DNA of 64,000 bases, taken from Pinibacter soli. Lineage in GTDB: Bacteria; Bacteroidota; Bacteroidia; Chitinophagales; Chitinophagaceae. The translations under genes were made by a program, and so were the position numbers. Below the pieces are notes generated by a model. It worked only from the letters and a program-made list of their open reading frames with translations, was not told the origin of the DNA and made no database searches. The stretch spans positions 1 to 64,000 of the forward strand of contig NZ_JASBRG010000005.1 in the NCBI RefSeq assembly GCF_029961145.1. Direction: 5' to 3'. The first letter of the stretch is position 1; each line of letters starts with the position of its first letter. Of this stretch, positions 1 to 64,000 are shown piece by piece.

Positions 1-207
1 ACGCTATTAATTTAATTATTCATTGTATTTTAAATATTTAAACAATATTTTAAAATACTAAATTTTTTGTCACTTATCTGTTTACAATAAAATGCAAGAG
101 ATAAATTTAATTCTAACATTTTTAGTAGTTATTTTATAAAGCCATTTTTTATTTTTCCGGCGGTGTGCGAGAACTTCCCTATTTTGCTGAATAAATAATC
201 GATTAAA

Positions 208-657
208 ATGGCTAAAAGATTGTATTGGAGTTTGCTGATCCCTATCCTATTATTTGGAGCTTGCAGTAAGCCGGAAATGCCCCAATTTGTCGGCATCGGC
301 AATTTTAATATTGAAAGTTTAGGAGGTAATCAGTCTGTCGTTTCGGCAGATGTGACCTATTACAATCAAAACAAGTTTGACCTGAAATTGAGAAAAGCGG
401 ATCTTGATATTTACCTGGCGGATAAATATGTTGGCAAAACAGTGCTGGATACTTTGATAGAAATCCCCAAATTGGACACATTTAACGTACCGGTAAAAAT
501 TACAGTCGATGTAAAAAGCCTGGTTAGCAATGCGATTTCGGCGCTGCTTTTCAACCAGGTTAAGATCAAAATTCAGGGAACGGCAAAAGTTGGGAGATCA
601 GGATTTATGATGAATTTGCCGGTTTTGTATGAAGGAAATCAAAAACTGAACTTCTAA
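208..657 (+). CDS. LEA14-like lipoprotein
   Basis: A 149-residue protein with a short basic N-terminus, a hydrophobic stretch and a lipobox (LFGAC, Cys about 19), so it should be a lipid-anchored envelope protein. The rest resembles a single LEA type 2 (LEA14, water-stress) beta-sandwich: short strands, a YYNQNKFDLKLRKADLDIYL stretch typical of the family, then a second strand set ending in a conserved hydrophobic strand. Length fits one LEA2 domain. No enzymatic residues are expected; such proteins are usually assigned stress or envelope roles without proven function. The gene stands alone and ends before a strong hairpin terminator. The family call is by pattern only. Confidence 0.75.
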   Translation: MAKRLYWSLLIPILLFGACSKPEMPQFVGIGNFNIESLGGNQSVVSADVTYYNQNKFDLKLRKADLDIYLADKYVGKTVLDTLIEIPKLDTFNVPVKITVDVKSLVSNAISALLFNQVKIKIQGTAKVGRSGFMMNLPVLYEGNQKLNF

Positions 658-708
658 AAATTTCACCTTATATATTATAAAATACTTTAAATTTTATTTT
701 TCGACACA

Positions 709-743
709 AAAAAGCCTCCCGATTTTTTCAGGAGGCTTTTTTT
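709..743. terminator. bidirectional intrinsic terminator
   Basis: An 11-bp stem (AAAAAGCCTCC with GGAGGCTTTTT) around a short loop, with T-runs on both strands. It lies between convergent genes (the lipoprotein on plus, the acetyltransferase on minus) and can serve both. Confidence 0.9.
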
Positions 744-766
744 AACGGAAGTCTAAAACGTCATTT

Positions 767-1371
767 TCAGGAGGCATAGTCAATTTTCTTCCGGAGGTTC
801 TCTTTCACATGATCGAACCATTCATTTTTCAAAATACTCAAAACAATGGTATCTCTTCTTCCATCCGGCATTTTTGGCATGCTGTTTCTCAATACGCCTT
901 CAACCGTGCAGCCGATATTTTCATCGCATTTATACTTTTTTCGTGGAGGGCATCAGCCCTGAATTCTACCCTTTCCATGTTTATTTTTTCGAAGGCAAAA
1001 GTCAAAAGCAGCAATTTACAATGACGGTTCAAACCACTTCTTTGGAATTTTTTTCCGTACCAGGTATATCCGAGTTGGAGCGTCTGATTTCCCAACTGGA
1101 TGTCATAAAATCTCGTCGATCCGGCAAACGCGTTTTCATTTTTATCAAAAACAATGAACGGATATTCTTTTTTGTCGATACGTGCCTGAAGCGTTAAATC
1201 AATATACTTTTTCATATTCTCGCTTCCTGCAACTGGCATTGTCGAAAATTTCCATATGTCGGGTTCCTGCTCTGCAAATGGCACTAGAAATTCGGCATCC
1301 TCTTTTTTCAGGGGTCGCAAAAGAACTCTGTCGTCTTCCAAAATATAGTCTTTAGAAAAATCGAATTCCAT
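767..1371 (-). pseudogene. GNAT N-acetyltransferase (RimJ/RimL type), frameshifted
   Basis: The minus-strand reading frame starts at the ATG at 1371 and codes a RimJ/RimL-like GNAT protein through residue about 150. The frame is then lost, and the expected C-terminus (IGCTVEGVLRN, then RRDTIVLSILKNEWF) continues in another frame to a TGA at 767-769. The break maps to a run of four T on the plus strand (918-921); one extra base there restores a protein of about 200 residues. Either the gene is recently inactivated or this is a homopolymer sequencing error. Everything outside the break looks intact, so loss is recent if real. Substrate cannot be told: RimJ/RimL relatives acetylate protein N-termini or antibiotics. 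Confidence 0.8.
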
Positions 1372-2037
1372 TGTTTTTATTTTTTTTGAAAGTTAAAAAT
1401 TGATTTGCGGAACGCGGTTTTAATTTTTTGACTCTGGTAATTTTCCGGCGGACTATATTTTTATTTTTTTCAAAATCTTTGATTTTTACCCGCAGAGAAT
1501 GGAACGCAGATTATCATGATTGTTATGATTTTTTCAAGATTTTTAAAAAGATGAAGGACGGATAATTCCGAATTTGAGGCCATGACTTTCGGCCTTTTTT
1601 GGGCAGACAAATGGGGTAAATTGGACTGATTTGCATGGATTTTTCTAGTAGATTTTTCCGATTTTTCATAGGAAATTGGAACGAAGATGACGCAGATTTC
1701 GCGGTTTTTTTTTATGAGTAAGACACGACTTTCGGCTTTTTTGGGCACACGGATGACACAGATTAGACGGATTTTAGCGGATTTTTGGTGACGGTATCGT
1801 ATGTAGCGAGAGCATTGGAACCCATGTAAATAGAACAATTTTTGCTAACTTTTTTGGGAATTCTTTTTACTCGCGTCAGCAGGTTTTTAACCGCAAAGAA
1901 AGCAAAGGTGGCGCAAAGAAAAGAAGGGTTCTTGATTGTGTTTTCTTCGTTCCCTTTGCGCAATCTTGGTCCTTTGCGGTTAACAAGATCCATGAAAATC
2001 CGTCCAATCCGTGTCCTCTGTGTGCCAATTCTCGTGC
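1372..2037. repeat. gene-free spacer with nested inverted arms
   Basis: No credible gene. At 1742-1785 there is a CACAGATTAGACGGATTTT-type arm, inverted at 1991-2026. Nested inside is a second pair, ACCGCAAAG/GCAAAGG/GCGCAAAG words at 1889-1925, inverted at 1951-1985. A third word (GGAACGCAGATTATCATGAT) at 1499-1530 has no partner here. Open frames across this stretch are low-complexity translations of the arms. Confidence 0.7.
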
Positions 2038-2074
2038 AAAAAAAGAGCCCGCCAGTTTATAAACCAGCGGGCTC
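2038..2074 (-). terminator. intrinsic terminator of the HMA-domain gene
   Basis: Read on the minus strand: GAGCCCGC, a nearly self-complementary centre, GCGGGCTC, then a run of seven T. It lies about 30 bp past the stop of the heavy-metal-associated protein gene. Confidence 0.9.
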
Positions 2075-2106
2075 TCGATACTTTTTATTTTTGACTTTTT
2101 CCTTCT

Positions 2107-2481
2107 CTATTGCTTTTTCTGATCCATTGGCGTTGGACCGGCATCGGCAGTTTTCATGCAACATTTTGGAAGTTTTTTGTAAGATTCCGGATTTGCAGTT
2201 TCGTTGTCGGCATCAAAACCGGCATTCGCAATCGCCGTTCTTACGTTTTCCACAGTTGTACGATCTGTCCAATAGGTCACTTTCACCTGCTTGCGTTTGT
2301 AATCTGCTGCGTATTTTATTACACCTTCTTCCTTTGCCAGGTAATTTTCTACAATGAGTTTGCATTGCTCGCATTGTAAGGTTGGCGTGCTGATGACAAC
2401 CGATTTTTGAGTCTTTGCCTGGGCGAACGAAAATGTTACTGCTCCCATCAGAAGGATCAGTACTAATTGTAACTTTTTCAT
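2107..2481 (-). CDS. secreted heavy-metal-associated (HMA) domain protein
   Basis: A 124-residue protein with an N-terminal signal peptide (MKKLQLVLILLMGAVTFSFA) followed by one ferredoxin-like HMA fold. The metal-binding loop reads LQCEQCK, the expected CxxC for Cu(I), Zn or similar soft metals, and the C-terminal half has the usual VKVTYW and TVENVRTAIANAGFDAD elements. A second Cys pair (KCCMK) near the C-terminus could also bind metal. Exported single-HMA proteins are common in Bacteroidota and probably act as periplasmic metal chaperones or scavengers. No efflux ATPase or regulator lies next to it, so the partner is unknown. It has its own terminator and looks monocistronic. Confidence 0.85.
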   Translation of the reverse strand: MKKLQLVLILLMGAVTFSFAQAKTQKSVVISTPTLQCEQCKLIVENYLAKEEGVIKYAADYKRKQVKVTYWTDRTTVENVRTAIANAGFDADNETANPESYKKLPKCCMKTADAGPTPMDQKKQ

Positions 2482-2579
2482 TTTACGAATTTTGGTAACT
2501 GGATTTTTTAAAATTCAACTCGCTAAAGTTAAATGATAGAATGTTTGTTTTTCCATAAATCTTTAGCGAAAAATAAACT

Positions 2580-3212
2580 TTACGCACCCGTCCAATTCGC
2601 AGGATCTTCTCTCCAATTCAGCAAAATGGATTGTTGATCCGGTGTAACGATATTCTTTTCGATAGCGATTTCAATCAAAGAATTGTAGTTTGTCAAGGAT
2701 TTGTATGCAACTCCGGCGTCCGCGAACGCCTTTTCCGCTACCGCAAATCCGTAAGTGAATATGGAAACCATACCAACCACTTCAAGTCCGGCAGCCCTTA
2801 AAGCGTCAACTGCTTGCAGACTACTTTTTCCGGTAGAAACCAGATCCTCGATGACTACGGTTTTCTGTCCTTTCTCAAAATGACCCTCGATCTGGTTGCC
2901 CAAGCCGTGCTCTTTCGGTTTCGGACGTACATATATATATGGTAATTTCAATTGATCTGCAGCCATTGCGCCCCACGGAATTCCGGCAGTTGCCACCCCG
3001 GCAAGCAAATCTGCATCCTGGAACTGTTCAAAAATCACGTTGCACAGCTCGGATTTAACGTAATCTCTAATGAAAGGAAAAGACAACGTTTTGCGGTTAT
3101 CGCAGTAAATAGGACTTTTCCAACCACTTGCCCAGGTAAACGGTGCCGTTGGGCTCAACTTTATGGCATTGATCTGTAAAAGCTTTTCAGCTACAACTTT
3201 TTCATTTGTCAT
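2580..3212 (-). CDS. pyrE: orotate phosphoribosyltransferase
   Basis: A 210-residue type I phosphoribosyltransferase that joins orotate to PRPP to give OMP, the fifth step of pyrimidine synthesis. Visible motifs are the PRPP-binding loop VVIEDLVSTGKSSLQA, the flexible catalytic loop RPKPKEHGLGNQIEG, and the N-terminal WASGWKSPIYCDNR that contacts orotate. Length is normal. The start ATG at 3212 is well supported because the N-terminus aligns with the family. pyrB and pyrR lie about 8 and 11 kb away on the same strand, so the pathway genes are scattered. A TATCTTCG element just upstream may be the -7 box. Confidence 0.96.
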   Translation of the reverse strand: MTNEKVVAEKLLQINAIKLSPTAPFTWASGWKSPIYCDNRKTLSFPFIRDYVKSELCNVIFEQFQDADLLAGVATAGIPWGAMAADQLKLPYIYVRPKPKEHGLGNQIEGHFEKGQKTVVIEDLVSTGKSSLQAVDALRAAGLEVVGMVSIFTYGFAVAEKAFADAGVAYKSLTNYNSLIEIAIEKNIVTPDQQSILLNWREDPANWTGA

Positions 3213-3230
3213 GACGCGAAGATAGCCACG

Positions 3231-3325
3231 AATGACTGAATAATTGAATAACTGAGTGCCTCAATTCATAGAGAATGATTGAATATGAACATTCAGTTAT
3301 TCAGTCATTCCGTTACTCAGTTATT
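3231..3325. repeat. inverted-arm spacer, ACTGAATAACTGAGT family
   Basis: Left arm 3231-3260 of drifting ACTGAATA/ACTGAGT words; right arm 3291-3325 is the reverse complement type (ATTCAGTTATTCAGT, ACTCAGTTATT). It lies between the divergent pyrE and Nudix genes and makes a false 26-codon N-terminal extension of the latter. Confidence 0.85.
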
Positions 3326-3356
3326 ATATTTCTATCTTCGCAAAAAGACCACCCTC

Positions 3357-3980
3357 ATGCATATCCCAATTTACTTCAACGATAAGCCGCTTTTTTTGTG
3401 TGATGCCATTGGTCCTGAAATGGAGGAGTTTCGCCACCATGATGACACCGTTTTTATTGACGAATTTTCTACGCATGCCGTTAATGCGATGCTGCATGAA
3501 ATGCATTCAAAGAAAATTCATGCGGGCATTTTTCTTCACTCAAACCTAGTGGAATTAAAGCACGCGATCTGGAAAAAATTCATGGTCATAAAAGCCGGCG
3601 GCGGTGTTGTGGAAAATGAAAAACATGCATTGTTGTTCATGCTTCGCAGGGGAAAATGGGACCTGCCAAAAGGTAAACTAGATGATGGCGAAACCATTGA
3701 AGAGTGCGCCGTTCGGGAGGTTGAGGAAGAAACGGGATTGCGACAAATCAAGTTAAAGGAACATTTGCTTACAACTTATCACACTTATAATGAAAGCGGA
3801 CATCATATTTTGAAAGAATCTTACTGGTACAAAATGTCTGTAGACAGTAAGGTGCAGGACATGAAGCCACAAACAGAGGAAGACATTACTGAGTTGAAAT
3901 GGGTACCCAAAAAACAGCTGGAAGATGTGTTGTCAAATACTTTTCCTTCTATTAAAGATGTGATGAAAAAGCTTGGGTAA
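3357..3980 (+). CDS. Nudix hydrolase
   Basis: A 207-residue protein with a complete Nudix box, GKLDDGETIEECAVREVEEETGL, which binds Mg2+ and hydrolyses a nucleoside diphosphate linked to another moiety. About 80 residues precede the Nudix fold and lack a recognisable domain. The frame is open from 3279, but its first 26 codons are the spacer arm, so I take the ATG at 3357 (MHIPIYF). A TATCTTCG element about 20 bp before this ATG could be its -7 box. Substrate is not predictable from the sequence. Confidence 0.9.
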   Translation: MHIPIYFNDKPLFLCDAIGPEMEEFRHHDDTVFIDEFSTHAVNAMLHEMHSKKIHAGIFLHSNLVELKHAIWKKFMVIKAGGGVVENEKHALLFMLRRGKWDLPKGKLDDGETIEECAVREVEEETGLRQIKLKEHLLTTYHTYNESGHHILKESYWYKMSVDSKVQDMKPQTEEDITELKWVPKKQLEDVLSNTFPSIKDVMKKLG

Positions 3981-4021
3981 GGAAAGCTATGAAGAAGTCC
4001 GCCCTATCTAAGGAATGTTGC

Positions 4022-4112
4022 TTGTCATCCCGAGGAACGAGGGATCTGAGTCTGAAACGAAACTAACATACTGTTTGATTAAACCCTCAGATCCCTCCTT
4101 CGTCGGGATGAC
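4022..4112. repeat. inverted repeat, GTCATCCCGA...GGGATCTGAG family
   Basis: Left arm GTCATCCCGAGGAACGAGGG (then ATCTGAG) and right arm CTCAGATCCCTCCTTCGTCG (then GGATGAC) are near-perfect inverted copies flanking about 30 bp. It sits between the convergent Nudix and serine hydrolase genes and could act as a hairpin terminator in both directions. Confidence 0.85.
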
Positions 4113-4158
4113 AACAGAGTTTCTTTACGTTTACAAACACCATCAACTTCAAAGTTTT

Positions 4159-5574
4159 CTATTGCCCTTTCAACTTTTTCAATTGTTCAATAGCTCCCTG
4201 ATTTTTCGGATTCAGAACCAAAGATTTTTCATAATATTCAATCGCCAACTTTTTATTTCCCTGCTTCATATAGGCTTCTGCAAGGCTGTCCCAGACGTTC
4301 CATGAGTTGGGAAAATCTTTTGTGTTTTGGGTGAACACTGCAATCGCATCGCCTGTATCATTGGCATTGAGAAAGCTGTAACCAATGCTGGTCATGGCGT
4401 TTTCATCAATGATCGCCTTTCTTGTTTGCTGATAATTTTTCAGCGCTGCATCTACACCATCCTGCTTTATCGATTTTACAAGAACCAACGCAGCTGTGTC
4501 AAATTTGCCGCAGGCGATATACTTGAGAATATCATGATTTTTATCTCCGTACACAATGCTTACAATGTCCGGTGCAATGGATAATCCGTTGGCACTATTT
4601 GTAAAATAAAGGATCCCATCTTTAGTGTTTATGTTGCAGACGAACAAGGCTTTGCTATCTCCCTGATCTCCCCAATGCCAGCAATAGCGGGCATTTTCGG
4701 TTCTTTCTAAACCGATGCCAAGCCCCCAGTAAAGTTGTGTATAGTTTGCCGGATCAACTTTTATTTGTGCTGTAAGCATTGCTTCATGCGATGCTTTTGT
4801 AAGGCCGGTGCCATTTAATACTGCAGCTAAAAATGTTGCATAATCTTTTGCTGTAGTTCTCAAACTCGCTGCAGCATTGGCATTCGGGTAGTTTGCCAGC
4901 CACGATACTTCGCCCGTCCAGGTATGGCGATATGCCGCAATATTTTGAAATGAAGGCTTCCATGTTATGCTGCTTCTCGTCATTTCCAAGGGTTTGAAAA
5001 CAGTTTGTTCGATCAGGGTTTCATAACTCTTACCAGTTAGCTTTTCCATCACTTTCGCGAGGTAAACAAATCCTTCGCCTGAATAGCTGAAGCGTTCACC
5101 TGGCGTGAAATTGATGGGCAGTAAAGAATCTCCTTCATTGCGCCAGTTGGGAAAGCCAGCACTGTGCGATAGCACACGGCGGGCGGTGATCATGTCGATG
5201 CGCTGATCATTGCCTACCTGGTAATTATTGCCAAGGTAAGCATTCAATGGTTTGTCGAGATCAAGCTGATGAGAATCTACAAGTTTAAGCGCTGCATAAG
5301 CGGTTACTACCTTCGTGAGCGATGCGGCTTCAAAGAGCGTAGAATCAGTTACAGGTGTTTTTGTTGTTGCGTTGGCGACGCCATAATTCTTTTGCCAAAC
5401 CAATTTCCCATTTTGTATATATGCTGCTGTTAATCCGGGAATGTAATCTCTTTGCATGAGCATGGGAATGCTTGTCTCAAGTTTCGATGCTATACTTTCA
5501 TTTGAGCCTGATTGTGCCAAAAGCAAGACGGGACAAGCAATGCAGAGGGTAATCGCAAGGACAATATTTTTCAT
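4159..5574 (-). CDS. serine hydrolase (beta-lactamase/AmpC fold) with TPR tail
   Basis: A 471-residue exported protein with signal peptide MKNIVLAITLCIACPVLLLA. The N-terminal 330 residues form a class C beta-lactamase/DD-peptidase fold: SxxK is SLTK (FEAASLTKVVTAYAAL), the second motif is YSGEGF, and the third is HWG (CWHWGDQGDSKALF). The C-terminal part has a tetratricopeptide-like repeat (NVWDSLAEAYMKQGNKKLAI). The YSG variant of YxN is common in CubicO-like esterases and peptidases, so an active D-amino-acid peptidase or esterase is more likely than a true beta-lactamase. It is unlinked to resistance regulators. Confidence 0.85.
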   Translation of the reverse strand: MKNIVLAITLCIACPVLLLAQSGSNESIASKLETSIPMLMQRDYIPGLTAAYIQNGKLVWQKNYGVANATTKTPVTDSTLFEAASLTKVVTAYAALKLVDSHQLDLDKPLNAYLGNNYQVGNDQRIDMITARRVLSHSAGFPNWRNEGDSLLPINFTPGERFSYSGEGFVYLAKVMEKLTGKSYETLIEQTVFKPLEMTRSSITWKPSFQNIAAYRHTWTGEVSWLANYPNANAAASLRTTAKDYATFLAAVLNGTGLTKASHEAMLTAQIKVDPANYTQLYWGLGIGLERTENARYCWHWGDQGDSKALFVCNINTKDGILYFTNSANGLSIAPDIVSIVYGDKNHDILKYIACGKFDTAALVLVKSIKQDGVDAALKNYQQTRKAIIDENAMTSIGYSFLNANDTGDAIAVFTQNTKDFPNSWNVWDSLAEAYMKQGNKKLAIEYYEKSLVLNPKNQGAIEQLKKLKGQ

Positions 5575-5604
5575 ATAGATGAATTGACCGCATGATTATT
5601 ATTT

Positions 5605-6045
5605 TTATTTATCAGACTCTTTGCGTTTTAAAATTGCTACAGTAATTCTGCTTACGCAAACAAGTCGTTCTTCTTCATCAGTAATTTTTATTTCCCACAC
5701 TTGTGTTGTATTGCCAGTGTGAAAAGGTCTTGCGGTACCATACACATAGCCACTCGTTGCACTTCGAATATGATTGGCATTGATCTCCAGGCCTACGGGA
5801 AAACTTATCGTGTGATCAATTACAAGAGCAGCGGCTACGCTCCCCAAGGTTTCGGCAAGAGCCACAGAAGCACCGCCATGCAACAGCCCGAACGGCTGCT
5901 TGGTTCGATGATCTACAGGCATGCGGGCAATCAAATGGTCATCGCCAATTTTGACAAACTCTATTCCCAAATGCTCCGCCATTGTGCCTTTGGAAAGTGT
6001 GTGCAAATATTCAAGTGTGAGGCCTTTGTTGGGATTCCAAATCAT
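5605..6045 (-). CDS. hotdog-fold thioesterase (PaaI/MenI type)
   Basis: A 146-residue single hotdog domain. The signature PFGLLHGGASVALAETLGS matches the MenI/YdiI/PaaI group, which hydrolyses aromatic or acyl-CoA thioesters, with the catalytic Glu in ALAETLGS. The frame remains open to 6126, but those codons translate the adjacent spacer arm, and the family N-terminus begins at MIWNPNKGLT, so the ATG at 6045 is preferred. No menaquinone or phenylacetate genes are nearby, so the acyl group cannot be named. Confidence 0.85.
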   Translation of the reverse strand: MIWNPNKGLTLEYLHTLSKGTMAEHLGIEFVKIGDDHLIARMPVDHRTKQPFGLLHGGASVALAETLGSVAAALVIDHTISFPVGLEINANHIRSATSGYVYGTARPFHTGNTTQVWEIKITDEEERLVCVSRITVAILKRKESDK

Positions 6046-6051
6046 GGTATA

Positions 6052-6141
6052 GTTGTTTGTTGTTAGTTGATAGTTGTTAGTGGGTGGTTGATTGCTCTGC
6101 AGCCGGTAACTCCTAACAACTAACAATAATCAACCAACAAC
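6052..6141. repeat. inverted-arm spacer, GTTGTTAGTTG family
   Basis: Left arm of GTTGTTAGTTGATAGTTG words (6052-6096) and right arm CTAACAACTAACAATAATCA (6112-6140) are inverted with a short centre. It separates the GH63-like gene from the thioesterase. Confidence 0.8.
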
Positions 6142-6144
6142 TGT

Positions 6145-8751
6145 TCAAAATCTATAGCCAAGGAATTTCGCCATTATACCCGTCCAACCGGTTTGGTGCG
6201 AGGCGCCAAGGCCCTTACCTGTGTCGCCATGAAAGTACTCAAAGAATAAAATATTGTCTTTGAAGTAAGCATCAGTTTGCATTTTTTCCTGTTGTCCGAA
6301 AAAAACTCTTCTTTCTGTATGATCTTTTAAATAAATTCTTTCCAATCGTTTGATCAAGTCATTTGCAATTTGCCTGAGCGATAAATATGTGCCTGAGCCC
6401 GTTGGACACTCTACTTTAAAATCTTCGCCATAGTAAGTATGGAAACGAAGCAGGCTTTCAATGATCAACGCGTTAACCGGCATCCAGACAGGGCCCCGCC
6501 AGTTTGAGTTCCCCCCAAACATTGCATTGTCGCTTTCTCCCGGCGTATATTTTGAACAAAAAGTTTCTTTTTCAATTGTCAATTCGTAAGGATGTTCAAA
6601 ATGATATTTCGACAATGCTCTGATTCCATGATCGCTCAGAAATTCTGTCTCATCGAGCATCCTGTACAATACATGTTTCATGCGGTCTGCACGCACAAGG
6701 CTCAGCAATATCTTTTCGCTTTCATTCTTCTCTTTAAATCGGGAAACGAGCGAAGCCAGATCAGGCCTATGTTCCAGGAACCATTGCATGCGCGCCTCAA
6801 ATTCTGGTAATTCTTTCAACACTTTGCTGTCAATAATTTCCACGGCAAACAATGGAATCAATCCAACCATACTTCTCACTTTCAATCTGAAAGTTTTGCC
6901 TGTTGGCAATTGCACCTGGTCGTAAAAGAAACCGTCTTCGTCATCCCATAAGCCTTCTCCGTTTTCTCCTAAATATTCCAGCGCTCCGGCTATGTACATG
7001 AAGTGTTCAAAAAATTTATTTGCAAGGTCTATGTACACTTTGTTATAGCGTGAAAGTTCGAGGGCTATGTGCAGCATATTCAATGCAAACATGGCCATCC
7101 AGCTTGTTCCATCGGCTTGCTCAATGTAACCTCCCATTGGCAATTGTTTGTTGCGATCAAACACACCAATATTATCCAAACCGAGGAATCCGCCTTCAAA
7201 AATGTTGTTTCCGGATTCATCTTTTCTGTTCACCCACCATGTAAATGTGAGCAACAATTTATGAAAGATCGATTCGAGAAAGGCGACGTCTGTTTTGCCT
7301 CCATTTTGATGTGCTTCTTCACGATACACCCGCCATGCCGCCCACGCATGCACGGGAGGGTTCGCATCTTCAAAGGACCATTCGTATGCAGGTAGTTGCC
7401 CATTGGGGTGCATGTACTGTTCCTTGGTCAACAACTCTAGTTGCTGCTTCGCAAAATCAATGTCGACAATGGACAAGGTGATACAGTGAAAACCCAAATC
7501 CCATGCAGCAAACCACGGATACTCCCATTTGTCGGGCATGGAAATGATATCCATGCAATTCATGTGCTTCCATGTGCGGTTACGTCCTGCAAGTCTTTCT
7601 ACTGGTGGTCTCGGCTGACCGGGATCGCCGCTGAGCCACTGTTGCACATTGTAGTAATAAAATTGTTTGTTCCACAAAATACTGCCGAGCGCTTGTCGCT
7701 GCACAAGTTTGGCATCCTCATTTTTCAGGTCATGTTGGATCTCTGCGTAAAAATCATTTGCATCTTGCAAACGTGCAGCGAGAATATCTTCAAAGTCTTT
7801 AAAAGGTTGTTCGTGTTCGCCCTTTGTAAGTCTTACGCGAATGATGTGCGTATCTCCTCCTTTTACAACGATATCATAATTGGCAGCACCTTTTGTTCCT
7901 TCTTTGTAAGGGTTTACCGTTGTTGCTTTATGAATAATGTAATTGTTGATGCCGTCTTTGCAATAACCTGTTTCATTTTTTGCACTGTAAAGCAATTCGT
8001 TGTTGGTATTGTTGTCGCAGAAAATAATCTCAGGATCGCCTTCACAATGCAGATTGTACTCTCCGAAATCGTGACATTGTGCGGCAATAGAAGCAGGTTC
8101 CTTCTCGAATAATAAAGGTTTTATTTTGGCATCTGTAAAGCTCCATGTGTTGCGCATCCATAGTGTAGGAAGGACATTCAATGCGGCATCAACATCTGCA
8201 CGGTTATGAATAGTAATCTTAACTAAAATGTCTTCCGGCGCGGCTTTCGCGTATTCTATATAAATGTCGAAATATTTATTCTCATTGAAAACGCCTGTGT
8301 CGATCAATTCATATTCAGGATCGTTTCTTGTTCGCTTTTTTGTTTCCTCCAGTATTTCATCGTATGGGAATGCTGTCTGCGGATATTTGTACAGCATCTT
8401 CATGTAAGAGTGGGTAGGTGTGGAATCGAGGTAGTAGTACAGCTCTTTTACATCTTCTCCATGGTTGCCTTGCGGCCCCGACAATCCGTAATATATTTCC
8501 TTGATAAAAGGATCTTGTTTGTTCCAGAATGCCATTGCAAAACACATCCGTTGTTCATCGTCGCAAATACCAGCGATACCTTCCTCTCCCCATCTGTAAG
8601 CCTTGCTGCGAGCCATGTCGAACGTTGTATAACCCCATGCATCACCGTTTGCGCTATAATCCTCCCGTACAGTTCCCCACTGCCTGTCTGCAACGTATGG
8701 GCCCCATTTTTTCCATGCCAGGTCTTTGAGTCTTGTTCTTTCTGCATTCAT
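6145..8751 (-). CDS. GH63-family glucosidase-like protein
   Basis: An 868-residue protein without a signal peptide, matching the large bacterial GH63 (mannosyl-oligosaccharide glucosidase-like) group in length and order. It has an N-terminal beta-sandwich (to about residue 330), then an (alpha/alpha)6 barrel with PWFAAWDLGFH, LPAYEWSFEDANPPVHAWA, GGFLGLDNIGVFDR, the conserved NSNWRGPVWMPVNALIIESL, and a C-terminal HQTGWTGIMAKFL. Acidic residues in the AWDLGF and YEWSFED segments are plausible catalytic groups. Bacterial GH63 enzymes release glucose or mannose from short alpha-linked glycosides; the true substrate is unknown. The next gene upstream on the strand is a glucose 1-dehydrogenase-like SDR, which fits intracellular glucoside use. 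Confidence 0.88.
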   Translation of the reverse strand: MNAERTRLKDLAWKKWGPYVADRQWGTVREDYSANGDAWGYTTFDMARSKAYRWGEEGIAGICDDEQRMCFAMAFWNKQDPFIKEIYYGLSGPQGNHGEDVKELYYYLDSTPTHSYMKMLYKYPQTAFPYDEILEETKKRTRNDPEYELIDTGVFNENKYFDIYIEYAKAAPEDILVKITIHNRADVDAALNVLPTLWMRNTWSFTDAKIKPLLFEKEPASIAAQCHDFGEYNLHCEGDPEIIFCDNNTNNELLYSAKNETGYCKDGINNYIIHKATTVNPYKEGTKGAANYDIVVKGGDTHIIRVRLTKGEHEQPFKDFEDILAARLQDANDFYAEIQHDLKNEDAKLVQRQALGSILWNKQFYYYNVQQWLSGDPGQPRPPVERLAGRNRTWKHMNCMDIISMPDKWEYPWFAAWDLGFHCITLSIVDIDFAKQQLELLTKEQYMHPNGQLPAYEWSFEDANPPVHAWAAWRVYREEAHQNGGKTDVAFLESIFHKLLLTFTWWVNRKDESGNNIFEGGFLGLDNIGVFDRNKQLPMGGYIEQADGTSWMAMFALNMLHIALELSRYNKVYIDLANKFFEHFMYIAGALEYLGENGEGLWDDEDGFFYDQVQLPTGKTFRLKVRSMVGLIPLFAVEIIDSKVLKELPEFEARMQWFLEHRPDLASLVSRFKEKNESEKILLSLVRADRMKHVLYRMLDETEFLSDHGIRALSKYHFEHPYELTIEKETFCSKYTPGESDNAMFGGNSNWRGPVWMPVNALIIESLLRFHTYYGEDFKVECPTGSGTYLSLRQIANDLIKRLERIYLKDHTERRVFFGQQEKMQTDAYFKDNILFFEYFHGDTGKGLGASHQTGWTGIMAKFLGYRF

Positions 8752-8762
8752 GATGAGGAAAA

Positions 8763-9058
8763 ATTAATAATTAATAATTAATAATTAAAGCGAGACATTC
8801 CGCCTGAGTACAACAGGCAGAATGAAAAGTCTTAGCAACGTAAGTTATCAGTAATTACAAGGCGGGCTACTTAGGGCAATAATTTGAATGGTATATTGAC
8901 GGCAGCTCATTGTTGAGCTCCTGTTGTGTCACTCCCGATTCGATTCCTCATCGGGATTCCGATAAGAAATATAATCGGAACTTTTACTGTAGTAATTCTA
9001 TTTAGCATGTATCATACACGGCAACAAACTTAATTATTATTTATTAATTATTAATTCG
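8763..9058. repeat. inverted-arm spacer (AATTAATAATTAATAA family) with core repeat
   Basis: Arms at 8763-8788 and 9030-9058. The centre contains a core element at about 8904-9003 (GTTGTGTCACTCCCGATTCG, CATCGGGATTCCGATAAGAA) that recurs inverted at about 14540-14643. No gene is visible in this 300-bp stretch. Confidence 0.8.
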
Positions 9059-9060
9059 CC

Positions 9061-9870
9061 TCATCCATTCGTAGAAAATCCCGGAAACAAAGTCATGCCG
9101 CCATCTACGAACAGCGTTGTACCGTTTACATAATCACTATCATCGCTGGCGAGCCATACAGCTGCTTTGCCGATATCATCGGTAATGCCTACACGTCCGT
9201 AAGGAATCAATGTCAGGAGTTTTACTTCTGCTTCGGGAGTGTCCCAGGCAGATTTGTTGATAGGTGTTTTGATGGCGCCGGGACCTATGCTGTTGATGCG
9301 GATCTTCTTTGGTGCAAATTCCTGAGCGAGTGTTTGCATCAACAATTTTATTCCGCCTTTGCTGGCTGCATAATTTGCATGGCCCGCCCAGGGTATAACT
9401 TCGTGTACGCTGCTCATGCAGATTATTTTTCCCAGGGCAACGGATTTTTCGGGCTGCATGCCGCGGCGCAAAAACTCGCGAATGGCTTCCCTTGCACACA
9501 AAAACTGACCGGTAAGATTTACACCAATCACATGATTCCATTGTGCCAAAGTCATTTCAGTAAAGGGCGAATCATCCTGCAATCCTGCATTGTTTATCAA
9601 AATATCTACCGTGCCGAATTGCTTTACAGTTTCTGCAAACATGGCCTGCACCTGATCTTCTTTGCTTACATCGCATTGGTAGATCATTCCTCTGCCGCCT
9701 GCTGATTTTATTTCGTTTAATACGGCATCGGCTGCGTCATGCGTGTGATCGGAGGGATAATTAATTACAACAATAGCACCGTCGGTGGCCAGTGCGTTGG
9801 CAACGCCAGCACCAATGCCACTGCAGGCACCTGTTACGATGGCGACCTGGCTTTGTAGTTTGTTTCCCAT
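9061..9870 (-). CDS. glucose 1-dehydrogenase-like short-chain dehydrogenase
   Basis: A 269-residue classical SDR. It has the Rossmann motif TGACSGIGAG, the NNAG structural motif, the active-site triad with SS-13-YAASK, and a C-terminal DYVNGTTLFVDGGMTLFPGF that matches glucose 1-dehydrogenases (EC 1.1.1.47: glucose to gluconolactone with NAD(P)). Substrate by similarity only; SDR annotation is often wrong. The open frame reaches 9921, but homologues begin near MGNKLQSQVAIVTG, so the ATG at 9870 is chosen. It lies upstream of the GH63-like gene, which suggests a joint role in glucoside catabolism. Confidence 0.82.
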   Translation of the reverse strand: MGNKLQSQVAIVTGACSGIGAGVANALATDGAIVVINYPSDHTHDAADAVLNEIKSAGGRGMIYQCDVSKEDQVQAMFAETVKQFGTVDILINNAGLQDDSPFTEMTLAQWNHVIGVNLTGQFLCAREAIREFLRRGMQPEKSVALGKIICMSSVHEVIPWAGHANYAASKGGIKLLMQTLAQEFAPKKIRINSIGPGAIKTPINKSAWDTPEAEVKLLTLIPYGRVGITDDIGKAAVWLASDDSDYVNGTTLFVDGGMTLFPGFSTNG

Positions 9871-9908
9871 TTTTGATGGTTTTAATGTGAAGCTACAATA
9901 CGTGTACC

Positions 9909-10086
9909 ACAGAGAGGGCACACGGATGACCCTGATTTGACTGATCTACGCGGATTGGTTGTTGAATTTGTATCAAATTGATCTTCATAAACACTATCTT
10001 CTAATTGTAAAACAGTTTCACCTGTTAATGCAATCCGAAAAAAATCAGTGTAAATCAGTCTAATCAGCGTCATCTGCGTGCCTCTG
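9909..10086. repeat. inverted-arm spacer, CACGGATTAGACTGATT family
   Basis: Left arm 9909-9952 (GGCACACGGATGACCCTGAT, TTGACTGATCTACGCGGATT) and right arm 10038-10086 (AAATCAGTCTAATCAGCGTC, ATCTGCGTGCCTCTG). The centre can be translated to short peptide-like text but has no proper start. Confidence 0.85.
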
Positions 10087-10572
10087 TTATCGTGCGCTCT
10101 GCGTTTTACATATGCTATTTGCCACTGCCTCCGGGAGAAATGGTCTTGCGTCACCGTGATTGCGCAAAATGTCGCGAACGATGGTAGAGGCTACGGATGT
10201 GTATTTGGGTTCTCCTGTGAGGAAGATGGTTTCTATGTTTTTGTCTAAAGTGCGGTTGGCGTCGGCGATCGTTTTTTCGTACTCAAAATCGCTTACATAA
10301 CGGATACCGCGAAGTATGTATTTGGCTCCGATGGACTGGCAGTAATTTACGGTGAGTCCTTCATATGTTGCGCCTTCTACTTTTGGCTCGTCTTTAAATA
10401 TCTCTTCGATCCACATTAGTCTTTGCTCGGGAGAAAACATGGGCGTTTTTGCAGAGTTTAATCCCACGCCTATTACAATTTTGTCAAACAAATTCAGGGC
10501 GCGGGTGATAATGTCCACGTGCCCCAATGTAATGGGATCAAAGGTTCCGGGAAACAAGCAAATGCGTTGCAT
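10087..10572 (-). CDS. coaD: phosphopantetheine adenylyltransferase
   Basis: A 161-residue nucleotidyltransferase that adenylates 4'-phosphopantetheine, the fourth step of coenzyme A synthesis. The nucleotide-binding TxGH-type motif lies in FPGTFDPITLGHVD, and RGIRYVSDFEYE and TSVASTIVRDI are family hallmarks. Length is normal. The last codons run close to the spacer arm. It is followed by its own spacer and shows no linkage to other CoA genes. Confidence 0.95.
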   Translation of the reverse strand: MQRICLFPGTFDPITLGHVDIITRALNLFDKIVIGVGLNSAKTPMFSPEQRLMWIEEIFKDEPKVEGATYEGLTVNYCQSIGAKYILRGIRYVSDFEYEKTIADANRTLDKNIETIFLTGEPKYTSVASTIVRDILRNHGDARPFLPEAVANSICKTQSAR

Positions 10573-10573
10573 A

Positions 10574-10683
10574 GGAAGTTGTGAGTTATAAGTTATGAGT
10601 TTTGAGTTGTTAGTTAATAGTTGTTAGTGCTTTCAGGCGCATGCAGCACTTAAGCCTGCATCAAACAACTCATAACTCAAAAC
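10574..10683. repeat. inverted-arm spacer, GAGTTATAAGTTATGAGTT family
   Basis: Left arm AGTTGTGAGTTATAAGTTAT then GAGTTTTGAGTTG at 10576-10627; right arm CAACTCATAACTCAAAACC at 10665-10683. It lies between coaD and pyrB. Confidence 0.75.
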
Positions 10684-10688
10684 CCTGA

Positions 10689-11624
10689 TTAATTCTGTAC
10701 AGTCTTACCCCCCGCCAGCAGATACAACACTGCCATTCTCACTGCTACACCATTTTCTACCTGCTGCAAGATAATGGATTGTTTGCTGTCCGCCACATCG
10801 CTATCCAGCTCCACACCGCGGTTTATTGGGCCGGGGTGCATGATCACTATTTCTTTGTTCAGGTTGTCGAGCAAACTTCTTTTTACGCCGTATTGCAAAT
10901 TATATTCACGCAATGACGAGAATAACACCTGGTTCTGGCGCTCCAACTGAATGCGCAATACGTTTGCAACGTCGCACCATTCGAGGGCCGTTTTCAAATC
11001 GTATTCAACATGTACGTCGAATGCCTGTTGCATGTATTTTGGAATCAACGTAGGTGGTCCTGCTACCATTACTTCTGCACCCATTTTCTTCAGCAGGTAA
11101 ATGTTGCTCAGCGCCACACGTGAGTGCATGATATCACCCAGCAACGCAATTTTTTTGCCCTGCAAAGTGCCCAGTTTTTCACGAATGGAAAATGCATCCA
11201 GCAATGCCTGTGTTGGGTGTTCGTTGATACCGTCGCCGGCATTTACGATGGCTGCAGGAATATGCTTCGCCAAAAAGTGTGGCGCACCGCTTGCGCTGTG
11301 CCTCATCACCACCAGATCCACTTTCATGGAAAGAATGTTGTTTACTGTGTCCAGTAAAGTTTCTCCTTTTTTTACGGAAGATCCACTGGCAGTAAAGTTG
11401 ATGGTATCTGCGCTAAGACGTTTTTCAGCAAGTTCGAAAGAAATTCTTGTACGGGTGGAGTTTTCGTAAAACAGGTTTACGATGGTCACATCCCGCAATG
11501 ACGGAACTTTTTTAATAGGTCGCTGTAAAACTTCTTTGAATTGAGCGGCGGTATCTAAAATGATTTGAATATCGTTGGGAACAAGGTCCCTAATCCCTAA
11601 AAGATGTTTGGTAGATAATTGCAT
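10689..11624 (-). CDS. pyrB: aspartate carbamoyltransferase catalytic chain
   Basis: A 311-residue ATCase, which condenses carbamoyl phosphate and aspartate to carbamoyl-aspartate. The carbamoyl-phosphate loop is ENSTRTRISFELA, the HPTQALLDA motif is present, and the aspartate region ends in MHPGPINRGVE. The frame is open to a TTG at 11636, but the first ATG (MQLSTKHLLGI, 11624) matches the family start, and the upstream TTG overlaps a perfect -7 box. No pyrI regulatory chain lies next to it. pyrR is two genes upstream on the same strand. Confidence 0.95.
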   Translation of the reverse strand: MQLSTKHLLGIRDLVPNDIQIILDTAAQFKEVLQRPIKKVPSLRDVTIVNLFYENSTRTRISFELAEKRLSADTINFTASGSSVKKGETLLDTVNNILSMKVDLVVMRHSASGAPHFLAKHIPAAIVNAGDGINEHPTQALLDAFSIREKLGTLQGKKIALLGDIMHSRVALSNIYLLKKMGAEVMVAGPPTLIPKYMQQAFDVHVEYDLKTALEWCDVANVLRIQLERQNQVLFSSLREYNLQYGVKRSLLDNLNKEIVIMHPGPINRGVELDSDVADSKQSIILQQVENGVAVRMAVLYLLAGGKTVQN

Positions 11625-11633
11625 CTTAAGGGG

Positions 11634-11641
11634 CAAAGCTA
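11634..11641 (-). promoter_or_regulatory. candidate -7 box upstream of pyrB
   Basis: TAGCTTTG on the minus strand matches the Bacteroidota -7 consensus TAnnTTTG and ends 10 bp before the pyrB ATG. If used, the mRNA would have a leader of only a few bases. No clear -33 TTG is seen at the usual distance. Confidence 0.45.
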
Positions 11642-11704
11642 TAGGAAAAATAAATACGAAGTGGACTTTTTTTGACAGTGTGGAGAGGGTGTGGACAGCA
11701 GAAA

Positions 11705-11816
11705 AACTGAATAACTGAGTAACTGAATAACTGAACCTTCAAAAGATGATTTTCTTCAAATAATTCAATCATTCAATAATTCAAACCTTCGGTTACTCAG
11801 TTATTCGGTTATTCAG
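11705..11816. repeat. inverted-arm spacer, ACTGAATAACTGAGT family
   Basis: Left arm 11705-11734 and right arm 11761-11816 (ATTCAATCATTCAATAATTC, TTACTCAGTTATTCGGTTAT). It separates pyrB from the receptor gene upstream. Confidence 0.85.
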
Positions 11817-11827
11817 CTTCGTGCATT

Positions 11828-13843
11828 CTAAAAATCAAACTTCACCCCGCCACCATAAAACCGGCGCCTGTCACTAGCCAGGGGCATTATGTTTGAGTCT
11901 GCAAGATTACAGCTGCTGACATACACGTTCATGTCGTGTATTTTTTTGAAGTTGAGCCTGTATCCCAGGTAAACGTTTTGCAATAAAATAGAGCTATGTT
12001 TATTGGTTTTACCCGATCCTGAATTTGCACTTACATCCTCATTCAGCAGATATAACAGGTCAGCGCCTAACGAAAGCCTCTTGTAATTAAACCGGTTTGT
12101 CCACCCACCCGTTTTATGGTTTTCATAATACCGGCTGCCATTTACTTCATAATGTTGAATGTTCTTTATAAAGTTCAGGAAGAGCCCCGAGTGCCACTGA
12201 AATGCACCGGATGATAACACCTGTCCGGTCAAGCTTACCTGGTGTCTTTGCATTGTATTTTTATAGTGACTATAGATCACCTGCGTGCCTCCGCTTGTTA
12301 AAATCGATCCACGTGTGTATGCAAGATCTGAGGCGTTCATGTAATTGTATCGAAGCGTAATTCTTTTGTGAAAAAATGAGAAGTCAGTACCCGCGTGCCA
12401 TCTGTCACCATAGTTTTTTGTTGTTGGAGGCAGGTAGATCACACTTGTATAAGTGCCTGTAACTAATTGCTCCGGTCTTTCGAAATAGTGATTATAACTG
12501 TACAGATCGTTTACCTGAAATTTTGAAAAACTACTGGGTGCAAAGGTTTCTGCATATGAGCCATATATTTTCAATGAAAGCCTGCTGCTTGAAGGCAATG
12601 CGCTTGCAGCTATCGTCACAAAAGGATAAGCTCTTGAGTCATTGTAATCATGTTGTACCAGCTTTGACAGATCCTGCATAAATCCGCCTTGAATACTAAA
12701 GATCTTTTTATAGGAAATGGTAACAGACGGAGTTATGGTAAAACAATTGCCTTTTTCCTTTGCGGTGTCGATATAGGCTGACATGCCATATACAGATCGA
12801 ATAAGCTGGTTGTTGTGCGATTCATATTTTACGGATTGAAAGTTAAAATCAAGTGCCGGCTCAATTAGCCAGTCATTTACTTTCAGGCTGTAGCTAAGAT
12901 TATCATTTAGGAAAAGTACATGTCCTTTCAGCCCGGCATCCAATTTCACAAAGCGGTTGTAATAGGGTTGAACATTCTTAGTTGTTGCTGTGTCTGCTCC
13001 TTTTTGAATGTTCGTCGTATACCCTGCAGAAAATTTGTTTTGCAATGCACGATTGAACGCTGTTTGGAGTTGAAGCGTTGTATTTAATAATGACTCGTTC
13101 AACTTGCGATCGTGCGCTTCTCTTTCCTGTATATAACCAACGGAAAAATTTCTATTGGAATTTTGTGGCGTGTAATTTCCCTGTATTACAAGCCTGCTCT
13201 TTTTTCCAAGATTCGTTTCCGCCCAAACATGCAGCCTGAGTCTGTCAAGATTTTCTGTTGTGTTAAATTCCGTTTGGCTATTGTCGTAATGAGGTGCCGC
13301 ATCATGTAGGTAATTCAAAGAGCCACCAACAGCAACGGACCCAAGGGTTGCCGAACCATTTACTATATATTGATGAAACAATGCGGTAGTGAACTTGCTC
13401 TCGTAAACGTTTGGTTTCTGCGTTACGGCAAATGCCTGTGCGGCCGCGAAAAATTGAGGCTTTGCACTTTTGTTTCTCTTAGTAGCGATCAATGCAAGCA
13501 TTTGCGAATTGCCCGCCCCGTTGGGTTGCGACAGCGCATTTTTTACGACGGTAATTTCTTCGATATCATAAATGCTGTAAGCATCCGCATCGTTGATCAT
13601 TACCCCGTCAACAATATACGCCATCGTTGATTTGTCAGTGTAAACACCGTTTACCCACAAACGGATCGCATCACTCAGATTAGTGAAAGGCATTTGTGCA
13701 AGATCGCTTGCTTTAATAACTGTTGTTTGGGTGAAGTCTTTCCTGGCACGCATTCTGCCAAGATCAAGATAGGTAGAATCGGTTTGGGCGTTTGCTACGG
13801 TACACGCAAGCATGCCGCAGAGCATGAGGTTAAGGTATTTCAT
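11828..13843 (-). CDS. TonB-dependent receptor-like outer-membrane protein
   Basis: A 671-residue exported protein (signal peptide MKYLNLMLCGMLACTVANA). A plug-type segment (MPFTNLSDAIRLWVNGVYTD, YIVDGVMINDADAYSIYDIE, EITVVKNALS) is followed by a long series of aromatic-alternating beta strands and a C-terminal aromatic residue (KFDF) expected of an outer-membrane barrel. It is shorter than SusC-type receptors and lacks the N-terminal carboxypeptidase-regulatory domain and any SusD partner. It lies between pyrR and pyrB on the same strand, 58 bp after pyrR. Its ligand is unknown; a nucleobase or nucleoside link is only a guess from position. Confidence 0.8.
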   Translation of the reverse strand: MKYLNLMLCGMLACTVANAQTDSTYLDLGRMRARKDFTQTTVIKASDLAQMPFTNLSDAIRLWVNGVYTDKSTMAYIVDGVMINDADAYSIYDIEEITVVKNALSQPNGAGNSQMLALIATKRNKSAKPQFFAAAQAFAVTQKPNVYESKFTTALFHQYIVNGSATLGSVAVGGSLNYLHDAAPHYDNSQTEFNTTENLDRLRLHVWAETNLGKKSRLVIQGNYTPQNSNRNFSVGYIQEREAHDRKLNESLLNTTLQLQTAFNRALQNKFSAGYTTNIQKGADTATTKNVQPYYNRFVKLDAGLKGHVLFLNDNLSYSLKVNDWLIEPALDFNFQSVKYESHNNQLIRSVYGMSAYIDTAKEKGNCFTITPSVTISYKKIFSIQGGFMQDLSKLVQHDYNDSRAYPFVTIAASALPSSSRLSLKIYGSYAETFAPSSFSKFQVNDLYSYNHYFERPEQLVTGTYTSVIYLPPTTKNYGDRWHAGTDFSFFHKRITLRYNYMNASDLAYTRGSILTSGGTQVIYSHYKNTMQRHQVSLTGQVLSSGAFQWHSGLFLNFIKNIQHYEVNGSRYYENHKTGGWTNRFNYKRLSLGADLLYLLNEDVSANSGSGKTNKHSSILLQNVYLGYRLNFKKIHDMNVYVSSCNLADSNIMPLASDRRRFYGGGVKFDF

Positions 13844-13901
13844 GTGGTCTAATCGGGTTTTCGAGGGTCAAAATAAAGAGAAAGCCTAATCTTCTACGTA
13901 A

Positions 13902-14423
13902 TTACAAAAGAATAACTTCATCTGCTCCATGCACTTCCTGCCAGCTAACTTTTACTTTTTCGGTGATTAAAGAATCGATGGCTTTGCCTGCATAATCTGG
14001 TTGTATAGGCAATTGGCGGCTAAATCTTCTATCGATCAAAATGCATAGCTCTACTTTTTCAGGACGGCCAAATGCAAGCAAGGCATCTAATGCCGCCCGA
14101 ATGGTTCTGCCGGTGTATAATACGTCGTCGATAAGTACAACCTGTTTGTTTTCTATTGAAAAAGGAATATCTGTATGATTGGCGAGGTGCAATTCTTTTC
14201 GCACGTCGTCGCGGTAGAAAGTGATGTCGAGCTTGCCATATTTGATGGCGCTCGCGGGTACTTCCTGCTTAAGATTTTCAACCAGTCTGTCACTGAAAAA
14301 GATACCACGTGGCTGGATGCCGATCAGGACGGTATTTTCAAGATTGTAGTGATTCTCAAGTATTTGATGACTTAACCGTTTGATAGTTATTGCCAGCTGC
14401 TCTTTGTTTAAAACCGTTTTCAA
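13902..14423 (-). CDS. pyrR: PyrR-type phosphoribosyltransferase
   Basis: A 173-residue PRTase. The PRPP loop is VVLIDDVLYTGRTIRAALDA, and IQPRGIFFSDRL and IDRRFSRQLPIQPDYAGK match PyrR (uracil phosphoribosyltransferase and, in Gram-positives, an RNA-binding attenuator of pyr operons). No PyrR-binding leader is evident, so here it may act only in uracil salvage. The frame can begin only at TTG (14423), because a TGA lies five codons upstream and the N-terminus (MKTVLNKEQL) fits the family there. Confidence 0.88.
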   Translation of the reverse strand: MKTVLNKEQLAITIKRLSHQILENHYNLENTVLIGIQPRGIFFSDRLVENLKQEVPASAIKYGKLDITFYRDDVRKELHLANHTDIPFSIENKQVVLIDDVLYTGRTIRAALDALLAFGRPEKVELCILIDRRFSRQLPIQPDYAGKAIDSLITEKVKVSWQEVHGADEVILL

Positions 14424-14456
14424 GAAAAATAATTTTCATAAAAATAGGAAGTTTAT

Positions 14457-14737
14457 GGCACACAGATGACACGGATTAGACTGATTTACACGGATATTTT
14501 ACATCTGGTTTGCTTTGCATCGATTCGTGTAGGCATATTGTTCAACTATATTCTACTGCTGAAGTTCCGATTTTACTTCGTATCGAAATCCCGATAAGGA
14601 ATTGAATCGGGAAGTGACACAACCAGAGCTAAACCAATGCTCTACTACCGGTCTCAAAAAAAGAACAGAGCCAAAAACAAATTAGCACGGAAAAAGATCC
14701 GTGCTAATCCGTCTAATCCGTGTCATCCGTGTGCTAA
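14457..14737. repeat. inverted-arm spacer (CACGGATTAGACTGATT family) with inverted core repeat
   Basis: Arms at 14457-14495 and 14690-14737. The centre at about 14540-14643 is the reverse complement of the core at 8904-9003 (TCGGGAAGTGACACAACCAG, ATCGAAATCCCGATAAGG). No gene is seen in this 319-bp gap. Confidence 0.8.
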
Positions 14738-14742
14738 TAAAG

Positions 14743-16374
14743 TTAAGCCTCGTTCAGGAACGCATAACGGTAATCCACAGGTGGGTTAAACGTTTCCTTG
14801 ATTGTTCTTGCGCTTAACCAGCGGTAAAGGTTCAATTGAGAACCGGCTTTATCATTGGTTCCGCTTGCTCTTGCGCCGCCAAATGGTTGCTGGCCCACAA
14901 CGGCACCTGTCGGTTTATCATTTACGTAGAAGTTACCGGCAGCATTACGCAATTTATTTGTTGCCAAATCGATCGCTGATTTGTCCTGCGCAAAAATAGA
15001 ACCTGTCAACGCATAAGGAGAAGTAGCATCAACCAATGCCAATGTTTTTTCGTATTGATCCGCATCGTATGTGTAGATCGTAAGCACAGGCCCGAAGATC
15101 TCTTCACACATGGTTACATATTTTGGATCGGTTGTTTCGATAACCGTTGGTTCGATGAAGTAACCTTTTTTTCTATCGCAGTTACCGCCTACCAGAATTT
15201 TCGCTTTCTTATCTTTCTTCGCGTTGTCGATGTATTTTTTAATTTTCTCGTAGCTTCTCTGATCGATCACGGCATTGATGAAGTTGGTGAAATCTTCAAC
15301 AGTACCCATCTTCATGCTTTTAACCTGAGCTACCAATTTGTTCTTAACTTCATTTGCGATGTTAGAAGGAATGTAAGCTCTTGAAGCCGCAGAACATTTT
15401 TGTCCCTGGAACTCGAAAGCGCCTCTTGCCAACGCTGTTGCTACTGCATCCGGATTTGCACTTTTGTGTGCCACTACAAAGTCTTTACCACCTGTTTCAC
15501 CTACAATGCGAGGGTAGCTTTTGTATTTGCCCATGTTCTCTCCTATTGTCTTCCACATGGAATTGAAAACACCTGTAGAACCAGTGAAGTGAACTCCTGC
15601 GAATTCAGGGTGGTTGAAGCAAATTTCTCCCAAAGTTGCGCCGGGAACAAACACAAGGTTGATAACGCCATCCGGCAAACCTGCTTCTTTCAAAATGCGC
15701 ATGAACATTTGGGCAGAGTAAATTTGTGTTTCGGCACATTTCCAAACCACTACGTTTCCGCACATTGCTGCAGATGTTGGAAGATTACCGCCAATTGCAG
15801 TGAAGTTGAATGGAGTAACAGCCAATACAAAACCTTCAAGCGGTCTGTATTCAAGACGGTTGTGAATGCCGGGAGAACTGATCGGCTGCTGGCGATAAAT
15901 TTCACTCAGATAGTGAACGTTAAAACGAAGGAAGTCGATGATTTCGCAGGCACTGTCGATCTCCGCCTGGTAAGCGTTTTTGCTTTGTCCAAGCATCGTT
16001 GTACCGTTCATGTACGAACGGTATTTTGTTGCGATAAGATCTGCTGCCTTTAAGAAGATGGCTGCTCTGTTTTCCCAGCTGATATTTGCCCACTCTTCTT
16101 TGGCTTTTAGTGCAGCATCAATTGCCTGTTTGATATGTTTTTCGTCACCTGCATGGTAATGACCAAGTGTAAAGGCGATTTCGTGAGGAGGATGAATGGC
16201 AACTCTGTTACCTGTTTTTACTGCTTTTCCGCCGATGTACATTGGAATGTCGATCTCTTTCTTCTTCAGTTCTGCCAATGTTTTTTTCAGTGTTTCTTTT
16301 TCCGGTGAACCCGGTGCGTAGTTTAACACCGGCTCGTTTGCCGGCAAAGGATAGTTGAAATAGCCGTAACTCAT
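14743..16374 (-). CDS. pruA: L-glutamate gamma-semialdehyde (P5C) dehydrogenase
   Basis: A 543-residue aldehyde dehydrogenase that oxidises pyrroline-5-carboxylate/glutamate semialdehyde to glutamate with NAD+, the second step of proline breakdown. Diagnostic stretches are VTPFNFTAIGGNLPT, HFTGSTGVFNSMW, VGETGGKDFVVAHKSA (catalytic Glu region), FQGQKCSAASRAYIP (catalytic Cys), and QQPFGGARASGTNDKAGS. Length matches the monofunctional PruA type. It is the third gene of a tight minus-strand operon behind an SMR transporter and a lipoprotein (gaps 4 and 14 bp). No proline dehydrogenase (putA/prodh) is present in the window. Confidence 0.95.
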   Translation of the reverse strand: MSYGYFNYPLPANEPVLNYAPGSPEKETLKKTLAELKKKEIDIPMYIGGKAVKTGNRVAIHPPHEIAFTLGHYHAGDEKHIKQAIDAALKAKEEWANISWENRAAIFLKAADLIATKYRSYMNGTTMLGQSKNAYQAEIDSACEIIDFLRFNVHYLSEIYRQQPISSPGIHNRLEYRPLEGFVLAVTPFNFTAIGGNLPTSAAMCGNVVVWKCAETQIYSAQMFMRILKEAGLPDGVINLVFVPGATLGEICFNHPEFAGVHFTGSTGVFNSMWKTIGENMGKYKSYPRIVGETGGKDFVVAHKSANPDAVATALARGAFEFQGQKCSAASRAYIPSNIANEVKNKLVAQVKSMKMGTVEDFTNFINAVIDQRSYEKIKKYIDNAKKDKKAKILVGGNCDRKKGYFIEPTVIETTDPKYVTMCEEIFGPVLTIYTYDADQYEKTLALVDATSPYALTGSIFAQDKSAIDLATNKLRNAAGNFYVNDKPTGAVVGQQPFGGARASGTNDKAGSQLNLYRWLSARTIKETFNPPVDYRYAFLNEA

Positions 16375-16388
16375 GTTTAATCTTGTTT

Positions 16389-16937
16389 TTAGTTATTGAT
16401 AGCTGAAATCTTAAAACCGTTATCTGCTTTATATAGCCATATATCTCCCTCCCACCCAATCATTGCGCCGTGATAATTGCGAAATATCTGGCTAAAGTTC
16501 TGCTGTTGTAATGTATCTTTTATTCTGGCAGTAAAATACTTATCGTAATTGCGTTTAAAAGCCTCTGCATTTTTGATTTTGCCTTTGTCAAAAGGATACG
16601 AAATCACAGAGGCTAGGCTATCCCGCTGATCGTTCTTCACCCATATTTGTAATTTCTTCAAAAACTTTTTAAACGCCACCGGATCATCTATACCTGCCAC
16701 ACTCCACGCCGTAGGCTCACTGCCGTTTGCAAATGTACTATCATCTTTTAATTGCTCCGGTGTTAATGCCAGCGAATCGATAATCGCGGGTTGCAGATGT
16801 GTTGTATCCTTGTAAACGATCGGTGTATCAATTTTAGGAGGCGTCGAATCACCAAGGTCGACTTCCTTACTACCGTCATTATTACAGGCAAAAAGAAATA
16901 AGATGAATGGTGCAAGCAAGAATATTTTCTTCAGCAT
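16389..16937 (-). CDS. lipoprotein of unknown function
   Basis: A 182-residue protein with a lipobox (LFLFAC, Cys about 18) followed by an acidic, proline-rich linker (to about residue 60). The second half looks like a small NTF2/SnoaL-like alpha-beta domain (DPVAFKKFLKKLQIWVKNDQ, VISYPFDKGKIKNAEAFKRNYD, WLYKADNGFKISAI). Such domains bind small molecules or act as modules. It lies 4 bp behind the SMR gene and 14 bp before pruA, so it is co-transcribed with them. Function unknown. Confidence 0.75.
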   Translation of the reverse strand: MLKKIFLLAPFILFLFACNNDGSKEVDLGDSTPPKIDTPIVYKDTTHLQPAIIDSLALTPEQLKDDSTFANGSEPTAWSVAGIDDPVAFKKFLKKLQIWVKNDQRDSLASVISYPFDKGKIKNAEAFKRNYDKYFTARIKDTLQQQNFSQIFRNYHGAMIGWEGDIWLYKADNGFKISAINN

Positions 16938-16941
16938 AAGA

Positions 16942-17262
16942 CTAATGTTTTGAAACCACTTTTAACCCAACAATCGACATAATTAAAGTGCACAAAAAGA
17001 ATATGCGCCAGAAACTAAATGGCTCTTTGAAATAAAGAATTCCAATCAGCACTGTTCCTGCTGCACCTATCCCTGTCCATACAGCGTATGCTGTTCCAAT
17101 TGGTAAAGTCTTTACCGCCTGACTCAGCAACACTGCACTCATCACATAAAAGAGCACAAAAGCAATTGTCCATTTGATGTTCGAAAATCCTTCCGTAAGT
17201 TTTAAACAACTCGCAAATGCAATTTCGCAGGCACTTGCAAGAATTAGGAAAATCCAAGGCAT
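16942..17262 (-). CDS. SMR transporter, Gdx/SugE guanidinium-exporter type
   Basis: A 106-residue four-helix small multidrug-resistance protein. The essential Glu lies in helix 1 (LASACEIAFA, about residue 13), and helix 3 has GTAYAVWTGIGAAGTV. The W near the N-terminus and the ACEI pattern favour the Gdx (guanidinium export) subtype over the broad-drug EmrE subtype, but this is by sequence feel. It is the first gene of a three-gene operon with a lipoprotein and pruA. No guanidine riboswitch is visible upstream, where an AT-rich spacer lies. Confidence 0.82.
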   Translation of the reverse strand: MPWIFLILASACEIAFASCLKLTEGFSNIKWTIAFVLFYVMSAVLLSQAVKTLPIGTAYAVWTGIGAAGTVLIGILYFKEPFSFWRIFFLCTLIMSIVGLKVVSKH

Positions 17263-17265
17263 GGA

Positions 17266-17488
17266 TAATTAATAATTAATAATTAACAATTAATAACTGT
17301 CCGCTATAATGCAGCATTCTTGATAATAAAGAATGCGTATTATTTTGATATCGACGGTATTGCTACTATTAAGCTTGGATTGCGTCGCACACTTATACAG
17401 TAGTAATTCTATTCAGCAATACCCTTTTCACAAACTCACTTAACAATGCCGATAATTAATAAAGAAAGACAGCCCTATTAATTATTAA
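17266..17488. repeat. inverted-arm spacer, AATTAATAATTAA family
   Basis: Left arm 17266-17297 and right arm 17452-17488. The right arm supplies the last codon and stop of prfB. A partial core word (ACAGTAGTAATTCTATTCAG at 17397-17416) resembles the end of the core at 8980-9005. Confidence 0.8.
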
Positions 17489-18574
17489 TTGCTCTCCTTC
17501 TCGCTCATCAAATATGCCTTAATAAATCCATCCAGCTCACCATCCATCACCGGTTGTACATTGCCCACTTCATAATCAGTGCGGTGATCTTTGATCATTT
17601 TGTAAGGATGGAAAACATAACTTCTGATCTGGCTACCCCACTCGATCTTTTTCTTGGATGAATTGGCCGCATTTTTTATGGCTTCGCGTTTCCGCATTTC
17701 TTCTTCGTACAAACGGCTCTTCAACATCGTCATGGCTTTTTCACGGTTCTCACCTTGCGTCCGGGCTTGTTGACATTCTACAATGATGCCTGTTGGTTTG
17801 TGCGTTAAGCGAACGGCGGTTTCCACTTTGTTTACGTTCTGTCCGCCCGCACCACCACTACGGAAAAATGCCCATTCGATATCGCCCGGATTCACTTCAA
17901 TTTCTATTGTATCGTCGATCAACGGATACACATACACACTGGCGAAAGATGTATGCCTCCTGGCATTGCTGTCAAACGGTGAAATGCGCACCAAACGATG
18001 AACACCGCTTTCTGCTTTTAAAAAGCCGTAAGCAAATGGTCCGTCGAATTGCAACGTGGCACTTTTAATGCCTGCACCATCGCCATCCTGCCAGTCGAGT
18101 TGTATAACGTTCCAGTCCTGCTTTTCTCCATACATACGATACATGCGGGCAAGCATTTCCGCCCAATCCTGGCTCTCCGTACCACCGGCACCGCTGTTTA
18201 TTTGCAAAACGGCAGGCAGTTCATCCTCGGGTTGGTTAAGCGTGCTTTTGAATTCTGCATCTTCAATTTCTTTTAATGCATTTTCATAAGCCGATTTCAC
18301 CTCTTCTTCGGATGCTTCACCTTCCTTCCAGAAATCAAAAAGCACTGCAAAATCTTCCACTGTGGTTTGTACTTTTTCGAACATACCCACCCAATACTCA
18401 TGTACTTTAATTTCCTTTAAAATGGCGGTTGCCCGCTCATTATCGTCCCAAAAACCGGGACTGAGCGTCATTTGTTTGTCTTGCTGGATCTTGTCTTGTC
18501 GGTTAGCGACGTCAAAGAAACCTCCTCAGGACGCTAACGCGCTCCCTCATAACCTTAATTTGTTCTATTGTCAT
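17485..18574 (-). CDS. prfB: peptide chain release factor 2, programmed +1 frameshift
   Basis: RF2 recognises UGA and UAA and releases the peptide. The catalytic GGQ lies in [16 protein letters not shown] and the stop-codon-reading SPF in [12 protein letters not shown]. The protein is made from two frames. The ATG at 18574 gives 20 residues ([20 protein letters not shown]) and meets UGA at 18514-18512; a +1 shift on CUU continues with [15 protein letters not shown] to the stop at 17485. The total is 362 residues, the usual RF2 size. A single-frame call would begin at 18471 and miss the N-terminus. Low RF2 favours the shift, so the gene controls its own level. Confidence 0.96.
18512..18526 (-). 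promoter_or_regulatory. RF2 +1 frameshift site
   Basis: On the minus strand: an internal Shine-Dalgarno AGGAGG (18526-18521), then TTT, the slip codon CTT (18517-18515), the in-frame TGA (18514-18512) and C. Order and spacing equal the classical prfB recoding site. Confidence 0.95.
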
Positions 18575-18605
18575 AGCGGGCGAAGTTAAGCATTATTGAT
18601 AGGAA

Positions 18606-18650
18606 AATAACTGAGTAACTGAATGACTGAATAACTGAGTAGCTGATTGT
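18606..18650 (+). repeat. single arm, ACTGAATAACTGAGT family
   Basis: Words AACTGAGTAACTGAATGACT and GAATAACTGAGTAGCTGA with no inverted partner nearby. It directly abuts the open-frame fragment at 18653, so the partner arm may have been lost with the rest of that gene. Confidence 0.7.
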
Positions 18651-18652
18651 GA

Positions 18653-18856
18653 AAAGGACCTCAACATTCGAACTACCTTGGCAATCCGGAAGCGCTATTC
18701 ATTTATACTCATGGTAACAACAATCCCCTAAAAGGAAAAGATAGCCTGATAAAAGAATTGCTGCGATTGGATAAACCAATTGACGGAACCAATGAGCGTC
18801 AGACGGACCCGACAGTCAATACAGTCGCAGTTGACTCCGCAACAATGTCACATTAA
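18653..18856 (+). pseudogene. C-terminal fragment of an unrecognised gene
   Basis: A 67-codon open frame with no start, running from a TGA at 18650 to TAA at 18856. The translation has normal amino-acid texture (HSNYLGNPEALFIYTHGNNN, SLIKELLRLDKPIDG), unlike the repeat-derived frames around it, so it looks like the tail of a decayed protein. I do not recognise the family. Its 5' side is replaced by a spacer arm. Confidence 0.4.
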
Positions 18857-18938
18857 AAATTAGGGGAGAAAGAACGCAGATTATCATGATCCGTGCAGAT
18901 TTTTAATAAAAAAACCCTTATCAAAATAATTTACACAA

Positions 18939-19020
18939 AGATGAACGAAGTACGATGCACAAAAATCATTTTTTACTTGGCATTCTGCACCATTTGCGCA
19001 CCGTACATCGTTCATCGCTA
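18939..19020. repeat. inverted-arm pair, GATGAACGAAGTACGATGC family
   Basis: GATGAACGAAGTACGATGCAC (18940-18960) against GCGCACCGTACATCGTTCATC (18997-19017) around about 35 bp. The same word family flanks the gap at 62563-62650. Confidence 0.75.
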
Positions 19021-19025
19021 ATATT

Positions 19026-20192
19026 TCAAAACAAGTCTATATTGCTCGCAGGCCACTGTGTTTCCTTGTTGTTTACAACGGACCAAATAATATTATCAAG
19101 ATCAACTAAATAATTCGGATCGGTACTTCGTGAATTGCAGAGAATTGTCCAGCAAAATCCTCCACCGGTTCTTACAATTTCACCGCTCGATCCCGGAAGA
19201 TTGCCAACGTTTGTCCAGTTATCGCCATTTACAAACCAGCCGCTTGCATAATTTGAGCCAGCAGAGGTGGTTGTAATTGCCTGAAGGGAGGCGCTGGTTA
19301 ACAGATCTGCTTTTGAAGTAAATCCATCCGTGCTCACTAAAAATTTCAAAATATCCTGCGGATTTGCAAGCCATCCCGCATCGGCATCCATGCGTGCGAT
19401 ATTGAAACCATAAGGATCTTCATCGCTGTAACCGTAATAGGTCACCTCATTTTGTTTGCGATCGTTTTTTGTGTTGCCTGCCATCTGCATATCGCTGATG
19501 CCGCAAGGTTCCAGAACTTTTACTTTCACATAGTTTGTATAGGAAACGTTTGCAATTTTTTCAATTATTCTTGCCAGCAAAAAGTAGGTAAAGTTTGACG
19601 CTGTATATGTTGTTCCGGGAGCAACTGTAAGAGGGCGATTGTCGACAGTCCACGAAACCAGTTGCGAAGCTGTGTAATCAGGATGAATGTACATGGGATC
19701 TGTACCATCAGACTGCCAGCCGGTAGTTTCCTGCATAAGGTCACGCACTGTTATATTTTGCAGATTGGCGCCATATGGTTGAGTACCGTATGTTGCACCA
19801 AGCACGCCATCTGCGCCAAATACTTTTGCATCGAGTGTAAGCCTTTTATCTTCCACTAGTTTCATAATTGCAACGGCTGTAAATGTTTTGCTGATGCCTG
19901 CAATTCTAAACAAGCCGGATCCTGTCACAGGAGTTTTTGAAGTTGCATCCGCAAAACCATACCCTTTCAGGTAAACCATTTTTCCATTTCTTGAAATAGC
20001 AACAGCAGCACCGGGAATACTATATTTTCTCATAAAGCTACTAATCGCACTATCTACTTTGAGGTTGGGCACTTGCTGGCTGATGCCGGAACTAATTGTG
20101 GAGGTTGAGTTAGCATTGCCAATAGTGTCTGATTTGGAGCAGGCTTCAAAAGTTATTATTGCGCACAGAAGTAAAAAGGGACAGGCTTTCAT
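19026..20192 (-). CDS. beta-lactamase-fold lipoprotein, catalytic motifs lost
   Basis: A 388-residue lipoprotein (lipobox ITFEAC, Cys about 18) with a serine beta-lactamase/CubicO fold. The key motifs are altered. The SxxK position reads GISK (FRIAGISKTFTAVAIMKL; codon GGC where AGC is expected). The YxN position reads YTA (TTYTASNFTYFLLARIIEK). The HxG/KTG position reads NVG (WTNVGNLPGSSGEIVRTGGG). With nucleophile, Asn and His all changed, it should not hydrolyse by the usual mechanism and is likely a pseudoenzyme that binds peptidoglycan or peptide. The frame is intact at full length, which argues against simple decay. Confidence 0.8.
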   Translation of the reverse strand: MKACPFLLLCAIITFEACSKSDTIGNANSTSTISSGISQQVPNLKVDSAISSFMRKYSIPGAAVAISRNGKMVYLKGYGFADATSKTPVTGSGLFRIAGISKTFTAVAIMKLVEDKRLTLDAKVFGADGVLGATYGTQPYGANLQNITVRDLMQETTGWQSDGTDPMYIHPDYTASQLVSWTVDNRPLTVAPGTTYTASNFTYFLLARIIEKIANVSYTNYVKVKVLEPCGISDMQMAGNTKNDRKQNEVTYYGYSDEDPYGFNIARMDADAGWLANPQDILKFLVSTDGFTSKADLLTSASLQAITTTSAGSNYASGWFVNGDNWTNVGNLPGSSGEIVRTGGGFCWTILCNSRSTDPNYLVDLDNIIWSVVNNKETQWPASNIDLF

Positions 20193-20578
20193 ACTCGGAG
20201 GTTTAATCTTTAATCAATCTGTCAGCCCATGGATATAACATAGTTTCCCACAATGAAATTGGATGCCCATAAAGATTGCATAACGGAAAATCTTCAGGTT
20301 GGTAGAATGAGAAAGTCATTTTTCGCTTGCGCAAAAAGGGAGTTAAAAGAGTCGATCAGCCAAAAAAAATAACGTTAATTCTCTATTAACAAATTACAGA
20401 AAAAAGAGTTCAGTTGCAAGAGGAAAATTTTGGAAACTTAACGCAGAAATTTACTCAATACTGAACGTCATAGCTTAAGCTTAATGCCGCCGAAAAGTCG
20501 CATTTGCATGCATTTAGCATTAGGCATAGGCGTAGAGCACCTCCTCTCTTGGCACAATTATTTTACCTTTTAACCAAC
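20193..20578. other. gene-free stretch
   Basis: Between the divergent serine-hydrolase-like and acetyltransferase genes. Apart from the spacer arms at 20579-20662, I see no gene, RNA or terminator. The promoters of both genes should lie here but are not clear. Confidence 0.5.
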
Positions 20579-20662
20579 AACTGAATAGCTGAATAATCGA
20601 ATAACTGAAATGGTGTGGAAATGTCGACAATAATGATCAGTTATTCAGTTACTCAGTTATTA
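20579..20662. repeat. inverted-arm spacer, ACTGAATAACTGAGT family
   Basis: Left arm 20579-20610 (ACTGAATAGCTGAATAATCG) and right arm 20638-20662 (CAGTTATTCAGTTACTCAGT). Confidence 0.85.
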
Positions 20663-20706
20663 ATTTCTTAACTCGATTTTTAACGATTTTGCCTTAAATT
20701 GCAAAT

Positions 20707-21240
20707 ATGATGGATGTTCTTATTTCTACTGCCCGCTTGTATTTCAGGCAGTTTCGTGAGGGTGACGAACAAAAACTTTTTGATCTGAATTCGGATGAAG
20801 AAGTTGTGAAATTTACAGGTAACGCTTCAATGAAAGATCTCGCAGAAGCACATGATGTGCTCGTGAACATCATTTTACCACAATATTCAATGGGCTTTGG
20901 CAGATGGGCCGTTTACCGCAAGGAAGATGATGCATTTCTTGGCTGGTGCGGACTCAAAAAGGTTGATGACCATAACATCGATCTGGGCTATCGTTTTTTT
21001 CGTAAATACTGGGGAAAAGGTTACGCATCTGAAGCCGCAATTACTGCATTGGAATATGGATTCAACAAACTCAATATTGATAAGGTGGTTGCACATGCGA
21101 TGGTAGAAAATAAAAATTCCATTAAAATATTAGACAAGTTCTTGCAAAGAACAAAAATTATAAAGGAGGAAAACAAGGATGTACAATGTTTTGAAATGAC
21201 GCGAGAGATGTTCTTGGAAAAGTTGAGAGTTGAGAGTTGA
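20707..21240 (+). CDS. GNAT N-acetyltransferase (RimJ/RimL type)
   Basis: A 177-residue GNAT domain. The N-terminal TARLYFRQFREGDEQKLFDL and the acetyl-CoA-binding RKYWGKGYASEAAITALEYG (the Q/RxxGxG/A loop) match the RimJ/RimL group. Substrate unknown. The last codons (KLRVES and the stop) are formed entirely by a spacer-type word (GAGAGTTGAGAGTTGA), so the original C-terminus was probably replaced. Confidence 0.85.
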   Translation: MMDVLISTARLYFRQFREGDEQKLFDLNSDEEVVKFTGNASMKDLAEAHDVLVNIILPQYSMGFGRWAVYRKEDDAFLGWCGLKKVDDHNIDLGYRFFRKYWGKGYASEAAITALEYGFNKLNIDKVVAHAMVENKNSIKILDKFLQRTKIIKEENKDVQCFEMTREMFLEKLRVES

Positions 21241-21283
21241 AAATGGAAAGCCAATTCATATTGAACTTTTCATAAGCATACAA

Positions 21284-21316
21284 GGCCTAACAACTAATAA
21301 CAAACAACCAACAACT
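21284..21316 (+). repeat. single arm, CAACTAACAAC family
   Basis: CCTAACAACTAATAACAAAC then AACCAACAAC, the right-arm form of the GTTGTTAGTTG family, without a left partner. Confidence 0.6.
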
Positions 21317-21488
21317 TCTCTAAAAGAATATCCACAACTGGGGATAAGTGAAAATTGGAATGAACAGAACCAACAATTAAATTTGGATAAAGGCTGGAAC
21401 AACAGTTAGTAAGGATAAATACTACAAAAGTTCATCGGCCTCCCGCCTCAGTTTCAAAAAACTATTTTAGAACTTAAACTGAACCACT

Positions 21489-22448
21489 TTGACTGAAACA
21501 ATTATTAACCTGGAAACCGTTAACCCCATCGAGTTTTTTGGAGTTAACAACGGAAAACTAGACATTCTCAAGAAAAAATTTCCATTATTAAAAATCCTTT
21601 CAAGAGGAACACAGATCAAACTAAGTGGCGCTCCGGAACAAATTGAATCAGCTAAAGAAAAAATAGAATTGCTGGTGCAGTATCTGCAGCGAAACGGGCA
21701 CATGAGCGAGAACTATTTCGAACAGATCCTTGGAGGCGACGACCAGGAAACAATCGATCACTTTGTTGATCGCAATCCTAATGACGTATTGGTTTTCGGA
21801 CCAAACGGCAAAACAGTCAGAGCCCGCACAGCGAATCAAAAGAGAATGGTTTCTGCTACAGACAAGAATGACATTCTATTTGCAATCGGACCTGCCGGTA
21901 CAGGTAAAACATACACCGCTGTAGCATTGGCGGTGCGTGCACTGAAGAACAAGCAGGTGAAGAAGATCATTCTTACACGTCCCGCAGTGGAAGCCGGCGA
22001 GAGCCTTGGCTTTTTACCCGGTGATTTAAAAGAAAAGATCGATCCATATCTGCGTCCTTTGTATGACGCACTGGATGACATGATACCAGCCGATAAACTT
22101 GGCTACTATATGACTACAAGAACCATTGAAATTGCACCACTCGCTTATATGCGCGGCCGTACGCTGGACAACGCTTTCATCATCCTTGATGAGGCACAGA
22201 ACGCAACCGACCTGCAATTGAAAATGTTCCTTACACGTATCGGCGCCAACGCAAAGGCGATCATTACTGGTGATATGACACAGGTCGATCTTCCTAAAAA
22301 TCAAAGGAGCGGATTAGAAAAAGCCGTACGCATTCTTAACAACGTTGACGGCATCGCCCACATTGAGCTTGACGAAGAAGACGTTGTTCGTCACAGATTG
22401 GTTAAAGCGATCATCAGGGCGTATGAAAGAGATAATCAGGTTAGTTGA
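21489..22448 (+). CDS. phoH: PhoH-family ATPase
   Basis: A 319-residue PhoH-like (PhoL/YbeZ type) protein. An N-terminal KH-like segment (to about residue 110) is followed by an NTPase core with Walker [17 protein letters not shown], Walker [15 protein letters not shown] and sensor [12 protein letters not shown]. The family is linked to RNA metabolism and ribosome maturation, often beside ybeY, which is not here. The frame opens after a TGA at 21480 and has no ATG at the family N-terminus; the start is TTG at 21489 ([18 protein letters not shown]). Confidence 0.93.
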
Positions 22449-22449
22449 G

Positions 22450-22700
22450 ATGGAAAATTGAAGTTGAAAGTTGAAAATGAGTTGTAGCCGGAACTTTCCA
22501 GGTCATCCATTCGACATTATGATTTCTTAAAAATAATAAGCAGCAGATCAATACGATCTGCTGTTTTGTTTTAGGTTCTTTCTGCTTTCAATCCTTTTTT
22601 TGATCACACCGATTTTGACCGGGCATCTTCGGGTGCAGCAGGGCGAATGCGATTCACCCCTACGGCCACCCCATTTTCAACTTTCAACTTTCAATTTTCC
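22450..22700. repeat. inverted-arm spacer, ATTGAAGTTGAAAATG family
   Basis: Left arm AAAATTGAAGTTGAAAGTTG (then AAAATG) at 22453-22479; right arm CATTTTCAACTTTCAACTTT (then CAATTTTCC) at 22672-22700. The centre contains the phoH terminator. Confidence 0.8.
22541..22572 (+). terminator. intrinsic terminator after phoH
   Basis: A 9-bp stem, CAGCAGATC and GATCTGCTG, with loop AATAC, followed by TTTTGTTTT. Confidence 0.9.
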
Positions 22701-22739
22701 ATTACAAAAAGCTATGTTTGCAACTATAACAACCGGGTT

Positions 22740-23150
22740 ATGAAAAAATTACTTGTATTTTTTGCCATTTCTTCTATTCTTTTTGCCTGCGGCAATAATT
22801 CCAACGCAGGTTTCGAAAAAGCGGAAGACGCCCAGGATGCAGGCCGACTTTTTATCAGGGCTTCCCTGGATGGCGACTACGACAGAGCGATCAACTATAT
22901 GCTGAAAGACTCCATAAACGTAATGATCCTGAGAAAATGGAAAGACGAGAACTATGATAAATTGAGCAATGAAAACAAGATCAACTACAAGAACGCAAAC
23001 ATTCTCCCTATCAAAATCGAAAACGTAAGCGATTCCATTGTGAGCTATGCTTACACAAACACATTCAAGAGAAACGATACCACCGTTCTGTTTATCGTTC
23101 GCTCTAAAGGAGACTGGAAAGTAGATCTGAAGAAGATACACAGGTATTAA
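22740..23150 (+). CDS. DUF4878-like lipoprotein
   Basis: A 136-residue lipoprotein (MKKLLVFFAISSILFAC, Cys 17). The remaining 115 residues look like a small NTF2-like DUF4878 domain (AGRLFIRASLDGDYDRAINY, SYAYTNTFKRNDTTVLFIV, GDWKVDLKKI). Function unknown. The open frame extends to 22647, but that part is a translated spacer arm. The stop at 23150 merges into the next arm. Confidence 0.8.
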   Translation: MKKLLVFFAISSILFACGNNSNAGFEKAEDAQDAGRLFIRASLDGDYDRAINYMLKDSINVMILRKWKDENYDKLSNENKINYKNANILPIKIENVSDSIVSYAYTNTFKRNDTTVLFIVRSKGDWKVDLKKIHRY

Positions 23151-23255
23151 TTGAAAGTGGAAAATTGAAAGTGGAAAATGAGGAGAGACTTCTTTAAGTC
23201 TTTGCTCTTAAACCTTTTCCACGATTTTCAATTTTCAACTTTCAATTTTCAATTA
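23150..23255. repeat. inverted-arm spacer, TTGAAAGTGGAAAATTG family
   Basis: Left arm ATTGAAAGTGGAAAATTGAA (23150-23180) and right arm TTTTCAATTTTCAACTTTCA (23225-23255). A small GACTTCTTTAAGTC hairpin lies in the centre and may help termination. Confidence 0.85.
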
Positions 23256-23260
23256 ATAAA

Positions 23261-24634
23261 ATGTCATTTTACTCCGACTTAAAAGAAAGATTCCCCGGTT
23301 CTTCACGTTTGGCAATTATTTTATTGCAAGTGGCTCCCATTGCGGCCTGCATTGGTTCGGCAGTTGCGCTTTTCTTGTGGCTGCTGGATAAAGCAACAAC
23401 AACGAGACAACAACATACATGGCTGTTATTCTTACTTCCTTTGGGGGGATTGCTAATTCACTTCCTATACAAAAGCATTGGAAAAAATGCAGAGAAAGGG
23501 AATAATTTATTAATAGAAGAAATTCACGAGCCTGCTGCCGACATTCCCAAAAGAATGGCACCACTGGTACTCTTCAGTACAATCGTTACGCACATTTTTG
23601 GAGGCTCCGCGGGTCGCGAAGGGACTGCGGTACAAATGGGTGGAAGCATTTCGGCAGCTATGGGGGGATGGTTCAAAACGACTGATAAAGAATCTCTTCA
23701 AACGCTACTGACAGCCGGTATCGCTGCGGGTTTCGGAGCTGTATTCGGCACGCCCGTTACCGGTGCTATTTTCGCCATGGAAGTGCTGACCATTGGCCGC
23801 ATCCGCTACGATGCATTGCTACCTTGCATCTTTGCTGCGATCATCGCAAATTACACGTGCAGTGCCTGGGGCATTCATCACACACAATATCATATTCTGT
23901 TTAAAAATACGCTGCAATATTTTTCCGCTGATTCATTTCACTTGCTTTGGAAAATTGTTGTCAGCGCCATTGCGTTTGGATTGGCAGCATTTCTGTTTGC
24001 AGATCTCACTTCTTTTCTAAAGAAAACTTTTCAGCAATTTATAAAGATCGATTGGTTCATTCCGGTTACCGGCGCCATCATCATTATTGCGTTGACTTAC
24101 ATTTTAGGTACCGATGATTATCTAGGTCTTGGCGTGACGAGCCCAAATCCAAACGGAGTAAGCATTGTAAATGCATTTAACGAAGGCGGAGTAACATATT
24201 TTAGCTGGTTTTGGAAACTACTGTTTACAGCCATTACGTTAAGCAGTGGTTTCAAAGGCGGAGAAGTAACACCGTTATTTTTTATTGGCGCAGCTCTTGG
24301 AAATGCACTTGCAATTTTATTTCATGCACCTGTTGATCTTTTCGCCGCTCTTGGCTTTATAGCTGTGTTTGCTGCAGCCACGAACACTCCTATCGCCTGC
24401 ACTGTAATGGGCGTAGAGCTTTTTGGTGGCGAACACATTTTGTTTTTTGCGCTCGCATGTTTCATCGCCTATTTCTTTAGCGGACATTCAGGCATTTATT
24501 CTTCCCAAAAAATCGGCGTCGCTAAACTTGGCAGTCCCTACGCCGGTGAAAAAAATCTTTCAGAATCGTTTTCAAGAAGAGGTAAGGTGATTTCGTCGAT
24601 TGTGGAAAAACTGAGACGGAAGAAGAATAATTGA
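23261..24634 (+). CDS. CLC-family transporter, fluoride (CLC-F) subtype
   Basis: A 457-residue CLC membrane protein with about a dozen hydrophobic segments. The anion-pathway motifs match the CLC-F subgroup rather than chloride CLCs: GNNLL (residues 80-84) replaces GSGIP, GREGT (118-122, gating Glu 120) replaces GREGP, and GFKGGEVTPLF (330-340) replaces the GxFxP loop. Characterised CLC-F proteins exchange F- out for H+ and give fluoride resistance. No fluoride riboswitch is visible in the 110 bp upstream, which is a spacer. Confidence is high for CLC and good for the subtype. Confidence 0.88.
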   Translation: MSFYSDLKERFPGSSRLAIILLQVAPIAACIGSAVALFLWLLDKATTTRQQHTWLLFLLPLGGLLIHFLYKSIGKNAEKGNNLLIEEIHEPAADIPKRMAPLVLFSTIVTHIFGGSAGREGTAVQMGGSISAAMGGWFKTTDKESLQTLLTAGIAAGFGAVFGTPVTGAIFAMEVLTIGRIRYDALLPCIFAAIIANYTCSAWGIHHTQYHILFKNTLQYFSADSFHLLWKIVVSAIAFGLAAFLFADLTSFLKKTFQQFIKIDWFIPVTGAIIIIALTYILGTDDYLGLGVTSPNPNGVSIVNAFNEGGVTYFSWFWKLLFTAITLSSGFKGGEVTPLFFIGAALGNALAILFHAPVDLFAALGFIAVFAAATNTPIACTVMGVELFGGEHILFFALACFIAYFFSGHSGIYSSQKIGVAKLGSPYAGEKNLSESFSRRGKVISSIVEKLRRKKNN

Positions 24635-24741
24635 AAATGCTTTAGGTTGAAATTTCCGTACTGAAATCAACCATTCACTGCATCATAGGCAGGCAATGTA
24701 CCACCAAACTTCATTTTCAACTTTCAATTTTCAATTTTTCC
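24631..24741. repeat. inverted-arm spacer, AATTGAAAATG family
   Basis: A short left arm at the CLC stop (AATTGAAAATGCTTTAGG) and a right arm TTCATTTTCAACTTTCAATT at 24710-24738. Confidence 0.65.
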
Positions 24742-24776
24742 TCCAATTTGTTACCTACTTTTAAAGAAAAACGTCT

Positions 24777-25199
24777 ATGCCTTCATGGTTAATATTCGCC
24801 ATTCTCTCTGCAGTGTTTGCAGCGCTCACAGCCATTTTCGCAAAAGCGGGATTAAAAGACATTAACAGCGACCTGGCTATGGCCATTCGCACGGTGATCA
24901 TTCTTTTCATTGCCTGGGGCATTGTATTCTTTCGCGGTTATACAAGTCAGCTCAGCTCGCTCACGAAAAACAACTGGATATTTCTTATTCTTTCAGCAAT
25001 CGCTACTGGGTTATCGTGGATATTCTATTTCAGAGCCTTGCAGGTTGGTAAGGTTGCGGCGGTGAGCGCCATCGATAAAGGTAGCATTGTGTTAACCGTA
25101 CTGCTTGCATTTATCTTTTTAAAGGAGCCAATCACACTTAGAACGGTCATTGCAATTACATTGATAGCATCGGGAATGCTTGTAATGGCACTGAAATAA
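24777..25199 (+). CDS. EamA-family transporter, half-length
   Basis: A 140-residue protein with five hydrophobic segments and one EamA repeat (drug/metabolite transporter superfamily; ATGLSWIFYFRALQVGKVAAV is typical). Full-length relatives have two repeats; this single-repeat form presumably dimerises, as small DMT proteins do. Substrate unknown. It has its own start ATG and an intact C-terminus, so I read it as a natural short form. Confidence 0.82.
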   Translation: MPSWLIFAILSAVFAALTAIFAKAGLKDINSDLAMAIRTVIILFIAWGIVFFRGYTSQLSSLTKNNWIFLILSAIATGLSWIFYFRALQVGKVAAVSAIDKGSIVLTVLLAFIFLKEPITLRTVIAITLIASGMLVMALK

Positions 25200-25311
25200 A
25201 TGTTGAAATCGGTTAGATTTTTTTCAAAAAAATCCCGAAAACTTTCTGTTTTACTGGTTTTCAGAGTATTTATACATAATTAATACTTAATGATACATTA
25301 TTAATATTCCA

Positions 25312-25342
25312 TTGTTACTTGTTCATTTTTGACGTAGGTTTG
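25312..25342 (+). promoter_or_regulatory. Bacteroidota-type promoter of ppa
   Basis: TTG at 25312-25314 (-33) and TAGGTTTG at 25335-25342 (-7) with a 20-bp spacer, 17 bp before the ATG. This is the clearest consensus promoter on the plus strand. Confidence 0.75.
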
Positions 25343-25359
25343 CACCTCGTAATTAAAAA

Positions 25360-25908
25360 ATGAATATGTTAACTGTATCACATCCATGGCACGGCGTATC
25401 CTATGGTGAAAATGCGCCCAGAGTTGTAACGGCTGTAATTGAGATTCCACAGGGTTCCAGGGCTAAGTATGAAATTGACAAAGAGAGTGGCCTTTTGAAA
25501 CTTGACCGTGTTATTTATTCTTCTTTCTATTATCCATGTAACTACGGATTTATTCCGCAAACATTCGGCGACGATAAAGATCCACTAGATATTTTGGTGA
25601 TCACTTCTCTTCCGGTTGTGCCAATGTGCTTAATGGAAGCGAAAGTTATTGGTGTTATGCAAATGATCGATGGTGGTGATGCTGATGATAAAATCATTGC
25701 TGTTGCTGCAAACGATCCGGGCGTTAATCACTACAACAATATTGAAGAATTGCCTAAACACTTCTTCAGCGAATTGCGTCACTTTTTCGAAGAATATAAA
25801 GCACTTGAAAACAAAACAGTGAGTGTAGAAGAGTTCCAGGATAAAACAAGAGCGTTGGCGATTATACAAGATGGAATTGAGAATTATAAGAAGCTTTTTA
25901 AGAAATAG
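25360..25908 (+). CDS. ppa: inorganic pyrophosphatase
   Basis: A 182-residue family I soluble pyrophosphatase. The metal/pyrophosphate core motif [10 protein letters not shown] and the substrate loops [11 protein letters not shown] and [13 protein letters not shown] are intact. It hydrolyses PPi and pulls biosynthetic reactions forward. The start is the first ATG (25360), with a second two codons on (25366). It has its own promoter and terminator. Confidence 0.96.
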
Positions 25909-25914
25909 TCCGAT

Positions 25915-26071
25915 TCAATTAAGAATTAGGAATTAAGGATTAAGAATTCGTTAGGTCCGGGTCTCTAAGAGATTCGGACTTTTCTTTTTGCTAGAGAACA
26001 GAGATCGCAAACTTCACTTTTGAAGATGCACTCAAAACAATTCTTAATTCTTAATTCCTAATTCTTAATTA
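25915..26071. repeat. inverted-arm spacer, GAATTAAGAATTAGG family, with terminator
   Basis: Left arm AATTAAGAATTAGGAATTAA (25917-25947) and right arm TTCTTAATTCTTAATTCCTA (26040-26068). The centre holds a terminator at 25955-25988 (GTCCG...CGGAC around TCTCTAAGAGA, then TTTTCTTTTT) that closes ppa. Confidence 0.88.
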
Positions 26072-26845
26072 TTCCTCAAAATATCTCTTTATAATCCTCA
26101 ACTGATGCGTTCTTTGCGCGGTTTCGCTGTTTACAATTCCCTGGCTGTCGATTTTATCGACGCGTACCTTGCCGGATGCGTGAATAATTTCGTGGGAGTT
26201 TAATAAGATGCCAACGTGCGTGATCCGTCTGTCTTCGTTGTCGAAGAAAGCGAGATCGCCACATTTTGCTTCTTGCAAAAATCCTATCACCTCGCCCTGG
26301 GTCGCTTGCTGATAGGTGTCGCGTAACAACGGAATACCGATGAACTTGTAAACTGTTTGCGCAAAGCCACTGCAGTCAATTCCAAAGATGCTTTTACCAC
26401 CCCAGAGGTATGGCGTATTATAAAATTTGAAAGCAAGTTGTTTGATGATTTTGCCGGAAGGCTTTATTTCATAAGGGTCCCAGGTCTTTCCCTTGTAATG
26501 AACGGTATTGCGACGCCAAATCGCATTACCGTTTTTCATAGCAGTGAGGCTGCTGCCAAATGGTACCATCATCTGGTGGCTGTTGTATTCCAATTCATTC
26601 ACCCATTCAGGTGTGAGATGTCTCTCTCCTTTTCTAAATTGCTCCTCATCTATGGACGTTACGTGACTATCCTGGCACCAGCCTTCATAATTGTCATACT
26701 GACAACGAATTTTTACCCAGTGATCTTTTTCGCGTTCCAAAATTTCACAAGGCTCTCCAAACAATTGCTGGGTCACCATTTCACTTCGATGTGACGGTTC
26801 TGCACGTAAGGGGCTAACAGGCACACAACATACTGCGTAAGGCAT
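26069..26845 (-). CDS. NlpC/P60 cell-wall hydrolase with SH3-like N-terminus
   Basis: A 258-residue cysteine peptidase of the YkfC/dipeptidyl-peptidase VI type. The N-terminal 65 residues are a bacterial SH3-like domain (SPLRAEPSHRSEMVTQQLFG, HWVKIRCQYDNYEGWC). The C-terminal NlpC/P60 domain has the catalytic Cys in GIDCSGFAQTVYK, the His in RITHVGILL, and EIIHASGKVRVD. Such enzymes cut gamma-D-Glu-L-diamino acid bonds in muropeptides. No signal peptide is seen, which fits a cytoplasmic muropeptide-recycling role. It is divergent from the sigma factor gene. Confidence 0.9.
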   Translation of the reverse strand: MPYAVCCVPVSPLRAEPSHRSEMVTQQLFGEPCEILEREKDHWVKIRCQYDNYEGWCQDSHVTSIDEEQFRKGERHLTPEWVNELEYNSHQMMVPFGSSLTAMKNGNAIWRRNTVHYKGKTWDPYEIKPSGKIIKQLAFKFYNTPYLWGGKSIFGIDCSGFAQTVYKFIGIPLLRDTYQQATQGEVIGFLQEAKCGDLAFFDNEDRRITHVGILLNSHEIIHASGKVRVDKIDSQGIVNSETAQRTHQLRIIKRYFEE

Positions 26846-27021
26846 ATTCGAATTCTTCTTTTATACTTTTTTATGGAATTTGCACGTTCTATGTATCTTA
26901 AAGATAGATGAAATGAGCATGACAACAATGTTGCCATGCAAAAGAAATTCATTTTCATGCGAATTACATCTGGCCAAAATAGAATAACAAATAAACAGAT
27001 GAAAAAACATAATTTCAGCCG

Positions 27022-27588
27022 GTGAACGATAACAGATTTCAACATATAGCAGATGGTACGTTATTAGAGAATTTCTATAAAGACAGGAATAACAAATGGC
27101 TTGGTATTTTGCTGGAGCGCTATACATTGCTACTGTTTGGTGTTTGCATGAAATACTTGAAAGATGAGGACGAAGCGAAGGATGCAACGCAGCAGGTTTT
27201 TCTGAAGGCAATAACGGAGCTGCAGAAATATAAGGTTGAATACTTCAAATCATGGCTGTACATGGTGGCAAAGAACCACTGCCTTATGCAGCTACGCAAC
27301 GCCGGTAAAATTCCGGTTTCAATCAGCGAAAACATGCCACTCGCCAGCGATGAGCCGGCTGTGGAGCAAATGATAGAAAAGGAAAAAACCTACAACCGCC
27401 TGCAGGAGGCGCTTACCCAATTAAGCAAAGAACAGCAGCAATGTGTAACTTTGTTCTATCTTGAAAAGAAATCGTACCATCAAATTGCTGATGAAACGGG
27501 TTTTTCCCTGATGCAGGTTAAGAGCTTTATCCAGAATGGTAAGCGCAACCTGAAACTCATGTTGGAAGGCAATAGCACAAGAAAATGA
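27022..27588 (+). CDS. ECF RNA polymerase sigma factor
   Basis: A 188-residue sigma-70 family protein. Region 2 covers LLFGVCMKYLKDEDEAKDATQQVFLKA and FKSWLYMVAKNHCL; region 4 covers ALTQLSKEQQQCVTLFYLEK and HQIADETGFSLMQVKSFIQ. It starts at GTG (27022); no in-frame ATG lies upstream. It is followed 29 bp later by a small membrane protein that is probably its anti-sigma factor. Target promoters are unknown. Confidence 0.92.
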   Translation: MNDNRFQHIADGTLLENFYKDRNNKWLGILLERYTLLLFGVCMKYLKDEDEAKDATQQVFLKAITELQKYKVEYFKSWLYMVAKNHCLMQLRNAGKIPVSISENMPLASDEPAVEQMIEKEKTYNRLQEALTQLSKEQQQCVTLFYLEKKSYHQIADETGFSLMQVKSFIQNGKRNLKLMLEGNSTRK

Positions 27589-27617
27589 TTAGTTGAACGT
27601 TTGTATTATGAAGTGAA

Positions 27618-27977
27618 ATGAAACCTGATTTAATTAACATATTGAGCAATAGCAATAAAGACATTGATAACCAGCAACTGATGGATTATATCAGCGGCAA
27701 ATTATCAGAGGCTGAAAAGCACGCGGTAGAGGAAGATACGGTTGACGATGCCTTTATAAATGATGCAATGGAGGGCCTGCAATCGTTTAAGGACAACAAA
27801 AAGATCAACTTTTTCGTTGACCAGATAAACACTGACCTACACAAGAGACTGGAAGAAAAAAAGACCAGAAAAAACAAGCGTCGCATCAAGGAACAACCAT
27901 GGGTCTATATGGCGGTTATTATTGTGTTGGTGTTGATTGTGCTGGCGTATGTGGTATTGTGGGCAATTAAGAATTAG
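27618..27977 (+). CDS. probable anti-sigma factor
   Basis: A 119-residue protein with a helical cytoplasmic N-terminus (NNQQLMDYISGKLSEAEKHAVE-like pattern, as in zinc-less anti-sigma domains) and one C-terminal membrane helix (VYMAVIIVLVLIVLAYVVLW). The position right behind an ECF sigma gene supports an anti-sigma role. No extracytoplasmic sensor domain follows the helix. The last codons and stop (AIKN) fall inside the spacer arm that begins there. Confidence 0.78.
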   Translation: MKPDLINILSNSNKDIDNQQLMDYISGKLSEAEKHAVEEDTVDDAFINDAMEGLQSFKDNKKINFFVDQINTDLHKRLEEKKTRKNKRRIKEQPWVYMAVIIVLVLIVLAYVVLWAIKN

Positions 27978-28103
27978 TAATTAAGAATGCATTAGGTTCA
28001 AGTCTCTAAGAGATTTGAACCTCTTTTTTTGATGAAAGAATATGAATCCATCAACCGTTTATTCAGTTGCCATCTAATTCCTAATTTCCAATTCCTATTT
28101 TCC
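27965..28103. repeat. inverted-arm spacer, AATTAAGAATTAG family, with terminator
   Basis: Left arm AATTAAGAATTAGTAATTAA (27965-27986) and right arm CTAATTCCTAATTTCCAATT (28073-28093). A terminator at 27994-28030 (AGGTTCAA...TTGAACCT, then CTTTTTTTG) closes the sigma/anti-sigma operon. Its loop resembles that of the ppa terminator. Confidence 0.88.
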
Positions 28104-28574
28104 TCAATAATCAACCTTTCCCTCCTTTCCTTTCCAGGCCTCAAACACAAGCTTTGCTTTTTCTCTTTCAAGCTGTACCATAGGAATGTGGCGATCCTGA
28201 ACTTCTTTATTGATTTCGGTGTAAATAAATGAATCATCAAAACCGGCATCGGCGGCGTCTTCATGTGTACTGGCGTAGTAGACCTTTTTTGGCCTTGCCC
28301 AGTATATGGCGCCGAGGCACATTGGGCAAGGTTCACAAGATGTATATATTTCGCAGTCCTCCAGTTGAAATGAATCAAGATTTTTACAGGCATCTCTAAT
28401 AGCCACTACTTCAGCGTGTGCTGTTGGGTCGTTCGTTGACGTAACCCTATTCCATCCCTGCCCAACTACTTTTCCATCTTTTACGATCACACAACCAAAC
28501 GGACCGCCTTCATTTGTTGAAATACTCTTTTCTGACAGCCTGATTGCCATTTCCATAAAATCTTTCTCTTCCAT
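28104..28574 (-). CDS. guaD: guanine deaminase (CDA fold)
   Basis: A 156-residue zinc deaminase that closely follows Bacillus GuaD: the zinc/catalytic motifs DPTAHAEVVAIRDAC and TSCEPCPMCLGAIYWARP, and the distinctive GFDDSFIYTEI toward the C-terminus. It converts guanine to xanthine. tRNA adenosine deaminase TadA shares the motifs but lacks this C-terminal pattern. A structured RNA candidate lies 34 bp upstream on the same strand. Confidence 0.9.
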   Translation of the reverse strand: MEEKDFMEMAIRLSEKSISTNEGGPFGCVIVKDGKVVGQGWNRVTSTNDPTAHAEVVAIRDACKNLDSFQLEDCEIYTSCEPCPMCLGAIYWARPKKVYYASTHEDAADAGFDDSFIYTEINKEVQDRHIPMVQLEREKAKLVFEAWKGKEGKVDY

Positions 28575-28607
28575 GTTTTGCTTTTTTATAAAGATAATCG
28601 TTTAAAA

Positions 28608-28675
28608 GGGTGCAGTGTTTCCCGGAGTTTAACTCCAGCCTCCCCGGACAGGAGCCCTAACAGTCATCTGCACCC
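28608..28675 (-). ncRNA. candidate structured RNA upstream of guaD
   Basis: A 68-nt element closed by a perfect 8-bp stem (GGGTGCAG at 28608-28615 with CTGCACCC at 28668-28675). Inside are two more hairpins, GGAG(TTTAA)CTCC and CTCC(CCGGACA)GGAG, and a further CCGG that could pair with the loop. On the minus strand the closing stem is followed by TTTT, and guaD starts 34 bp on. A -33/-7-like pair (TTTG, TATTGTTG) lies upstream on that strand. I cannot match it to a known class; it could be a cis-regulator or a free small RNA, and the strand is inferred. Confidence 0.5.
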
Positions 28676-28839
28676 TGAAATGTATGTATTTTACCTGCAA
28701 CAATAAGGGTTTGCACTTAGTCTTCAAATTTAAAATAAAGGTTCACACAATAAAATCAGGAACATAAAGTTATTACATGGCACAGATTCAAGTCCATTGA
28801 AAAACAAGTAATCAGTAACCTATTTAAATCCATAGTATA

Positions 28840-29463
28840 ATGAGTATACTATCCAGTATCCTGCCTAAAACAGGCATTAGTTCTTACTATTCCAAAAAGA
28901 ACTATTATGAACAAAAGATCACGAAGTCCGCAGACGTTCAGGAGATCCTTTCGCTTTATAATGATGTAGACAACATCATTCCGGTTCAAAACAATATCCA
29001 GGCGTTTGATATTCCTTTAGGAAGCTCAATTTCGCAGGTCCGCAGGGAAATGGGATCGCCGATCCTTGAATATAAATGCGAGATTCTCGACGAAAGGAAA
29101 ATTCTCATTTACAAGAGCAAATTCTTAAAAACCAAAGTATTTACGCAGTTCCATTTCTACAACAACAAATTGTTTATTGTAGAGAATCACTTTTATACTT
29201 TGAACGATACGGAGCATAAAATCCTCCAAAAGATATTCGCAGAAAAGTACAACCTTACGTTGGACCACTCCCGCGATTCATATAAACTCGTTGATACTAA
29301 AGGTGATAAATTGATCGTTTCAAAAGACATTTACACCAGCATGGTTTATTTGTACAACAATAAAGAGATCATCAACGAGCTGGAAGAGAAACACTACAAC
29401 AAGTCATTAAAAAACCTAAACCAGTACCAGATACACCTGTCCAGCTGGTTTAGAAGAATATAA
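28840..29463 (+). CDS. conserved hypothetical protein
   Basis: A 207-residue soluble protein, no signal peptide or membrane segment, rich in Lys, Tyr and Asn. The middle (FDIPLGSSISQVRREMGSP then EYKCEILDERKILIYKSKF) has the rhythm of a small alpha-beta BamE/SmpA-like fold, but I cannot confirm this. I do not recognise the family. Translation texture and length support a real gene. It has no operon partner. Confidence 0.65.
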   Translation: MSILSSILPKTGISSYYSKKNYYEQKITKSADVQEILSLYNDVDNIIPVQNNIQAFDIPLGSSISQVRREMGSPILEYKCEILDERKILIYKSKFLKTKVFTQFHFYNNKLFIVENHFYTLNDTEHKILQKIFAEKYNLTLDHSRDSYKLVDTKGDKLIVSKDIYTSMVYLYNNKEIINELEEKHYNKSLKNLNQYQIHLSSWFRRI

Positions 29464-29607
29464 GATTTTTTTTCGGTATTGTCCATAAACGGGGCCTTTT
29501 TTTTAATAGGTTGTAAGGCCCTGTACTTATTAGTAACTTAGTAGAGCTAATTCGCACCTGCGCAAAGGCAGTGATGCGTTATTCTTTAAAAGTTTAATAA
29601 GTGGGTT

Positions 29608-30048
29608 ATGGGCATCACTAAACATATAGATAGTGCAAGCCAATCCCGCAAGTGGGAATGGCTTGTTTTTTTAAGAGTAGCGCTGGGATTGCTTCTTGTA
29701 TTCAAAGGCATCTCTTTTATAAGCCACGCACGCGAACTTGAAACCATGATCGTTAATACCAACCTCAGAAGAATAGATCAGTTTGCGGCCTTTTTATCAT
29801 TCTACATTACTGTTGCACACTTGCTCGGCGGTGTGTTATTAATTGTCGGTCTGTACACACGGGTTGCCGCTGCATTGCAAATTCCTATTCTGCTGGGCGC
29901 CGTTATATTCGTTAACCGTCCAGGCATTTTATCGGTAGAACCAGAGTTTGTTTTGTCATCTGTTATTCTCATTTTGCTTATTCTGTTTCTCATTCATGGC
30001 GGCGGTGCATTTTCAATGGATAGATATGTGAAACAGCACCAGTTGTGA
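29608..30048 (+). CDS. DoxX-family membrane protein
   Basis: A 146-residue protein with four hydrophobic helices. The pattern LRVALGLLLVFKGISFI in helix 1 and HLLGGVLLIVGLYTRVAAAL in helix 3 are typical of the DoxX/DoxD-like family, whose members are linked to redox and quinone-related processes without one agreed function. Length is normal. It is single and followed by arms and a long palindrome. Confidence 0.85.
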   Translation: MGITKHIDSASQSRKWEWLVFLRVALGLLLVFKGISFISHARELETMIVNTNLRRIDQFAAFLSFYITVAHLLGGVLLIVGLYTRVAAALQIPILLGAVIFVNRPGILSVEPEFVLSSVILILLILFLIHGGGAFSMDRYVKQHQL

Positions 30049-30057
30049 CTTCGTCAC

Positions 30058-30210
30058 AATTTGAAAATTTGAAGATTTGAAAATTTGGAAATTCTTTCTA
30101 TGCGTCATTAGTCATTAATCATTGGCTTCTCTAAGAACTGACAATTCTAACTAACGACAGATAGATCTGACGCATTTTCAAATTTTCAAATCTTCAAATT
30201 TTCAAATTTG
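30058..30210. repeat. inverted-arm spacer, AAATTTGAAGATTTG family
   Basis: Left arm AATTTGAAAATTTGAAGATT (30058-30091) and right arm CAAATCTTCAAATTTTCAAA (30176-30210). Confidence 0.85.
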
Positions 30211-30225
30211 CCTTGCTGTTTTCTA

Positions 30226-30280
30226 ATTATTTAAAAAATATTAGTCCACAAATTTTGTGGACTAATATTTTTTAAATAAT
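30226..30280. repeat. 55-bp perfect palindrome
   Basis: 27-bp arms with no mismatch around a single centre base at 30253. The inner half of the stem reads TTAGTCCACAAA and its complement, and the outer half is AT-only. There is no T-run beyond the stem other than those inside it. It may act as a bidirectional terminator for doxX, or be a recombination or insertion scar. Confidence 0.9.
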
Positions 30281-30486
30281 CTTGCACTATAAATAGCAAA
30301 TGATGTTACACTCTTCGAAAGCACGATGTATATAAAGTAAGGATGGCTGCCAATCTATTCAGCTTGTAGTCCCACAAACAATTCAGTTTACTTTTTTTCA
30401 CTGTCAATTCTCTAAAAACCTTTACTGGTCGTTATTACGTCCACCGGATGAGTATTGCATGAAGCGTTAATTTATATAAGTATCCA

Positions 30487-31707
30487 ATGAAGTTTAACAT
30501 AATCGCTTTAGCGGTTCCACTATTTATATTCTTTATTCTGCTTGAGTTTCTTATTGCAAGAAAAAAGAAACTGGACTATTTCAACCTGCACAATTCCATT
30601 GCAAATATCAGCATTGGCATTGCAGAGAGATTGATGGATGTTTTTGTGGCGGGCCTCTTCTACTATGTTTATGAATATTTACAACAGCATTTTGCATTGT
30701 TTAAAATACATGCAAATGTGGCAACATGGATATTATTATTGGTGTGTACAGATTTTGTGTGGTACTGGTATCATCGCTTTGCGCATGAATGGAACATTTT
30801 CTGGGCAGTGCATGTGGTACATCACCAGAGTGAAGATTTTAATTATACAGTATCGGCACGTATTACCGTGTTACAAGCCGTTGTACGTACGGGTTTCTGG
30901 TGTGCGTTGCCTATAATTGGATTTCCCGCAGGAATGATAACAAGTATATTAATTATACACGGTCTGTACCCTTTCTTTATACATACGAGAGTAATCGGCA
31001 AGCTTGGTTTTCTTGAATATATATTGGTTACTCCATCGCACCACAGGGTGCACCATGCGAGCAATGAAAAATATCTTGATAAAAATTATGGTGACGTGCT
31101 GATCATTTGGGACAAATTGTTTGGTACGTTCCAGGCTGAAGAAGAAGAGCCGCAATACGGGCTCACAAAGCCTTTGAAGAGTTTTAGTTTTTTGTGGCAA
31201 CATTTCCACTTTTTCATTGAACTGTGGCTTTCTGTAAAAAAGGAAAAAGGGTTTTTCAATAAGATCAAACTGTTGTTCAAAAAACCTGATGTGATTGATC
31301 CGGAGAACAGGGAAATAGCAGAAGATATTTTTAATATTATACATTCCGAAGCACCGGTTGACAAGCCTTTGAACAAATATGTGGTGTGGCAGATGATCCT
31401 GATAACTGTACTGTTGTTTTTATTCATGGGCTTCGATAATTATGTAACTGAATTTTATCAGGTGATCATTACAGGCGTTATCATTATCACGCTGGTGAAC
31501 TGCGGAGCAATCATGGAACAAAAGAAATGGATCTTTTATCTTGAGTTTGCACGACTACTATTGGTTGCTCTGGGTTGTAGCATGATCTACCCTAATCCGT
31601 GGTTATTGATAGCTGTTGTAACTATTGCAACATTGGTGATCTGCTGGTTTTACAGTATTGAAAACAGATATTTACAATGGGTGTATCCATCAAGGAATAG
31701 TACATGA
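30487..31707 (+). CDS. sterol desaturase / fatty acid hydroxylase-type di-iron oxygenase
   Basis: A 406-residue multi-span membrane protein. Three His boxes that bind a di-iron centre are present: HRFAH, HVVHH and HRVHH, in the order and spacing of the sterol desaturase/alkylglycerol monooxygenase group. The C-terminal third adds further membrane helices, as in AGMO-like proteins. The lipid substrate is unknown. The last base of its TGA stop is also the first base of the tRNA-Cys gene, so both are on one transcript ending at the terminator at 31812. Confidence 0.9.
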   Translation: MKFNIIALAVPLFIFFILLEFLIARKKKLDYFNLHNSIANISIGIAERLMDVFVAGLFYYVYEYLQQHFALFKIHANVATWILLLVCTDFVWYWYHRFAHEWNIFWAVHVVHHQSEDFNYTVSARITVLQAVVRTGFWCALPIIGFPAGMITSILIIHGLYPFFIHTRVIGKLGFLEYILVTPSHHRVHHASNEKYLDKNYGDVLIIWDKLFGTFQAEEEEPQYGLTKPLKSFSFLWQHFHFFIELWLSVKKEKGFFNKIKLLFKKPDVIDPENREIAEDIFNIIHSEAPVDKPLNKYVVWQMILITVLLFLFMGFDNYVTEFYQVIITGVIIITLVNCGAIMEQKKWIFYLEFARLLLVALGCSMIYPNPWLLIAVVTIATLVICWFYSIENRYLQWVYPSRNST

Positions 31708-31777
31708 GTTACGTGGCCGAGTGGCAAGGCAAAGGTTTGCAAGACCTTTCACGGCAGTTCGATCCTGCCCGTAACTG
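31707..31777 (+). tRNA. tRNA-Cys (GCA)
   Basis: A full cloverleaf: acceptor AGTTACG/CGTAACT, D-stem GCC/GGC with GG in the loop, anticodon stem AAGGT/ACCTT with loop TTGCAAG (anticodon GCA at 31739-31741), T-stem GGCAG/CTGCC with loop TTCGATC. CCA is not encoded. Odd points are the A1-U72 pair and G at the discriminator position, where tRNA-Cys normally has G1-C72 and U73, the main CysRS identity base. Confidence 0.85.
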
Positions 31778-31811
31778 CGGTTTTTCTATGGCAAGCAATC
31801 GTTAAGAGCGA

Positions 31812-31842
31812 GGCGGTGTGTCTACACCGCCTTTTGTTTTTT
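31812..31842 (+). terminator. intrinsic terminator after tRNA-Cys
   Basis: GGCGGTGT and ACACCGCC (8 bp), loop GTCT, then TTTTGTTTTTT. It ends the desaturase-tRNA transcript. Confidence 0.93.
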
Positions 31843-32006
31843 GTAATAAGGTCGAGGCACAATTTTTTCTATATGTAATGTTTTTCGCGAAAACAACCTC
31901 ACATTTTTTTGCTCATTTTTATCATTTTTCTTGACAAATACAGCACAAATACGGTAGACATTTTTAACTGGTCTTTTTAACTTTAAAGTAGGATTAAAAT
32001 TACCTT

Positions 32007-32585
32007 ATGCCTATTTACATACCTCTTCGAAAACACTTTGAGAAGATCATTCCTCTCACGGATGAGGAATTTGAGTACGTATCATCTTTTTTCAAGCCAA
32101 AGAAATTACGTAAACACCAGTTTCTCGTTCAGGAGGGCGAACATGTGCACCATGAGTATTATGTGCTTAAAGGCTGCCTAAAGGCTTATAAACTGGACAT
32201 AAACGACCGGGAGCATGTGATACAATTTGCCACGGAAGACTGGTGGATCAGCGATTTTCATGCTTACTTCAACCGGGCACCTGCAACTTTATATGTAGAT
32301 TGTATTGAAGACAGCCTTTTGCTGAGTTTATCTCTTTCCAATCGCGAAAAATTATGCCGGGAAATGCATAAAATGGAACACTTCTTCCGTATGAAATTAA
32401 CCGCCTCTTTCGTTGCTTTGCAACAACGTATCCTTAACTCCCTGATCAGCTCCACCCAACAACGTTACGACCAACTCATCAGAACCTACCCCATTCTTTT
32501 TCAACGTGTTCCGAAGCAGGACATCGCTTCTTATCTTGGAGTAACGAGGGAAACGTTGAGCCGTATAACGCCTTCGGGCAAATAA
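32007..32585 (+). CDS. Crp/Fnr-family transcription regulator
   Basis: A 192-residue protein: an N-terminal cyclic-nucleotide-binding-like beta-roll (KLRKHQFLVQEGEHVHHEYYVLKG) and a C-terminal winged helix (VPKQDIASYLGVTRETLSRI). The ligand-binding Arg/Ser of CRP is not evident, and there are no Fnr-type cysteines. This matches the many small Crp-like regulators of Bacteroidota with unknown signals. The next genes do not suggest a target. Confidence 0.9.
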   Translation: MPIYIPLRKHFEKIIPLTDEEFEYVSSFFKPKKLRKHQFLVQEGEHVHHEYYVLKGCLKAYKLDINDREHVIQFATEDWWISDFHAYFNRAPATLYVDCIEDSLLLSLSLSNREKLCREMHKMEHFFRMKLTASFVALQQRILNSLISSTQQRYDQLIRTYPILFQRVPKQDIASYLGVTRETLSRITPSGK

Positions 32586-32779
32586 AGTTGACGAAAATCA
32601 CATATTCATTCTGACAAACATTCTCTTTTGCTATTGAAAAAGGGCGCAGCTTTGCATTGTCAAAAGAGATGACGTAGTAACCGGTTAAAGGTTGCTTAAT
32701 AACTCTTTGTATTAGAATCCAATATACGGCTAGTATCCAGTATCCAAAGTTGAAAGACAATCCAATATTCTAGAGAGTT

Positions 32780-32960
32780 TTTTACAATTTCGCGTTGTAG
32801 AAACAAAAAACCTTTGCAAGAACCTACCCAACCCTCATACCAAAAAGCCGAGGGAACCATCTATGTTTGAGTGTAGAAGTTCAAACAACATCTTTTTTTA
32901 GATCCATAGGTTTTCTCTATGCGACTTGCAGGCACGACTATTTTTTAAGTAGTCGTGCTT
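32780..32960 (+). ncRNA. candidate small RNA with terminator
   Basis: A gene-free stretch carrying three consecutive hairpins: CCCTC/GAGGG (32832-32854), TGTTTGA/TCAAACA (32864-32887) and a terminator GCACGACTA/TAGTCGTGC (32932-32958) followed by TTTTGCGTTTTG. No ORF ends before this terminator, so it probably serves an untranslated RNA. No family recognised; the 5' end is a guess. Confidence 0.45.
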
Positions 32961-32978
32961 TTGCGTTTTGGGAAGGCG

Positions 32979-33140
32979 AAATAACTGAATAACTGAATCC
33001 ACTGAGTAACTGAGTGGTTGAAAGTTTGTCAGTAAGATTGTTGATGGTCGGGTTTCTGTTCGAAGAAGCTCAACCGTCAACTTGACTCAACTTCGTCGAC
33101 TTTCAACTTCAGTTATTCAGTTATTCAGTCATTCGGTTAA
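32979..33140. repeat. inverted-arm spacer, ACTGAATAACTGAAT family
   Basis: Left arm AAATAACTGAATAACTGAAT then CCACTGAGTAACTGAGTGG (32979-33018); right arm TTCAGTTATTCAGTTATTCA (33109-33135). Confidence 0.85.
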
Positions 33141-33283
33141 TTCGCCTACCAATGTTCAAGTGTGCGACGCAAGGATGATCAATAGAATTACTATAGCTGA
33201 TACCATAAAAAAACCTGACAAGTTTTCAACTTGCCAGGTCATGTGCAGCATTTCGCACTATTAATTCTTAATTTCTAATTGAA

Positions 33284-34387
33284 TTACTGATACTGAATGT
33301 ACACCGGTTGTGGCTTCAACTTCAGCACATCTGCGGGTTGCATTTCCTGTGCTCTGTTCACTTTCTTCGTATCGTTTTTATAGAAGATCTTGAAACCGGT
33401 GAACTGAACAGGTTCAGTATAGATAAAGTGTTTGTAAGTGCCGATCTTACGCTCAGGCTCACCCCATCCGTCCATGTGCATCACCACCTGAACTTCCGGA
33501 CTTACTTTAATTTGTTTATAGTTGGTCACCATTGCCTGTGTGAATCTGTGTACCACCAATATCTTTGGAGGCAGGTTATTTTTCTTCACAAGGTTTTGCA
33601 GGTAATCCGCTGCATAGTTGATATCTGTGGCGTCGAACGTACCGATCACAGAACCTGGTTTCTTGCCTGTTTTCATTGAGAATTCAGGATCGATACCAAG
33701 GTGTACGTTTGGCATTGCCAGGTATTTTTCCAGCAAAGGGATCTCAGTTTTCAAATCGCTGAATGCCACCTGAACGTCGAGGAACACAATAGCATTTGCT
33801 TTTGCTGCCATTGCCAAAACCTTATCGATTTGTGCAGCAGGCATACGCAAACGGTATTTGCCGTCTTTTCCAGCGCTTCCTTGCGCCGTTACAGCTATAT
33901 AATGCAAAGCAGGTTGAACGGGCATTGCAGGATCAGCCGCTTCCCATTTTGCTTTTTCTTTATTCAGTTTATCCAGCATTTCCTGCTCAGGATATTCGCC
34001 CAGCACACCCATATTCTTCGAATATAAGTTTCCGTAATAAGCGATCACTCTTTTATAAGGTAAAATTGCTCCGGCATTTGCGAAAGGAGCATTTAGCTGC
34101 CATCTCTTGGAGGAGTCTCCATTCAGCAGGTGCTTCCACTTAGCTTCGTATGCGGCTGTATCAACAATAGCAATGGAGTCCTTCTTTACGACAGGAGCCA
34201 CAGCGCTATCTATTTTTTTACTTACCTCTTTTCCGGGTTCAACTTTAGCCGCTTTGCTCTCGGAATATAGTTGACCACAAGATGTCGCCAGTACTGGTAC
34301 GGCGGCAACTAACGCGAATCCAAAAACTTTGTTTTTTAAGGATACGCCAATATTTTGTAAAGTCTCAAGGGTATATTTGCGCTGCAT
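33284..34387 (-). CDS. conserved lipoprotein of unknown function
   Basis: A 367-residue protein with an N-terminal hydrophobic segment and a lipobox-like LATSCGQ (Cys about 37). The body matches a conserved but uncharacterised bacterial family: RVIAYYGNLYSKNMGVLGEY, LHYIAVTAQGSAGKDGKYRL, DVQVAFSDLKTEIPLLEKYL, HLGIDPEFSMK, PPKILVVHRFTQAMVTNYKQ, QVVMHMDGWGEP and a C-terminal PVYIQYQ. The regular strand-helix order with acidic residues at strand ends suggests a TIM-barrel, possibly a hydrolase. No function should be assigned. Confidence 0.75.
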   Translation of the reverse strand: MQRKYTLETLQNIGVSLKNKVFGFALVAAVPVLATSCGQLYSESKAAKVEPGKEVSKKIDSAVAPVVKKDSIAIVDTAAYEAKWKHLLNGDSSKRWQLNAPFANAGAILPYKRVIAYYGNLYSKNMGVLGEYPEQEMLDKLNKEKAKWEAADPAMPVQPALHYIAVTAQGSAGKDGKYRLRMPAAQIDKVLAMAAKANAIVFLDVQVAFSDLKTEIPLLEKYLAMPNVHLGIDPEFSMKTGKKPGSVIGTFDATDINYAADYLQNLVKKNNLPPKILVVHRFTQAMVTNYKQIKVSPEVQVVMHMDGWGEPERKIGTYKHFIYTEPVQFTGFKIFYKNDTKKVNRAQEMQPADVLKLKPQPVYIQYQ

Positions 34388-34559
34388 AGGACACTAGATC
34401 TTTTAATTTTTTTTAAAGAACTGCAAAACTAGAATAATATTGTGCTTTGCATGGTTAAAAAGTCGCTTTTTGAGTAATATTTATATATATTTTATCCACA
34501 TAACTTTTGTGCCGGCATGCTTTGTAGAAAAATTTTCAAATTATTAACTTCAGATTGTA

Positions 34560-35657
34560 ATGAGTTTATTGAAGAAAAACTTCAAAAATACGGTAACGGC
34601 ATCCTATAAAGATTTCTGGACTTGGTTCTGTACGAATGAGCAAATGTTTTTTAAAATCGTTGAGACAGGCGATAATATTCAAACTGATTTTTTCGATCAG
34701 CTATCTCCTCAATTAGATAAGATCAAGGAAACGATTTATTATGTAGCGGGCATGCATACTTCGGGTATAGCCGAACTGGCATTTGCCGCAGATGGAGAAA
34801 TTGAAACCATTGTTTTTATAGAAGAATTGGTAGCCGCTGCGCCCGCCCTGCCCAACTGGAAGTTTGCAGCGCTTAAACCGGCTGTGCACATAGATGACAT
34901 AAATCTGGAAATAAGCGGCTATAAGTTTTCAAAGGAAAAACTACATTTTTTTCCTAATCACGATCCCGATTTTCCTGATGAAATTGACGTCACCATTGTA
35001 TTTGACGATTTTAACGAGGAGGATAAAACGGCCATTTCCACCGGAGTATATATTTTCATGGACAATTTTTTGGGTGAATTAAACGCCACTACTACCATCG
35101 ATTTTTTAACAATTGCAGGAAAAGAACCGTCACAAGCTGACTTGATACCAATCGAAAAACTAAAAGATTATCTTATTTGGAGGGAAAAGGAATTCATTGA
35201 AAGATATGAAGAAACATGGCGGGATACGGAAAAGGATGAATATTCCGGCTTGACCGCCAAACTTCCCAATGGCAATGAAATGGTGGCTGTGATAAACACA
35301 TCGTTAATAAACTGGGAAAGCAAGCCATCGCACCCATGGATACTGACGGTAACAATCGAGTACGATGGCAGACGACACAATGGGATGCCCGATAAAAAAA
35401 CCACAGCGGTGATTGAAGAACTGGAGGCCGAAATTATTAAAGAACTGCCGGATGCTGAGGGCTTTTTAAACTTTGGAAACCAAACGGGAGGCAACAAACG
35501 AGACATTTACTTTGTCTGTAAAGATTTTAGGAAGCCCTCTAAAATTCTGCATTACGTGAGCTTAAAGATTGCCGGTAAAGTGGATTTATCTTTCGACATT
35601 TACAAAGACAAGTACTGGCGGACCTTTAGCCATTTTGTGGACGCTCTTATGCCATAA
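34560..35657 (+). CDS. DUF695-containing protein
   Basis: A 365-residue soluble protein. The C-terminal half fits DUF695 (WILTVTIEYDGRRHNGMPDK, LPDAEGFLNFGNQTGGNKRD, IYFVCKDFRKPSKILHYVSL); the N-terminal half has no recognised domain. Acidic overall. DUF695 proteins are often found near contact-dependent toxin-immunity loci, but no toxin is adjacent. Function unknown. An mgtC-type gene follows after 41 bp. Confidence 0.75.
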   Translation: MSLLKKNFKNTVTASYKDFWTWFCTNEQMFFKIVETGDNIQTDFFDQLSPQLDKIKETIYYVAGMHTSGIAELAFAADGEIETIVFIEELVAAAPALPNWKFAALKPAVHIDDINLEISGYKFSKEKLHFFPNHDPDFPDEIDVTIVFDDFNEEDKTAISTGVYIFMDNFLGELNATTTIDFLTIAGKEPSQADLIPIEKLKDYLIWREKEFIERYEETWRDTEKDEYSGLTAKLPNGNEMVAVINTSLINWESKPSHPWILTVTIEYDGRRHNGMPDKKTTAVIEELEAEIIKELPDAEGFLNFGNQTGGNKRDIYFVCKDFRKPSKILHYVSLKIAGKVDLSFDIYKDKYWRTFSHFVDALMP

Positions 35658-35698
35658 CCTCAAACAAAGTCAATATCACTTTATAAACAACGACTGTT

Positions 35699-36331
35699 AT
35701 GCCCTGGCAAGAAATCTTAGAAAAAGTAATATTCGCGATTATCTTTGGCGGCATTATTGGCGCAGAAAGAGAATACCGCAGCAAATCTGCCGGCCTGCGC
35801 ACGATGGTACTGATTTGCGTTGGCGCTACGGTTTTCACGATGATGTCGATGGTAATCGGCGCTCCCAACTCTCCTGACAGGATCGCCTCGAACATTGTTA
35901 CAGGCATCGGTTTTGTGGGCGCAGGCGTGATTTATAAAATGGAAAATCGCCTGAGTGGCATTACCACGGCTGCTTCTATCTGGGTAACGGCAAGTCTCGG
36001 CATGGCCATTGGCGCAGGACATTACTGGGTCGCAAGTATAGGATGCGGTGTTACCATCCTTGTATTACTGGCCTTTAAATTTATTGATAAATGGATCGAT
36101 CATAACAATATCATTCGTGATTATAAAATCGTTTACAACTACGATCCCGAAACCTTCAATCGCTTTGATGGCTTGTTCAAGGAATATAAACTCGAAGCGC
36201 ACAATAAAAAAAGAGGCAAGAACGGCAACCAGATAACAGGCTTCTGGAAAGTAGCCGGCTCGAAAGAAAATCACCATAAGTTTATTCAATGCATTTTACA
36301 GGATAACACGGTGATGGAGTTTGAATACTGA
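35699..36331 (+). CDS. MgtC/SapB-family membrane protein
   Basis: A 210-residue protein: an N-terminal block of about four helices with the family signature IIGAEREYRSKSAGLRTMVL and NIVTGIGFVGAGVIYK, then a soluble C-terminal domain of about 80 residues. MgtC proteins modulate magnesium and phosphate homeostasis and F-ATPase, and act in stress survival. It lacks a linked mgtA/B transporter. Length fits. Confidence 0.9.
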   Translation: MPWQEILEKVIFAIIFGGIIGAEREYRSKSAGLRTMVLICVGATVFTMMSMVIGAPNSPDRIASNIVTGIGFVGAGVIYKMENRLSGITTAASIWVTASLGMAIGAGHYWVASIGCGVTILVLLAFKFIDKWIDHNNIIRDYKIVYNYDPETFNRFDGLFKEYKLEAHNKKRGKNGNQITGFWKVAGSKENHHKFIQCILQDNTVMEFEY

Positions 36332-36473
36332 GTAATTAATAATTAATAAAGAATAATTAACAGATGCTGCACTCTAATGAAAACCTGGACTCCATCATCT
36401 TTTAATGAATCCAACAAGCTACCTTCACTCTTAAATGGTGCCTTATTAATTCTTAATTATTAATTATTAATTT
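36332..36473. repeat. inverted-arm spacer, AATTAATAATTAATAA family
   Basis: Left arm AATTAATAATTAATAAAGAA (36333-36360) and right arm TTAATTATTAATTATTAATT (36453-36472), which ends just before the MATE gene. Confidence 0.88.
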
Positions 36474-36478
36474 CCCTC

Positions 36479-37819
36479 ATGCCTGATCTCCGCGTCGCAA
36501 TCACCAACCGCCAAATACTGGCAATTGCACTGCCGATCAGCTTTTCCATACTTATCCCTCAGATAAATTTTGTTACCAACAATATTTTCTTAGGAGGATT
36601 AGGTGAAGAGTCGCTCGCTACTGCCGGTGTTACAGGCGTGTATTACCTCATCTTTGCGGTGTTAGGCGCGGGCCTGAACAATGGCTTGCAGGCGCTTATT
36701 GCACGTCGTGCAGGCGAGAATCGCGTGGAGGAAATAGGAAAATTGTTTACACAAGGGGTTATTGTTTCGTTGTTCATTGCAGCCTTCGGAATATTGTTTA
36801 CTTACTTTGTAGCACCATCAATTTTAAGAGCCACTATTCACGATTCAATGCTACATGAAAAAGCGATTTCGTTTTTGCGTATACGCATATGGGGACTTCC
36901 ATTTTTGTACATCTATCAAATGCGAAACGCTTTGCTGGTGGGCACCAATCAAAGCAAATATCTTATTGCCGGCACATTGGCTGAGAGCCTTTTCAATATC
37001 TTTTTTGATTATGGATTGATCTACGGTAAAATGGGACTGCCGGAAATCGGCTTCAATGGTGCGGCCATCGCTTCTATTATTGCAGAGTTCATGGGCATGT
37101 TTGTAGTGTTTGCAGTAATTCATTACAAAGGCATCAGCCACCAATTGCATTTGTACAAAGGAATGAAGTTTGACAAAGCAAATACCAAACTGTTACTCGT
37201 ACAATCTTCGCCATTAATTTTTCAATACGCCATCAGCATTATAAGCTGGGAATTTTTCTACATATTGATCGAGCATCATGGTGCAAGGGACCTTGCAATT
37301 TCAAACACGATGCGAAACATCTTTGGTATGTTTGGTGTGTTTACATGGGCATTTGCAGCCACTACAAACACAATGGTGAGTAATGTCATCGGGCAGGGCA
37401 TGCAGGATCGTGTGCTGGTACTTATTCGAAAGATTGTAAAACTGAGTGCGGGTATTTCAACCATCATTTGCATTCTGCTGAATATTTTTCCTGAAGCCTT
37501 TTTGTCTGTATTTGGCCAGGGCGAAGAATTTGTGCGTGCGGCGATTCCTGTTGTGCGCATCGTTTCGCTTGCACTGGTATTGATGTCGTTTGGAACAGTT
37601 TGGCTCAACTCCGTTACAGGCACGGGAAACACGAAGATCAACCTGATGATCGAAGTGCTTGCAATTACACTCTATTCGCTGTATGCATGGATTATTCTGG
37701 AGAAGCTAAACTTGCCCATCACTTACGGCTGGATGTCTGAATGGATCTACTGGTCGATAATGTTTACCTGTTCATTTTTATACATGCGCAGCGGAAAATG
37801 GAAAAACAAAAAAATATAA
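36479..37819 (+). CDS. MATE-family efflux transporter
   Basis: A 446-residue protein with 12 hydrophobic segments in two related halves, as expected for a NorM/DinF-like multidrug and toxic compound extrusion antiporter. ALPISFSILIPQINFVTNNI at the start and the second-half repeat SPLIFQYAISIISWEFFYIL are typical. Substrate and coupling ion (H+ or Na+) cannot be told. Single gene. Confidence 0.9.
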   Translation: MPDLRVAITNRQILAIALPISFSILIPQINFVTNNIFLGGLGEESLATAGVTGVYYLIFAVLGAGLNNGLQALIARRAGENRVEEIGKLFTQGVIVSLFIAAFGILFTYFVAPSILRATIHDSMLHEKAISFLRIRIWGLPFLYIYQMRNALLVGTNQSKYLIAGTLAESLFNIFFDYGLIYGKMGLPEIGFNGAAIASIIAEFMGMFVVFAVIHYKGISHQLHLYKGMKFDKANTKLLLVQSSPLIFQYAISIISWEFFYILIEHHGARDLAISNTMRNIFGMFGVFTWAFAATTNTMVSNVIGQGMQDRVLVLIRKIVKLSAGISTIICILLNIFPEAFLSVFGQGEEFVRAAIPVVRIVSLALVLMSFGTVWLNSVTGTGNTKINLMIEVLAITLYSLYAWIILEKLNLPITYGWMSEWIYWSIMFTCSFLYMRSGKWKNKKI

Positions 37820-37986
37820 TCATCTTGTTTCTATTCCATTTCTTTTAGCCACATTTTTTTTATACTTTATCCCACGAAACAGAATATTACGCTCGAACGT
37901 GATATTGTAAATCTTTGCCCAAGCAAAATCCACCGGACAAAGTGAAAAACCCCTTTTTGTAAACAAACCCAAATATTTGCATCATT

Positions 37987-38964
37987 ATGAAAAAAGTTCT
38001 TAAAGTGCTGGGCATCCTTGTGCTCATTATTATTCTTGGAGTTGTAGGCATTGCCTCGTACGTAAAACTAGGATTGCCCAATGTTGGTCCTGCTTCCGAC
38101 ATTAAAGTGAACTCCACTCCGGAGCTTGTACAACGCGGAGAATATCTTGCCAATCATGTTTTTGTTTGTATCGATTGCCACAGTACCCGCGACTGGAGCA
38201 AACTCTCCGCTCCTATCATTGCCGGCACGCAAGGCAAGGGCGGTGAGCAATTTGACCAGACAATGGGATTTCCGGGAAAATATTTTGCAAGAAATATCAC
38301 TCCTGCCGGCATTGGCAGTTGGACCGACGGCGAGATTTTCAGAACCATTACAACCGGCGTTGATAGAAATGGCCAAGCTATTTTTCCTGTAATGCCTTAT
38401 CACGCTTACGGCAAAATGGATGCAGAGGATATCAAGGCGGTGATCGCTTATCTGCGCACACTTCCTGCAATTGACAACAAGCCTCCAACCAGTGCTTCCG
38501 ATTTTCCAATGAACTTCCTGATCAACACAATGCCTTCTAAAGCTGAGTTAACAACAAAGCCTTCTCCTTCTGACAGTGTTGCTTATGGCAAGTACTTGTT
38601 TACAGGAGCGGCGTGCCACGAGTGCCACACGCCATTTGATAAAGGCAAGTACACTGAAGAACTTGCTTTTGCAGGTGGAAGATCATTCCCGATGCCATCT
38701 GGAACAATTACTTCTGCAAACATTACTCCTGACAAAGAAACGGGTATTGGCAACTGGACAAGAGAACAGTTCATTAAAAAGTTCAAATTTTACGCAGACA
38801 GCGCGAATCAAAACATTGTGCTTAAGCCTACAGATATGCAAACGATCATGCCATGGACAATGTATGGAGGCATGACAGAAAGTGACCTTTCAAGCATCTA
38901 TTCATACCTGCAAACATTGGCGCCGATCAAGCACAGTGTTATCAAGTTCAAGCCTAAGGGGTAA
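37987..38964 (+). CDS. membrane-anchored dihaem cytochrome c
   Basis: A 325-residue protein with an N-terminal membrane helix (VLKVLGILVLIIILGVVGIA) and two haem-c sites, CIDCH (about residue 60) and CHECH (about residue 215), each followed by a typical cytochrome-c fold with distal Met candidates. The arrangement resembles the small subunits of alcohol or aldehyde dehydrogenases and other periplasmic electron carriers. Its partner is not in the window. Confidence 0.9.
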   Translation: MKKVLKVLGILVLIIILGVVGIASYVKLGLPNVGPASDIKVNSTPELVQRGEYLANHVFVCIDCHSTRDWSKLSAPIIAGTQGKGGEQFDQTMGFPGKYFARNITPAGIGSWTDGEIFRTITTGVDRNGQAIFPVMPYHAYGKMDAEDIKAVIAYLRTLPAIDNKPPTSASDFPMNFLINTMPSKAELTTKPSPSDSVAYGKYLFTGAACHECHTPFDKGKYTEELAFAGGRSFPMPSGTITSANITPDKETGIGNWTREQFIKKFKFYADSANQNIVLKPTDMQTIMPWTMYGGMTESDLSSIYSYLQTLAPIKHSVIKFKPKG

Positions 38965-38970
38965 ATACAT

Positions 38971-39223
38971 TGGCACACAGATGACACTGATTAGACGGAT
39001 TTTCACGGATTAATTTCGAAGAAAATTTTCCAGTGTAAGTCTTGATAATTTTAATAAGGCTTCTACGATCACGATGATATTTCGGGATTGTAGAAGCCTT
39101 ATCACATAAAGCACTGCAGATACCACTTAACACATTTTAATTCCGGTCAACAATTCCAAATATTAATTTAGATGAACCGAATCTGTGAAAATCAGTCTAA
39201 TCCGTGTCATTTGTGTGCAAAAA
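38971..39223. repeat. inverted-arm spacer (CACGGATTAGACTGATT family) with hairpin
   Basis: Arms at 38971-39012 and 39181-39223. The centre contains a 17-bp stem (39054-39070 with 39086-39102, one G-T pair) that lacks a T-run and so is an uncertain terminator. Confidence 0.8.
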
Positions 39224-39235
39224 AATAACCCTCTC

Positions 39236-40051
39236 ATGAAGTACTACATTATGATTGTTGTTTTGCTATGCAGCAACAAGATACACGCCCAAAATAGCGG
39301 CCAATCAATTGTAAATGCAGAAAGAGCATTCGCTGCAATGTCAACAAGAGTGGGTATAAACAAATCCTTCACAGCAAACTTTGATACAAGCTGCGTTGTG
39401 TTTGTGAAAGGCAAAGCAGTTAACGGCTATCAACTCTACGGCAACAATGTTGGCAGAGGTGGCGTGCTGAACTGGGAGCCAGAGTATGTGGGCATCTCAT
39501 CTACGAAACACATTGGTTTTTCCACTGGTCCTTATACTTACAAACAAAGTGCTAACGACACCGTTTCAGGTCGCGGGCAGTTCACTACCATCTGGAAATT
39601 TAATGAGAACAGTGAGTGGAAAGCCGTTCTCGACATGGGTGCGTCTTACGGTTCAAATAACGAAAGAGTAACTGCGGTGAAAATATTCACCTCTGATTTC
39701 AATTCAACAAAAGTTGCCAAATCTCAAAACGCATTGTCAATAGAAAATGATTTTATAAACGAATACCAAAAGGTCGGCAAACTTGCTTTCAACAACCATA
39801 TTACAAATGATTCATGGTTCAACAGAAAAAACCATCACCCTTATTATGGACTGGAAAATTTGAGAGCCGCTGTCGCTTCAATTCCGGATACTTTACACTT
39901 CGCTCCCATCGCCGGAGAACTCTCGCAAAGCGGCGATTTCGCTTATGTGTACGGGAATGTAATGACGCACGAAAATGTTGAAAATTATTTACGCGTTTGG
40001 ATTCGCAAAGGCAAAGAATGGAAATTAATTTTACAGGTATTAAACTGGTAA
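39236..40051 (+). CDS. secreted protein with two NTF2/SnoaL-like domains
   Basis: A 271-residue exported protein (signal peptide MKYYIMIVVLLCSNKIHAQ). Two similar halves, about residues 25-140 and 165-270, each look like a DUF4440/SnoaL-like NTF2 fold (ERAFAAMSTRVGINKSFTAN; WKFNENSEWKAVLDMGASYG; IRKGKEWKLILQVL). No catalytic residues are certain. The open frame begins at 39185 in the spacer arm; the ATG at 39236 gives the signal peptide. The next gene starts 4 bp after its stop, so they are co-transcribed. Confidence 0.78.
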   Translation: MKYYIMIVVLLCSNKIHAQNSGQSIVNAERAFAAMSTRVGINKSFTANFDTSCVVFVKGKAVNGYQLYGNNVGRGGVLNWEPEYVGISSTKHIGFSTGPYTYKQSANDTVSGRGQFTTIWKFNENSEWKAVLDMGASYGSNNERVTAVKIFTSDFNSTKVAKSQNALSIENDFINEYQKVGKLAFNNHITNDSWFNRKNHHPYYGLENLRAAVASIPDTLHFAPIAGELSQSGDFAYVYGNVMTHENVENYLRVWIRKGKEWKLILQVLNW

Positions 40052-40054
40052 ATT

Positions 40055-40603
40055 ATGAGTAAAAGACAGGTGATGATTTTTATTGCATGCAGTGTCGACG
40101 GTTATATTGCTACGAAAGACAATGATATCAGCTGGCTAGACATGGTTGACAGAGAAGACGAAGATTATGGCTACTTCGATTTTATTAAAAACGTAGACAC
40201 AGTACTTCTTGGAAGAAAAACTTATGACAAAGTATTAACGCTGTCCGACACATTCTGGCACAAGGACAGAAAAACGATTGTTCTGTCTGCATCAAGAACA
40301 GGAAGCGATGAAAATGTTACTTTCTTCAACGGACCTGTTACGGAACTCATCGCTGATCTTCAAAAGCAGGAAGGGAAAAACATATTTTGCGACGGCGGAT
40401 CGGAGATTATTTTTGAATTGATGAAACATGATCTGGTTGATCGCTTCATCATTTCTGTTATTCCAATTTTTCTTGGTGATGGCATTTCTTTATTTAAACC
40501 AGGCAGGCATATTCAAAGACTGGAACTGAAGCGTAGCATGACTTTTCCTTCTGGATTGGTGCAGTTGTGGTATGAGAAGATGAAGAGCGAGAATGCGCTG
40601 TGA
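40055..40603 (+). CDS. dihydrofolate reductase-like (RibD C-terminal) protein
   Basis: A 182-residue RibD_C/YwjB-type domain: IACSVDGYIATKDNDISWL at the N-terminus, VDTVLLGRKTYDKVL for NADPH contacts, IFCDGGSEIIFELMKHDLVD near the C-terminus. Members resemble bacterial dihydrofolate reductase and the reductase half of RibD; many have unknown substrates. It shares an operon with the secreted protein 4 bp upstream. Confidence 0.87.
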   Translation: MSKRQVMIFIACSVDGYIATKDNDISWLDMVDREDEDYGYFDFIKNVDTVLLGRKTYDKVLTLSDTFWHKDRKTIVLSASRTGSDENVTFFNGPVTELIADLQKQEGKNIFCDGGSEIIFELMKHDLVDRFIISVIPIFLGDGISLFKPGRHIQRLELKRSMTFPSGLVQLWYEKMKSENAL

Positions 40604-40605
40604 GA

Positions 40606-40650
40606 GAGCACACAGATGACGCTGATTTAACTGATTTGCACTGACTTTTT
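40606..40650 (+). repeat. single arm, CACAGATGACGCTGATT family
   Basis: GCACACAGATGACGCTGATT then AACTGATTTGCACTGAC, with no inverted partner found. Confidence 0.75.
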
Positions 40651-40670
40651 ACTATATTAAACTGTAGCTT

Positions 40671-41435
40671 TTGGAACCTTTAGCATACGACGAATACGCA
40701 CACAATTGCATTCATGAAATCCATGATTTACAAAGTAATTTCCGGAAAGACTTTCATATCGACGATTGGGAAAACTGGTTCTATGACCAGGCGTCAGGAC
40801 TTTTTACGTTTTCAACCGGAGATGAAGAAATAAATTTCAGATACTGCGATGTAGGATCTTTTTCAACAAAAAGCAATACATGGAAATGGTCGTGGGACAA
40901 CGATCATATTTTAGCAAAAGTGAAAGAGCAAACACTGGCCGTTAAAGAATTTGGAGAGACAATGACCTATGAGAAACTGACGACGGGTTGTTTCAACAGC
41001 ACGAAGGAAGAAGGTTGGGAGTTTACATCAATCACGGCAAAAATACTAGAAGGCATAGGTGTTTACAGACCTGTTTCCGAGCATTTAATGTTGTTTATGG
41101 TTATCCTTGAGTTTGTCGATAACGATACAGCACAAATCATTAAAGATAAATACATCGAATGCGGCAGTCATGAAAAACGCAGAAGAGCCTTTGTTTGCAG
41201 GCATCTTGACAAAACAACAAAAGCCGGTTTTGAAGAAGCTTTTGAAACCTATGAAGGAATGGAACTTTCCGACGAAGACGAAGATGAAGACTTTCAGGCA
41301 TGGTGCGATGAATGTGAAATTGTAAGGCAAAACGCTGGTGGGTGGAACGATGAGTCGATGAAATTTGCAGATATTAAGATGGTTTGCGAAGCATGCTATT
41401 TTGAAATGAAAACGATAAATTTGGAACATAAATAA
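40671..41435 (+). CDS. hypothetical protein with C-terminal CxxC zinc motif
   Basis: A 254-residue soluble protein. The N-terminal 130 residues (FSTGDEEINFRYCDVGSFST, NTWKWSWDNDHI, then a W-rich strand) resemble the DUF6882-like family. The C-terminus carries two Cys pairs, WCDECEIV and VCEACYFE, about 27 residues apart, a likely zinc site. An acidic run (DEDEDEDF) precedes them. The start must be TTG at 40671, since an in-frame TAG lies at 40665. Function unknown. Confidence 0.68.
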   Translation: MEPLAYDEYAHNCIHEIHDLQSNFRKDFHIDDWENWFYDQASGLFTFSTGDEEINFRYCDVGSFSTKSNTWKWSWDNDHILAKVKEQTLAVKEFGETMTYEKLTTGCFNSTKEEGWEFTSITAKILEGIGVYRPVSEHLMLFMVILEFVDNDTAQIIKDKYIECGSHEKRRRAFVCRHLDKTTKAGFEEAFETYEGMELSDEDEDEDFQAWCDECEIVRQNAGGWNDESMKFADIKMVCEACYFEMKTINLEHK

Positions 41436-41470
41436 AATATCTCCCCAATCCCTAACCCTTATTATAAACT

Positions 41471-42016
41471 ATGAAGCATCTAGCTGTAGCTGTTCTATTG
41501 TTATTAAGTTTTAGTAGCGCGAACGCACAAATTTCTGTATCAGGCAACACCATAACCGGTATGGGTAAGTTTCACTTAGGAGACTCTATTTCCAGATTTA
41601 CACTCGACTTAAAGCTGCCACCTAACCCTCTATACGAGGGTCAGACAGTTTATCAATATCAACCTTCATTGAGAGATTCTGCAAACTCAATAAAAATTGC
41701 TGATTGCTATTTTAGTTCCGTATTGCTGAGTTTTGATAGTTCAAATAAATTAACGGGGGTTTGTGCTACGAAGTTCTATCGTAAGTCTGCCAATCTCACA
41801 AAAGAAGCTAAGAAGGACTATAAAGCTCTTAGCAGTTATATAACAAACACACTACATAAAGAAGGAGAGGATAAAATTTACCATCACGGAATGCCACACA
41901 CAAGAAAAACCTGGCAAAAAGGCAATAGCAGCCTTAGAATTGAGACGGTGCGGCATGAGATCAATACCACCTATGTTGAAATTGAACTCACAGCCAAAGA
42001 CTTATTTACTGAATAA
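41471..42016 (+). CDS. secreted protein of unknown function
   Basis: A 181-residue exported protein with a clear signal peptide (MKHLAVAVLLLLSFSSANA). The mature part has the pattern GMGKFHLGDSISRFTLDLKL near its N-terminus, then mixed strands and a basic middle. I do not recognise the domain. Single gene upstream of pafA. Confidence 0.7.
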   Translation: MKHLAVAVLLLLSFSSANAQISVSGNTITGMGKFHLGDSISRFTLDLKLPPNPLYEGQTVYQYQPSLRDSANSIKIADCYFSSVLLSFDSSNKLTGVCATKFYRKSANLTKEAKKDYKALSSYITNTLHKEGEDKIYHHGMPHTRKTWQKGNSSLRIETVRHEINTTYVEIELTAKDLFTE

Positions 42017-42113
42017 CTAATTGAGAATGCTTTAATCGTAACTCGAACTACACGTTCAGTTTATTCCTGTGTTATCATTTTGTTGTGTTTTATCTTTGAA
42101 GTTGTCACAGCTA

Positions 42114-42121
42114 TATCTTTG
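42114..42121 (+). promoter_or_regulatory. candidate -7 box of pafA
   Basis: TATCTTTG matches TAnnTTTG and lies 20 bp before the ATG. A TTTG at about the right distance upstream could be the -33 element. Confidence 0.5.
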
Positions 42122-42141
42122 CCAAAATTTTTTCAAACAAT

Positions 42142-43773
42142 ATGCGTCGTTTAATCTTCTCATTAGTACTATTGATCTTTGCTTCTGCCTCTTTTGCACA
42201 AAATGCAAATTCAGTTCCAAGACCCAAACTTGTAGTAGGAATCGTGGTGGACCAAATGCGTTGGGATTATTTGTACCGTTATTATGACCGCTACGAAGCG
42301 GGTGGTTTTAAACGACTGCTGAATGACGGCTTTTCCTGCGAAAATACTTTCATCAATTATTTGCCTTCTTATACAGCCGTTGGTCACACAACAATATTCA
42401 CCGGCGCAGTGCCTGCCATCAGCGGCATTACCGGAAATGACTGGATCGAGCAACTTAGCGGCAAAAGCGTTTACTGCACAGATGACAGCACTGTTACCAG
42501 CGTAGGCAATGAATCTGAAGATGGTAAAATGTCTCCAAGAAATTTGCTTGTTTCTACCATTACGGACGAGCTGCGACTGGCAACAAACTTCAGATCAAAA
42601 GTGGTGGGTGTGTCCCTGAAAGACAGAGCTTCTATTTTACCTGCTGGTCATTTGGCTACTGCTGCTTACTGGCTGGATGATGCAAGTGGACACTTCATCA
42701 CAAGCTCTTACTACATGAAAGAATTGCCTTCATGGGTAAACAAATACAACGATAAGAACCGCATCCAATCATTGATCAAAAAAGGTTGGAGCACGATGTA
42801 TCCAATCAAAACATATGTTCAAAGTGATAGCGATGATCAATCTTATGAAGGAAAATTTCCCGGTGAAAAAACATCGACGTTCCCTCATGCAATAGATGAT
42901 TTTTATAAGCAAAAGAAAGGAATCTTCCGCTCAACTCCATTTGGCAATACACTTACCTTGGAGTTTGCACAACAAGCGGTTGAGAACTACAAACTCGGAC
43001 AAGGAGACGTTACCGACTTTCTTACTATTAACTGTGCCTCTACTGATTACGTAGGGCATATGTTTGGACCGAATTCAATTGAAGTAGAAGATACTTATCT
43101 GCGTCTTGACAAAGATCTCTCTGATTTCTTTACGATGCTTGATCAGAAGCTTGGTAAAGGTCAATACCTTGTATTCCTCTCTGCAGATCATGGTGCAGCA
43201 CACAATATTGATTTCATGGCAAAGCATAATCTTCCTGCAGATACATGGAATTCAAATCCTTTGAAAGACTCCTTGAATAAGATGTTGGCAACAAAATTTG
43301 GTACGGGCAATTTGATCAGGGCGATTAAAAACTACCAGGTGAATTTTGACCTTGATAAAATTGATGCACAGCAACTGGATTTCGAAAAGATCAAAAAAGA
43401 AACCATTGCTTATTTGCTTCGTCAGCCCAACATTACACAAGCGATCGATATTGCTGCTGTGGGAAGTTCTGCGACAGTGGAGCCTTTAAAATCAATGGTA
43501 GCAAATGGCTATTATTTCAAAAGATGCGGTGCTATACAAATCATCTTAAACCCCGGCTACTATGAAGGCTCCGGCCGCACAGGTACTACACACGGCACGT
43601 GGAACCCGTATGATACGCATATCCCACTGGTTTGGTACGGATGGCACATCAAGTCAGGCAAAAGCAATAAACACGCAAACATGACTGATATTGCTCCGAC
43701 CATTGCGGCGCTGTTGCAAATTCAAATGCCGAATGGTTGTGTGGGCAGTGTGATTGAAGAAATCTCGAAGTAA
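42142..43773 (+). CDS. pafA: PafA-type alkaline phosphatase
   Basis: A 543-residue exported enzyme (signal peptide MRRLIFSLVLLIFASASFA) of the alkaline phosphatase superfamily. The nucleophile Thr lies in NYLPSYTAVGHTTIFTG, the KxR substrate-clamp in GVSLKDRASILPAGH, metal ligands in CASTDYVGHMFGP and SADHGAAHN, and HGTWNPYDTHIPLVWYG at the C-terminus. Thr nucleophile plus Lys/Arg match PafA of Elizabethkingia, a periplasmic calcium-independent phosphomonoesterase that supplies phosphate in Bacteroidota. A terminator follows. Confidence 0.93.
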   Translation: MRRLIFSLVLLIFASASFAQNANSVPRPKLVVGIVVDQMRWDYLYRYYDRYEAGGFKRLLNDGFSCENTFINYLPSYTAVGHTTIFTGAVPAISGITGNDWIEQLSGKSVYCTDDSTVTSVGNESEDGKMSPRNLLVSTITDELRLATNFRSKVVGVSLKDRASILPAGHLATAAYWLDDASGHFITSSYYMKELPSWVNKYNDKNRIQSLIKKGWSTMYPIKTYVQSDSDDQSYEGKFPGEKTSTFPHAIDDFYKQKKGIFRSTPFGNTLTLEFAQQAVENYKLGQGDVTDFLTINCASTDYVGHMFGPNSIEVEDTYLRLDKDLSDFFTMLDQKLGKGQYLVFLSADHGAAHNIDFMAKHNLPADTWNSNPLKDSLNKMLATKFGTGNLIRAIKNYQVNFDLDKIDAQQLDFEKIKKETIAYLLRQPNITQAIDIAAVGSSATVEPLKSMVANGYYFKRCGAIQIILNPGYYEGSGRTGTTHGTWNPYDTHIPLVWYGWHIKSGKSNKHANMTDIAPTIAALLQIQMPNGCVGSVIEEISK

Positions 43774-43918
43774 TTAATAATTAATAAAGAATAATTAATA
43801 GGGTGGCATTCGTTATCGAGTGCCACTTTTTTTTATTACAAACTCTCCCCTTTAATTGCTAGGTACATTCAAATCATGCTGACCGCCCTATTAATTCTTA
43901 ATTATTAATTATTAATTC
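43773..43918. repeat. inverted-arm spacer, AATTAATAATTAATAA family, with terminator
   Basis: Left arm AATTAATAATTAATAAAGAA (43774-43799) and right arm TCTTAATTATTAATTATTAA (43895-43914). A terminator at 43803-43834 (GTGGCA/TGCCAC, then eight T) closes pafA. Confidence 0.9.
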
Positions 43919-44010
43919 ATTTGTCATACTAATGTAACATTCCTTCACCCCTGACTTTTCTCATAATTTCTCCCGCTGCTTCTCGCAACATTTGTGATAT
44001 AATTCATGTG

Positions 44011-45375
44011 ATGAATACAGGCTTGATTCATAAGTACAATGTTCCCGGACCAAGATATACCAGCTACCCAACTGTTCCTTATTGGGATGAACGCAGTTTC
44101 AATGTAAACGACTGGAAATTTTCAGCAGTCAAATCGTTCGCTGAAAGCAATGAAAAGGAAGGCATTAGTTTGTACATCCATCTCCCCTTTTGCGAGAGCC
44201 TTTGCACATTTTGCGGCTGCAATAAAAGAATCACGAAAAATCACGATGTTGAAGATCCTTACATCAAGGCAGTGTTGAAAGAATGGCAGATGTATACTGA
44301 TCTTTTTCAGGAAAAACCACTGATCAAAGAGATCCACTTTGGCGGCGGTACCCCCACTTTTTTCTCACCACATAATTTGCGACAACTACTGGAAGGTATT
44401 TTTGCTCATGCTGACAAATGCGAAGATTGGGAGTTTAGCTTTGAAGGGCACCCCAACAATACCACAAGAGAGCATTTGCAAACATTATATGATTTCGGTT
44501 TCAAAAGAGTAAGCTTTGGTGTGCAGGATTATGATCCTGTTATACAAAACGCAATTCACCGCATTCAACCGTTTGAAAACGTTGAGCGTGCAACATCTTT
44601 GGCAAAAGAAATTGGTTACAGTTCCGTGAGTCATGACTTGGTATTTGGTTTGCCCAAACAAACTCTGGAAACCATCGCCGACACAATACAAAAAACAATT
44701 TTGCTAAAGCCCGACAGGCTGGCTTTCTACAGCTATGCGCATGTACCCTGGTTAAAAGGAAACGGCCAAAGAGGATTTGATGAAAATGATCTTCCGAAAG
44801 ATGAAGAGAAACGTGCCTTATATAATCTAGGGAAAAAACTTTTCCTTGAAAATGGTTATATAGAAATTGGCATGGATCACTTTGCTTTGAAATCTGACAG
44901 TTTGTATTCGTCTTCTGTTGATAAAAAATTACACAGAAATTTCATGGGCTACACATCTTCAAAAACCCAATTGATGATTGGCCTTGGTGTTTCGGCGATC
45001 AGCGATTCATGGTATGCATTTGCACAAAATGTAAAAACGCTGGAAGAATATTATGATGCGCTTGCAAAAGACGAATTACCGGTATTTAGAGGGCATTTAT
45101 TGGACGACGAAGATCTTGTGATACGCAAACACGTATTGAACATCATGTGCCAATTACGAACTTCCTGGAGCCAAGCAAATGAAAAGTTCAACGAGCTTGA
45201 TGACATCATTTCAAAACTCGACGAATTTGTAAAAGACGGTATCGTCACGGTAAATGAAAATGGCTTACAAATAAATGAAAATGGCGTTCCTTTTATCCGC
45301 AACGTCTGCATGGCTTTTGACCTTAGAATGAACAGGAAATTGCCGGATACGAGATTATTCTCGATGACAATATAA
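44011..45375 (+). CDS. hemN: oxygen-independent coproporphyrinogen III oxidase
   Basis: A 454-residue radical SAM enzyme that decarboxylates coproporphyrinogen III in haem synthesis without O2. The FeS motif is CESLCTFCGC (CxxxCxxCxC), which is the true HemN form, and GGGTPTFFS, FEGHPNNTT and RVSFGVQDYD follow in the family order. The C-terminal HemN domain is present. The frame also has GTG at 44008; I take ATG at 44011. No Fnr site is seen. Confidence 0.93.
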   Translation: MNTGLIHKYNVPGPRYTSYPTVPYWDERSFNVNDWKFSAVKSFAESNEKEGISLYIHLPFCESLCTFCGCNKRITKNHDVEDPYIKAVLKEWQMYTDLFQEKPLIKEIHFGGGTPTFFSPHNLRQLLEGIFAHADKCEDWEFSFEGHPNNTTREHLQTLYDFGFKRVSFGVQDYDPVIQNAIHRIQPFENVERATSLAKEIGYSSVSHDLVFGLPKQTLETIADTIQKTILLKPDRLAFYSYAHVPWLKGNGQRGFDENDLPKDEEKRALYNLGKKLFLENGYIEIGMDHFALKSDSLYSSSVDKKLHRNFMGYTSSKTQLMIGLGVSAISDSWYAFAQNVKTLEEYYDALAKDELPVFRGHLLDDEDLVIRKHVLNIMCQLRTSWSQANEKFNELDDIISKLDEFVKDGIVTVNENGLQINENGVPFIRNVCMAFDLRMNRKLPDTRLFSMTI

Positions 45376-45377
45376 TT

Positions 45378-45522
45378 CAATTAAGAATTAAGAATTAGGA
45401 ATTAAGAATACTTTGTGTGGTAGTTCATAATACTTGACAAACATGGCGTCTGAGTAACTAGTTATTGCAATTAGTTCTGTTGTTGTATCAGGAAGAATTC
45501 TTAATTCTTAATTCCTAATTTC
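45378..45522. repeat. inverted-arm spacer, AATTAAGAATTAGG family
   Basis: Left arm AATTAAGAATTAAGAATTAG (45379-45409) and right arm AATTCTTAATTCTTAATTCC (45495-45522) between the convergent hemN and rhomboid genes. Confidence 0.88.
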
Positions 45523-46084
45523 TGTTACGCCCTCTAAACCCAAAAGCCGCTCCACATATCCCTCCAATTATATGCGTAAGATGCGAAATATTGTCCTTTG
45601 CATGCAACGCACTATACAACTCCTGTCCGAGATAAATTACGAGCACTAATAAACATGTAAGCGGTAAAGTGTTACTCTTAAAATTAGTGATGGAAGCCAG
45701 CAAAATGCACATGAAAACAATGCCGCTTGCTCCCAGCAAAGCTGTTTGTGGAAAGAGGAAGATATTTACCAACCCCGTAATCACAGCTGTGAAAAGCATC
45801 ATGATGAGAAGTCGTTTGGAACCATATTTTTCCTCCAGAATGGGCCCGACGATCAGCAGCAACAGGAAGTTATTTATGAAGTGTGTAAAATTCGCATGCC
45901 CCAGTACGTGAGTAAACAAACGCAAGTATAAAAGCGGATCGAGCAATGAAGTGCGGTATATGCTAAAAAAAACACCAGTAGTATATCCCTGCGTTACATA
46001 TCCAAGCACTAATGTTGCTGCGGATAGAAAAAAGTAAGATAATACTACCGGCGAGTTATAATCGATCTTTCTGAATAGTGACAT
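45515..46084 (-). CDS. rhomboid-family intramembrane serine protease
   Basis: A 189-residue protein with six hydrophobic helices. Catalytic Ser 120 lies in LLGASGIVF (GxSG), catalytic His 171 in SHLTHIIGG, and the helix-2 motif is THFINNFLL. It would cut membrane-spanning segments. The start is ATG at 46084 (a TTG lies one codon upstream). The last codons overlap the spacer arm. Substrates unknown. Confidence 0.9.
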   Translation of the reverse strand: MSLFRKIDYNSPVVLSYFFLSAATLVLGYVTQGYTTGVFFSIYRTSLLDPLLYLRLFTHVLGHANFTHFINNFLLLLIVGPILEEKYGSKRLLIMMLFTAVITGLVNIFLFPQTALLGASGIVFMCILLASITNFKSNTLPLTCLLVLVIYLGQELYSALHAKDNISHLTHIIGGICGAAFGFRGRNRN

Positions 46085-46096
46085 CAAGCTGTTTTA

Positions 46097-46180
46097 ATGA
46101 CTGAATAACTGAGTAACTGAATAATTGAAAGCTTACTATCAAGGAACCTGACTGAACCTAAACATTCAGTTATTCAGTTT
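46097..46180. repeat. inverted-arm spacer, ACTGAATAACTGAGT family
   Basis: Left arm ATGACTGAATAACTGAGTAA (46097-46128) and right arm ACATTCAGTTATTCAGTTT (46162-46180). Confidence 0.82.
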
Positions 46181-46606
46181 CTATTCTGGCATCTTCTTGC
46201 CCATTACTTCAACCTTAACATTGGTAAGGCCCTTTTTATAATAACCCAGTTTTTTTGCACCTGTGGTGGTTAGATCAACTACCCTGTGATTTTTTGCATG
46301 GAGGCGGTCAGTTACCCTGAAATATGCCCATTTGCCATTTTTTCTGTTGGTTACTTTTAACCATGTCCCAAAAGGCAATCCATTATGAGCGCAAGTCATA
46401 TTTTTTTGGTGGAAAACTTCACCGTTAGCTGTTTTTTTACCTTCAAATTTATTGGAGTAATAACTGGCCGTTCCATATTGTACCTTCTGCAGATTCACAA
46501 CCCGTTTTGCGGGAGTGGGGTCATGCGAGCGTACCGATCGAACGGCTGGCGCCGCGGCTACGCCCTGCCCAAAAAACAATGAACAAACAATCAATAGTCG
46601 AATCAT
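46181..46606 (-). CDS. RlpA-like double-psi beta-barrel protein
   Basis: A 141-residue secreted protein (signal peptide to about residue 19). The RlpA/DPBB domain has GTASYYSNKFEGKKTANGE, MTCAHNGLPFGTWLKVTN, and FRVTDRLHAKNHRVVDLT. Active RlpA is a lytic transglycosylase acting on denuded septal glycan; this short form lacks a SPOR domain. It lies 15 bp after the L,D-transpeptidase gene on the same strand, so a common cell-wall transcript is likely. Confidence 0.87.
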   Translation of the reverse strand: MIRLLIVCSLFFGQGVAAAPAVRSVRSHDPTPAKRVVNLQKVQYGTASYYSNKFEGKKTANGEVFHQKNMTCAHNGLPFGTWLKVTNRKNGKWAYFRVTDRLHAKNHRVVDLTTTGAKKLGYYKKGLTNVKVEVMGKKMPE

Positions 46607-46621
46607 AGGATTTATTTATGG

Positions 46622-48316
46622 TTAATAAACGTTTTTATTGGCAAAATATTTCTCGCTCAACATTCGGTCTACTCCATAAATATCATCATAAAATTTCACT
46701 TTGCCATCATTGCCTTCGCAAGTGTTGTATCTTATGTACAATGGCAATTTCTTAAAGCCAGAAACGACGTGCTTTTCCTGTCTTTCCATCCAGGCATTAA
46801 TGGTATCTGCAGGAAACTTCAATGTGTCATTTCTTATCAAATAATCAGAAAATATTTTCCAGTCCTGCACACGCACACATCCGTGACTTAACGCTCTGTA
46901 TGAATTACCAAACAATTTTCTTGCATTGGTATCATGCATGTACACACTGTATTTATTAGGAAAATTAAATTTGATCACACCTAATGAATTATCGTCACCC
47001 TGGCGCTGTTTCAGCAAATAAGGAAAATGCGTTTTATTAAGTTTTGACCAGTCAATAGTTTTGGGATCGATCACACTATCGTTGGCATCTATCACCATCA
47101 AGTTTTGCTTATCAAGATAGTCGGTATTTTTTTGAATGCGTGGAAGCATTTCTTTAAAGATGATGCTGTAAGGTACTGTCCACTGAGGATAAGTAATAAA
47201 ATTAGAAATGGCACTTGTAAGCAAAGGCGTGCGTGTAACAGGGCTTCCGCAAATAACTTTCGATTGCAACGCAATGGTATCAGTGTCGAACACACGAAGG
47301 GAGAACGCAGGCAAATTCACCCAGGCATAGGCTTGTGGTAAGGAATCAGGAAGTTGTTTATAGCGATCGAGATTAAGCGCAATGCGTTTGAATTTTTCCC
47401 AATCAGTGTAGTTTAAATTTCTAACGACTGACTCGTTGATCTTTCCCGTTTCTTTAATTTTTTTAACGTGCTGAAATGCAGTCAAAACTTTTTTCAATCC
47501 CGCTGAATCGCCTGCTGCCAGCGGTGCAGCGATATATCCCTCTTCCACTAATCTTTGCTGCACTTGTGTGTTAAGCGACATTGAATCTTTGCCGGGGTAA
47601 GTGATGTACACAACTTGCTTGAACTTCGCAGTGTCAAGGAAAGAAGGCAGCGCTTCTTTTAAACCTACATAAAATCTGTTGGTAGGTTCTTGTTCTCTCA
47701 ATACTCCCAACACGTTTCCGCTTGCAACGGCGCCTTGAAATTTATTGAAGAAATATTCGTCATTAACTGCCGAATCATTTCTTAATGTTACGCTGTCCTT
47801 CGCCAATCTGCCCAACTTCAGATCTTTGGCCATTCCAAACCATGCGTCGGTTAATAACACATCGGCTCTCGTCCAGAGTATGGCGTTCTTTTTTGAGGAG
47901 GGATCTGCAATAATTTTATTGTGAAAATCATTTAAAATCTCTGCATGATAATCTGTTGGGAACAATCCGTATTCTTTGGCATGCATCACCATGTAAAACA
48001 TGGAATCGGCAATAGGTTGCCATTTCTGGTCCTTGCTCCAAATGGTGTGAAAACTGGTATTTTGATATACCTTGTCAACCTGCTGAAGTAAATCTACTTT
48101 AACAGAATCATTTAATTTCCCTGCATTTCCTTTTAGATAAGTTAACAGTTCATCTATATTTTCGCTTACCACGGTTTCCATTTGTTCCGGCTTGTCAACA
48201 ATTACTTTTTCTGCCGGTTTTTTGGAGCTGTTATTGTTACAGGCAACCAGTGAAACTACGATAAAGAATAGGGGGAAAATCAATCTTTTTACAAAACACA
48301 ATTGATACAGCTTCAT
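46622..48316 (-). CDS. L,D-transpeptidase (YcbB-like lipoprotein)
   Basis: A 564-residue lipoprotein (MKLYQLCFVKRLIFPLFFIV then SLVAC). The N-terminal half holds the YcbB-type scaffold and a peptidoglycan-binding-like segment; the C-terminal YkuD domain has the catalytic motif SHGCVRVQDW (Cys about 479) and MHDTNARKLFG. It forms 3-3 crosslinks or attaches proteins to peptidoglycan. The open frame extends to 48367, but ATG at 48316 starts the signal peptide. It is divergent from the VanX-like gene, with 65 bp between. Confidence 0.9.
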   Translation of the reverse strand: MKLYQLCFVKRLIFPLFFIVVSLVACNNNSSKKPAEKVIVDKPEQMETVVSENIDELLTYLKGNAGKLNDSVKVDLLQQVDKVYQNTSFHTIWSKDQKWQPIADSMFYMVMHAKEYGLFPTDYHAEILNDFHNKIIADPSSKKNAILWTRADVLLTDAWFGMAKDLKLGRLAKDSVTLRNDSAVNDEYFFNKFQGAVASGNVLGVLREQEPTNRFYVGLKEALPSFLDTAKFKQVVYITYPGKDSMSLNTQVQQRLVEEGYIAAPLAAGDSAGLKKVLTAFQHVKKIKETGKINESVVRNLNYTDWEKFKRIALNLDRYKQLPDSLPQAYAWVNLPAFSLRVFDTDTIALQSKVICGSPVTRTPLLTSAISNFITYPQWTVPYSIIFKEMLPRIQKNTDYLDKQNLMVIDANDSVIDPKTIDWSKLNKTHFPYLLKQRQGDDNSLGVIKFNFPNKYSVYMHDTNARKLFGNSYRALSHGCVRVQDWKIFSDYLIRNDTLKFPADTINAWMERQEKHVVSGFKKLPLYIRYNTCEGNDGKVKFYDDIYGVDRMLSEKYFANKNVY

Positions 48317-48381
48317 AAAATAAATACAGATTCTTAAATTCAGGGCGAATAATACAACATAAAACACATACTCTCAACCTA

Positions 48382-49074
48382 ATGAATCAATTTCTTTTTT
48401 TTCGATTAACAATGTTTTTCATTTTGCTTGCCCAATGCGCAACTGGACAAAGTTTATATGTGGTCAAAGATGTAAAACAGTATGAAAAAATAGTGGCTCT
48501 TGATAGCAACCAGCGAATGGTGAGTATTGGAAGTATTACCGGAATACAATTTGACCTTCGTTACGCAACAACTAACAACTTCACACATCAACAACTGTAC
48601 CCTCGAATCGGTTATTCATATTTGCGACTTGCTGCCGCAAAAGCTCTTGATAAAGTACAGGGCGAATGTACGGCAAAAGGTTATTCCCTAAAAATTTTTG
48701 ATGCATACCGCCCCTATAGTGTTTCTCAAAAAATGTGGACACTTATTCACGATGAGCGTTATGTGGCTAACCCTGTTAACGGCAGCGGCCATAATCGTGG
48801 AACTACGGTTGACCTCACACTGGTTGATCTTGCGACAGGCAAAAATGTGGATATGGGAACTGATTTTGACAACTTCACAGATTCGGCCCATCATGACTTT
48901 AAGAATTTGCCGGAAAATGTATTAAAAAACAGAAAATTCTTGCGGGAAACAATGGAAAAGTATGGTTTCAAAGCACTGGAAACTGAGTGGTGGCATTATA
49001 GCTTCGGAAACTCAAAAGAATATAATGTAATGGATCTGAGCTTTAGGGATTTGAAAAAATGGGCACACAGATGA
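48382..49074 (+). CDS. D-Ala-D-Ala dipeptidase (VanX/DdpX family)
   Basis: A 230-residue exported enzyme (signal peptide about 22 residues). Zinc ligands and catalytic residues are present: SGHNRGTTVDLTL (His 137, Asp 144), ETEWWHY (Glu 202, His 205), and an Arg in AYRPYS. It hydrolyses D-Ala-D-Ala; outside vancomycin clusters the role is usually peptidoglycan recycling or nutrition. No VanH/VanA or VanS/R are nearby. The last three residues and stop (AHR, TGA) come from a spacer arm. Confidence 0.9.
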   Translation: MNQFLFFRLTMFFILLAQCATGQSLYVVKDVKQYEKIVALDSNQRMVSIGSITGIQFDLRYATTNNFTHQQLYPRIGYSYLRLAAAKALDKVQGECTAKGYSLKIFDAYRPYSVSQKMWTLIHDERYVANPVNGSGHNRGTTVDLTLVDLATGKNVDMGTDFDNFTDSAHHDFKNLPENVLKNRKFLRETMEKYGFKALETEWWHYSFGNSKEYNVMDLSFRDLKKWAHR

Positions 49075-49230
49075 CACGGATTAGACTGATTTACACGGTT
49101 TTTTTTCAAATTGAATAACTGGGTAACTGAATAACTGAGTTCAACTCCGACTTTGCATTTCAGTTATTCAGTTACCCAGTTATTCAATTATTGATCCGTG
49201 CAAATCAGTCCAATCCGTGTCATCTGTGTG
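49061..49230. repeat. nested double inverted-arm spacer
   Basis: The outer pair is GCACACAGATGACACGGATT (49063-49100) with TCCAATCCGTGTCATCTGTG (49209-49228). The inner pair is TTGAATAACTGGGTAACTGA (49111-49140) with ATTCAGTTACCCAGTTATTC (49167-49186). Two word families are stacked in one long stem. Confidence 0.9.
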
Positions 49231-49237
49231 CTCACTC

Positions 49238-49534
49238 CTACTTAAACTTTTCGGTTTTCTCATCTCCGGTTATATCGCCTTTGCTTCTGATTTGAATTTG
49301 CACACTAGCGATCCATTCATTGCACTCGCGACTGTAGAGATATTCGTTGATATCGTTGATCAGTTGCATTACATCGCTGTACTTTCCTTCTACAACTGTG
49401 GAAAACGCGCCTACTTCATACTTTACGTTTGACTTCTGAATAACGGCGATTGCTTCATCTACCCATTCGTATGGATGTCTGTCTTGTACAACGGGAAGAA
49501 TTTGAATAGAGGCGTTGATGATGTAAGAATGCAT
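49238..49534 (-). CDS. MTH1187/YkoF-like thiamine-binding protein
   Basis: A 98-residue single ferredoxin-like domain of the MTH1187/UPF0045 family (NASIQILPVV, VDEAIAVIQKSNVKYEVGAF, TVVEGKYSDVMQLINDINEY). Related YkoF proteins bind thiamine or its pyrimidine part; the function of single-domain members is unclear. It follows the DUF952 gene on the minus strand, possibly the end of the aromatic operon transcript. Confidence 0.85.
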   Translation of the reverse strand: MHSYIINASIQILPVVQDRHPYEWVDEAIAVIQKSNVKYEVGAFSTVVEGKYSDVMQLINDINEYLYSRECNEWIASVQIQIRSKGDITGDEKTEKFK

Positions 49535-49539
49535 TGAAG

Positions 49540-49569
49540 TAATTAATAATTAATAAAGAATAATTAATA
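49540..49569 (-). repeat. single arm, AATTAATAATTAATAA family
   Basis: AATTAATAATTAATAAAGAATAATTAA-type words without an inverted partner in the 36-bp gap. Confidence 0.7.
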
Positions 49570-49572
49570 GGG

Positions 49573-49872
49573 CTACAGTGCTTCAGTATCTGTAACAGCG
49601 TCGAGGTTGATGGGACCGTAGATGTGGGGGAATTGTTCCTGCACAGATGGCGACCATTCGTACACAAGCTGGCTCTTCAGTTTACTGGTGTCGATAGTGA
49701 GTTTTACGAGATCGGTTTTACCTGCAAAATATCTTTGCAGCACACCATCGACTTGTTGAGTTTCGCTGGCATGAATAAATCCTTCTTTTGCAAGAGAAGT
49801 ATCTTCATAACTGCCTTTTTCTTTTGCAGTGTTCCATGCCGCTGCAGTAGTAACATGATAAATGATAGCCAT
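49573..49872 (-). CDS. DUF952 protein
   Basis: A 99-residue protein matching DUF952: MAIIYHVTTAAAWNTAKEKG, KEGFIHASETQQVDGV, YEWSPSVQEQFPHIYGPINL. The fold is related to ADP-ribosyltransferase-like or RES-type folds, but no activity is proven. The frame continues upstream to 49917 through a spacer word; the ATG at 49872 matches the family start. It follows aroC by about 40 bp. Confidence 0.85.
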   Translation of the reverse strand: MAIIYHVTTAAAWNTAKEKGSYEDTSLAKEGFIHASETQQVDGVLQRYFAGKTDLVKLTIDTSKLKSQLVYEWSPSVQEQFPHIYGPINLDAVTDTEAL

Positions 49873-49913
49873 CATATGATGTTTAACAATCATGAAAATC
49901 TGTGTTCCGCCTC

Positions 49914-50906
49914 TCAAATAATGCGTTTTACTCGTTGCTCAAGCAACATCAAATCTGCAAGCACAATTGCCGTAACCGCTTCTAACACTGGCGGCACACG
50001 CAATGCAATACACAGATCGTGACGTCCTTTTACAGAGAATGTTTCCATTTCGTTGGTTTCCCAGTTCAATGTAAACTGATCTTTTGGTGTAGAAGAAGTT
50101 GGTTTTATCGCAATGCGAAAAACCAATTCATTACCATTTGTAATACCACCTACAACACCACCAGCATGATTGGTAATTGTTTTCCCTTCTGCATTTTCAA
50201 TGGCATCGTTATGTTCAACACCAAACATCTTAGCTGCGGCAAAACCCGTTCCAAACTCAACACCACGAACGGCTGGAATAGCAAACACAGCGTGACCCAA
50301 CAATGATTCAACAGAATCGAAAAACGGTTCACCTAAACCAATAGGCAATCCGCTCACGCGACATTCAACAATACCGCCAACAGAGTCTTTTGCTTCAATG
50401 GCTTTTTGCAAACCTTTCTCCACATCTTTCTCTCCTCCCACTTCAGTTATCGTTGCTTCTACTTTAATGTCGCCTAATATTTTTTTCGCGACAACACCTG
50501 CCGCTACCAACCCTACTGTAAGCCTTCCACTGAAGTGACCACCACCGCGGTAGTCTTCGTTACCACCAAATTTTTTGCTGGCTACAAAATCAGCATGGCC
50601 CGGTCTTGGCACTGCACGTTGTTTGGCATAATCGCCGGAACGCGTGTTGTTGTTCTCAAACAAAATAGTGATAGGTGCGCCTGTTGCCTTGTCGTTAAAC
50701 AAACCACTTTTAAAGAACGGAAAATCGTCCTCCTTACGCGGCGTTGTACCTTTCTGCTGACCGCCTTTTCGTCGCTCCAGATCAGGCAAAAAGTCTTCTG
50801 TTTTCAAAGGCAATCCCGCAGGAACACCATCGATCAATACACCAACACCTTCGCCGTGCGATTCACCAAATATGTTTACTCGAAAAATACGTCCGAATGA
50901 GTTCAA
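49914..50906 (-). CDS. aroC: chorismate synthase
   Basis: A 330-residue FMN-dependent enzyme that turns EPSP into chorismate, the last shikimate step. Motifs: NSFGRIFRVNIFGESHGEGV, RPGHADFVASKKFGG, DYRGGGHFSGRLTVG, and the C-terminal GRHDLCIALRVPPVLEA. Family members begin at MNSFGRIF, so the start is TTG at 50906; an upstream TTG at 50930 would add eight residues. There is no ATG. It is the last aro gene of the operon. Confidence 0.95.
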   Translation of the reverse strand: MNSFGRIFRVNIFGESHGEGVGVLIDGVPAGLPLKTEDFLPDLERRKGGQQKGTTPRKEDDFPFFKSGLFNDKATGAPITILFENNNTRSGDYAKQRAVPRPGHADFVASKKFGGNEDYRGGGHFSGRLTVGLVAAGVVAKKILGDIKVEATITEVGGEKDVEKGLQKAIEAKDSVGGIVECRVSGLPIGLGEPFFDSVESLLGHAVFAIPAVRGVEFGTGFAAAKMFGVEHNDAIENAEGKTITNHAGGVVGGITNGNELVFRIAIKPTSSTPKDQFTLNWETNEMETFSVKGRHDLCIALRVPPVLEAVTAIVLADLMLLEQRVKRII

Positions 50907-50940
50907 TGCTTTAAGTTTTAATCTTAACAATTTTATTGAA

Positions 50941-51012
50941 GTAAAAATTCAAAAATCAAAATTCAAAAATCAGGGTCTCTGCTTTTTAACTTTTGCCTTT
51001 TTACTTTTTACT
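50941..51012. repeat. spacer arms between aroA and aroC
   Basis: AAAAATTCAAAAATCAAAAT (50943-50970) and TTTTAACTTTTGCCTTTTTA (50983-51010). The second arm contains the aroA stop codon. The two are only loosely complementary. Confidence 0.6.
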
Positions 51013-52284
51013 TACCTCAGCCTCTAGCACCACAGCGCCTAATTTCTTAATGTGTTCATAAAAATCAGGATACGATTTATTGATCGCTTCTGCCACTTCG
51101 ATGGTGGTTTCGCCTGTTGCTTTTAAGCCTGCAACAGCGCATGCCATCGCGATCCTGTGGTCGTGGTGAGAATGAACAACAGCGCCTCTTACACCACCAC
51201 CACCATGCACGATCATGAGGTCGTCCTGTAAATCTATTTGAATGCCCATTTTGCCGAATTCCTCCTGCAAAGTAAGTGCACGATTGCTTTCCTTATGCGT
51301 TAAACGATTAGCACCTTCTATTACCGTTTTTCCGGCGCAATAAGAGGCTAACGCAACCAAGGGAGGGAACAAGTCCGGGCATTCTGTTGCATCGAAATGA
51401 AAGGCTTTTAAGGCAGCAGGACCAATCTCTATTTGCGACTCCTCAATCGACATACTTGCACCACAATCCGTCAATGCCTGCAAAATGGCTTTATCTGCCT
51501 GCGTTGAAAATACATCCAATCCTTTCACCGTAATTTTTCCGGCAATGGCACCTGCTACCAACAAGAATGCAGCACCACTCCAATCTCCTTCAACAGTGTA
51601 GTTGATAGTTGTTGGTTGTGAGTTGCTAGAAGGTGTTATTATAAATTGCTCGTAATTTTTATTTTCAATTTTGTAACCGAAGTGGGCCAATACTTTTAAC
51701 GTAAGATCGATGTATGGCTTGCTTTTTAAATTGGTTACGTTTATAGTTGTTGGTTCTGTTACAGATGCCGCGTACGCAAACAACAAACCTGTAAGAAACT
51801 GTGAGCTTAATGATCCGTCGATAGTGATCTCTTTTGTTTGCAAAGGACCTTTTACTACCAATGGCAATTTACCATCGTTTGATTTCACCTGTATGCCAAG
51901 ATCAGGCAATACTTCATCGAAAAAATCCATTGGTCTTTTAAGCAAACTACCTTCTCCATTGATGGTGATAGGTACTTTGTTCATAGAAATGATTGGTGCA
52001 AACATGCGAATGCCCAAACCACTTTCTCCGCAGTTTATTCTTTCGTTTTCAGCATTTACACCATTGCTTGTTACATGCAATTCTTCACCCACCAAAGAAG
52101 TTTTTGCGCCCATTTGCTGGATTACATCAATGGCTGCATTGTCATCATTGCTATGTCCCGGATTGTGTATGATCGTTGTTCCCTTGTGCAACAGCGCCGC
52201 CGCACATGCACGTTGCATGGAGCTTTTAGAAGCCGCTGCCACAATGGACCCTGTGATAGAAGATGGTTGTATGGTTACGTTCAT
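51001..52284 (-). CDS. aroA: 3-phosphoshikimate 1-carboxyvinyltransferase (EPSP synthase)
   Basis: A 427-residue two-domain enzyme that transfers enolpyruvate from PEP to shikimate 3-phosphate. The N-terminal SKSSMQRACAAALL binds substrate, the LNCGxxGxxxR-like motif reads NCGESGLGIRMFAP, and DGSLSSQFLTGLLFA and HHDHRIAMACAVAG are standard. The NCGESG loop differs from the LGNAGTAMRP of glyphosate-sensitive class I enzymes, so tolerance should not be assumed either way. Part of the aro operon. Confidence 0.95.
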   Translation of the reverse strand: MNVTIQPSSITGSIVAAASKSSMQRACAAALLHKGTTIIHNPGHSNDDNAAIDVIQQMGAKTSLVGEELHVTSNGVNAENERINCGESGLGIRMFAPIISMNKVPITINGEGSLLKRPMDFFDEVLPDLGIQVKSNDGKLPLVVKGPLQTKEITIDGSLSSQFLTGLLFAYAASVTEPTTINVTNLKSKPYIDLTLKVLAHFGYKIENKNYEQFIITPSSNSQPTTINYTVEGDWSGAAFLLVAGAIAGKITVKGLDVFSTQADKAILQALTDCGASMSIEESQIEIGPAALKAFHFDATECPDLFPPLVALASYCAGKTVIEGANRLTHKESNRALTLQEEFGKMGIQIDLQDDLMIVHGGGGVRGAVVHSHHDHRIAMACAVAGLKATGETTIEVAEAINKSYPDFYEHIKKLGAVVLEAEVSKK

Positions 52285-52301
52285 ATTTTTATTTTAATTG
52301 G

Positions 52302-52386
52302 AACGCAGATTTTCATGATTGTGATGATTTATTACGATAAGAAAAAAATCTTGACAGATCATGAAAATCATGAAAATCTGCTGTTC
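52302..52386. repeat. inverted-arm spacer, GGAACGCAGATTTTCATGATT family
   Basis: Left arm TTGGAACGCAGATTTTCATG then ATTGTGATGATTT (52300-52331); right arm AGATCATGAAAATCATGAAA then ATCTGCTGTTC (52355-52387). Between aroB and aroA. Confidence 0.88.
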
Positions 52387-52392
52387 TATTCT

Positions 52393-53403
52393 CTAGATCA
52401 ACGTTTTCAATTCGTTCAATGGAATCGGTCGTACAACACCTTTTCCTATTTTTTCGAGCAAAATGTAGTTCATTTCGTTGCGCACTTTTTTCTTATCGTG
52501 TGTAAGAATTTCAAATGCTTTTTCTTTATCATACTCTGCAACGGTTGGTAAACCATACTTACTCAACAACGCAATTACTTTTTCAGACTGTTTGAAACCA
52601 AGCAATTTCTTTGAGATCATGGCTGCAGTGGTCATACCAATTGATATGGCCTGACCATGACCAAGCTCGTACATGTTTTCTACCGCATGTCCCAAAGTAT
52701 GTCCGTAGTTGAGCAAACGTCTTTCACCCTGTTCGAATTCATCACGTTGAACAACACCCGCTTTTATTTTAACATTGGTCTGGATCAATGCAGATAACAA
52801 TGTTTTATTCTTCTGAAAATTTGCCAGTGTTTTTTCTTCCAGCAGTTTAAACATACGGGCATCTTTAATGCAGGCATGTTTAATAATTTCTGCAAAGCCG
52901 TTTATCCACTCGCTTTCAGGCAATGATTTTAATAAGCTGTAGTCGTACAACAAAAACTCCGGCTGACGAATAGTGCCCACCATGTTTTTATATACGCCAA
53001 CATCAATTCCATTTTTTCCTCCGATTGCTGCATCTACCATTGCAAGGATGGTGGTTGGTATAAAACCAAATCGCAATCCACGCATGTAAATCGCGGCAAC
53101 GTATCCTGTGATGTCAGTGATAACGCCACCTCCGATGCCTGCTAAGAAAGTTTTTCTGTCGGCGCCAAATGCTATCAACTGTTCAATTACAGTATCAACA
53201 GTCGGTTGAATTTTATACGCTTCTCCGGCTTTCAGAACAATTACGTTCCAGCCTTTGAGTTTCTTTTCGTGGTTGGCAAAAACATTTTCATCCGTGATAA
53301 CAACTGCATTTTGTTTATCTACAATTGTTTTTAGATCAGCGAATGCTGTATCGAAATAAAAAAAGGTTGAGGCTGTAGAGAATTTGTAAGTTAGTTTCTT
53401 CAT
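52393..53403 (-). CDS. aroB: 3-dehydroquinate synthase
   Basis: A 336-residue NAD- and metal-dependent enzyme that cyclises DAHP to 3-dehydroquinate. GGGVITDITGYVAAIYMRGL and FIPTTILAMVDAAIGGKNGI are the NAD/substrate core, and metal ligands lie in NYGHTLGHAVE. Length is normal. Central gene of the aro operon, with arms on both sides. Confidence 0.95.
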   Translation of the reverse strand: MKKLTYKFSTASTFFYFDTAFADLKTIVDKQNAVVITDENVFANHEKKLKGWNVIVLKAGEAYKIQPTVDTVIEQLIAFGADRKTFLAGIGGGVITDITGYVAAIYMRGLRFGFIPTTILAMVDAAIGGKNGIDVGVYKNMVGTIRQPEFLLYDYSLLKSLPESEWINGFAEIIKHACIKDARMFKLLEEKTLANFQKNKTLLSALIQTNVKIKAGVVQRDEFEQGERRLLNYGHTLGHAVENMYELGHGQAISIGMTTAAMISKKLLGFKQSEKVIALLSKYGLPTVAEYDKEKAFEILTHDKKKVRNEMNYILLEKIGKGVVRPIPLNELKTLI

Positions 53404-53508
53404 GAAAGTTGTTAGTTGTTGGTTGTTAGTTGTTAGGTAGTTGATAATTGGTAGAGCTCCTTAAATAGGAAATATTCTAACAACTATCAACTAACAACTA
53501 ATAACTTC
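53404..53508. repeat. inverted-arm spacer, GTTGTTAGTTGTTGG family
   Basis: Left arm GTTGTTAGTTGTTGGTTGTT (53407-53450) and right arm CTAACAACTATCAACTAACA (53479-53505). Confidence 0.88.
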
Positions 53509-53509
53509 T

Positions 53510-54601
53510 TTAATCATTCATGATCTTATTCTGGTGGTTGATGCTTTCCATGTGCAGTGCATCGTAGTATTTGGTGATGAACTCTTTGCTAAGACCCATT
53601 GCTTCACCTTTTTTGAATGCACGCTCAAGAATTTCATTCCAGCGGTTTGTTTGTAAGATCGTGATGCTGTTCTCTTTTTTGTATTGACCGATCTTGTCAG
53701 CTACTTTCATACGTTGTGCAAGGATTTGCATTAACTCATCATCAAGGTGATTGATTTGCTGACGCAATTTTTCCAACGCCGCATGATATTCTTCTGAGTT
53801 AACATCTTCTTTTCTCCAAACGATGTCGTTAAGCATTTCTGCCAAACGCTCAGGAGTGATTTGTTGTTTAGCATCGCTCCATGCATTGTCCGGATCGATG
53901 TGGCTCTCGATCATCAAACCATCGTAATCAAGGTCAACACTTTTTTGTGAAACGGCTTGCAAAATATCTCTGCGTCCGCTGATATGGGAAGGATCGCAAA
54001 TGATTGGCAAATCAGGATTGCGGCGTTTCATTTCAATAGCAAGGTGCCACATAGGCGCATTGCGATATTCGCTATTACCGTAAGAACTGAATCCACGGTG
54101 GATCAAACCAACTTGTTTAATACCTGCTTTTTGTACACGCTCAACAGCACCTGTCCATAATTCAAGATCAGGGTTGATCGGGTTTTTGATCAATACAGGA
54201 ATATCAACACCGCGAAGTGCATCTGCCACTTCCTGTACGCTGAACGGGTTTACAGTCGTTCTGGCACCGATCCAAAGAACATCTACATCAAAGCTCAATG
54301 CATCTTCCACTTGCTTTGCGGTAGCTACTTCTACTGTTGTTGGCAAACCGGTAATTTTTTTTGCCTGTAACAACCAGGGTAATCCTTTCACACCAATTCC
54401 TTCAAACATGCCTGGTCTTGTACGAGGTTTCCATATACCTGCACGAAGCATGTCTACTTTGCCTGTTGCGGCAAGGCGCTGTGCTGTTTCCAGCATCTGG
54501 CTTTCGGTTTCTGCACTGCATGGACCGGAAATAATCAACGGTCTTTTGCTTGTCCACAGTGTTTGTACTTGTTCTTTCATGGTTTGATCTGTTGCTTGCA
54601 T
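53510..54601 (-). CDS. DAHP synthase - chorismate mutase fusion
   Basis: A 363-residue bifunctional protein. Residues about 1-265 form a type I beta (KDO8P-synthase-like) DAHP synthase: LIISGPCSAETESQM, RAGIWKPRTRPGMFEG, LIHRGFSSYG, PIICDPSHISGRR. Residues about 275-355 form an AroQ chorismate mutase (LEKLRQQINHLDDELMQILA, RMKVADKIGQYKKE). It thus catalyses the first step of the pathway and the branch to prephenate; the mutase part commonly makes the synthase sensitive to prephenate. The adjacent pheA and tyrA lack mutase domains, consistent with this fusion supplying it. Confidence 0.95.
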   Translation of the reverse strand: MQATDQTMKEQVQTLWTSKRPLIISGPCSAETESQMLETAQRLAATGKVDMLRAGIWKPRTRPGMFEGIGVKGLPWLLQAKKITGLPTTVEVATAKQVEDALSFDVDVLWIGARTTVNPFSVQEVADALRGVDIPVLIKNPINPDLELWTGAVERVQKAGIKQVGLIHRGFSSYGNSEYRNAPMWHLAIEMKRRNPDLPIICDPSHISGRRDILQAVSQKSVDLDYDGLMIESHIDPDNAWSDAKQQITPERLAEMLNDIVWRKEDVNSEEYHAALEKLRQQINHLDDELMQILAQRMKVADKIGQYKKENSITILQTNRWNEILERAFKKGEAMGLSKEFITKYYDALHMESINHQNKIMND

Positions 54602-54629
54602 TGTATGAGATTGTAAAGTTATTGAATTT

Positions 54630-54739
54630 GAGCTTAACGCTAAATGCTTAAGGGCTTAACGCTGTCGTGAATGTTGACCATTTCTCAGATTCGTCGGCTT
54701 TGCTGTTCTGCGTTGGCATTAAGCGTTGGGCGTTCTGCG
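54630..54739. repeat. inverted-arm spacer, GCTTAACGCTAAATGC family
   Basis: Left arm GAGCTTAACGCTAAATGCTT then AAGGGCTTAACGC (54630-54662); right arm GCGTTGGCATTAAGCGTTGG then GCGTTCTGCG (54711-54740). Confidence 0.8.
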
Positions 54740-54744
54740 TTTTG

Positions 54745-55596
54745 CTATTTTATTATCCTTCTGATTTTATTTGCGTTTTCAATGAGTTCAAGTAAATAAT
54801 CGTAATTCTCTTTTTCCAAACATGCCTTGAACTTTTTCAATTGTGTAATGTGTTCGTTCAATACATCGAGCACATTGTCACGGTTTTGCCTGAATATCGG
54901 CACCCACATGTTGGGATTGCTTTTCGCGAGACGCACCGTGCTTTCAAAACCACCACTCGCCAATTCGAAAATGGCCCTGTCTTCTTTCTCTTTTTCCAAC
55001 ACCGTATTTGCTAACGCAAACGATGTGATGTGAGAAATGTGACTGATGTATGCGGCGTGCAAATCATGAGCGTATGCTTCCATTTCAATCTGGTGCATGC
55101 CTATTTTTTTGTAAATGAATCTCACAAGTTCGACTGCATCTTTATCGCTGTCTGATGCGTTGCATATTACAACGGCTTTGTTTTCAAATGCTCCTTTTAC
55201 TGCTGCTTCTGGCCCGCTATACTCCGTGCCCCACATAGGATGCGAGGCAACGAATCTTTTACGTTTTGGATGGTTACGAACTGCTTCTATCAAAAGATGT
55301 TTTGTTGATCCCATGTCGAATACTACCTGCTTGTCGTTTACTTTATCAAGTATGGAAGGCAGTATTTCGATCATTTTGTCTACCGGAATAGCCAAAGCAA
55401 TTACATCACAATTTGCGATGGCCTTGTCGAGATCCATTGCTTCATCGATCAGGCCCAGATCAAGTGCTTTCTTCAAATGCGCGGGGCTTGCATCTACACC
55501 AATGATGTTAGATGCGATACCGTTTGCATTTAACTGCAAAGCCATCGATCCCCCTATGAGACCTATACCGACGATTGCAATTCTTTTTCGTTCCAT
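54745..55596 (-). CDS. tyrA: prephenate dehydrogenase
   Basis: A 283-residue NAD-dependent enzyme that makes 4-hydroxyphenylpyruvate for tyrosine. The Rossmann motif is AIVGIGLIGGSMALQL, the catalytic His region SHPMWGTEYSGPEAA and the substrate helix AYISHISHITSFALANTVL are present. No mutase or ACT domain. Part of the aro operon. Confidence 0.93.
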   Translation of the reverse strand: MERKRIAIVGIGLIGGSMALQLNANGIASNIIGVDASPAHLKKALDLGLIDEAMDLDKAIANCDVIALAIPVDKMIEILPSILDKVNDKQVVFDMGSTKHLLIEAVRNHPKRKRFVASHPMWGTEYSGPEAAVKGAFENKAVVICNASDSDKDAVELVRFIYKKIGMHQIEMEAYAHDLHAAYISHISHITSFALANTVLEKEKEDRAIFELASGGFESTVRLAKSNPNMWVPIFRQNRDNVLDVLNEHITQLKKFKACLEKENYDYLLELIENANKIRRIIK

Positions 55597-55609
55597 TGGT
55601 TATGATATT

Positions 55610-55720
55610 TTCTTTTCAACTTTCAATTCGATCAGCGTTTTGGGTGCAGCAGGGCGAATGCGATTCGCCCATACAGAATCCTCATTTTCAACTTTCAATT
55701 TTCAACTTTCAATTCTCTTA
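55610..55720. repeat. spacer arms, TTTTCAACTTTCAATT family, same orientation
   Basis: CTTTTCAACTTTCAATTCG (55611-55629) and CATTTTCAACTTTCAATTTT then CAACTTTCAATTC (55682-55714). Unlike other spacers both arms point the same way. The second supplies the stop of the aminotransferase gene. Confidence 0.7.
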
Positions 55721-56856
55721 ATCGCTTCTTCAAACTTTTCCACCGGGGCGCAAAGGCTCACCCGTATGTAACCATTGCCATTGCTGCCGAATATACCGCC
55801 AGGCGTGATGAATACATTTGATTCGTACAACACTTTATCACTTAGCGCATATCCATCAGTGTAAGTTGATGGTATTTTTGCCCAAACAAACATTCCGGCT
55901 TGCGTGGTATCGTACTCGCATTGCAACATATCGAGCAATTGAAACACCTTTTTTCTTCTTTCACGGTAAACGCTGTTCACGCTATCGTACCAGTCTTTAC
56001 CGAGGTTCAAAGCTGTTGCTGCCGCCAGTTGTACAGGCAGAAACATACCACTGTCCATATTACTTTTGAAGCGTAACACTTCGTCAATTCTTTCTTTTGC
56101 GGCGACTAAAACACCTACTCTCCAACCGGCCATGTTCTGGCTTTTACTGAGCGAATTCAATTCTATCACAACATCTTTTGCTCCTTCTACAGACAGCAAA
56201 CTTTCAGGTTGTTCATTTAAAATGAAACTGTATGGATTATCGTGAACGAGTAACAAATTATTTTTCCTTGCAAATGCTACAACTGCTTCAAACGCTTTCT
56301 TAGTGGGCAATTGACCGGTTGGCATGTGCGGATAATTAACAAACATGAGCTTAATATTGCCTTGTTCTTTTACCACTTTTTCAAGCGCTTCAAAATCCGG
56401 GAACCAGTTGTTTGCTTCAGTAAGATCGTAGTACAAAGGCGATCCTCCGGCAAGTTTTGCAGCACTTGTGTAGGTTGGGTAACCTGGATTTGGCACCAAT
56501 ACTTTATCACCATCATTCAGGTATGTCATGCAAATGTGCATGATGCCTTCTTTACTGCCGATTAAAGGCAAAACTTCAGTATCAGGATTTAAGTCAACAT
56601 TATACCATTTTTTGTACCAGTCGCTTACAGCTTTACGCAAAACAGGTGAACCGGTATAGCTCTGGTATCCATGCACATTTGTCTTTGCACTTTCTTCCTG
56701 CAGTGTTTTGATCACATCAGGATGCGGTGGCATATCAGGACTTCCTATTCCTAAATTGATGATGTTTTTTCCAGCCTTGTTCAGCTCGCCTATTTCACGC
56801 AATTTTTGTGAAAAGTAGTATTCGCCTATTCCGTTTAACCTGTTTGCTGTCTGCAT
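55702..56856 (-). CDS. class I PLP-dependent aminotransferase (probably aromatic or prephenate)
   Basis: A 384-residue fold-type I aminotransferase close to the LL-DAP aminotransferase/AspC-like group: LGIGSPDMPPHPDVI, GSKEGIMHICM, PNPGYPTYTSAAKLAGG, and the PLP Lys in LNSLSKSQNMAGWRVG. Its place between pheA and tyrA makes a role in Phe/Tyr synthesis (phenylpyruvate, hydroxyphenylpyruvate or prephenate transamination) the best inference. The C-terminal RIES and stop lie in a spacer arm. Confidence 0.9.
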   Translation of the reverse strand: MQTANRLNGIGEYYFSQKLREIGELNKAGKNIINLGIGSPDMPPHPDVIKTLQEESAKTNVHGYQSYTGSPVLRKAVSDWYKKWYNVDLNPDTEVLPLIGSKEGIMHICMTYLNDGDKVLVPNPGYPTYTSAAKLAGGSPLYYDLTEANNWFPDFEALEKVVKEQGNIKLMFVNYPHMPTGQLPTKKAFEAVVAFARKNNLLLVHDNPYSFILNEQPESLLSVEGAKDVVIELNSLSKSQNMAGWRVGVLVAAKERIDEVLRFKSNMDSGMFLPVQLAAATALNLGKDWYDSVNSVYRERRKKVFQLLDMLQCEYDTTQAGMFVWAKIPSTYTDGYALSDKVLYESNVFITPGGIFGSNGNGYIRVSLCAPVEKFEEAIKRIES

Positions 56857-56867
56857 GATTATAATTC

Positions 56868-56985
56868 AAAAATTAAAATTCAAAATTCAAAAACCGTTCA
56901 TTTATATTCTGCACCCGTCATTTTCCATTTTCAACTTTCTATTTTCAATTCACTCTCAACTCTCCACTCTCAATTTTCAACTCTT
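56868..56985. repeat. spacer with unmatched AT-rich arms
   Basis: AATTCAAAAATTAAAATTCA (56873-56897) and CATTTTCAACTTTCTATTTT then CAATTCACTCTCAAC (56928-56960). The right arm supplies the pheA stop. Confidence 0.6.
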
Positions 56986-57804
56986 CATCTCCCCTTTTTT
57001 GTACACCCCGTATACCTTCAATTCTTCTGTCATCGGTGTTATTTTTTCCACTACCGTGTTGAATTGATCCAATGAATCGAATTCCATGTCTGCGTGGAAA
57101 GAGTATTTAAAGTCGCTGCCCGGAATAGGGAAGCTCTGTAACTTGCTGAGGTTGATGCCGCCTTCGGCGATGTTGGTGAGCACTTTTGCGAGACTGCCTC
57201 TTGAGTGATCTGTGTGGAAATTGATGGAAGCTTTGTCTGCGTTGGATATTTCCTGTGCTATATTTTCTGGCTGCAATATCAGGAACCTTGTGTAGTTATT
57301 CTTTAGCGTGTGGATGTTGGGGGCGATCATGTCAAGATCGAAGAGTTCTGCGGCGAGTTTACTGGCGATGGCGGCGATGTGCTTGCTTTTGTGCTGGTGA
57401 ACATGTTTTGCGCTGAGTGCCGTATCTTCTGTTTCCACCAATTTCCAGTTGTGTTTTTCGAGGAAATCTATACACTGCAAAATCGCCATCGGGTGTGAGT
57501 GAACTTCTCGTATATCTTCCAGTTTTACGCCGCGGTTTACCATCAGGTTTTGTGCGATATGAAGGTAAACCTCTCCCACAACCTTCAATTTACTTTTCTG
57601 GAGCAAATTGTAATTGGGTAAGATGCTTCCGGCAATAGAGTTTTCAATGGCCATAACGCCGCCGTCACTTTCTTTTTTGTTGGATGCCACTTTTACCACA
57701 TCACGAAAATTCGGACAGGTAATGACCTCTACATCCTTCCCGAAAAACTGCCTTGCGGCCACCTGGTGAAAACTACCCTCGTATCCCTGAATCGAAACTT
57801 TCAT
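56977..57804 (-). CDS. pheA: prephenate dehydratase with ACT domain
   Basis: A 275-residue enzyme that makes phenylpyruvate. The catalytic dehydratase domain covers about residues 1-180 (IQGYEGSFHQVAARQFF, GGVMAIENSIAGSILPNYNL, VHSHPMAILQCIDFLEKHNW, NNYTRFLIL with the catalytic TRF). A C-terminal ACT domain (DHSRGSLAKVLTNIAEGGIN) should bind phenylalanine for feedback control. First gene of the aromatic operon and directly behind the attenuator. The last residues (MKS and stop) come from a spacer arm. Confidence 0.95.
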   Translation of the reverse strand: MKVSIQGYEGSFHQVAARQFFGKDVEVITCPNFRDVVKVASNKKESDGGVMAIENSIAGSILPNYNLLQKSKLKVVGEVYLHIAQNLMVNRGVKLEDIREVHSHPMAILQCIDFLEKHNWKLVETEDTALSAKHVHQHKSKHIAAIASKLAAELFDLDMIAPNIHTLKNNYTRFLILQPENIAQEISNADKASINFHTDHSRGSLAKVLTNIAEGGINLSKLQSFPIPGSDFKYSFHADMEFDSLDQFNTVVEKITPMTEELKVYGVYKKGEMKS

Positions 57805-57824
57805 TTTTTGTTACGGTTTAAAAC

Positions 57825-57908
57825 AAAAAATCCCGGCGTTTCTGCCGGGATTCATTTATGTTGTTAGTTGTTTTTATTTAACGACGATTCAACAAAAGCA
57901 ATCCCGGC
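57825..57908 (-). promoter_or_regulatory. transcription attenuator of the aromatic operon
   Basis: On the minus strand the 9-nt word GCCGGGATT occurs at 57908-57900 and again at 57837-57829, and its complement AATCCCGGC lies between at 57852-57844. Copies 2 and 3 make a terminator hairpin with loop AGAAAC and a following T-run (57830-57825). Copies 1 and 2 make a rival antiterminator. Copy 1 lies inside the leader ORF, 9 nt after its last Phe codon. This is the layout of ribosome-mediated attenuation. Confidence 0.92.
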
Positions 57909-57964
57909 TTCTGACTAAAGAAGAAGTAAAAATAAAATCGGTTATGCTTTTTCGAGTTGATCAT
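57878..57964 (-). CDS. Phe/Tyr-rich leader peptide of the aromatic operon
   Basis: A 28-codon ORF too short for normal calling: MINSKKHN then RFYFYFFFSQKPGLLLLNRR and TAA at 57880-57878. Seven consecutive aromatic codons (F-Y-F-Y-F-F-F) form the control region. A ribosome delayed there by uncharged Phe- or Tyr-tRNA would leave the first GCCGGGATT word free to form the antiterminator. The ATG lies 7 bp after the -7 box, so the mRNA is almost leaderless. The peptide itself probably has no other role. Confidence 0.93.
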   Translation of the reverse strand: MINSKKHNRFYFYFFFSQKPGLLLLNRR

Positions 57965-57971
57965 TATTTGT

Positions 57972-58002
57972 CAAAAATATAAACTATTTGAAATTATCAA
58001 AA
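57972..58002 (-). promoter_or_regulatory. promoter of the aromatic operon leader
   Basis: TTTTG at 58002-57998 (-33) and TATTTTTG at 57979-57972 (-7), 18 bp apart, matching the Bacteroidota TTG/TAnnTTTG consensus and placing transcription start a few bases before the leader ATG. Confidence 0.8.
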
Positions 58003-58067
58003 TTTATTTTAAAAATGTGTTACGTTATTCAAATAATGCCATTCTTTGTTAAACGCAGTATTTACAG

Positions 58068-58631
58068 CTATTGCAGGCGATTTAGAATCTGTTGGTCAAT
58101 TTTCTTGAAAAGATGGTATGGCTTGTAAATCCGCCAGTTATCTATTTCCATCAGTTCGATGTAGTAATTCAGTTTTGCCTTTTTAAAGTCGTGCTGCGTT
58201 TGTTGGGGCATGTTAAGGCACACGATCCAGCCTTCGTTGTCGGTCACTTCTTCAAACCATTCCTGATAGTAATCTTTGTCGCCGCTGTGAAAATTAAGCA
58301 CATTTTCCGTTATCAAAATAAATTTCGTGATGCCTTCGTATTCCATTTTGTCGATCACATCCCGTTTCAGGGTCATGATGTCGTTTTCAATAGCATCGTT
58401 CCATTCCCCGATCAATTCGAGGATCACGTATTTCTCTTCATAGTCGGCCATTATTTCCTTCATGTACAGGGTGCGTGAGCCAAATTCATCCCACTGCGGG
58501 TGTATGTAGTAGTTATACACCGTGTGCGTAAACTCGAATTCAGAGTACACCCTTCCATAAAAAGGCGACCGCTCGTCTTCCTCGCTGGTATAAATATGCC
58601 GCCAGTTATAAAAAGGTTCTATTTCGTGCAT
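58068..58631 (-). CDS. conserved hypothetical protein
   Basis: A 187-residue soluble protein with a high aromatic and acidic content (EPFYNWRHIYTSEEDERSPF, VYNYYIHPQWDEFGS, KYVILELIGEWNDAIENDIM, WFEEVTDNEGWIVCLNMPQ). It resembles a family found mainly in Bacteroidota, without assigned function. It is upstream of the aro operon on the same strand, but the leader promoter separates them. Confidence 0.7.
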   Translation of the reverse strand: MHEIEPFYNWRHIYTSEEDERSPFYGRVYSEFEFTHTVYNYYIHPQWDEFGSRTLYMKEIMADYEEKYVILELIGEWNDAIENDIMTLKRDVIDKMEYEGITKFILITENVLNFHSGDKDYYQEWFEEVTDNEGWIVCLNMPQQTQHDFKKAKLNYYIELMEIDNWRIYKPYHLFKKIDQQILNRLQ

Positions 58632-58636
58632 TTTGA

Positions 58637-58879
58637 GTAATTAATAATTAATAATGAATAATGAATAATGAATAGGGTGTTACTTAATCATAAATTAAGA
58701 ATTAGGAATTAAGAATGCTTTCTGTGCAGCTTTAAACCTGTTAGCTAACGGGCTTCTGTGCATTAAATCTCAAAATCTCAAATCATCTCAAATCATATCA
58801 AATCATGACAATCATGAAAATCTGCGTTCCTGTTTCCTCCATTTTCAAATTTTCAAATTCTCAAATTTTCAAATTGTCT
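58637..58879. repeat. spacer with mixed unpaired arms
   Basis: AATTAATAATTAATAATGAA (58640-58672), AATTAAGAATTAGGAATTAA (58690-58716), TCATGACAATCATGAAAATC (58802-58821) and TTTTCAAATTTTCAAATTCT (58844-58863). Four word families lie in series with no clear partners, and the last contains the murQ stop. Confidence 0.75.
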
Positions 58880-59684
58880 TCAAATTATCCATCGCTCGCT
58901 TCACACTGCCATATTTCAACAGCAATTCTTTTGCCTTGTGGGCATCGGTAATGCCAGCTTTTTCCATTAACATTTTTGTGCCACGCTCTATGAGTTTAGC
59001 GTTGGTCAGCTGCATGTTCACCATCTTGTTATCTTCTACCCTGCCGAGTTGTATCATAAGCGTGGTGGAGATCATGTTTAGTACCAGCTTTTGTGCGGTG
59101 CCGCTTTTCATGCGGGTGCTGCCAGTGATGAATTCCGGACCAACGATCACTTCTACCGGAAAATCGGCGCTGGCGCTGATGGGCGCATTCTCATTACAGC
59201 TTATTGATCCGGTTATGATATTGTGCTTTCGGCATTCGTCCAAAGCACTTATCACATACGGAGTTGTACCGCTGGCCGCAATGCCTATTACCACATCTTT
59301 TTCGCTTATAAAATGACTTTGCAGATCTTTCCAACCTTGTGTTGTGCTGTCTTCCGCATTTTCCACCGGTATCTGAATGGCTTTTTCTCCGCCGGCGATG
59401 ATGCCGATGATCAGTCCCTGTGGCATACCATACGTAGGTGGAATTTCACTCGCATCTAAAATGCCCAATCTTCCGCTGGTTCCGGCTCCCATGTAAAATA
59501 GACGGCCGCCCGCCAACATTTTATCGGCGATCGCATTGACCAACTTTTCTATTTGCGGGATTGCTTTTTCAACGGCTATAGGCACAGTTTTATCCTCCGT
59601 ATTCATGTTTGCGAGCAAATCATGTACGGTCATCTTTTCCAAATGTCTGTAGCGACTTGACTGTTCTGTGGTTTGAATAAACAT
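58869..59684 (-). CDS. murQ: N-acetylmuramic acid 6-phosphate etherase
   Basis: A 271-residue SIS-domain lyase that removes D-lactate from MurNAc-6-P to give GlcNAc-6-P. Motifs: TEQSSRYRHLEKMTVHDLL, GRLFYMGAGTSGRLGILDAS and PPTYGMPQG, GIAASGTTPYVISAL, EFITGSTRMKSGTAQKLVLN. Its upstream neighbour is an amino-sugar kinase that can supply MurNAc-6-P. The stop codon lies in a spacer arm. Confidence 0.95.
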   Translation of the reverse strand: MFIQTTEQSSRYRHLEKMTVHDLLANMNTEDKTVPIAVEKAIPQIEKLVNAIADKMLAGGRLFYMGAGTSGRLGILDASEIPPTYGMPQGLIIGIIAGGEKAIQIPVENAEDSTTQGWKDLQSHFISEKDVVIGIAASGTTPYVISALDECRKHNIITGSISCNENAPISASADFPVEVIVGPEFITGSTRMKSGTAQKLVLNMISTTLMIQLGRVEDNKMVNMQLTNAKLIERGTKMLMEKAGITDAHKAKELLLKYGSVKRAMDNLKTI

Positions 59685-59694
59685 AGATAAAAAA

Positions 59695-59778
59695 TTAAAA
59701 AGTCAAAATCCAAAAGTCAAAAAAGGTTCTACAACTGCCGGGGTTTCCTTTTTGAATTTTTACTTTTGAATTTTTACT
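59695..59778. repeat. inverted-arm spacer, AAAAGTCAAAATCC family
   Basis: Left arm AAAAAGTCAAAATCCAAAAG then TCAAAAAAGG (59698-59727); right arm CCTTTTTGAATTTTTACTTT then TGAATTTTTACTTG (59749-59780). Confidence 0.75.
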
Positions 59779-60613
59779 TGCTATGGTATTTGATAAGCCC
59801 ATCCATCGGATTCTTCAAAATATTGCCCATTTCAAACTCATAGCTATGGCAAAGTTCAGTAATTACATCCTTAAAACCATAAGCTACACTTCCTACAAAA
59901 TTGATGGGATTGTTCCAGCTTTCGGTGAACTTACAAATATGGTGGAAGAAGAAGTCGTTCAGTCCGTCTTCAATAATATTCTCAATCATAAAGTGGCCGC
60001 GGTTTTCAGCGAGAAATACCGCAAATGACGCGAGATAACGATTGGGGAATTCGCCTTTGTAAACATTGGTTAGCATATCTGCTTCGGAGACACCAAATTT
60101 TTCCTCGAAACGATATTTTAACTCCTCGTCGAACGTGCCATACAGGTAATATTGCACTACATTTTTGCCGAGGTAAGCGCCGCTTCCTTCATCTCCCAAA
60201 ATGTAGCCAAGCCCTGTTCTTTCTTTAATAATTTTACTTCCGTTGTAAAAAGAGGAACTACTGCCGGTGCCTAAAATACAGGCCACGCCTTTTTTATCTC
60301 CGCACAAGCCTTTGGCCGCGCCACTTAGATCGTGGTCGACATTTATTTCTGCTTCTGTAAATACTTTTTGCAGCGCCTTTTTGACCATTTTTCGGTTGTC
60401 CGGATTTTTGCATCCGGTTCCGTAATAAAATATCTCCTCAATACTGACATTTTTCAGCTTGCCTACCAGTTCTTTTTCTATGAGAGCTTTTATTTCGTCG
60501 CCATTCAAAAAGTACGGACTGATGCCTGTAGTGAAAACCCTTTTCGTCTTTTTTCCGTCAACTACACACCATTCGCATTTTGTGGAACCGCTGTCTGCTA
60601 TTAATAGGGCCAT
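59774..60613 (-). CDS. BadF/BadG-type amino-sugar kinase (probable MurNAc/GlcNAc kinase)
   Basis: A 279-residue ASKHA-fold ATPase: phosphate-1 motif IADSGSTKCEWCVVDG, sugar/ADP motifs HDLSGAAKGLCGDKKGVACI, LGTGSSSSFYNGSKI, GYILGDEGSGAYLGK. The fold matches N-acetylglucosamine kinase and MurK. The gene is immediately upstream of murQ; a MurK activity (MurNAc to MurNAc-6-P) would feed MurQ and make a two-gene peptidoglycan-recycling path. The specificity is inferred. Confidence 0.88.
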   Translation of the reverse strand: MALLIADSGSTKCEWCVVDGKKTKRVFTTGISPYFLNGDEIKALIEKELVGKLKNVSIEEIFYYGTGCKNPDNRKMVKKALQKVFTEAEINVDHDLSGAAKGLCGDKKGVACILGTGSSSSFYNGSKIIKERTGLGYILGDEGSGAYLGKNVVQYYLYGTFDEELKYRFEEKFGVSEADMLTNVYKGEFPNRYLASFAVFLAENRGHFMIENIIEDGLNDFFFHHICKFTESWNNPINFVGSVAYGFKDVITELCHSYEFEMGNILKNPMDGLIKYHSK

Positions 60614-60786
60614 AATGGATGATTTGGAAATTATTATTTAAGTAAAATGTTGTCAGGCTCGGAGCCGGGAAAATTCAGCAGGCAAATATCTTGCATCGTT
60701 ATCACAATACTACCTTAAAAAAAGCAAGCAAAGTGACATTCCTCTCAATATTTTCCCAACTAACTTGTTGATTAACAAACTTTGTT

Positions 60787-60875
60787 AAGTAAAAAGTCAA
60801 AAGTCAAAACGTTGGTATCCATATCTCGCGATCGCGTTTTCTACTTTTCACTTTTGCCTTTTTACTTTTCACTTA
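60787..60875. repeat. inverted-arm spacer, AAAAAGTCAAAAGTC family
   Basis: Left arm AAGTAAAAAGTCAAAAGTCA then AAA (60786-60808); right arm CTACTTTTCACTTTTGCCTT then TTTACTTTTCACTT (60841-60874). The rest of the 330-bp gap (60614-60943) has no visible gene. Confidence 0.82.
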
Positions 60876-60943
60876 ACTACTTACAAATTAATTACAATCG
60901 GCAAAACAAGTTTGGATATTTCCGGTAATTTGCAACCTTATTT

Positions 60944-62557
60944 ATGGAAATGCACAGAAATTCTAATAACAAAAAAATACAGGTATGGTTGCCTTTGCTT
61001 TTTGCTTTGGTAATGGTACTCGGTATGACGCTCGGATATTTGCTTAGAGGAAACAGTTCGCAAACTCGTGGAATCCTTATGTTACCCGGAAAAAGAAGCC
61101 CACTACAGGAAGTGGTTGACCTGGTAAATGCAAAATACGTGGATCCTATTACTGACACGTTGAACGGCGATATGGCGCAGGCGATGCTTGCCAAGCTTGA
61201 TCCGCATTCGGTGTATATTCCAGCAGTTGATCTAAGTGAAATAAATGAGGATTTGCAGGGAAATTTTCAGGGCATTGGCGTTGAGTTCCAGATATTTAAT
61301 GATACAGTAAACGTTATCAATGTTTTGCAGGGCGGCCCAAGCGAAAAAGCCGGCTTGCAGGTAGGTGATAAATTTGTGAAAGTGGGTGACAGTTTGGTCG
61401 CGGGAAACAAAATCACCAATGCACGCATTCGCAACCTTTTGCGCGGGCCCGGCGCCAGTAAGGTTTTGGTAACGATAATGAGAAATGGTAAACTATTGCA
61501 ATTCACGATTAATCGCGGCCTGATTCCTATTCCTTCTATTGACGCTTCGTATAAACTCGATTCTTCTACCGGCTATATCCGCATTAATAAATTTTCGGAA
61601 ACGACCTACGAGGAATTCATGGCTTCGCTGGAGAAATTGCAAAAACAAAACTTTTCCCAGCTGGTCCTGGACCTACGTGGCAATGGCGGCGGCATCCTGA
61701 CCGAGGCTGTTGATATTGCCGATGAATTTCTGGATGGCAATAAATTGATCGTTTATACGCAAGGATATAAAATGCCTCGCCAGGAATACCGCTGCAAGCG
61801 TGATGGTATTTTTGAGAAAGGTAAATTGGTGGTATTGGTGGATGAAAATACTGCGAGCGCAAGCGAAGTATTGACTGGTGCTTTGCAAGATTGGGACAGG
61901 GCAACAATTATAGGACGAAGATCTTTTGGCAAAGGCCTGGTGCAGGAGCAATATGATCTTAGCGACGGTGCTGCATTGCGACTTACCGTTGCGAGATATT
62001 ACACACCGAGCGGCCGCAGTATTCAAAAACCTTACACGCATGATGGCAATGGCGATTACGGTAATGATCTGTTGAAACGCTATCAACATGGCGAACTTGT
62101 AAATGCGGATAGCAATAAAGTTCAAAACGGAAAGGCCTACCAAACGAAGAGTGGACGCACCGTTTACGGCGGCGGTGGCATTATGCCGGATGTGTTTGTT
62201 CCTTTTGATACAAGTGTGGTTTCTGCAAGCGTGAACAAAGTACTGAGCCGTACAACTGTGAGCAATTTTGTTTACCAATATTATGTACAAAATAAAAATG
62301 AGCTGACGGCTTATCACTCCGGTGTTGAGTTTGCACAAAAATTCAATAAGGACGAAGATTTGTGGAATGCGTTTGCAAATTTTGCTTCAAAAGACTCGCT
62401 GGCTGTAAATAGTATTTCTGCTAAAGACAAAGACTTTTTGAAAGATCATCTGAAAGCTTTGCTGGGAAGACAGATCTGGCGCAACGAGGGCCTTTATGAG
62501 ATACTGAACGCGGATGACGAAATGATTAAGAAAGCGCTGGAAGCAGTGAAGAAATAA
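60944..62557 (+). CDS. S41-family C-terminal processing protease
   Basis: A 537-residue membrane-anchored protease (N-terminal helix VWLPLLFALVMVLGMTLGYL). A PDZ domain (about residues 95-190; FQGIGVEFQIFNDTVNVI) precedes the S41 core, with LRGNGGGILTEAVDIADEFL, catalytic Ser in ENTASASEVLTGALQD and Lys in GRRSFGKGLVQEQYDL. A C-terminal extension of about 130 residues is typical of Bacteroidota Ctp enzymes. It probably processes periplasmic proteins. Confidence 0.95.
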   Translation: MEMHRNSNNKKIQVWLPLLFALVMVLGMTLGYLLRGNSSQTRGILMLPGKRSPLQEVVDLVNAKYVDPITDTLNGDMAQAMLAKLDPHSVYIPAVDLSEINEDLQGNFQGIGVEFQIFNDTVNVINVLQGGPSEKAGLQVGDKFVKVGDSLVAGNKITNARIRNLLRGPGASKVLVTIMRNGKLLQFTINRGLIPIPSIDASYKLDSSTGYIRINKFSETTYEEFMASLEKLQKQNFSQLVLDLRGNGGGILTEAVDIADEFLDGNKLIVYTQGYKMPRQEYRCKRDGIFEKGKLVVLVDENTASASEVLTGALQDWDRATIIGRRSFGKGLVQEQYDLSDGAALRLTVARYYTPSGRSIQKPYTHDGNGDYGNDLLKRYQHGELVNADSNKVQNGKAYQTKSGRTVYGGGGIMPDVFVPFDTSVVSASVNKVLSRTTVSNFVYQYYVQNKNELTAYHSGVEFAQKFNKDEDLWNAFANFASKDSLAVNSISAKDKDFLKDHLKALLGRQIWRNEGLYEILNADDEMIKKALEAVKK

Positions 62558-62562
62558 ACTAT

Positions 62563-62650
62563 GTTTGATGTACGGTGTTCGAAGTACGAAAGTCATTGGG
62601 ATGTAGCTCTCTAAAGAATTTCGTATACCGTACATCGTACTTCTTACGAC
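62563..62650. repeat. inverted-arm spacer, GATGTACGGTGTTCGAAGTACG family
   Basis: TTTGATGTACGGTGTTCGAA then GTACGAAAG (62564-62592) and CGTATACCGTACATCGTACTTC (62622-62643). Confidence 0.78.
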
Positions 62651-62775
62651 TCCTCATCCTCTCTCCGTACACTTTTTGTTCGAAATCGAACACTTGATTC
62701 AACTCCTCAAAACACAAAACCCTAGAAATCAAGCATCTACAGTTTGGCATTAGCTTGGCCTTCTGATAAGCACTT

Positions 62776-63153
62776 ATGCTTATCACTTACTTTAAAATAA
62801 CACTGCAAAACTTATCGGGAAGTAAACTCATTTCGGGTATTGACCTTTTCGGCGTAGCCATTGCAACGGCCTGTTGCCTGATAATGTTGTTGTACATTTT
62901 AACTGAGTTGTCTTTTGACAAACATCAAAGCAACACCAAGGACATTTATATTATTCGATCTGAAAATTATTGGAGGCTAAGCAGAAAAAAAAGCGTTGCT
63001 ATTGTGCGCCTTTCCACCTCCAGACTAAAGACGGACATACAAAATGCTACGTGGACGCTTAATATGAACGTTGCTAAAACGTCATTACAAATAAAGGAAG
63101 GAAAGGATTGTCAATACCAGAGTGCATGCATGAAGAGACTGAAAACAGAATGA
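62776..63153 (+). pseudogene. N-terminal remnant of an FtsX/MacB-type ABC permease
   Basis: A 125-residue open frame. Residues 1-60 follow the start of MacB-like permeases closely (YFKITLQNLSGSKLISGIDL, FGVAIATACCLIMLLYILTE, LSFDKHQSNTKDIYIIRSEN). Real members run to about 800 residues with three more helices. Here the later part loses the family pattern and the frame stops, with spacer DNA after it. It is a decayed leftover. Confidence 0.8.
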
Positions 63154-63159
63154 TAAAAA

Positions 63160-63226
63160 AATCAGAAATTAGGAACTGACCACAGAAGGCATCCCAATCC
63201 CTAATCCCTGATTTCTAATTCCTGGT
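63160..63226. repeat. short inverted-arm pair, AAATTAGGAACTG family
   Basis: AAATCAGAAATTAGGAAC (63159-63176) and CCCTGATTTCTAATTCCTGG (63207-63226). Confidence 0.65.
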
Positions 63227-63594
63227 TATGCGGCATTTTTAATCTCACGTTGCTGATCCAATACTTCTTTCTTCTCTATTTTGTAAGAGTAGACAAGTCC
63301 GATACCGCCGCCTATAGCGATGAAAGCGAACCAGAGCGCAGGATTGTCAGTTTTTAAGATGTGTTGGGTTACGACGTAAGCGAGCGCCAATCCGATGCCG
63401 GAACCGATGAGCAACAGACCCCATTTCAGGCTGCGGTAAGGAGCAGGAATGTTGGCGAATTCTTTAGGGTTTATGCCTCTGTCAATCAAGGCCATGTTTT
63501 CTTTATTTACGAGGTAGCGCCATCCAAATATCATTGCAAAGCCGCTTACGAACGATATGATTAACCAGAGTATTGCTAATTGACCTGTTTCCAT
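63226..63594 (-). CDS. DUF6249-like membrane protein
   Basis: A 122-residue protein with three hydrophobic helices: ILWLIISFVSGFAMIFGWRY, LKWGLLLIGSGIGLALAYVV, ALWFAFIAIGGGIGLVYSY. A short soluble loop contains KENMALIDRGINPKEF, typical of DUF6249 proteins that sit beside an ECF sigma factor gene in Bacteroidota. The divergent start of such a gene appears at 63955. Function unknown. Confidence 0.82.
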   Translation of the reverse strand: METGQLAILWLIISFVSGFAMIFGWRYLVNKENMALIDRGINPKEFANIPAPYRSLKWGLLLIGSGIGLALAYVVTQHILKTDNPALWFAFIAIGGGIGLVYSYKIEKKEVLDQQREIKNAA

Positions 63595-63741
63595 TTTAAA
63601 GGTTTTAATGAATTTATAATTAGTTTTTTATGAGTTTCTTTCTTGTCAGACTAACCTTTTGTTTCTGAGGTTACATCTTTCAGGATTTTTTTTCAACCGG
63701 TTTCAAAGTATCAGACTATGGGTGAGGGGAAAAGGTTACAA

Positions 63742-63912
63742 CAATTAGGAACTAAGAATTAGGAATTAGGAATTTAGGGTGCTGCAGTATCAGGCGTATC
63801 CGGCCTTGTCTTTATTATAGCAAGGAATTTGCATCCAATTTTAATGCAACACAGAAAGAATTCTTAATTCTTAATTCCTAATTCTTAATTATTAATTATT
63901 AATTATTAATTG
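63742..63912. repeat. inverted-arm spacer, two families stacked
   Basis: Left arm AATTAGGAACTAAGAATTAG (63743-63771); right arms GAATTCTTAATTCTTAATTC (63859-63878) and TTCTTAATTATTAATTATTA (63883-63902). Confidence 0.82.
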
Positions 63913-63954
63913 TCCCTGTAACCTCAACCCTTCCAAAGTCGTCAAACAATACCA

Positions 63955-64000
63955 ATGACAACACAACCTTCAGACAATGATCTAATTGCACAGGTGCTTC
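63955..64000 (+). CDS. start of a probable ECF sigma factor (cut by window end)
   Basis: ATG at 63955 opens a frame of 15 codons to the window end (MTTQPSDNDLIAQVL), which resembles the N-terminus of Bacteroidota ECF sigma factors (DxxLIxxVL). The divergent DUF6249-like gene fits this pairing. Too short for certainty. Confidence 0.5.
   Translation, partial: MTTQPSDNDLIAQVL

Follow-up and report, generated by a model that had tools for sequence, protein, structure and literature searches.

A predicted four-segment Phe/Tyr attenuator upstream of the pheA operon of Pinibacter soli and its conservation in Chitinophagaceae

Introduction

Leader-peptide attenuation is known from E. coli, and the enteric pheA attenuator combines a Phe-rich leader peptide with alternative antiterminator and terminator structures. 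A comparative study of bacterial attenuation by Lopatovskaya et al. (2010) reportedly may cover Bacteroidetes as well. Within the phylum, the amino-acid operons of Flavobacterium psychrophilum were reported to show strong signs of attenuation by leader peptides; the pheA and hisG 5′ elements of this species occur also in other Flavobacteriaceae and are described as having no Rfam matches (PMC9723704). Mixed aromatic codons have a precedent in the aroF leader of Corynebacterium glutamicum, in which Phe-Tyr-Phe precedes a DAHP synthase gene; this is however an Actinobacterium, three aromatic codons are named, and the likeness is one of codon content (PMC4046766). A leaderless attenuator ORF is described for trpL of S. 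meliloti, where the attenuator transcript (rnTrpL) starts at the leader ATG, although this is a Trp leader of an Alphaproteobacterium and a different RNA (PMC7298713). Reinitiation at leader genes was treated by Korolev 2016, the accessible portion of which does not deal with a pheA element of the Pinibacter type (PMC4833913).

The locus studied here lies in a 64,000-nucleotide stretch of Pinibacter soli DNA (the window). It resembles the enteric pheA attenuator (Rfam RF01859, Phe_leader) in its Phe-rich leader, its alternative hairpins and pheA as the first gene, and differs from it in mixing Tyr with Phe, in a predicted 5′-UTR of about 3 nt and in an operon that includes genes of the shared aromatic pathway. 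With the F. psychrophilum pheA 5′ element it shares phylum and gene, and the two, compared by description only, are likely the same element (PMC9723704). From the comparisons reported below, the region upstream of pheA very probably constitutes a classic four-segment ribosome-mediated transcription attenuator, which would sense charged tRNA-Phe and tRNA-Tyr and control how often transcription continues into pheA and, probably, into the six aromatic genes that follow.

Results

Parts of the leader region

The original prediction had named a promoter, a 28-codon leader with the run FYFYFFF, three 9-nt words and a T-run 20 nt before pheA. All of these were found on the minus strand where it had placed them, and the words are exact, lying at 57908-57900, 57852-57844 and 57837-57829. 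From promoter to T-run the element spans 58002-57825 on the minus strand, with 18 nt between TTTTG and TATTTTTG. The following parts are read directly from the sequence:

57998-58002, minus strand: −33-like promoter element TTTTG
57972-57979, minus strand: −7 box TATTTTTG (consensus TAnnTTTG), 7 nt 5′ of the leader ATG
57878-57964, minus strand: leader ORF of 28 codons, MINSKKHNRFYFYFFFSQKPGLLLLNRR, with a leader in 153/160 upstream regions of the family
57917-57937, minus strand: control codons TTT TAT TTT TAC TTC TTC TTT (FYFYFFF)
57825-57830, minus strand: T-run of the G+C-rich terminator hairpin, 20 nt 5′ of the pheA ATG at 57804

These parts stand out from chance expectation in the window itself. 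When the 400-nt region upstream of pheA was shuffled 2000 times with its dinucleotides preserved, an ORF with at least seven aromatic residues in nine appeared once; when the final 160 nt were shuffled 5000 times, a 9-nt word followed by its complement and by a second copy of itself appeared seven times. The 149-nt leader folds with a z of −3.61, one of 200 shuffles being equally good, and RF01859 gives a weak match over the full length of the model (1-125 of 125; 29.8 bits, E 0.0051), the gathering score of 55 bits not being reached. A 187-aa ORF (58068-58631) with no Pfam or NCBIfam match lies 5′ of the leader and is read in the same direction.

Conservation of the leader in relatives

Of 147 Chitinophagaceae genomes searched, 103 contained pheA; all 103 loci were read, together with 80 loci of named genomes (the best 80 of 226), the two sets overlapping. 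Removal of identical upstream regions left 161, of which 160 were of full length; L087, with 45 nt upstream, was set aside. The closest relative among those sampled is Pinibacter aurantiacus, the PheA of which is 99% identical. Leader ORFs with at least six aromatic residues in nine were detected in 153/160 upstream regions, compared with 5/160 on the antisense strand and 71/3200 in shuffles. Among these 153 leaders, 147 are followed by a terminator no more than 110 nt beyond their stop codon, the other six having none by the rule used, and around the end of 134 of the 147 leaders an exact complement (at least 5 nt) of the terminator 5′ arm was found. Both Phe and Tyr occur in every one of the 147 terminator-bearing leaders (860 Phe, 541 Tyr, and 25 Trp in 24 leaders).

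Fewer than six aromatic residues were found in seven of the 160 upstream regions (L013, L045, L084, L156, L165, L182 and L183). By eye a leader is present in L013, L045 and L084, which the ORF length rule had missed, and L156 has a degenerate leader; the upstream sequences of the pheA copies L165, L182 and L183 contain no leader. L165 belongs to a genome in which pheA (G049:C50) stands apart and leaderless, while a leader precedes the aminotransferase-tyrA pair (L301, G049:C33). At another locus (L302, G006:C53:333300-334300) two tandem aromatic leader ORFs, MIQQTTFGYFYGFYFFWYQK and MLHQFSLYFFYFFFYFFYVVKAGTLL, precede pheA, each with a match to the model R1 described below, and this may perhaps represent double attenuation.

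The CGGG core was followed through the reading frames of the 134 leaders with a complement: it falls into all three frames (89, 25 and 9 leaders) and is absent in 11, so that conservation concerns the RNA and not the end of the peptide.

Leaders of this type extend beyond the family. In a draw from the class and order, a pheA match was obtained in 53 of 198 genomes, 50 of the 53 being outside Chitinophagaceae; 47 of the 50 were read (minus G271, G177 and G169), three loci (L228, L230, L232) could not be placed by tblastn and one containing N was dropped, which gave a set of 43 loci. An aromatic leader precedes pheA in 27/43, compared with 13/860 shuffles and 1/43 antisense regions; a terminator follows 19 of these 27 leaders, and a complementary word was found for 18 of the 19.

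The model R1 was built from alignment A1, which contains this window. In the own genome R1 gave one strong match (112.7 bits) and 19 weaker ones with E up to 1; the three next-best are hairpins or other features with no aromatic leader, and another weaker match (E 0.027) falls in part on the ilvD leader. Of 60 family genomes, 44 were matched at E ≤0.001, 40 of them at ≤4.5e-6. Since the match in G031 has neither an aromatic ORF nor an aromatic gene in the 2 kb read, R1 yields false matches, at least one among these.

Pairing of the RNA segments

The original prediction held that the words can pair first with second or second with third, the latter pairing being followed by a T-run; these pairings can give an antiterminator or a terminator. 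The prediction overlooked a protector segment (S1) and a second antiterminator helix formed by TGTTG (57894-57890) with CAACA (57863-57859), with which the region has the full four-segment enteric layout:

57939-57952, minus strand: S1, directly 5′ of the aromatic run, pairs with S2 (protector helix)
57890-57908, minus strand: S2, first word GCCGGGATT plus TGTTG, inside the ORF and directly 3′ of the run, pairs with S1 or S3
57844-57863, minus strand: S3, made up of CAACA and the second word AATCCCGGC, partner of either S2 or S4
57828-57837, minus strand: S4, with the third word, forming the terminator 3′ arm opposite the 5′ arm at 57853-57844

RNAalifold, run on the 114-sequence alignment, returned the terminator only and no antiterminator or protector helix; the segment pairs were therefore tested individually. 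In an alignment-free covariation test on 114 non-redundant sequences, the mean duplex energy of each segment with its own partner was compared with that obtained with the partner from other species, using 2000 permutations. The own partner was favoured for S2:S3 (−21.4 vs −17.5 kcal/mol, z −15.7), for S3:S4 (−18.9 vs −14.6 kcal/mol, z −22.5) and for S1:S2 (−13.5 vs −11.0 kcal/mol, z −10.0), with none of the 2000 permutations as low in any of the three. Control pairs that have no role in the model showed no own-partner excess in the same 114 sequences (S1:S3, z 0.0; S1:S4, z −1.1). These statistics retain some shared ancestry, which is however disfavoured as the cause of the covariation because the control pairs are silent.

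Similarly, the paired cells in alignment A1 amounted to 80.5% for S2:S3 (shuffles 77.2), 69.5% for S1:S2 (63.0) and 94.9% for S3:S4 (89.4); none of 500 shuffles was as high for any of them, and every slide was lower. Two-sided changes occur in 14 of the 17 pairs of S2:S3. S1:S2 is the weakest pairing: two-sided change was found in 9 of its 10 pairs, a value reached by 196 of 500 shuffles, and a slide of −1 gave 84 two-sided cells against 74 unslid. As judged from these comparisons, a competing antiterminator that overlaps the leader ORF is kept by covariation, as is characteristic of this class of attenuators, and a protector helix is present too, with weaker support, the pair counts giving a partly mixed picture.

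Both conserved features proposed in the original prediction as a check, an aromatic-rich ORF upstream of pheA in related Chitinophagaceae and compensatory changes in the pairing words, have thus been found, and its two word pairings agree with the own-partner excess of S2:S3 and S3:S4. Its view that the re-use of one word in both hairpins is unusual did not hold, since the arm of a terminator and the segment that competes with it are bound to share their sequence. Nor is the mixture of Phe with Tyr codons unusual as it had supposed, being the rule in the family leaders and having a precedent in the F-Y-F of C. glutamicum aroF (PMC4046766).

Codon content of leaders before other amino-acid genes

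Upstream of hisG in relatives, an ORF with at least four His in nine was present in 20 of the 22 loci, all of which were read, the one at L236 being unconvincing. At the trpE loci, sampled as 20 of the 28 listed trpE-family matches, at least three Trp in nine were found in 17 of the 19 with an ORF, and L262 was added by another rule; the pattern search used here also caught false Trp ORFs. None of the ORFs upstream of hisG or trpE contained more than five Phe/Tyr in nine. Many of the trpE leaders (L255-L273) share a conserved end, WWWHTNSSGV(L/M/V) or similar.

Four further leaders were read in the Pinibacter soli genome:

C9:130816-130866, minus strand: His-rich leader (HIHHHH) of hisG, with terminator and complementary word
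C7:177468-177530, plus strand: WWW leader of trpE, with terminator and complementary word
C12:108034-108138, minus strand: Ile/Val-rich leader (AIIIVVVVIII) of ilvD, with terminator and, by the rule used, no complementary word
upstream of C9:335638, plus strand: Thr/Ile-rich leader (ATTIAIIAT) of aspartokinase, read from sequence, with neither terminator nor complementary word by the rule used

The last of these precedes a long aspartokinase that is probably fused to homoserine dehydrogenase. For ilvD (8 of 10 loci), clear Ile/Val runs were seen in this genome as well as in a sister (L309, L307) and partial ones in L304 and L310, with none in the remaining four; for aspartokinase (8 of 28 loci), a Thr-rich leader was seen in 7 of 8. 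The own-genome set of these leaders (His, Trp, Ile/Val and Thr/Ile) is much like the enteric set. On these sequences, the residue type of the leader follows the pathway, as charged-tRNA sensing requires. The ribosome-mediated attenuation put forward in the original prediction is in this way strongly supported by comparison, through the leader ORF, the covarying alternative pairings and the codons that match the operon.

Promoter position and leader start

A generic sigma-70 promoter scan was dropped as unsuited to Bacteroidota promoters, and the TAnnTTTG box was used instead. In F. psychrophilum this box sits at −12 to −5 (PMC9723704), and by this placement rule transcription of the Pinibacter leader is predicted to start at about 57967, some 3 nt 5′ of the leader ATG. 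An exact box was detected at most 45 nt away from the ATG in 130/153 family leaders, compared with 1/129 in a control window. With the leader ATG taken as the last in-frame ATG before the aromatic run, by which some distances may be overlong, box and ATG are 4-10 nt apart in 110 of these 130, giving a predicted 5′-UTR of 0-6 nt in 110/153 leaders. Large ORFs at the same loci had a box at this distance in 1 of 10 box-bearing cases (394 ORFs, start codons uncertain). Outside Chitinophagaceae, an exact box precedes 15 of the 27 aromatic leaders, in all of them 15-35 nt from the ATG. The distance is short in 13 of the 14 hisG leaders of relatives that have a box; most trpE leaders of the real WWW type are without an exact box.

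Near-leaderlessness thus looks like a Chitinophagaceae trait of the pheA leader and, so far as seen, of the hisG leader, at least at the level of the predicted start. The original prediction had called such a start unusual; it stands as a prediction for this locus, while the short distance is common to most family leaders. For comparison, leaderless mRNAs make up 5.5% in F. psychrophilum (PMC9723704), and in B. thetaiotaomicron the share of 5′-UTRs shorter than 10 nt is about 3.7% (PMC7366714).

The operon downstream

Seven genes follow the element on the minus strand:

56977-57804, minus strand: pheA, prephenate dehydratase (best NCBIfam model, below curated cut-off)
55702-56856, minus strand: aminotransferase, class I/II (best NCBIfam model below curated cut-off; Pfam domain model passes)
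54745-55596, minus strand: tyrA, prephenate dehydrogenase (best NCBIfam model, passes curated cut-off)
53510-54601, minus strand: DAHP synthase with chorismate mutase domain (NCBIfam below curated cut-off; Pfam domain models pass)
52393-53403, minus strand: aroB, 3-dehydroquinate synthase (best NCBIfam model, passes curated cut-off)
51001-52284, minus strand: aroA, 3-phosphoshikimate 1-carboxyvinyltransferase (best NCBIfam model, passes curated cut-off)
49914-50930, minus strand: aroC, chorismate synthase, start codon uncertain (best NCBIfam model, passes curated cut-off)

The seven-gene aromatic operon of the original prediction agrees with these best-model names, with one reservation: the best NCBIfam models of the aminotransferase are LL-diaminopimelate aminotransferases, so that its aromatic role rests on its position in the operon. 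Neither a TAnnTTTG box nor a terminator-like site was found in the six intergenic gaps, and the order pheA-aminotransferase-tyrA is kept in 78 of 80 loci from named genomes (the best 80 of 226; 3-kb flanks), 39 of them with the next gene visible. It is likely that one transcript covers all seven genes, and the attenuator would then control them jointly. Three of the gaps (56857-56976, 55597-55701 and 53404-53509) contain low-complexity repeats that are TTGAAAATTGAAAG-like or AACAACTAACAAC-like.

Proposed course of the switch

Given the predicted start some 3 nt 5′ of the leader ATG, a ribosome could load with hardly any delay. During a shortage of Phe- or Tyr-tRNA it would stall in the F/Y run and hold S1 off S2, whereupon the S2:S3 antiterminator could form once S3 has been made and the polymerase would continue. 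If both tRNAs are plentiful, the ribosome would cross S2 to the stop codon and mask the S2 end; the S3:S4 terminator with its T-run would then form and transcription would stop 20 nt before pheA. Without translation, S1:S2 would form and the terminator would win again.

This course was followed in the 114 sequences by a folding script, on the assumption that the ribosome reaches some 12 nt beyond its A site. With the ribosome in mid-run, S2:S3 forms before S4 exists in 112/114 sequences, and with no translation the terminator forms in 107/114. With the ribosome at the stop codon the terminator forms in 114/114, an outcome that is nearly built in, as most of S2 is excluded from the folded piece. 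At equilibrium, with a mid-run stalled ribosome and S4 present, the terminator is favoured in 82/114, this window included, and the antiterminator wins in 32/114, compared with 1/570 in a spacer-shuffled control. A switch by free-energy comparison alone thus fails in most sequences. As equilibrium favours the terminator despite the stall, the switch must rely on folding order in this model, and we infer that it is kinetic, set by the order in which the segments fold.

Alternative explanations

T-boxes for aromatic amino acids occur in Firmicutes. Tyrosine T-boxes in particular are named in PMC1262725. A riboswitch or T-box would show a similar pair of alternative terminator and antiterminator; the amino acid or an uncharged tRNA would then be bound directly by the RNA, the short ORF being incidental. 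Rfam searches gave no T-box or riboswitch either at 57700-58200 with E up to 10 or across the window at gathering score, where a tRNA was the only match; moreover the F/Y ORF is itself conserved, and the hisG and trpE leaders bear codons matching their own pathways, which together leave this explanation extremely improbable. We give equally little credence to the leader acting as a peptide, be it a TnaC-like arrest sequence responding to free amino acid or a small protein in its own right. An N-terminal KAY and an end RPG(M/L)LLL do recur in many leaders, but the KAY part overlaps with S1, for which a pairing partner exists, and the GC-rich word, read in all three frames (89, 25, 9), ends the peptide as RPGMLLL, SRVVFAK or RECFC, so that what the leaders have in common is the RNA.

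An unregulated, constitutive partial terminator behind a T-rich stretch could draw on the T-richness of the F/Y codons and on the dominance of the terminator at equilibrium. It is nevertheless very unlikely, given that aromatic ORFs exceed the dinucleotide shuffles (153/160 vs 71/3200), that F and Y occur together in 147/147 and that the antiterminator and protector pairings covary. Compatible with attenuation, and still unlikely, is an additional role of the terminated leader RNA (about 143 nt) as a small RNA acting in trans: such a short structured RNA should build up when amino acids are plentiful, and rnTrpL of Sinorhizobium meliloti provides a precedent (PMC7298713), yet the switch alone explains the conservation observed.

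Discussion

Attenuation of this kind is already known; in Chitinophagaceae it comes with the full four-segment layout, mixed Phe/Tyr codons and a family-wide predicted near-leaderless start. The original prediction had known of no detailed description of such an attenuator in this group. We likewise found no detailed account of a Chitinophagaceae pheA attenuator in the open literature, most subscription papers lying outside its reach; attenuation and a pheA 5′ element have however been reported in F. psychrophilum (PMC9723704). The literature search met only hints, and the present work offers for Bacteroidota a full model of an attenuator of aromatic genes, supported by covariation, that places Phe, Tyr and the shared aromatic pathway behind one probable switch.

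A tentative extension, which we regard as possible rather than probable, is that the attenuator is built on a purposely near-leaderless ORF: with the ATG almost at the 5′ end of the RNA, a ribosome would engage immediately without a Shine-Dalgarno sequence and report the Phe/Tyr supply in step with the polymerase. In Chitinophagaceae this arrangement would be a derived condition, having arisen from longer 5′-UTRs such as those elsewhere in the class, and the hisG leader would share it. Bacteroidota are reported not to rely on Shine-Dalgarno sequences (PMC9723704). Attenuation needs a ribosome close behind the polymerase, and its conservation therefore argues for coupling of transcription and translation in Bacteroidota. 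The predicted near-leaderless start makes this coupling directly testable and, if it is true, the near-leaderless leaders of Chitinophagaceae would be a natural test of transcription-translation coupling in the phylum.
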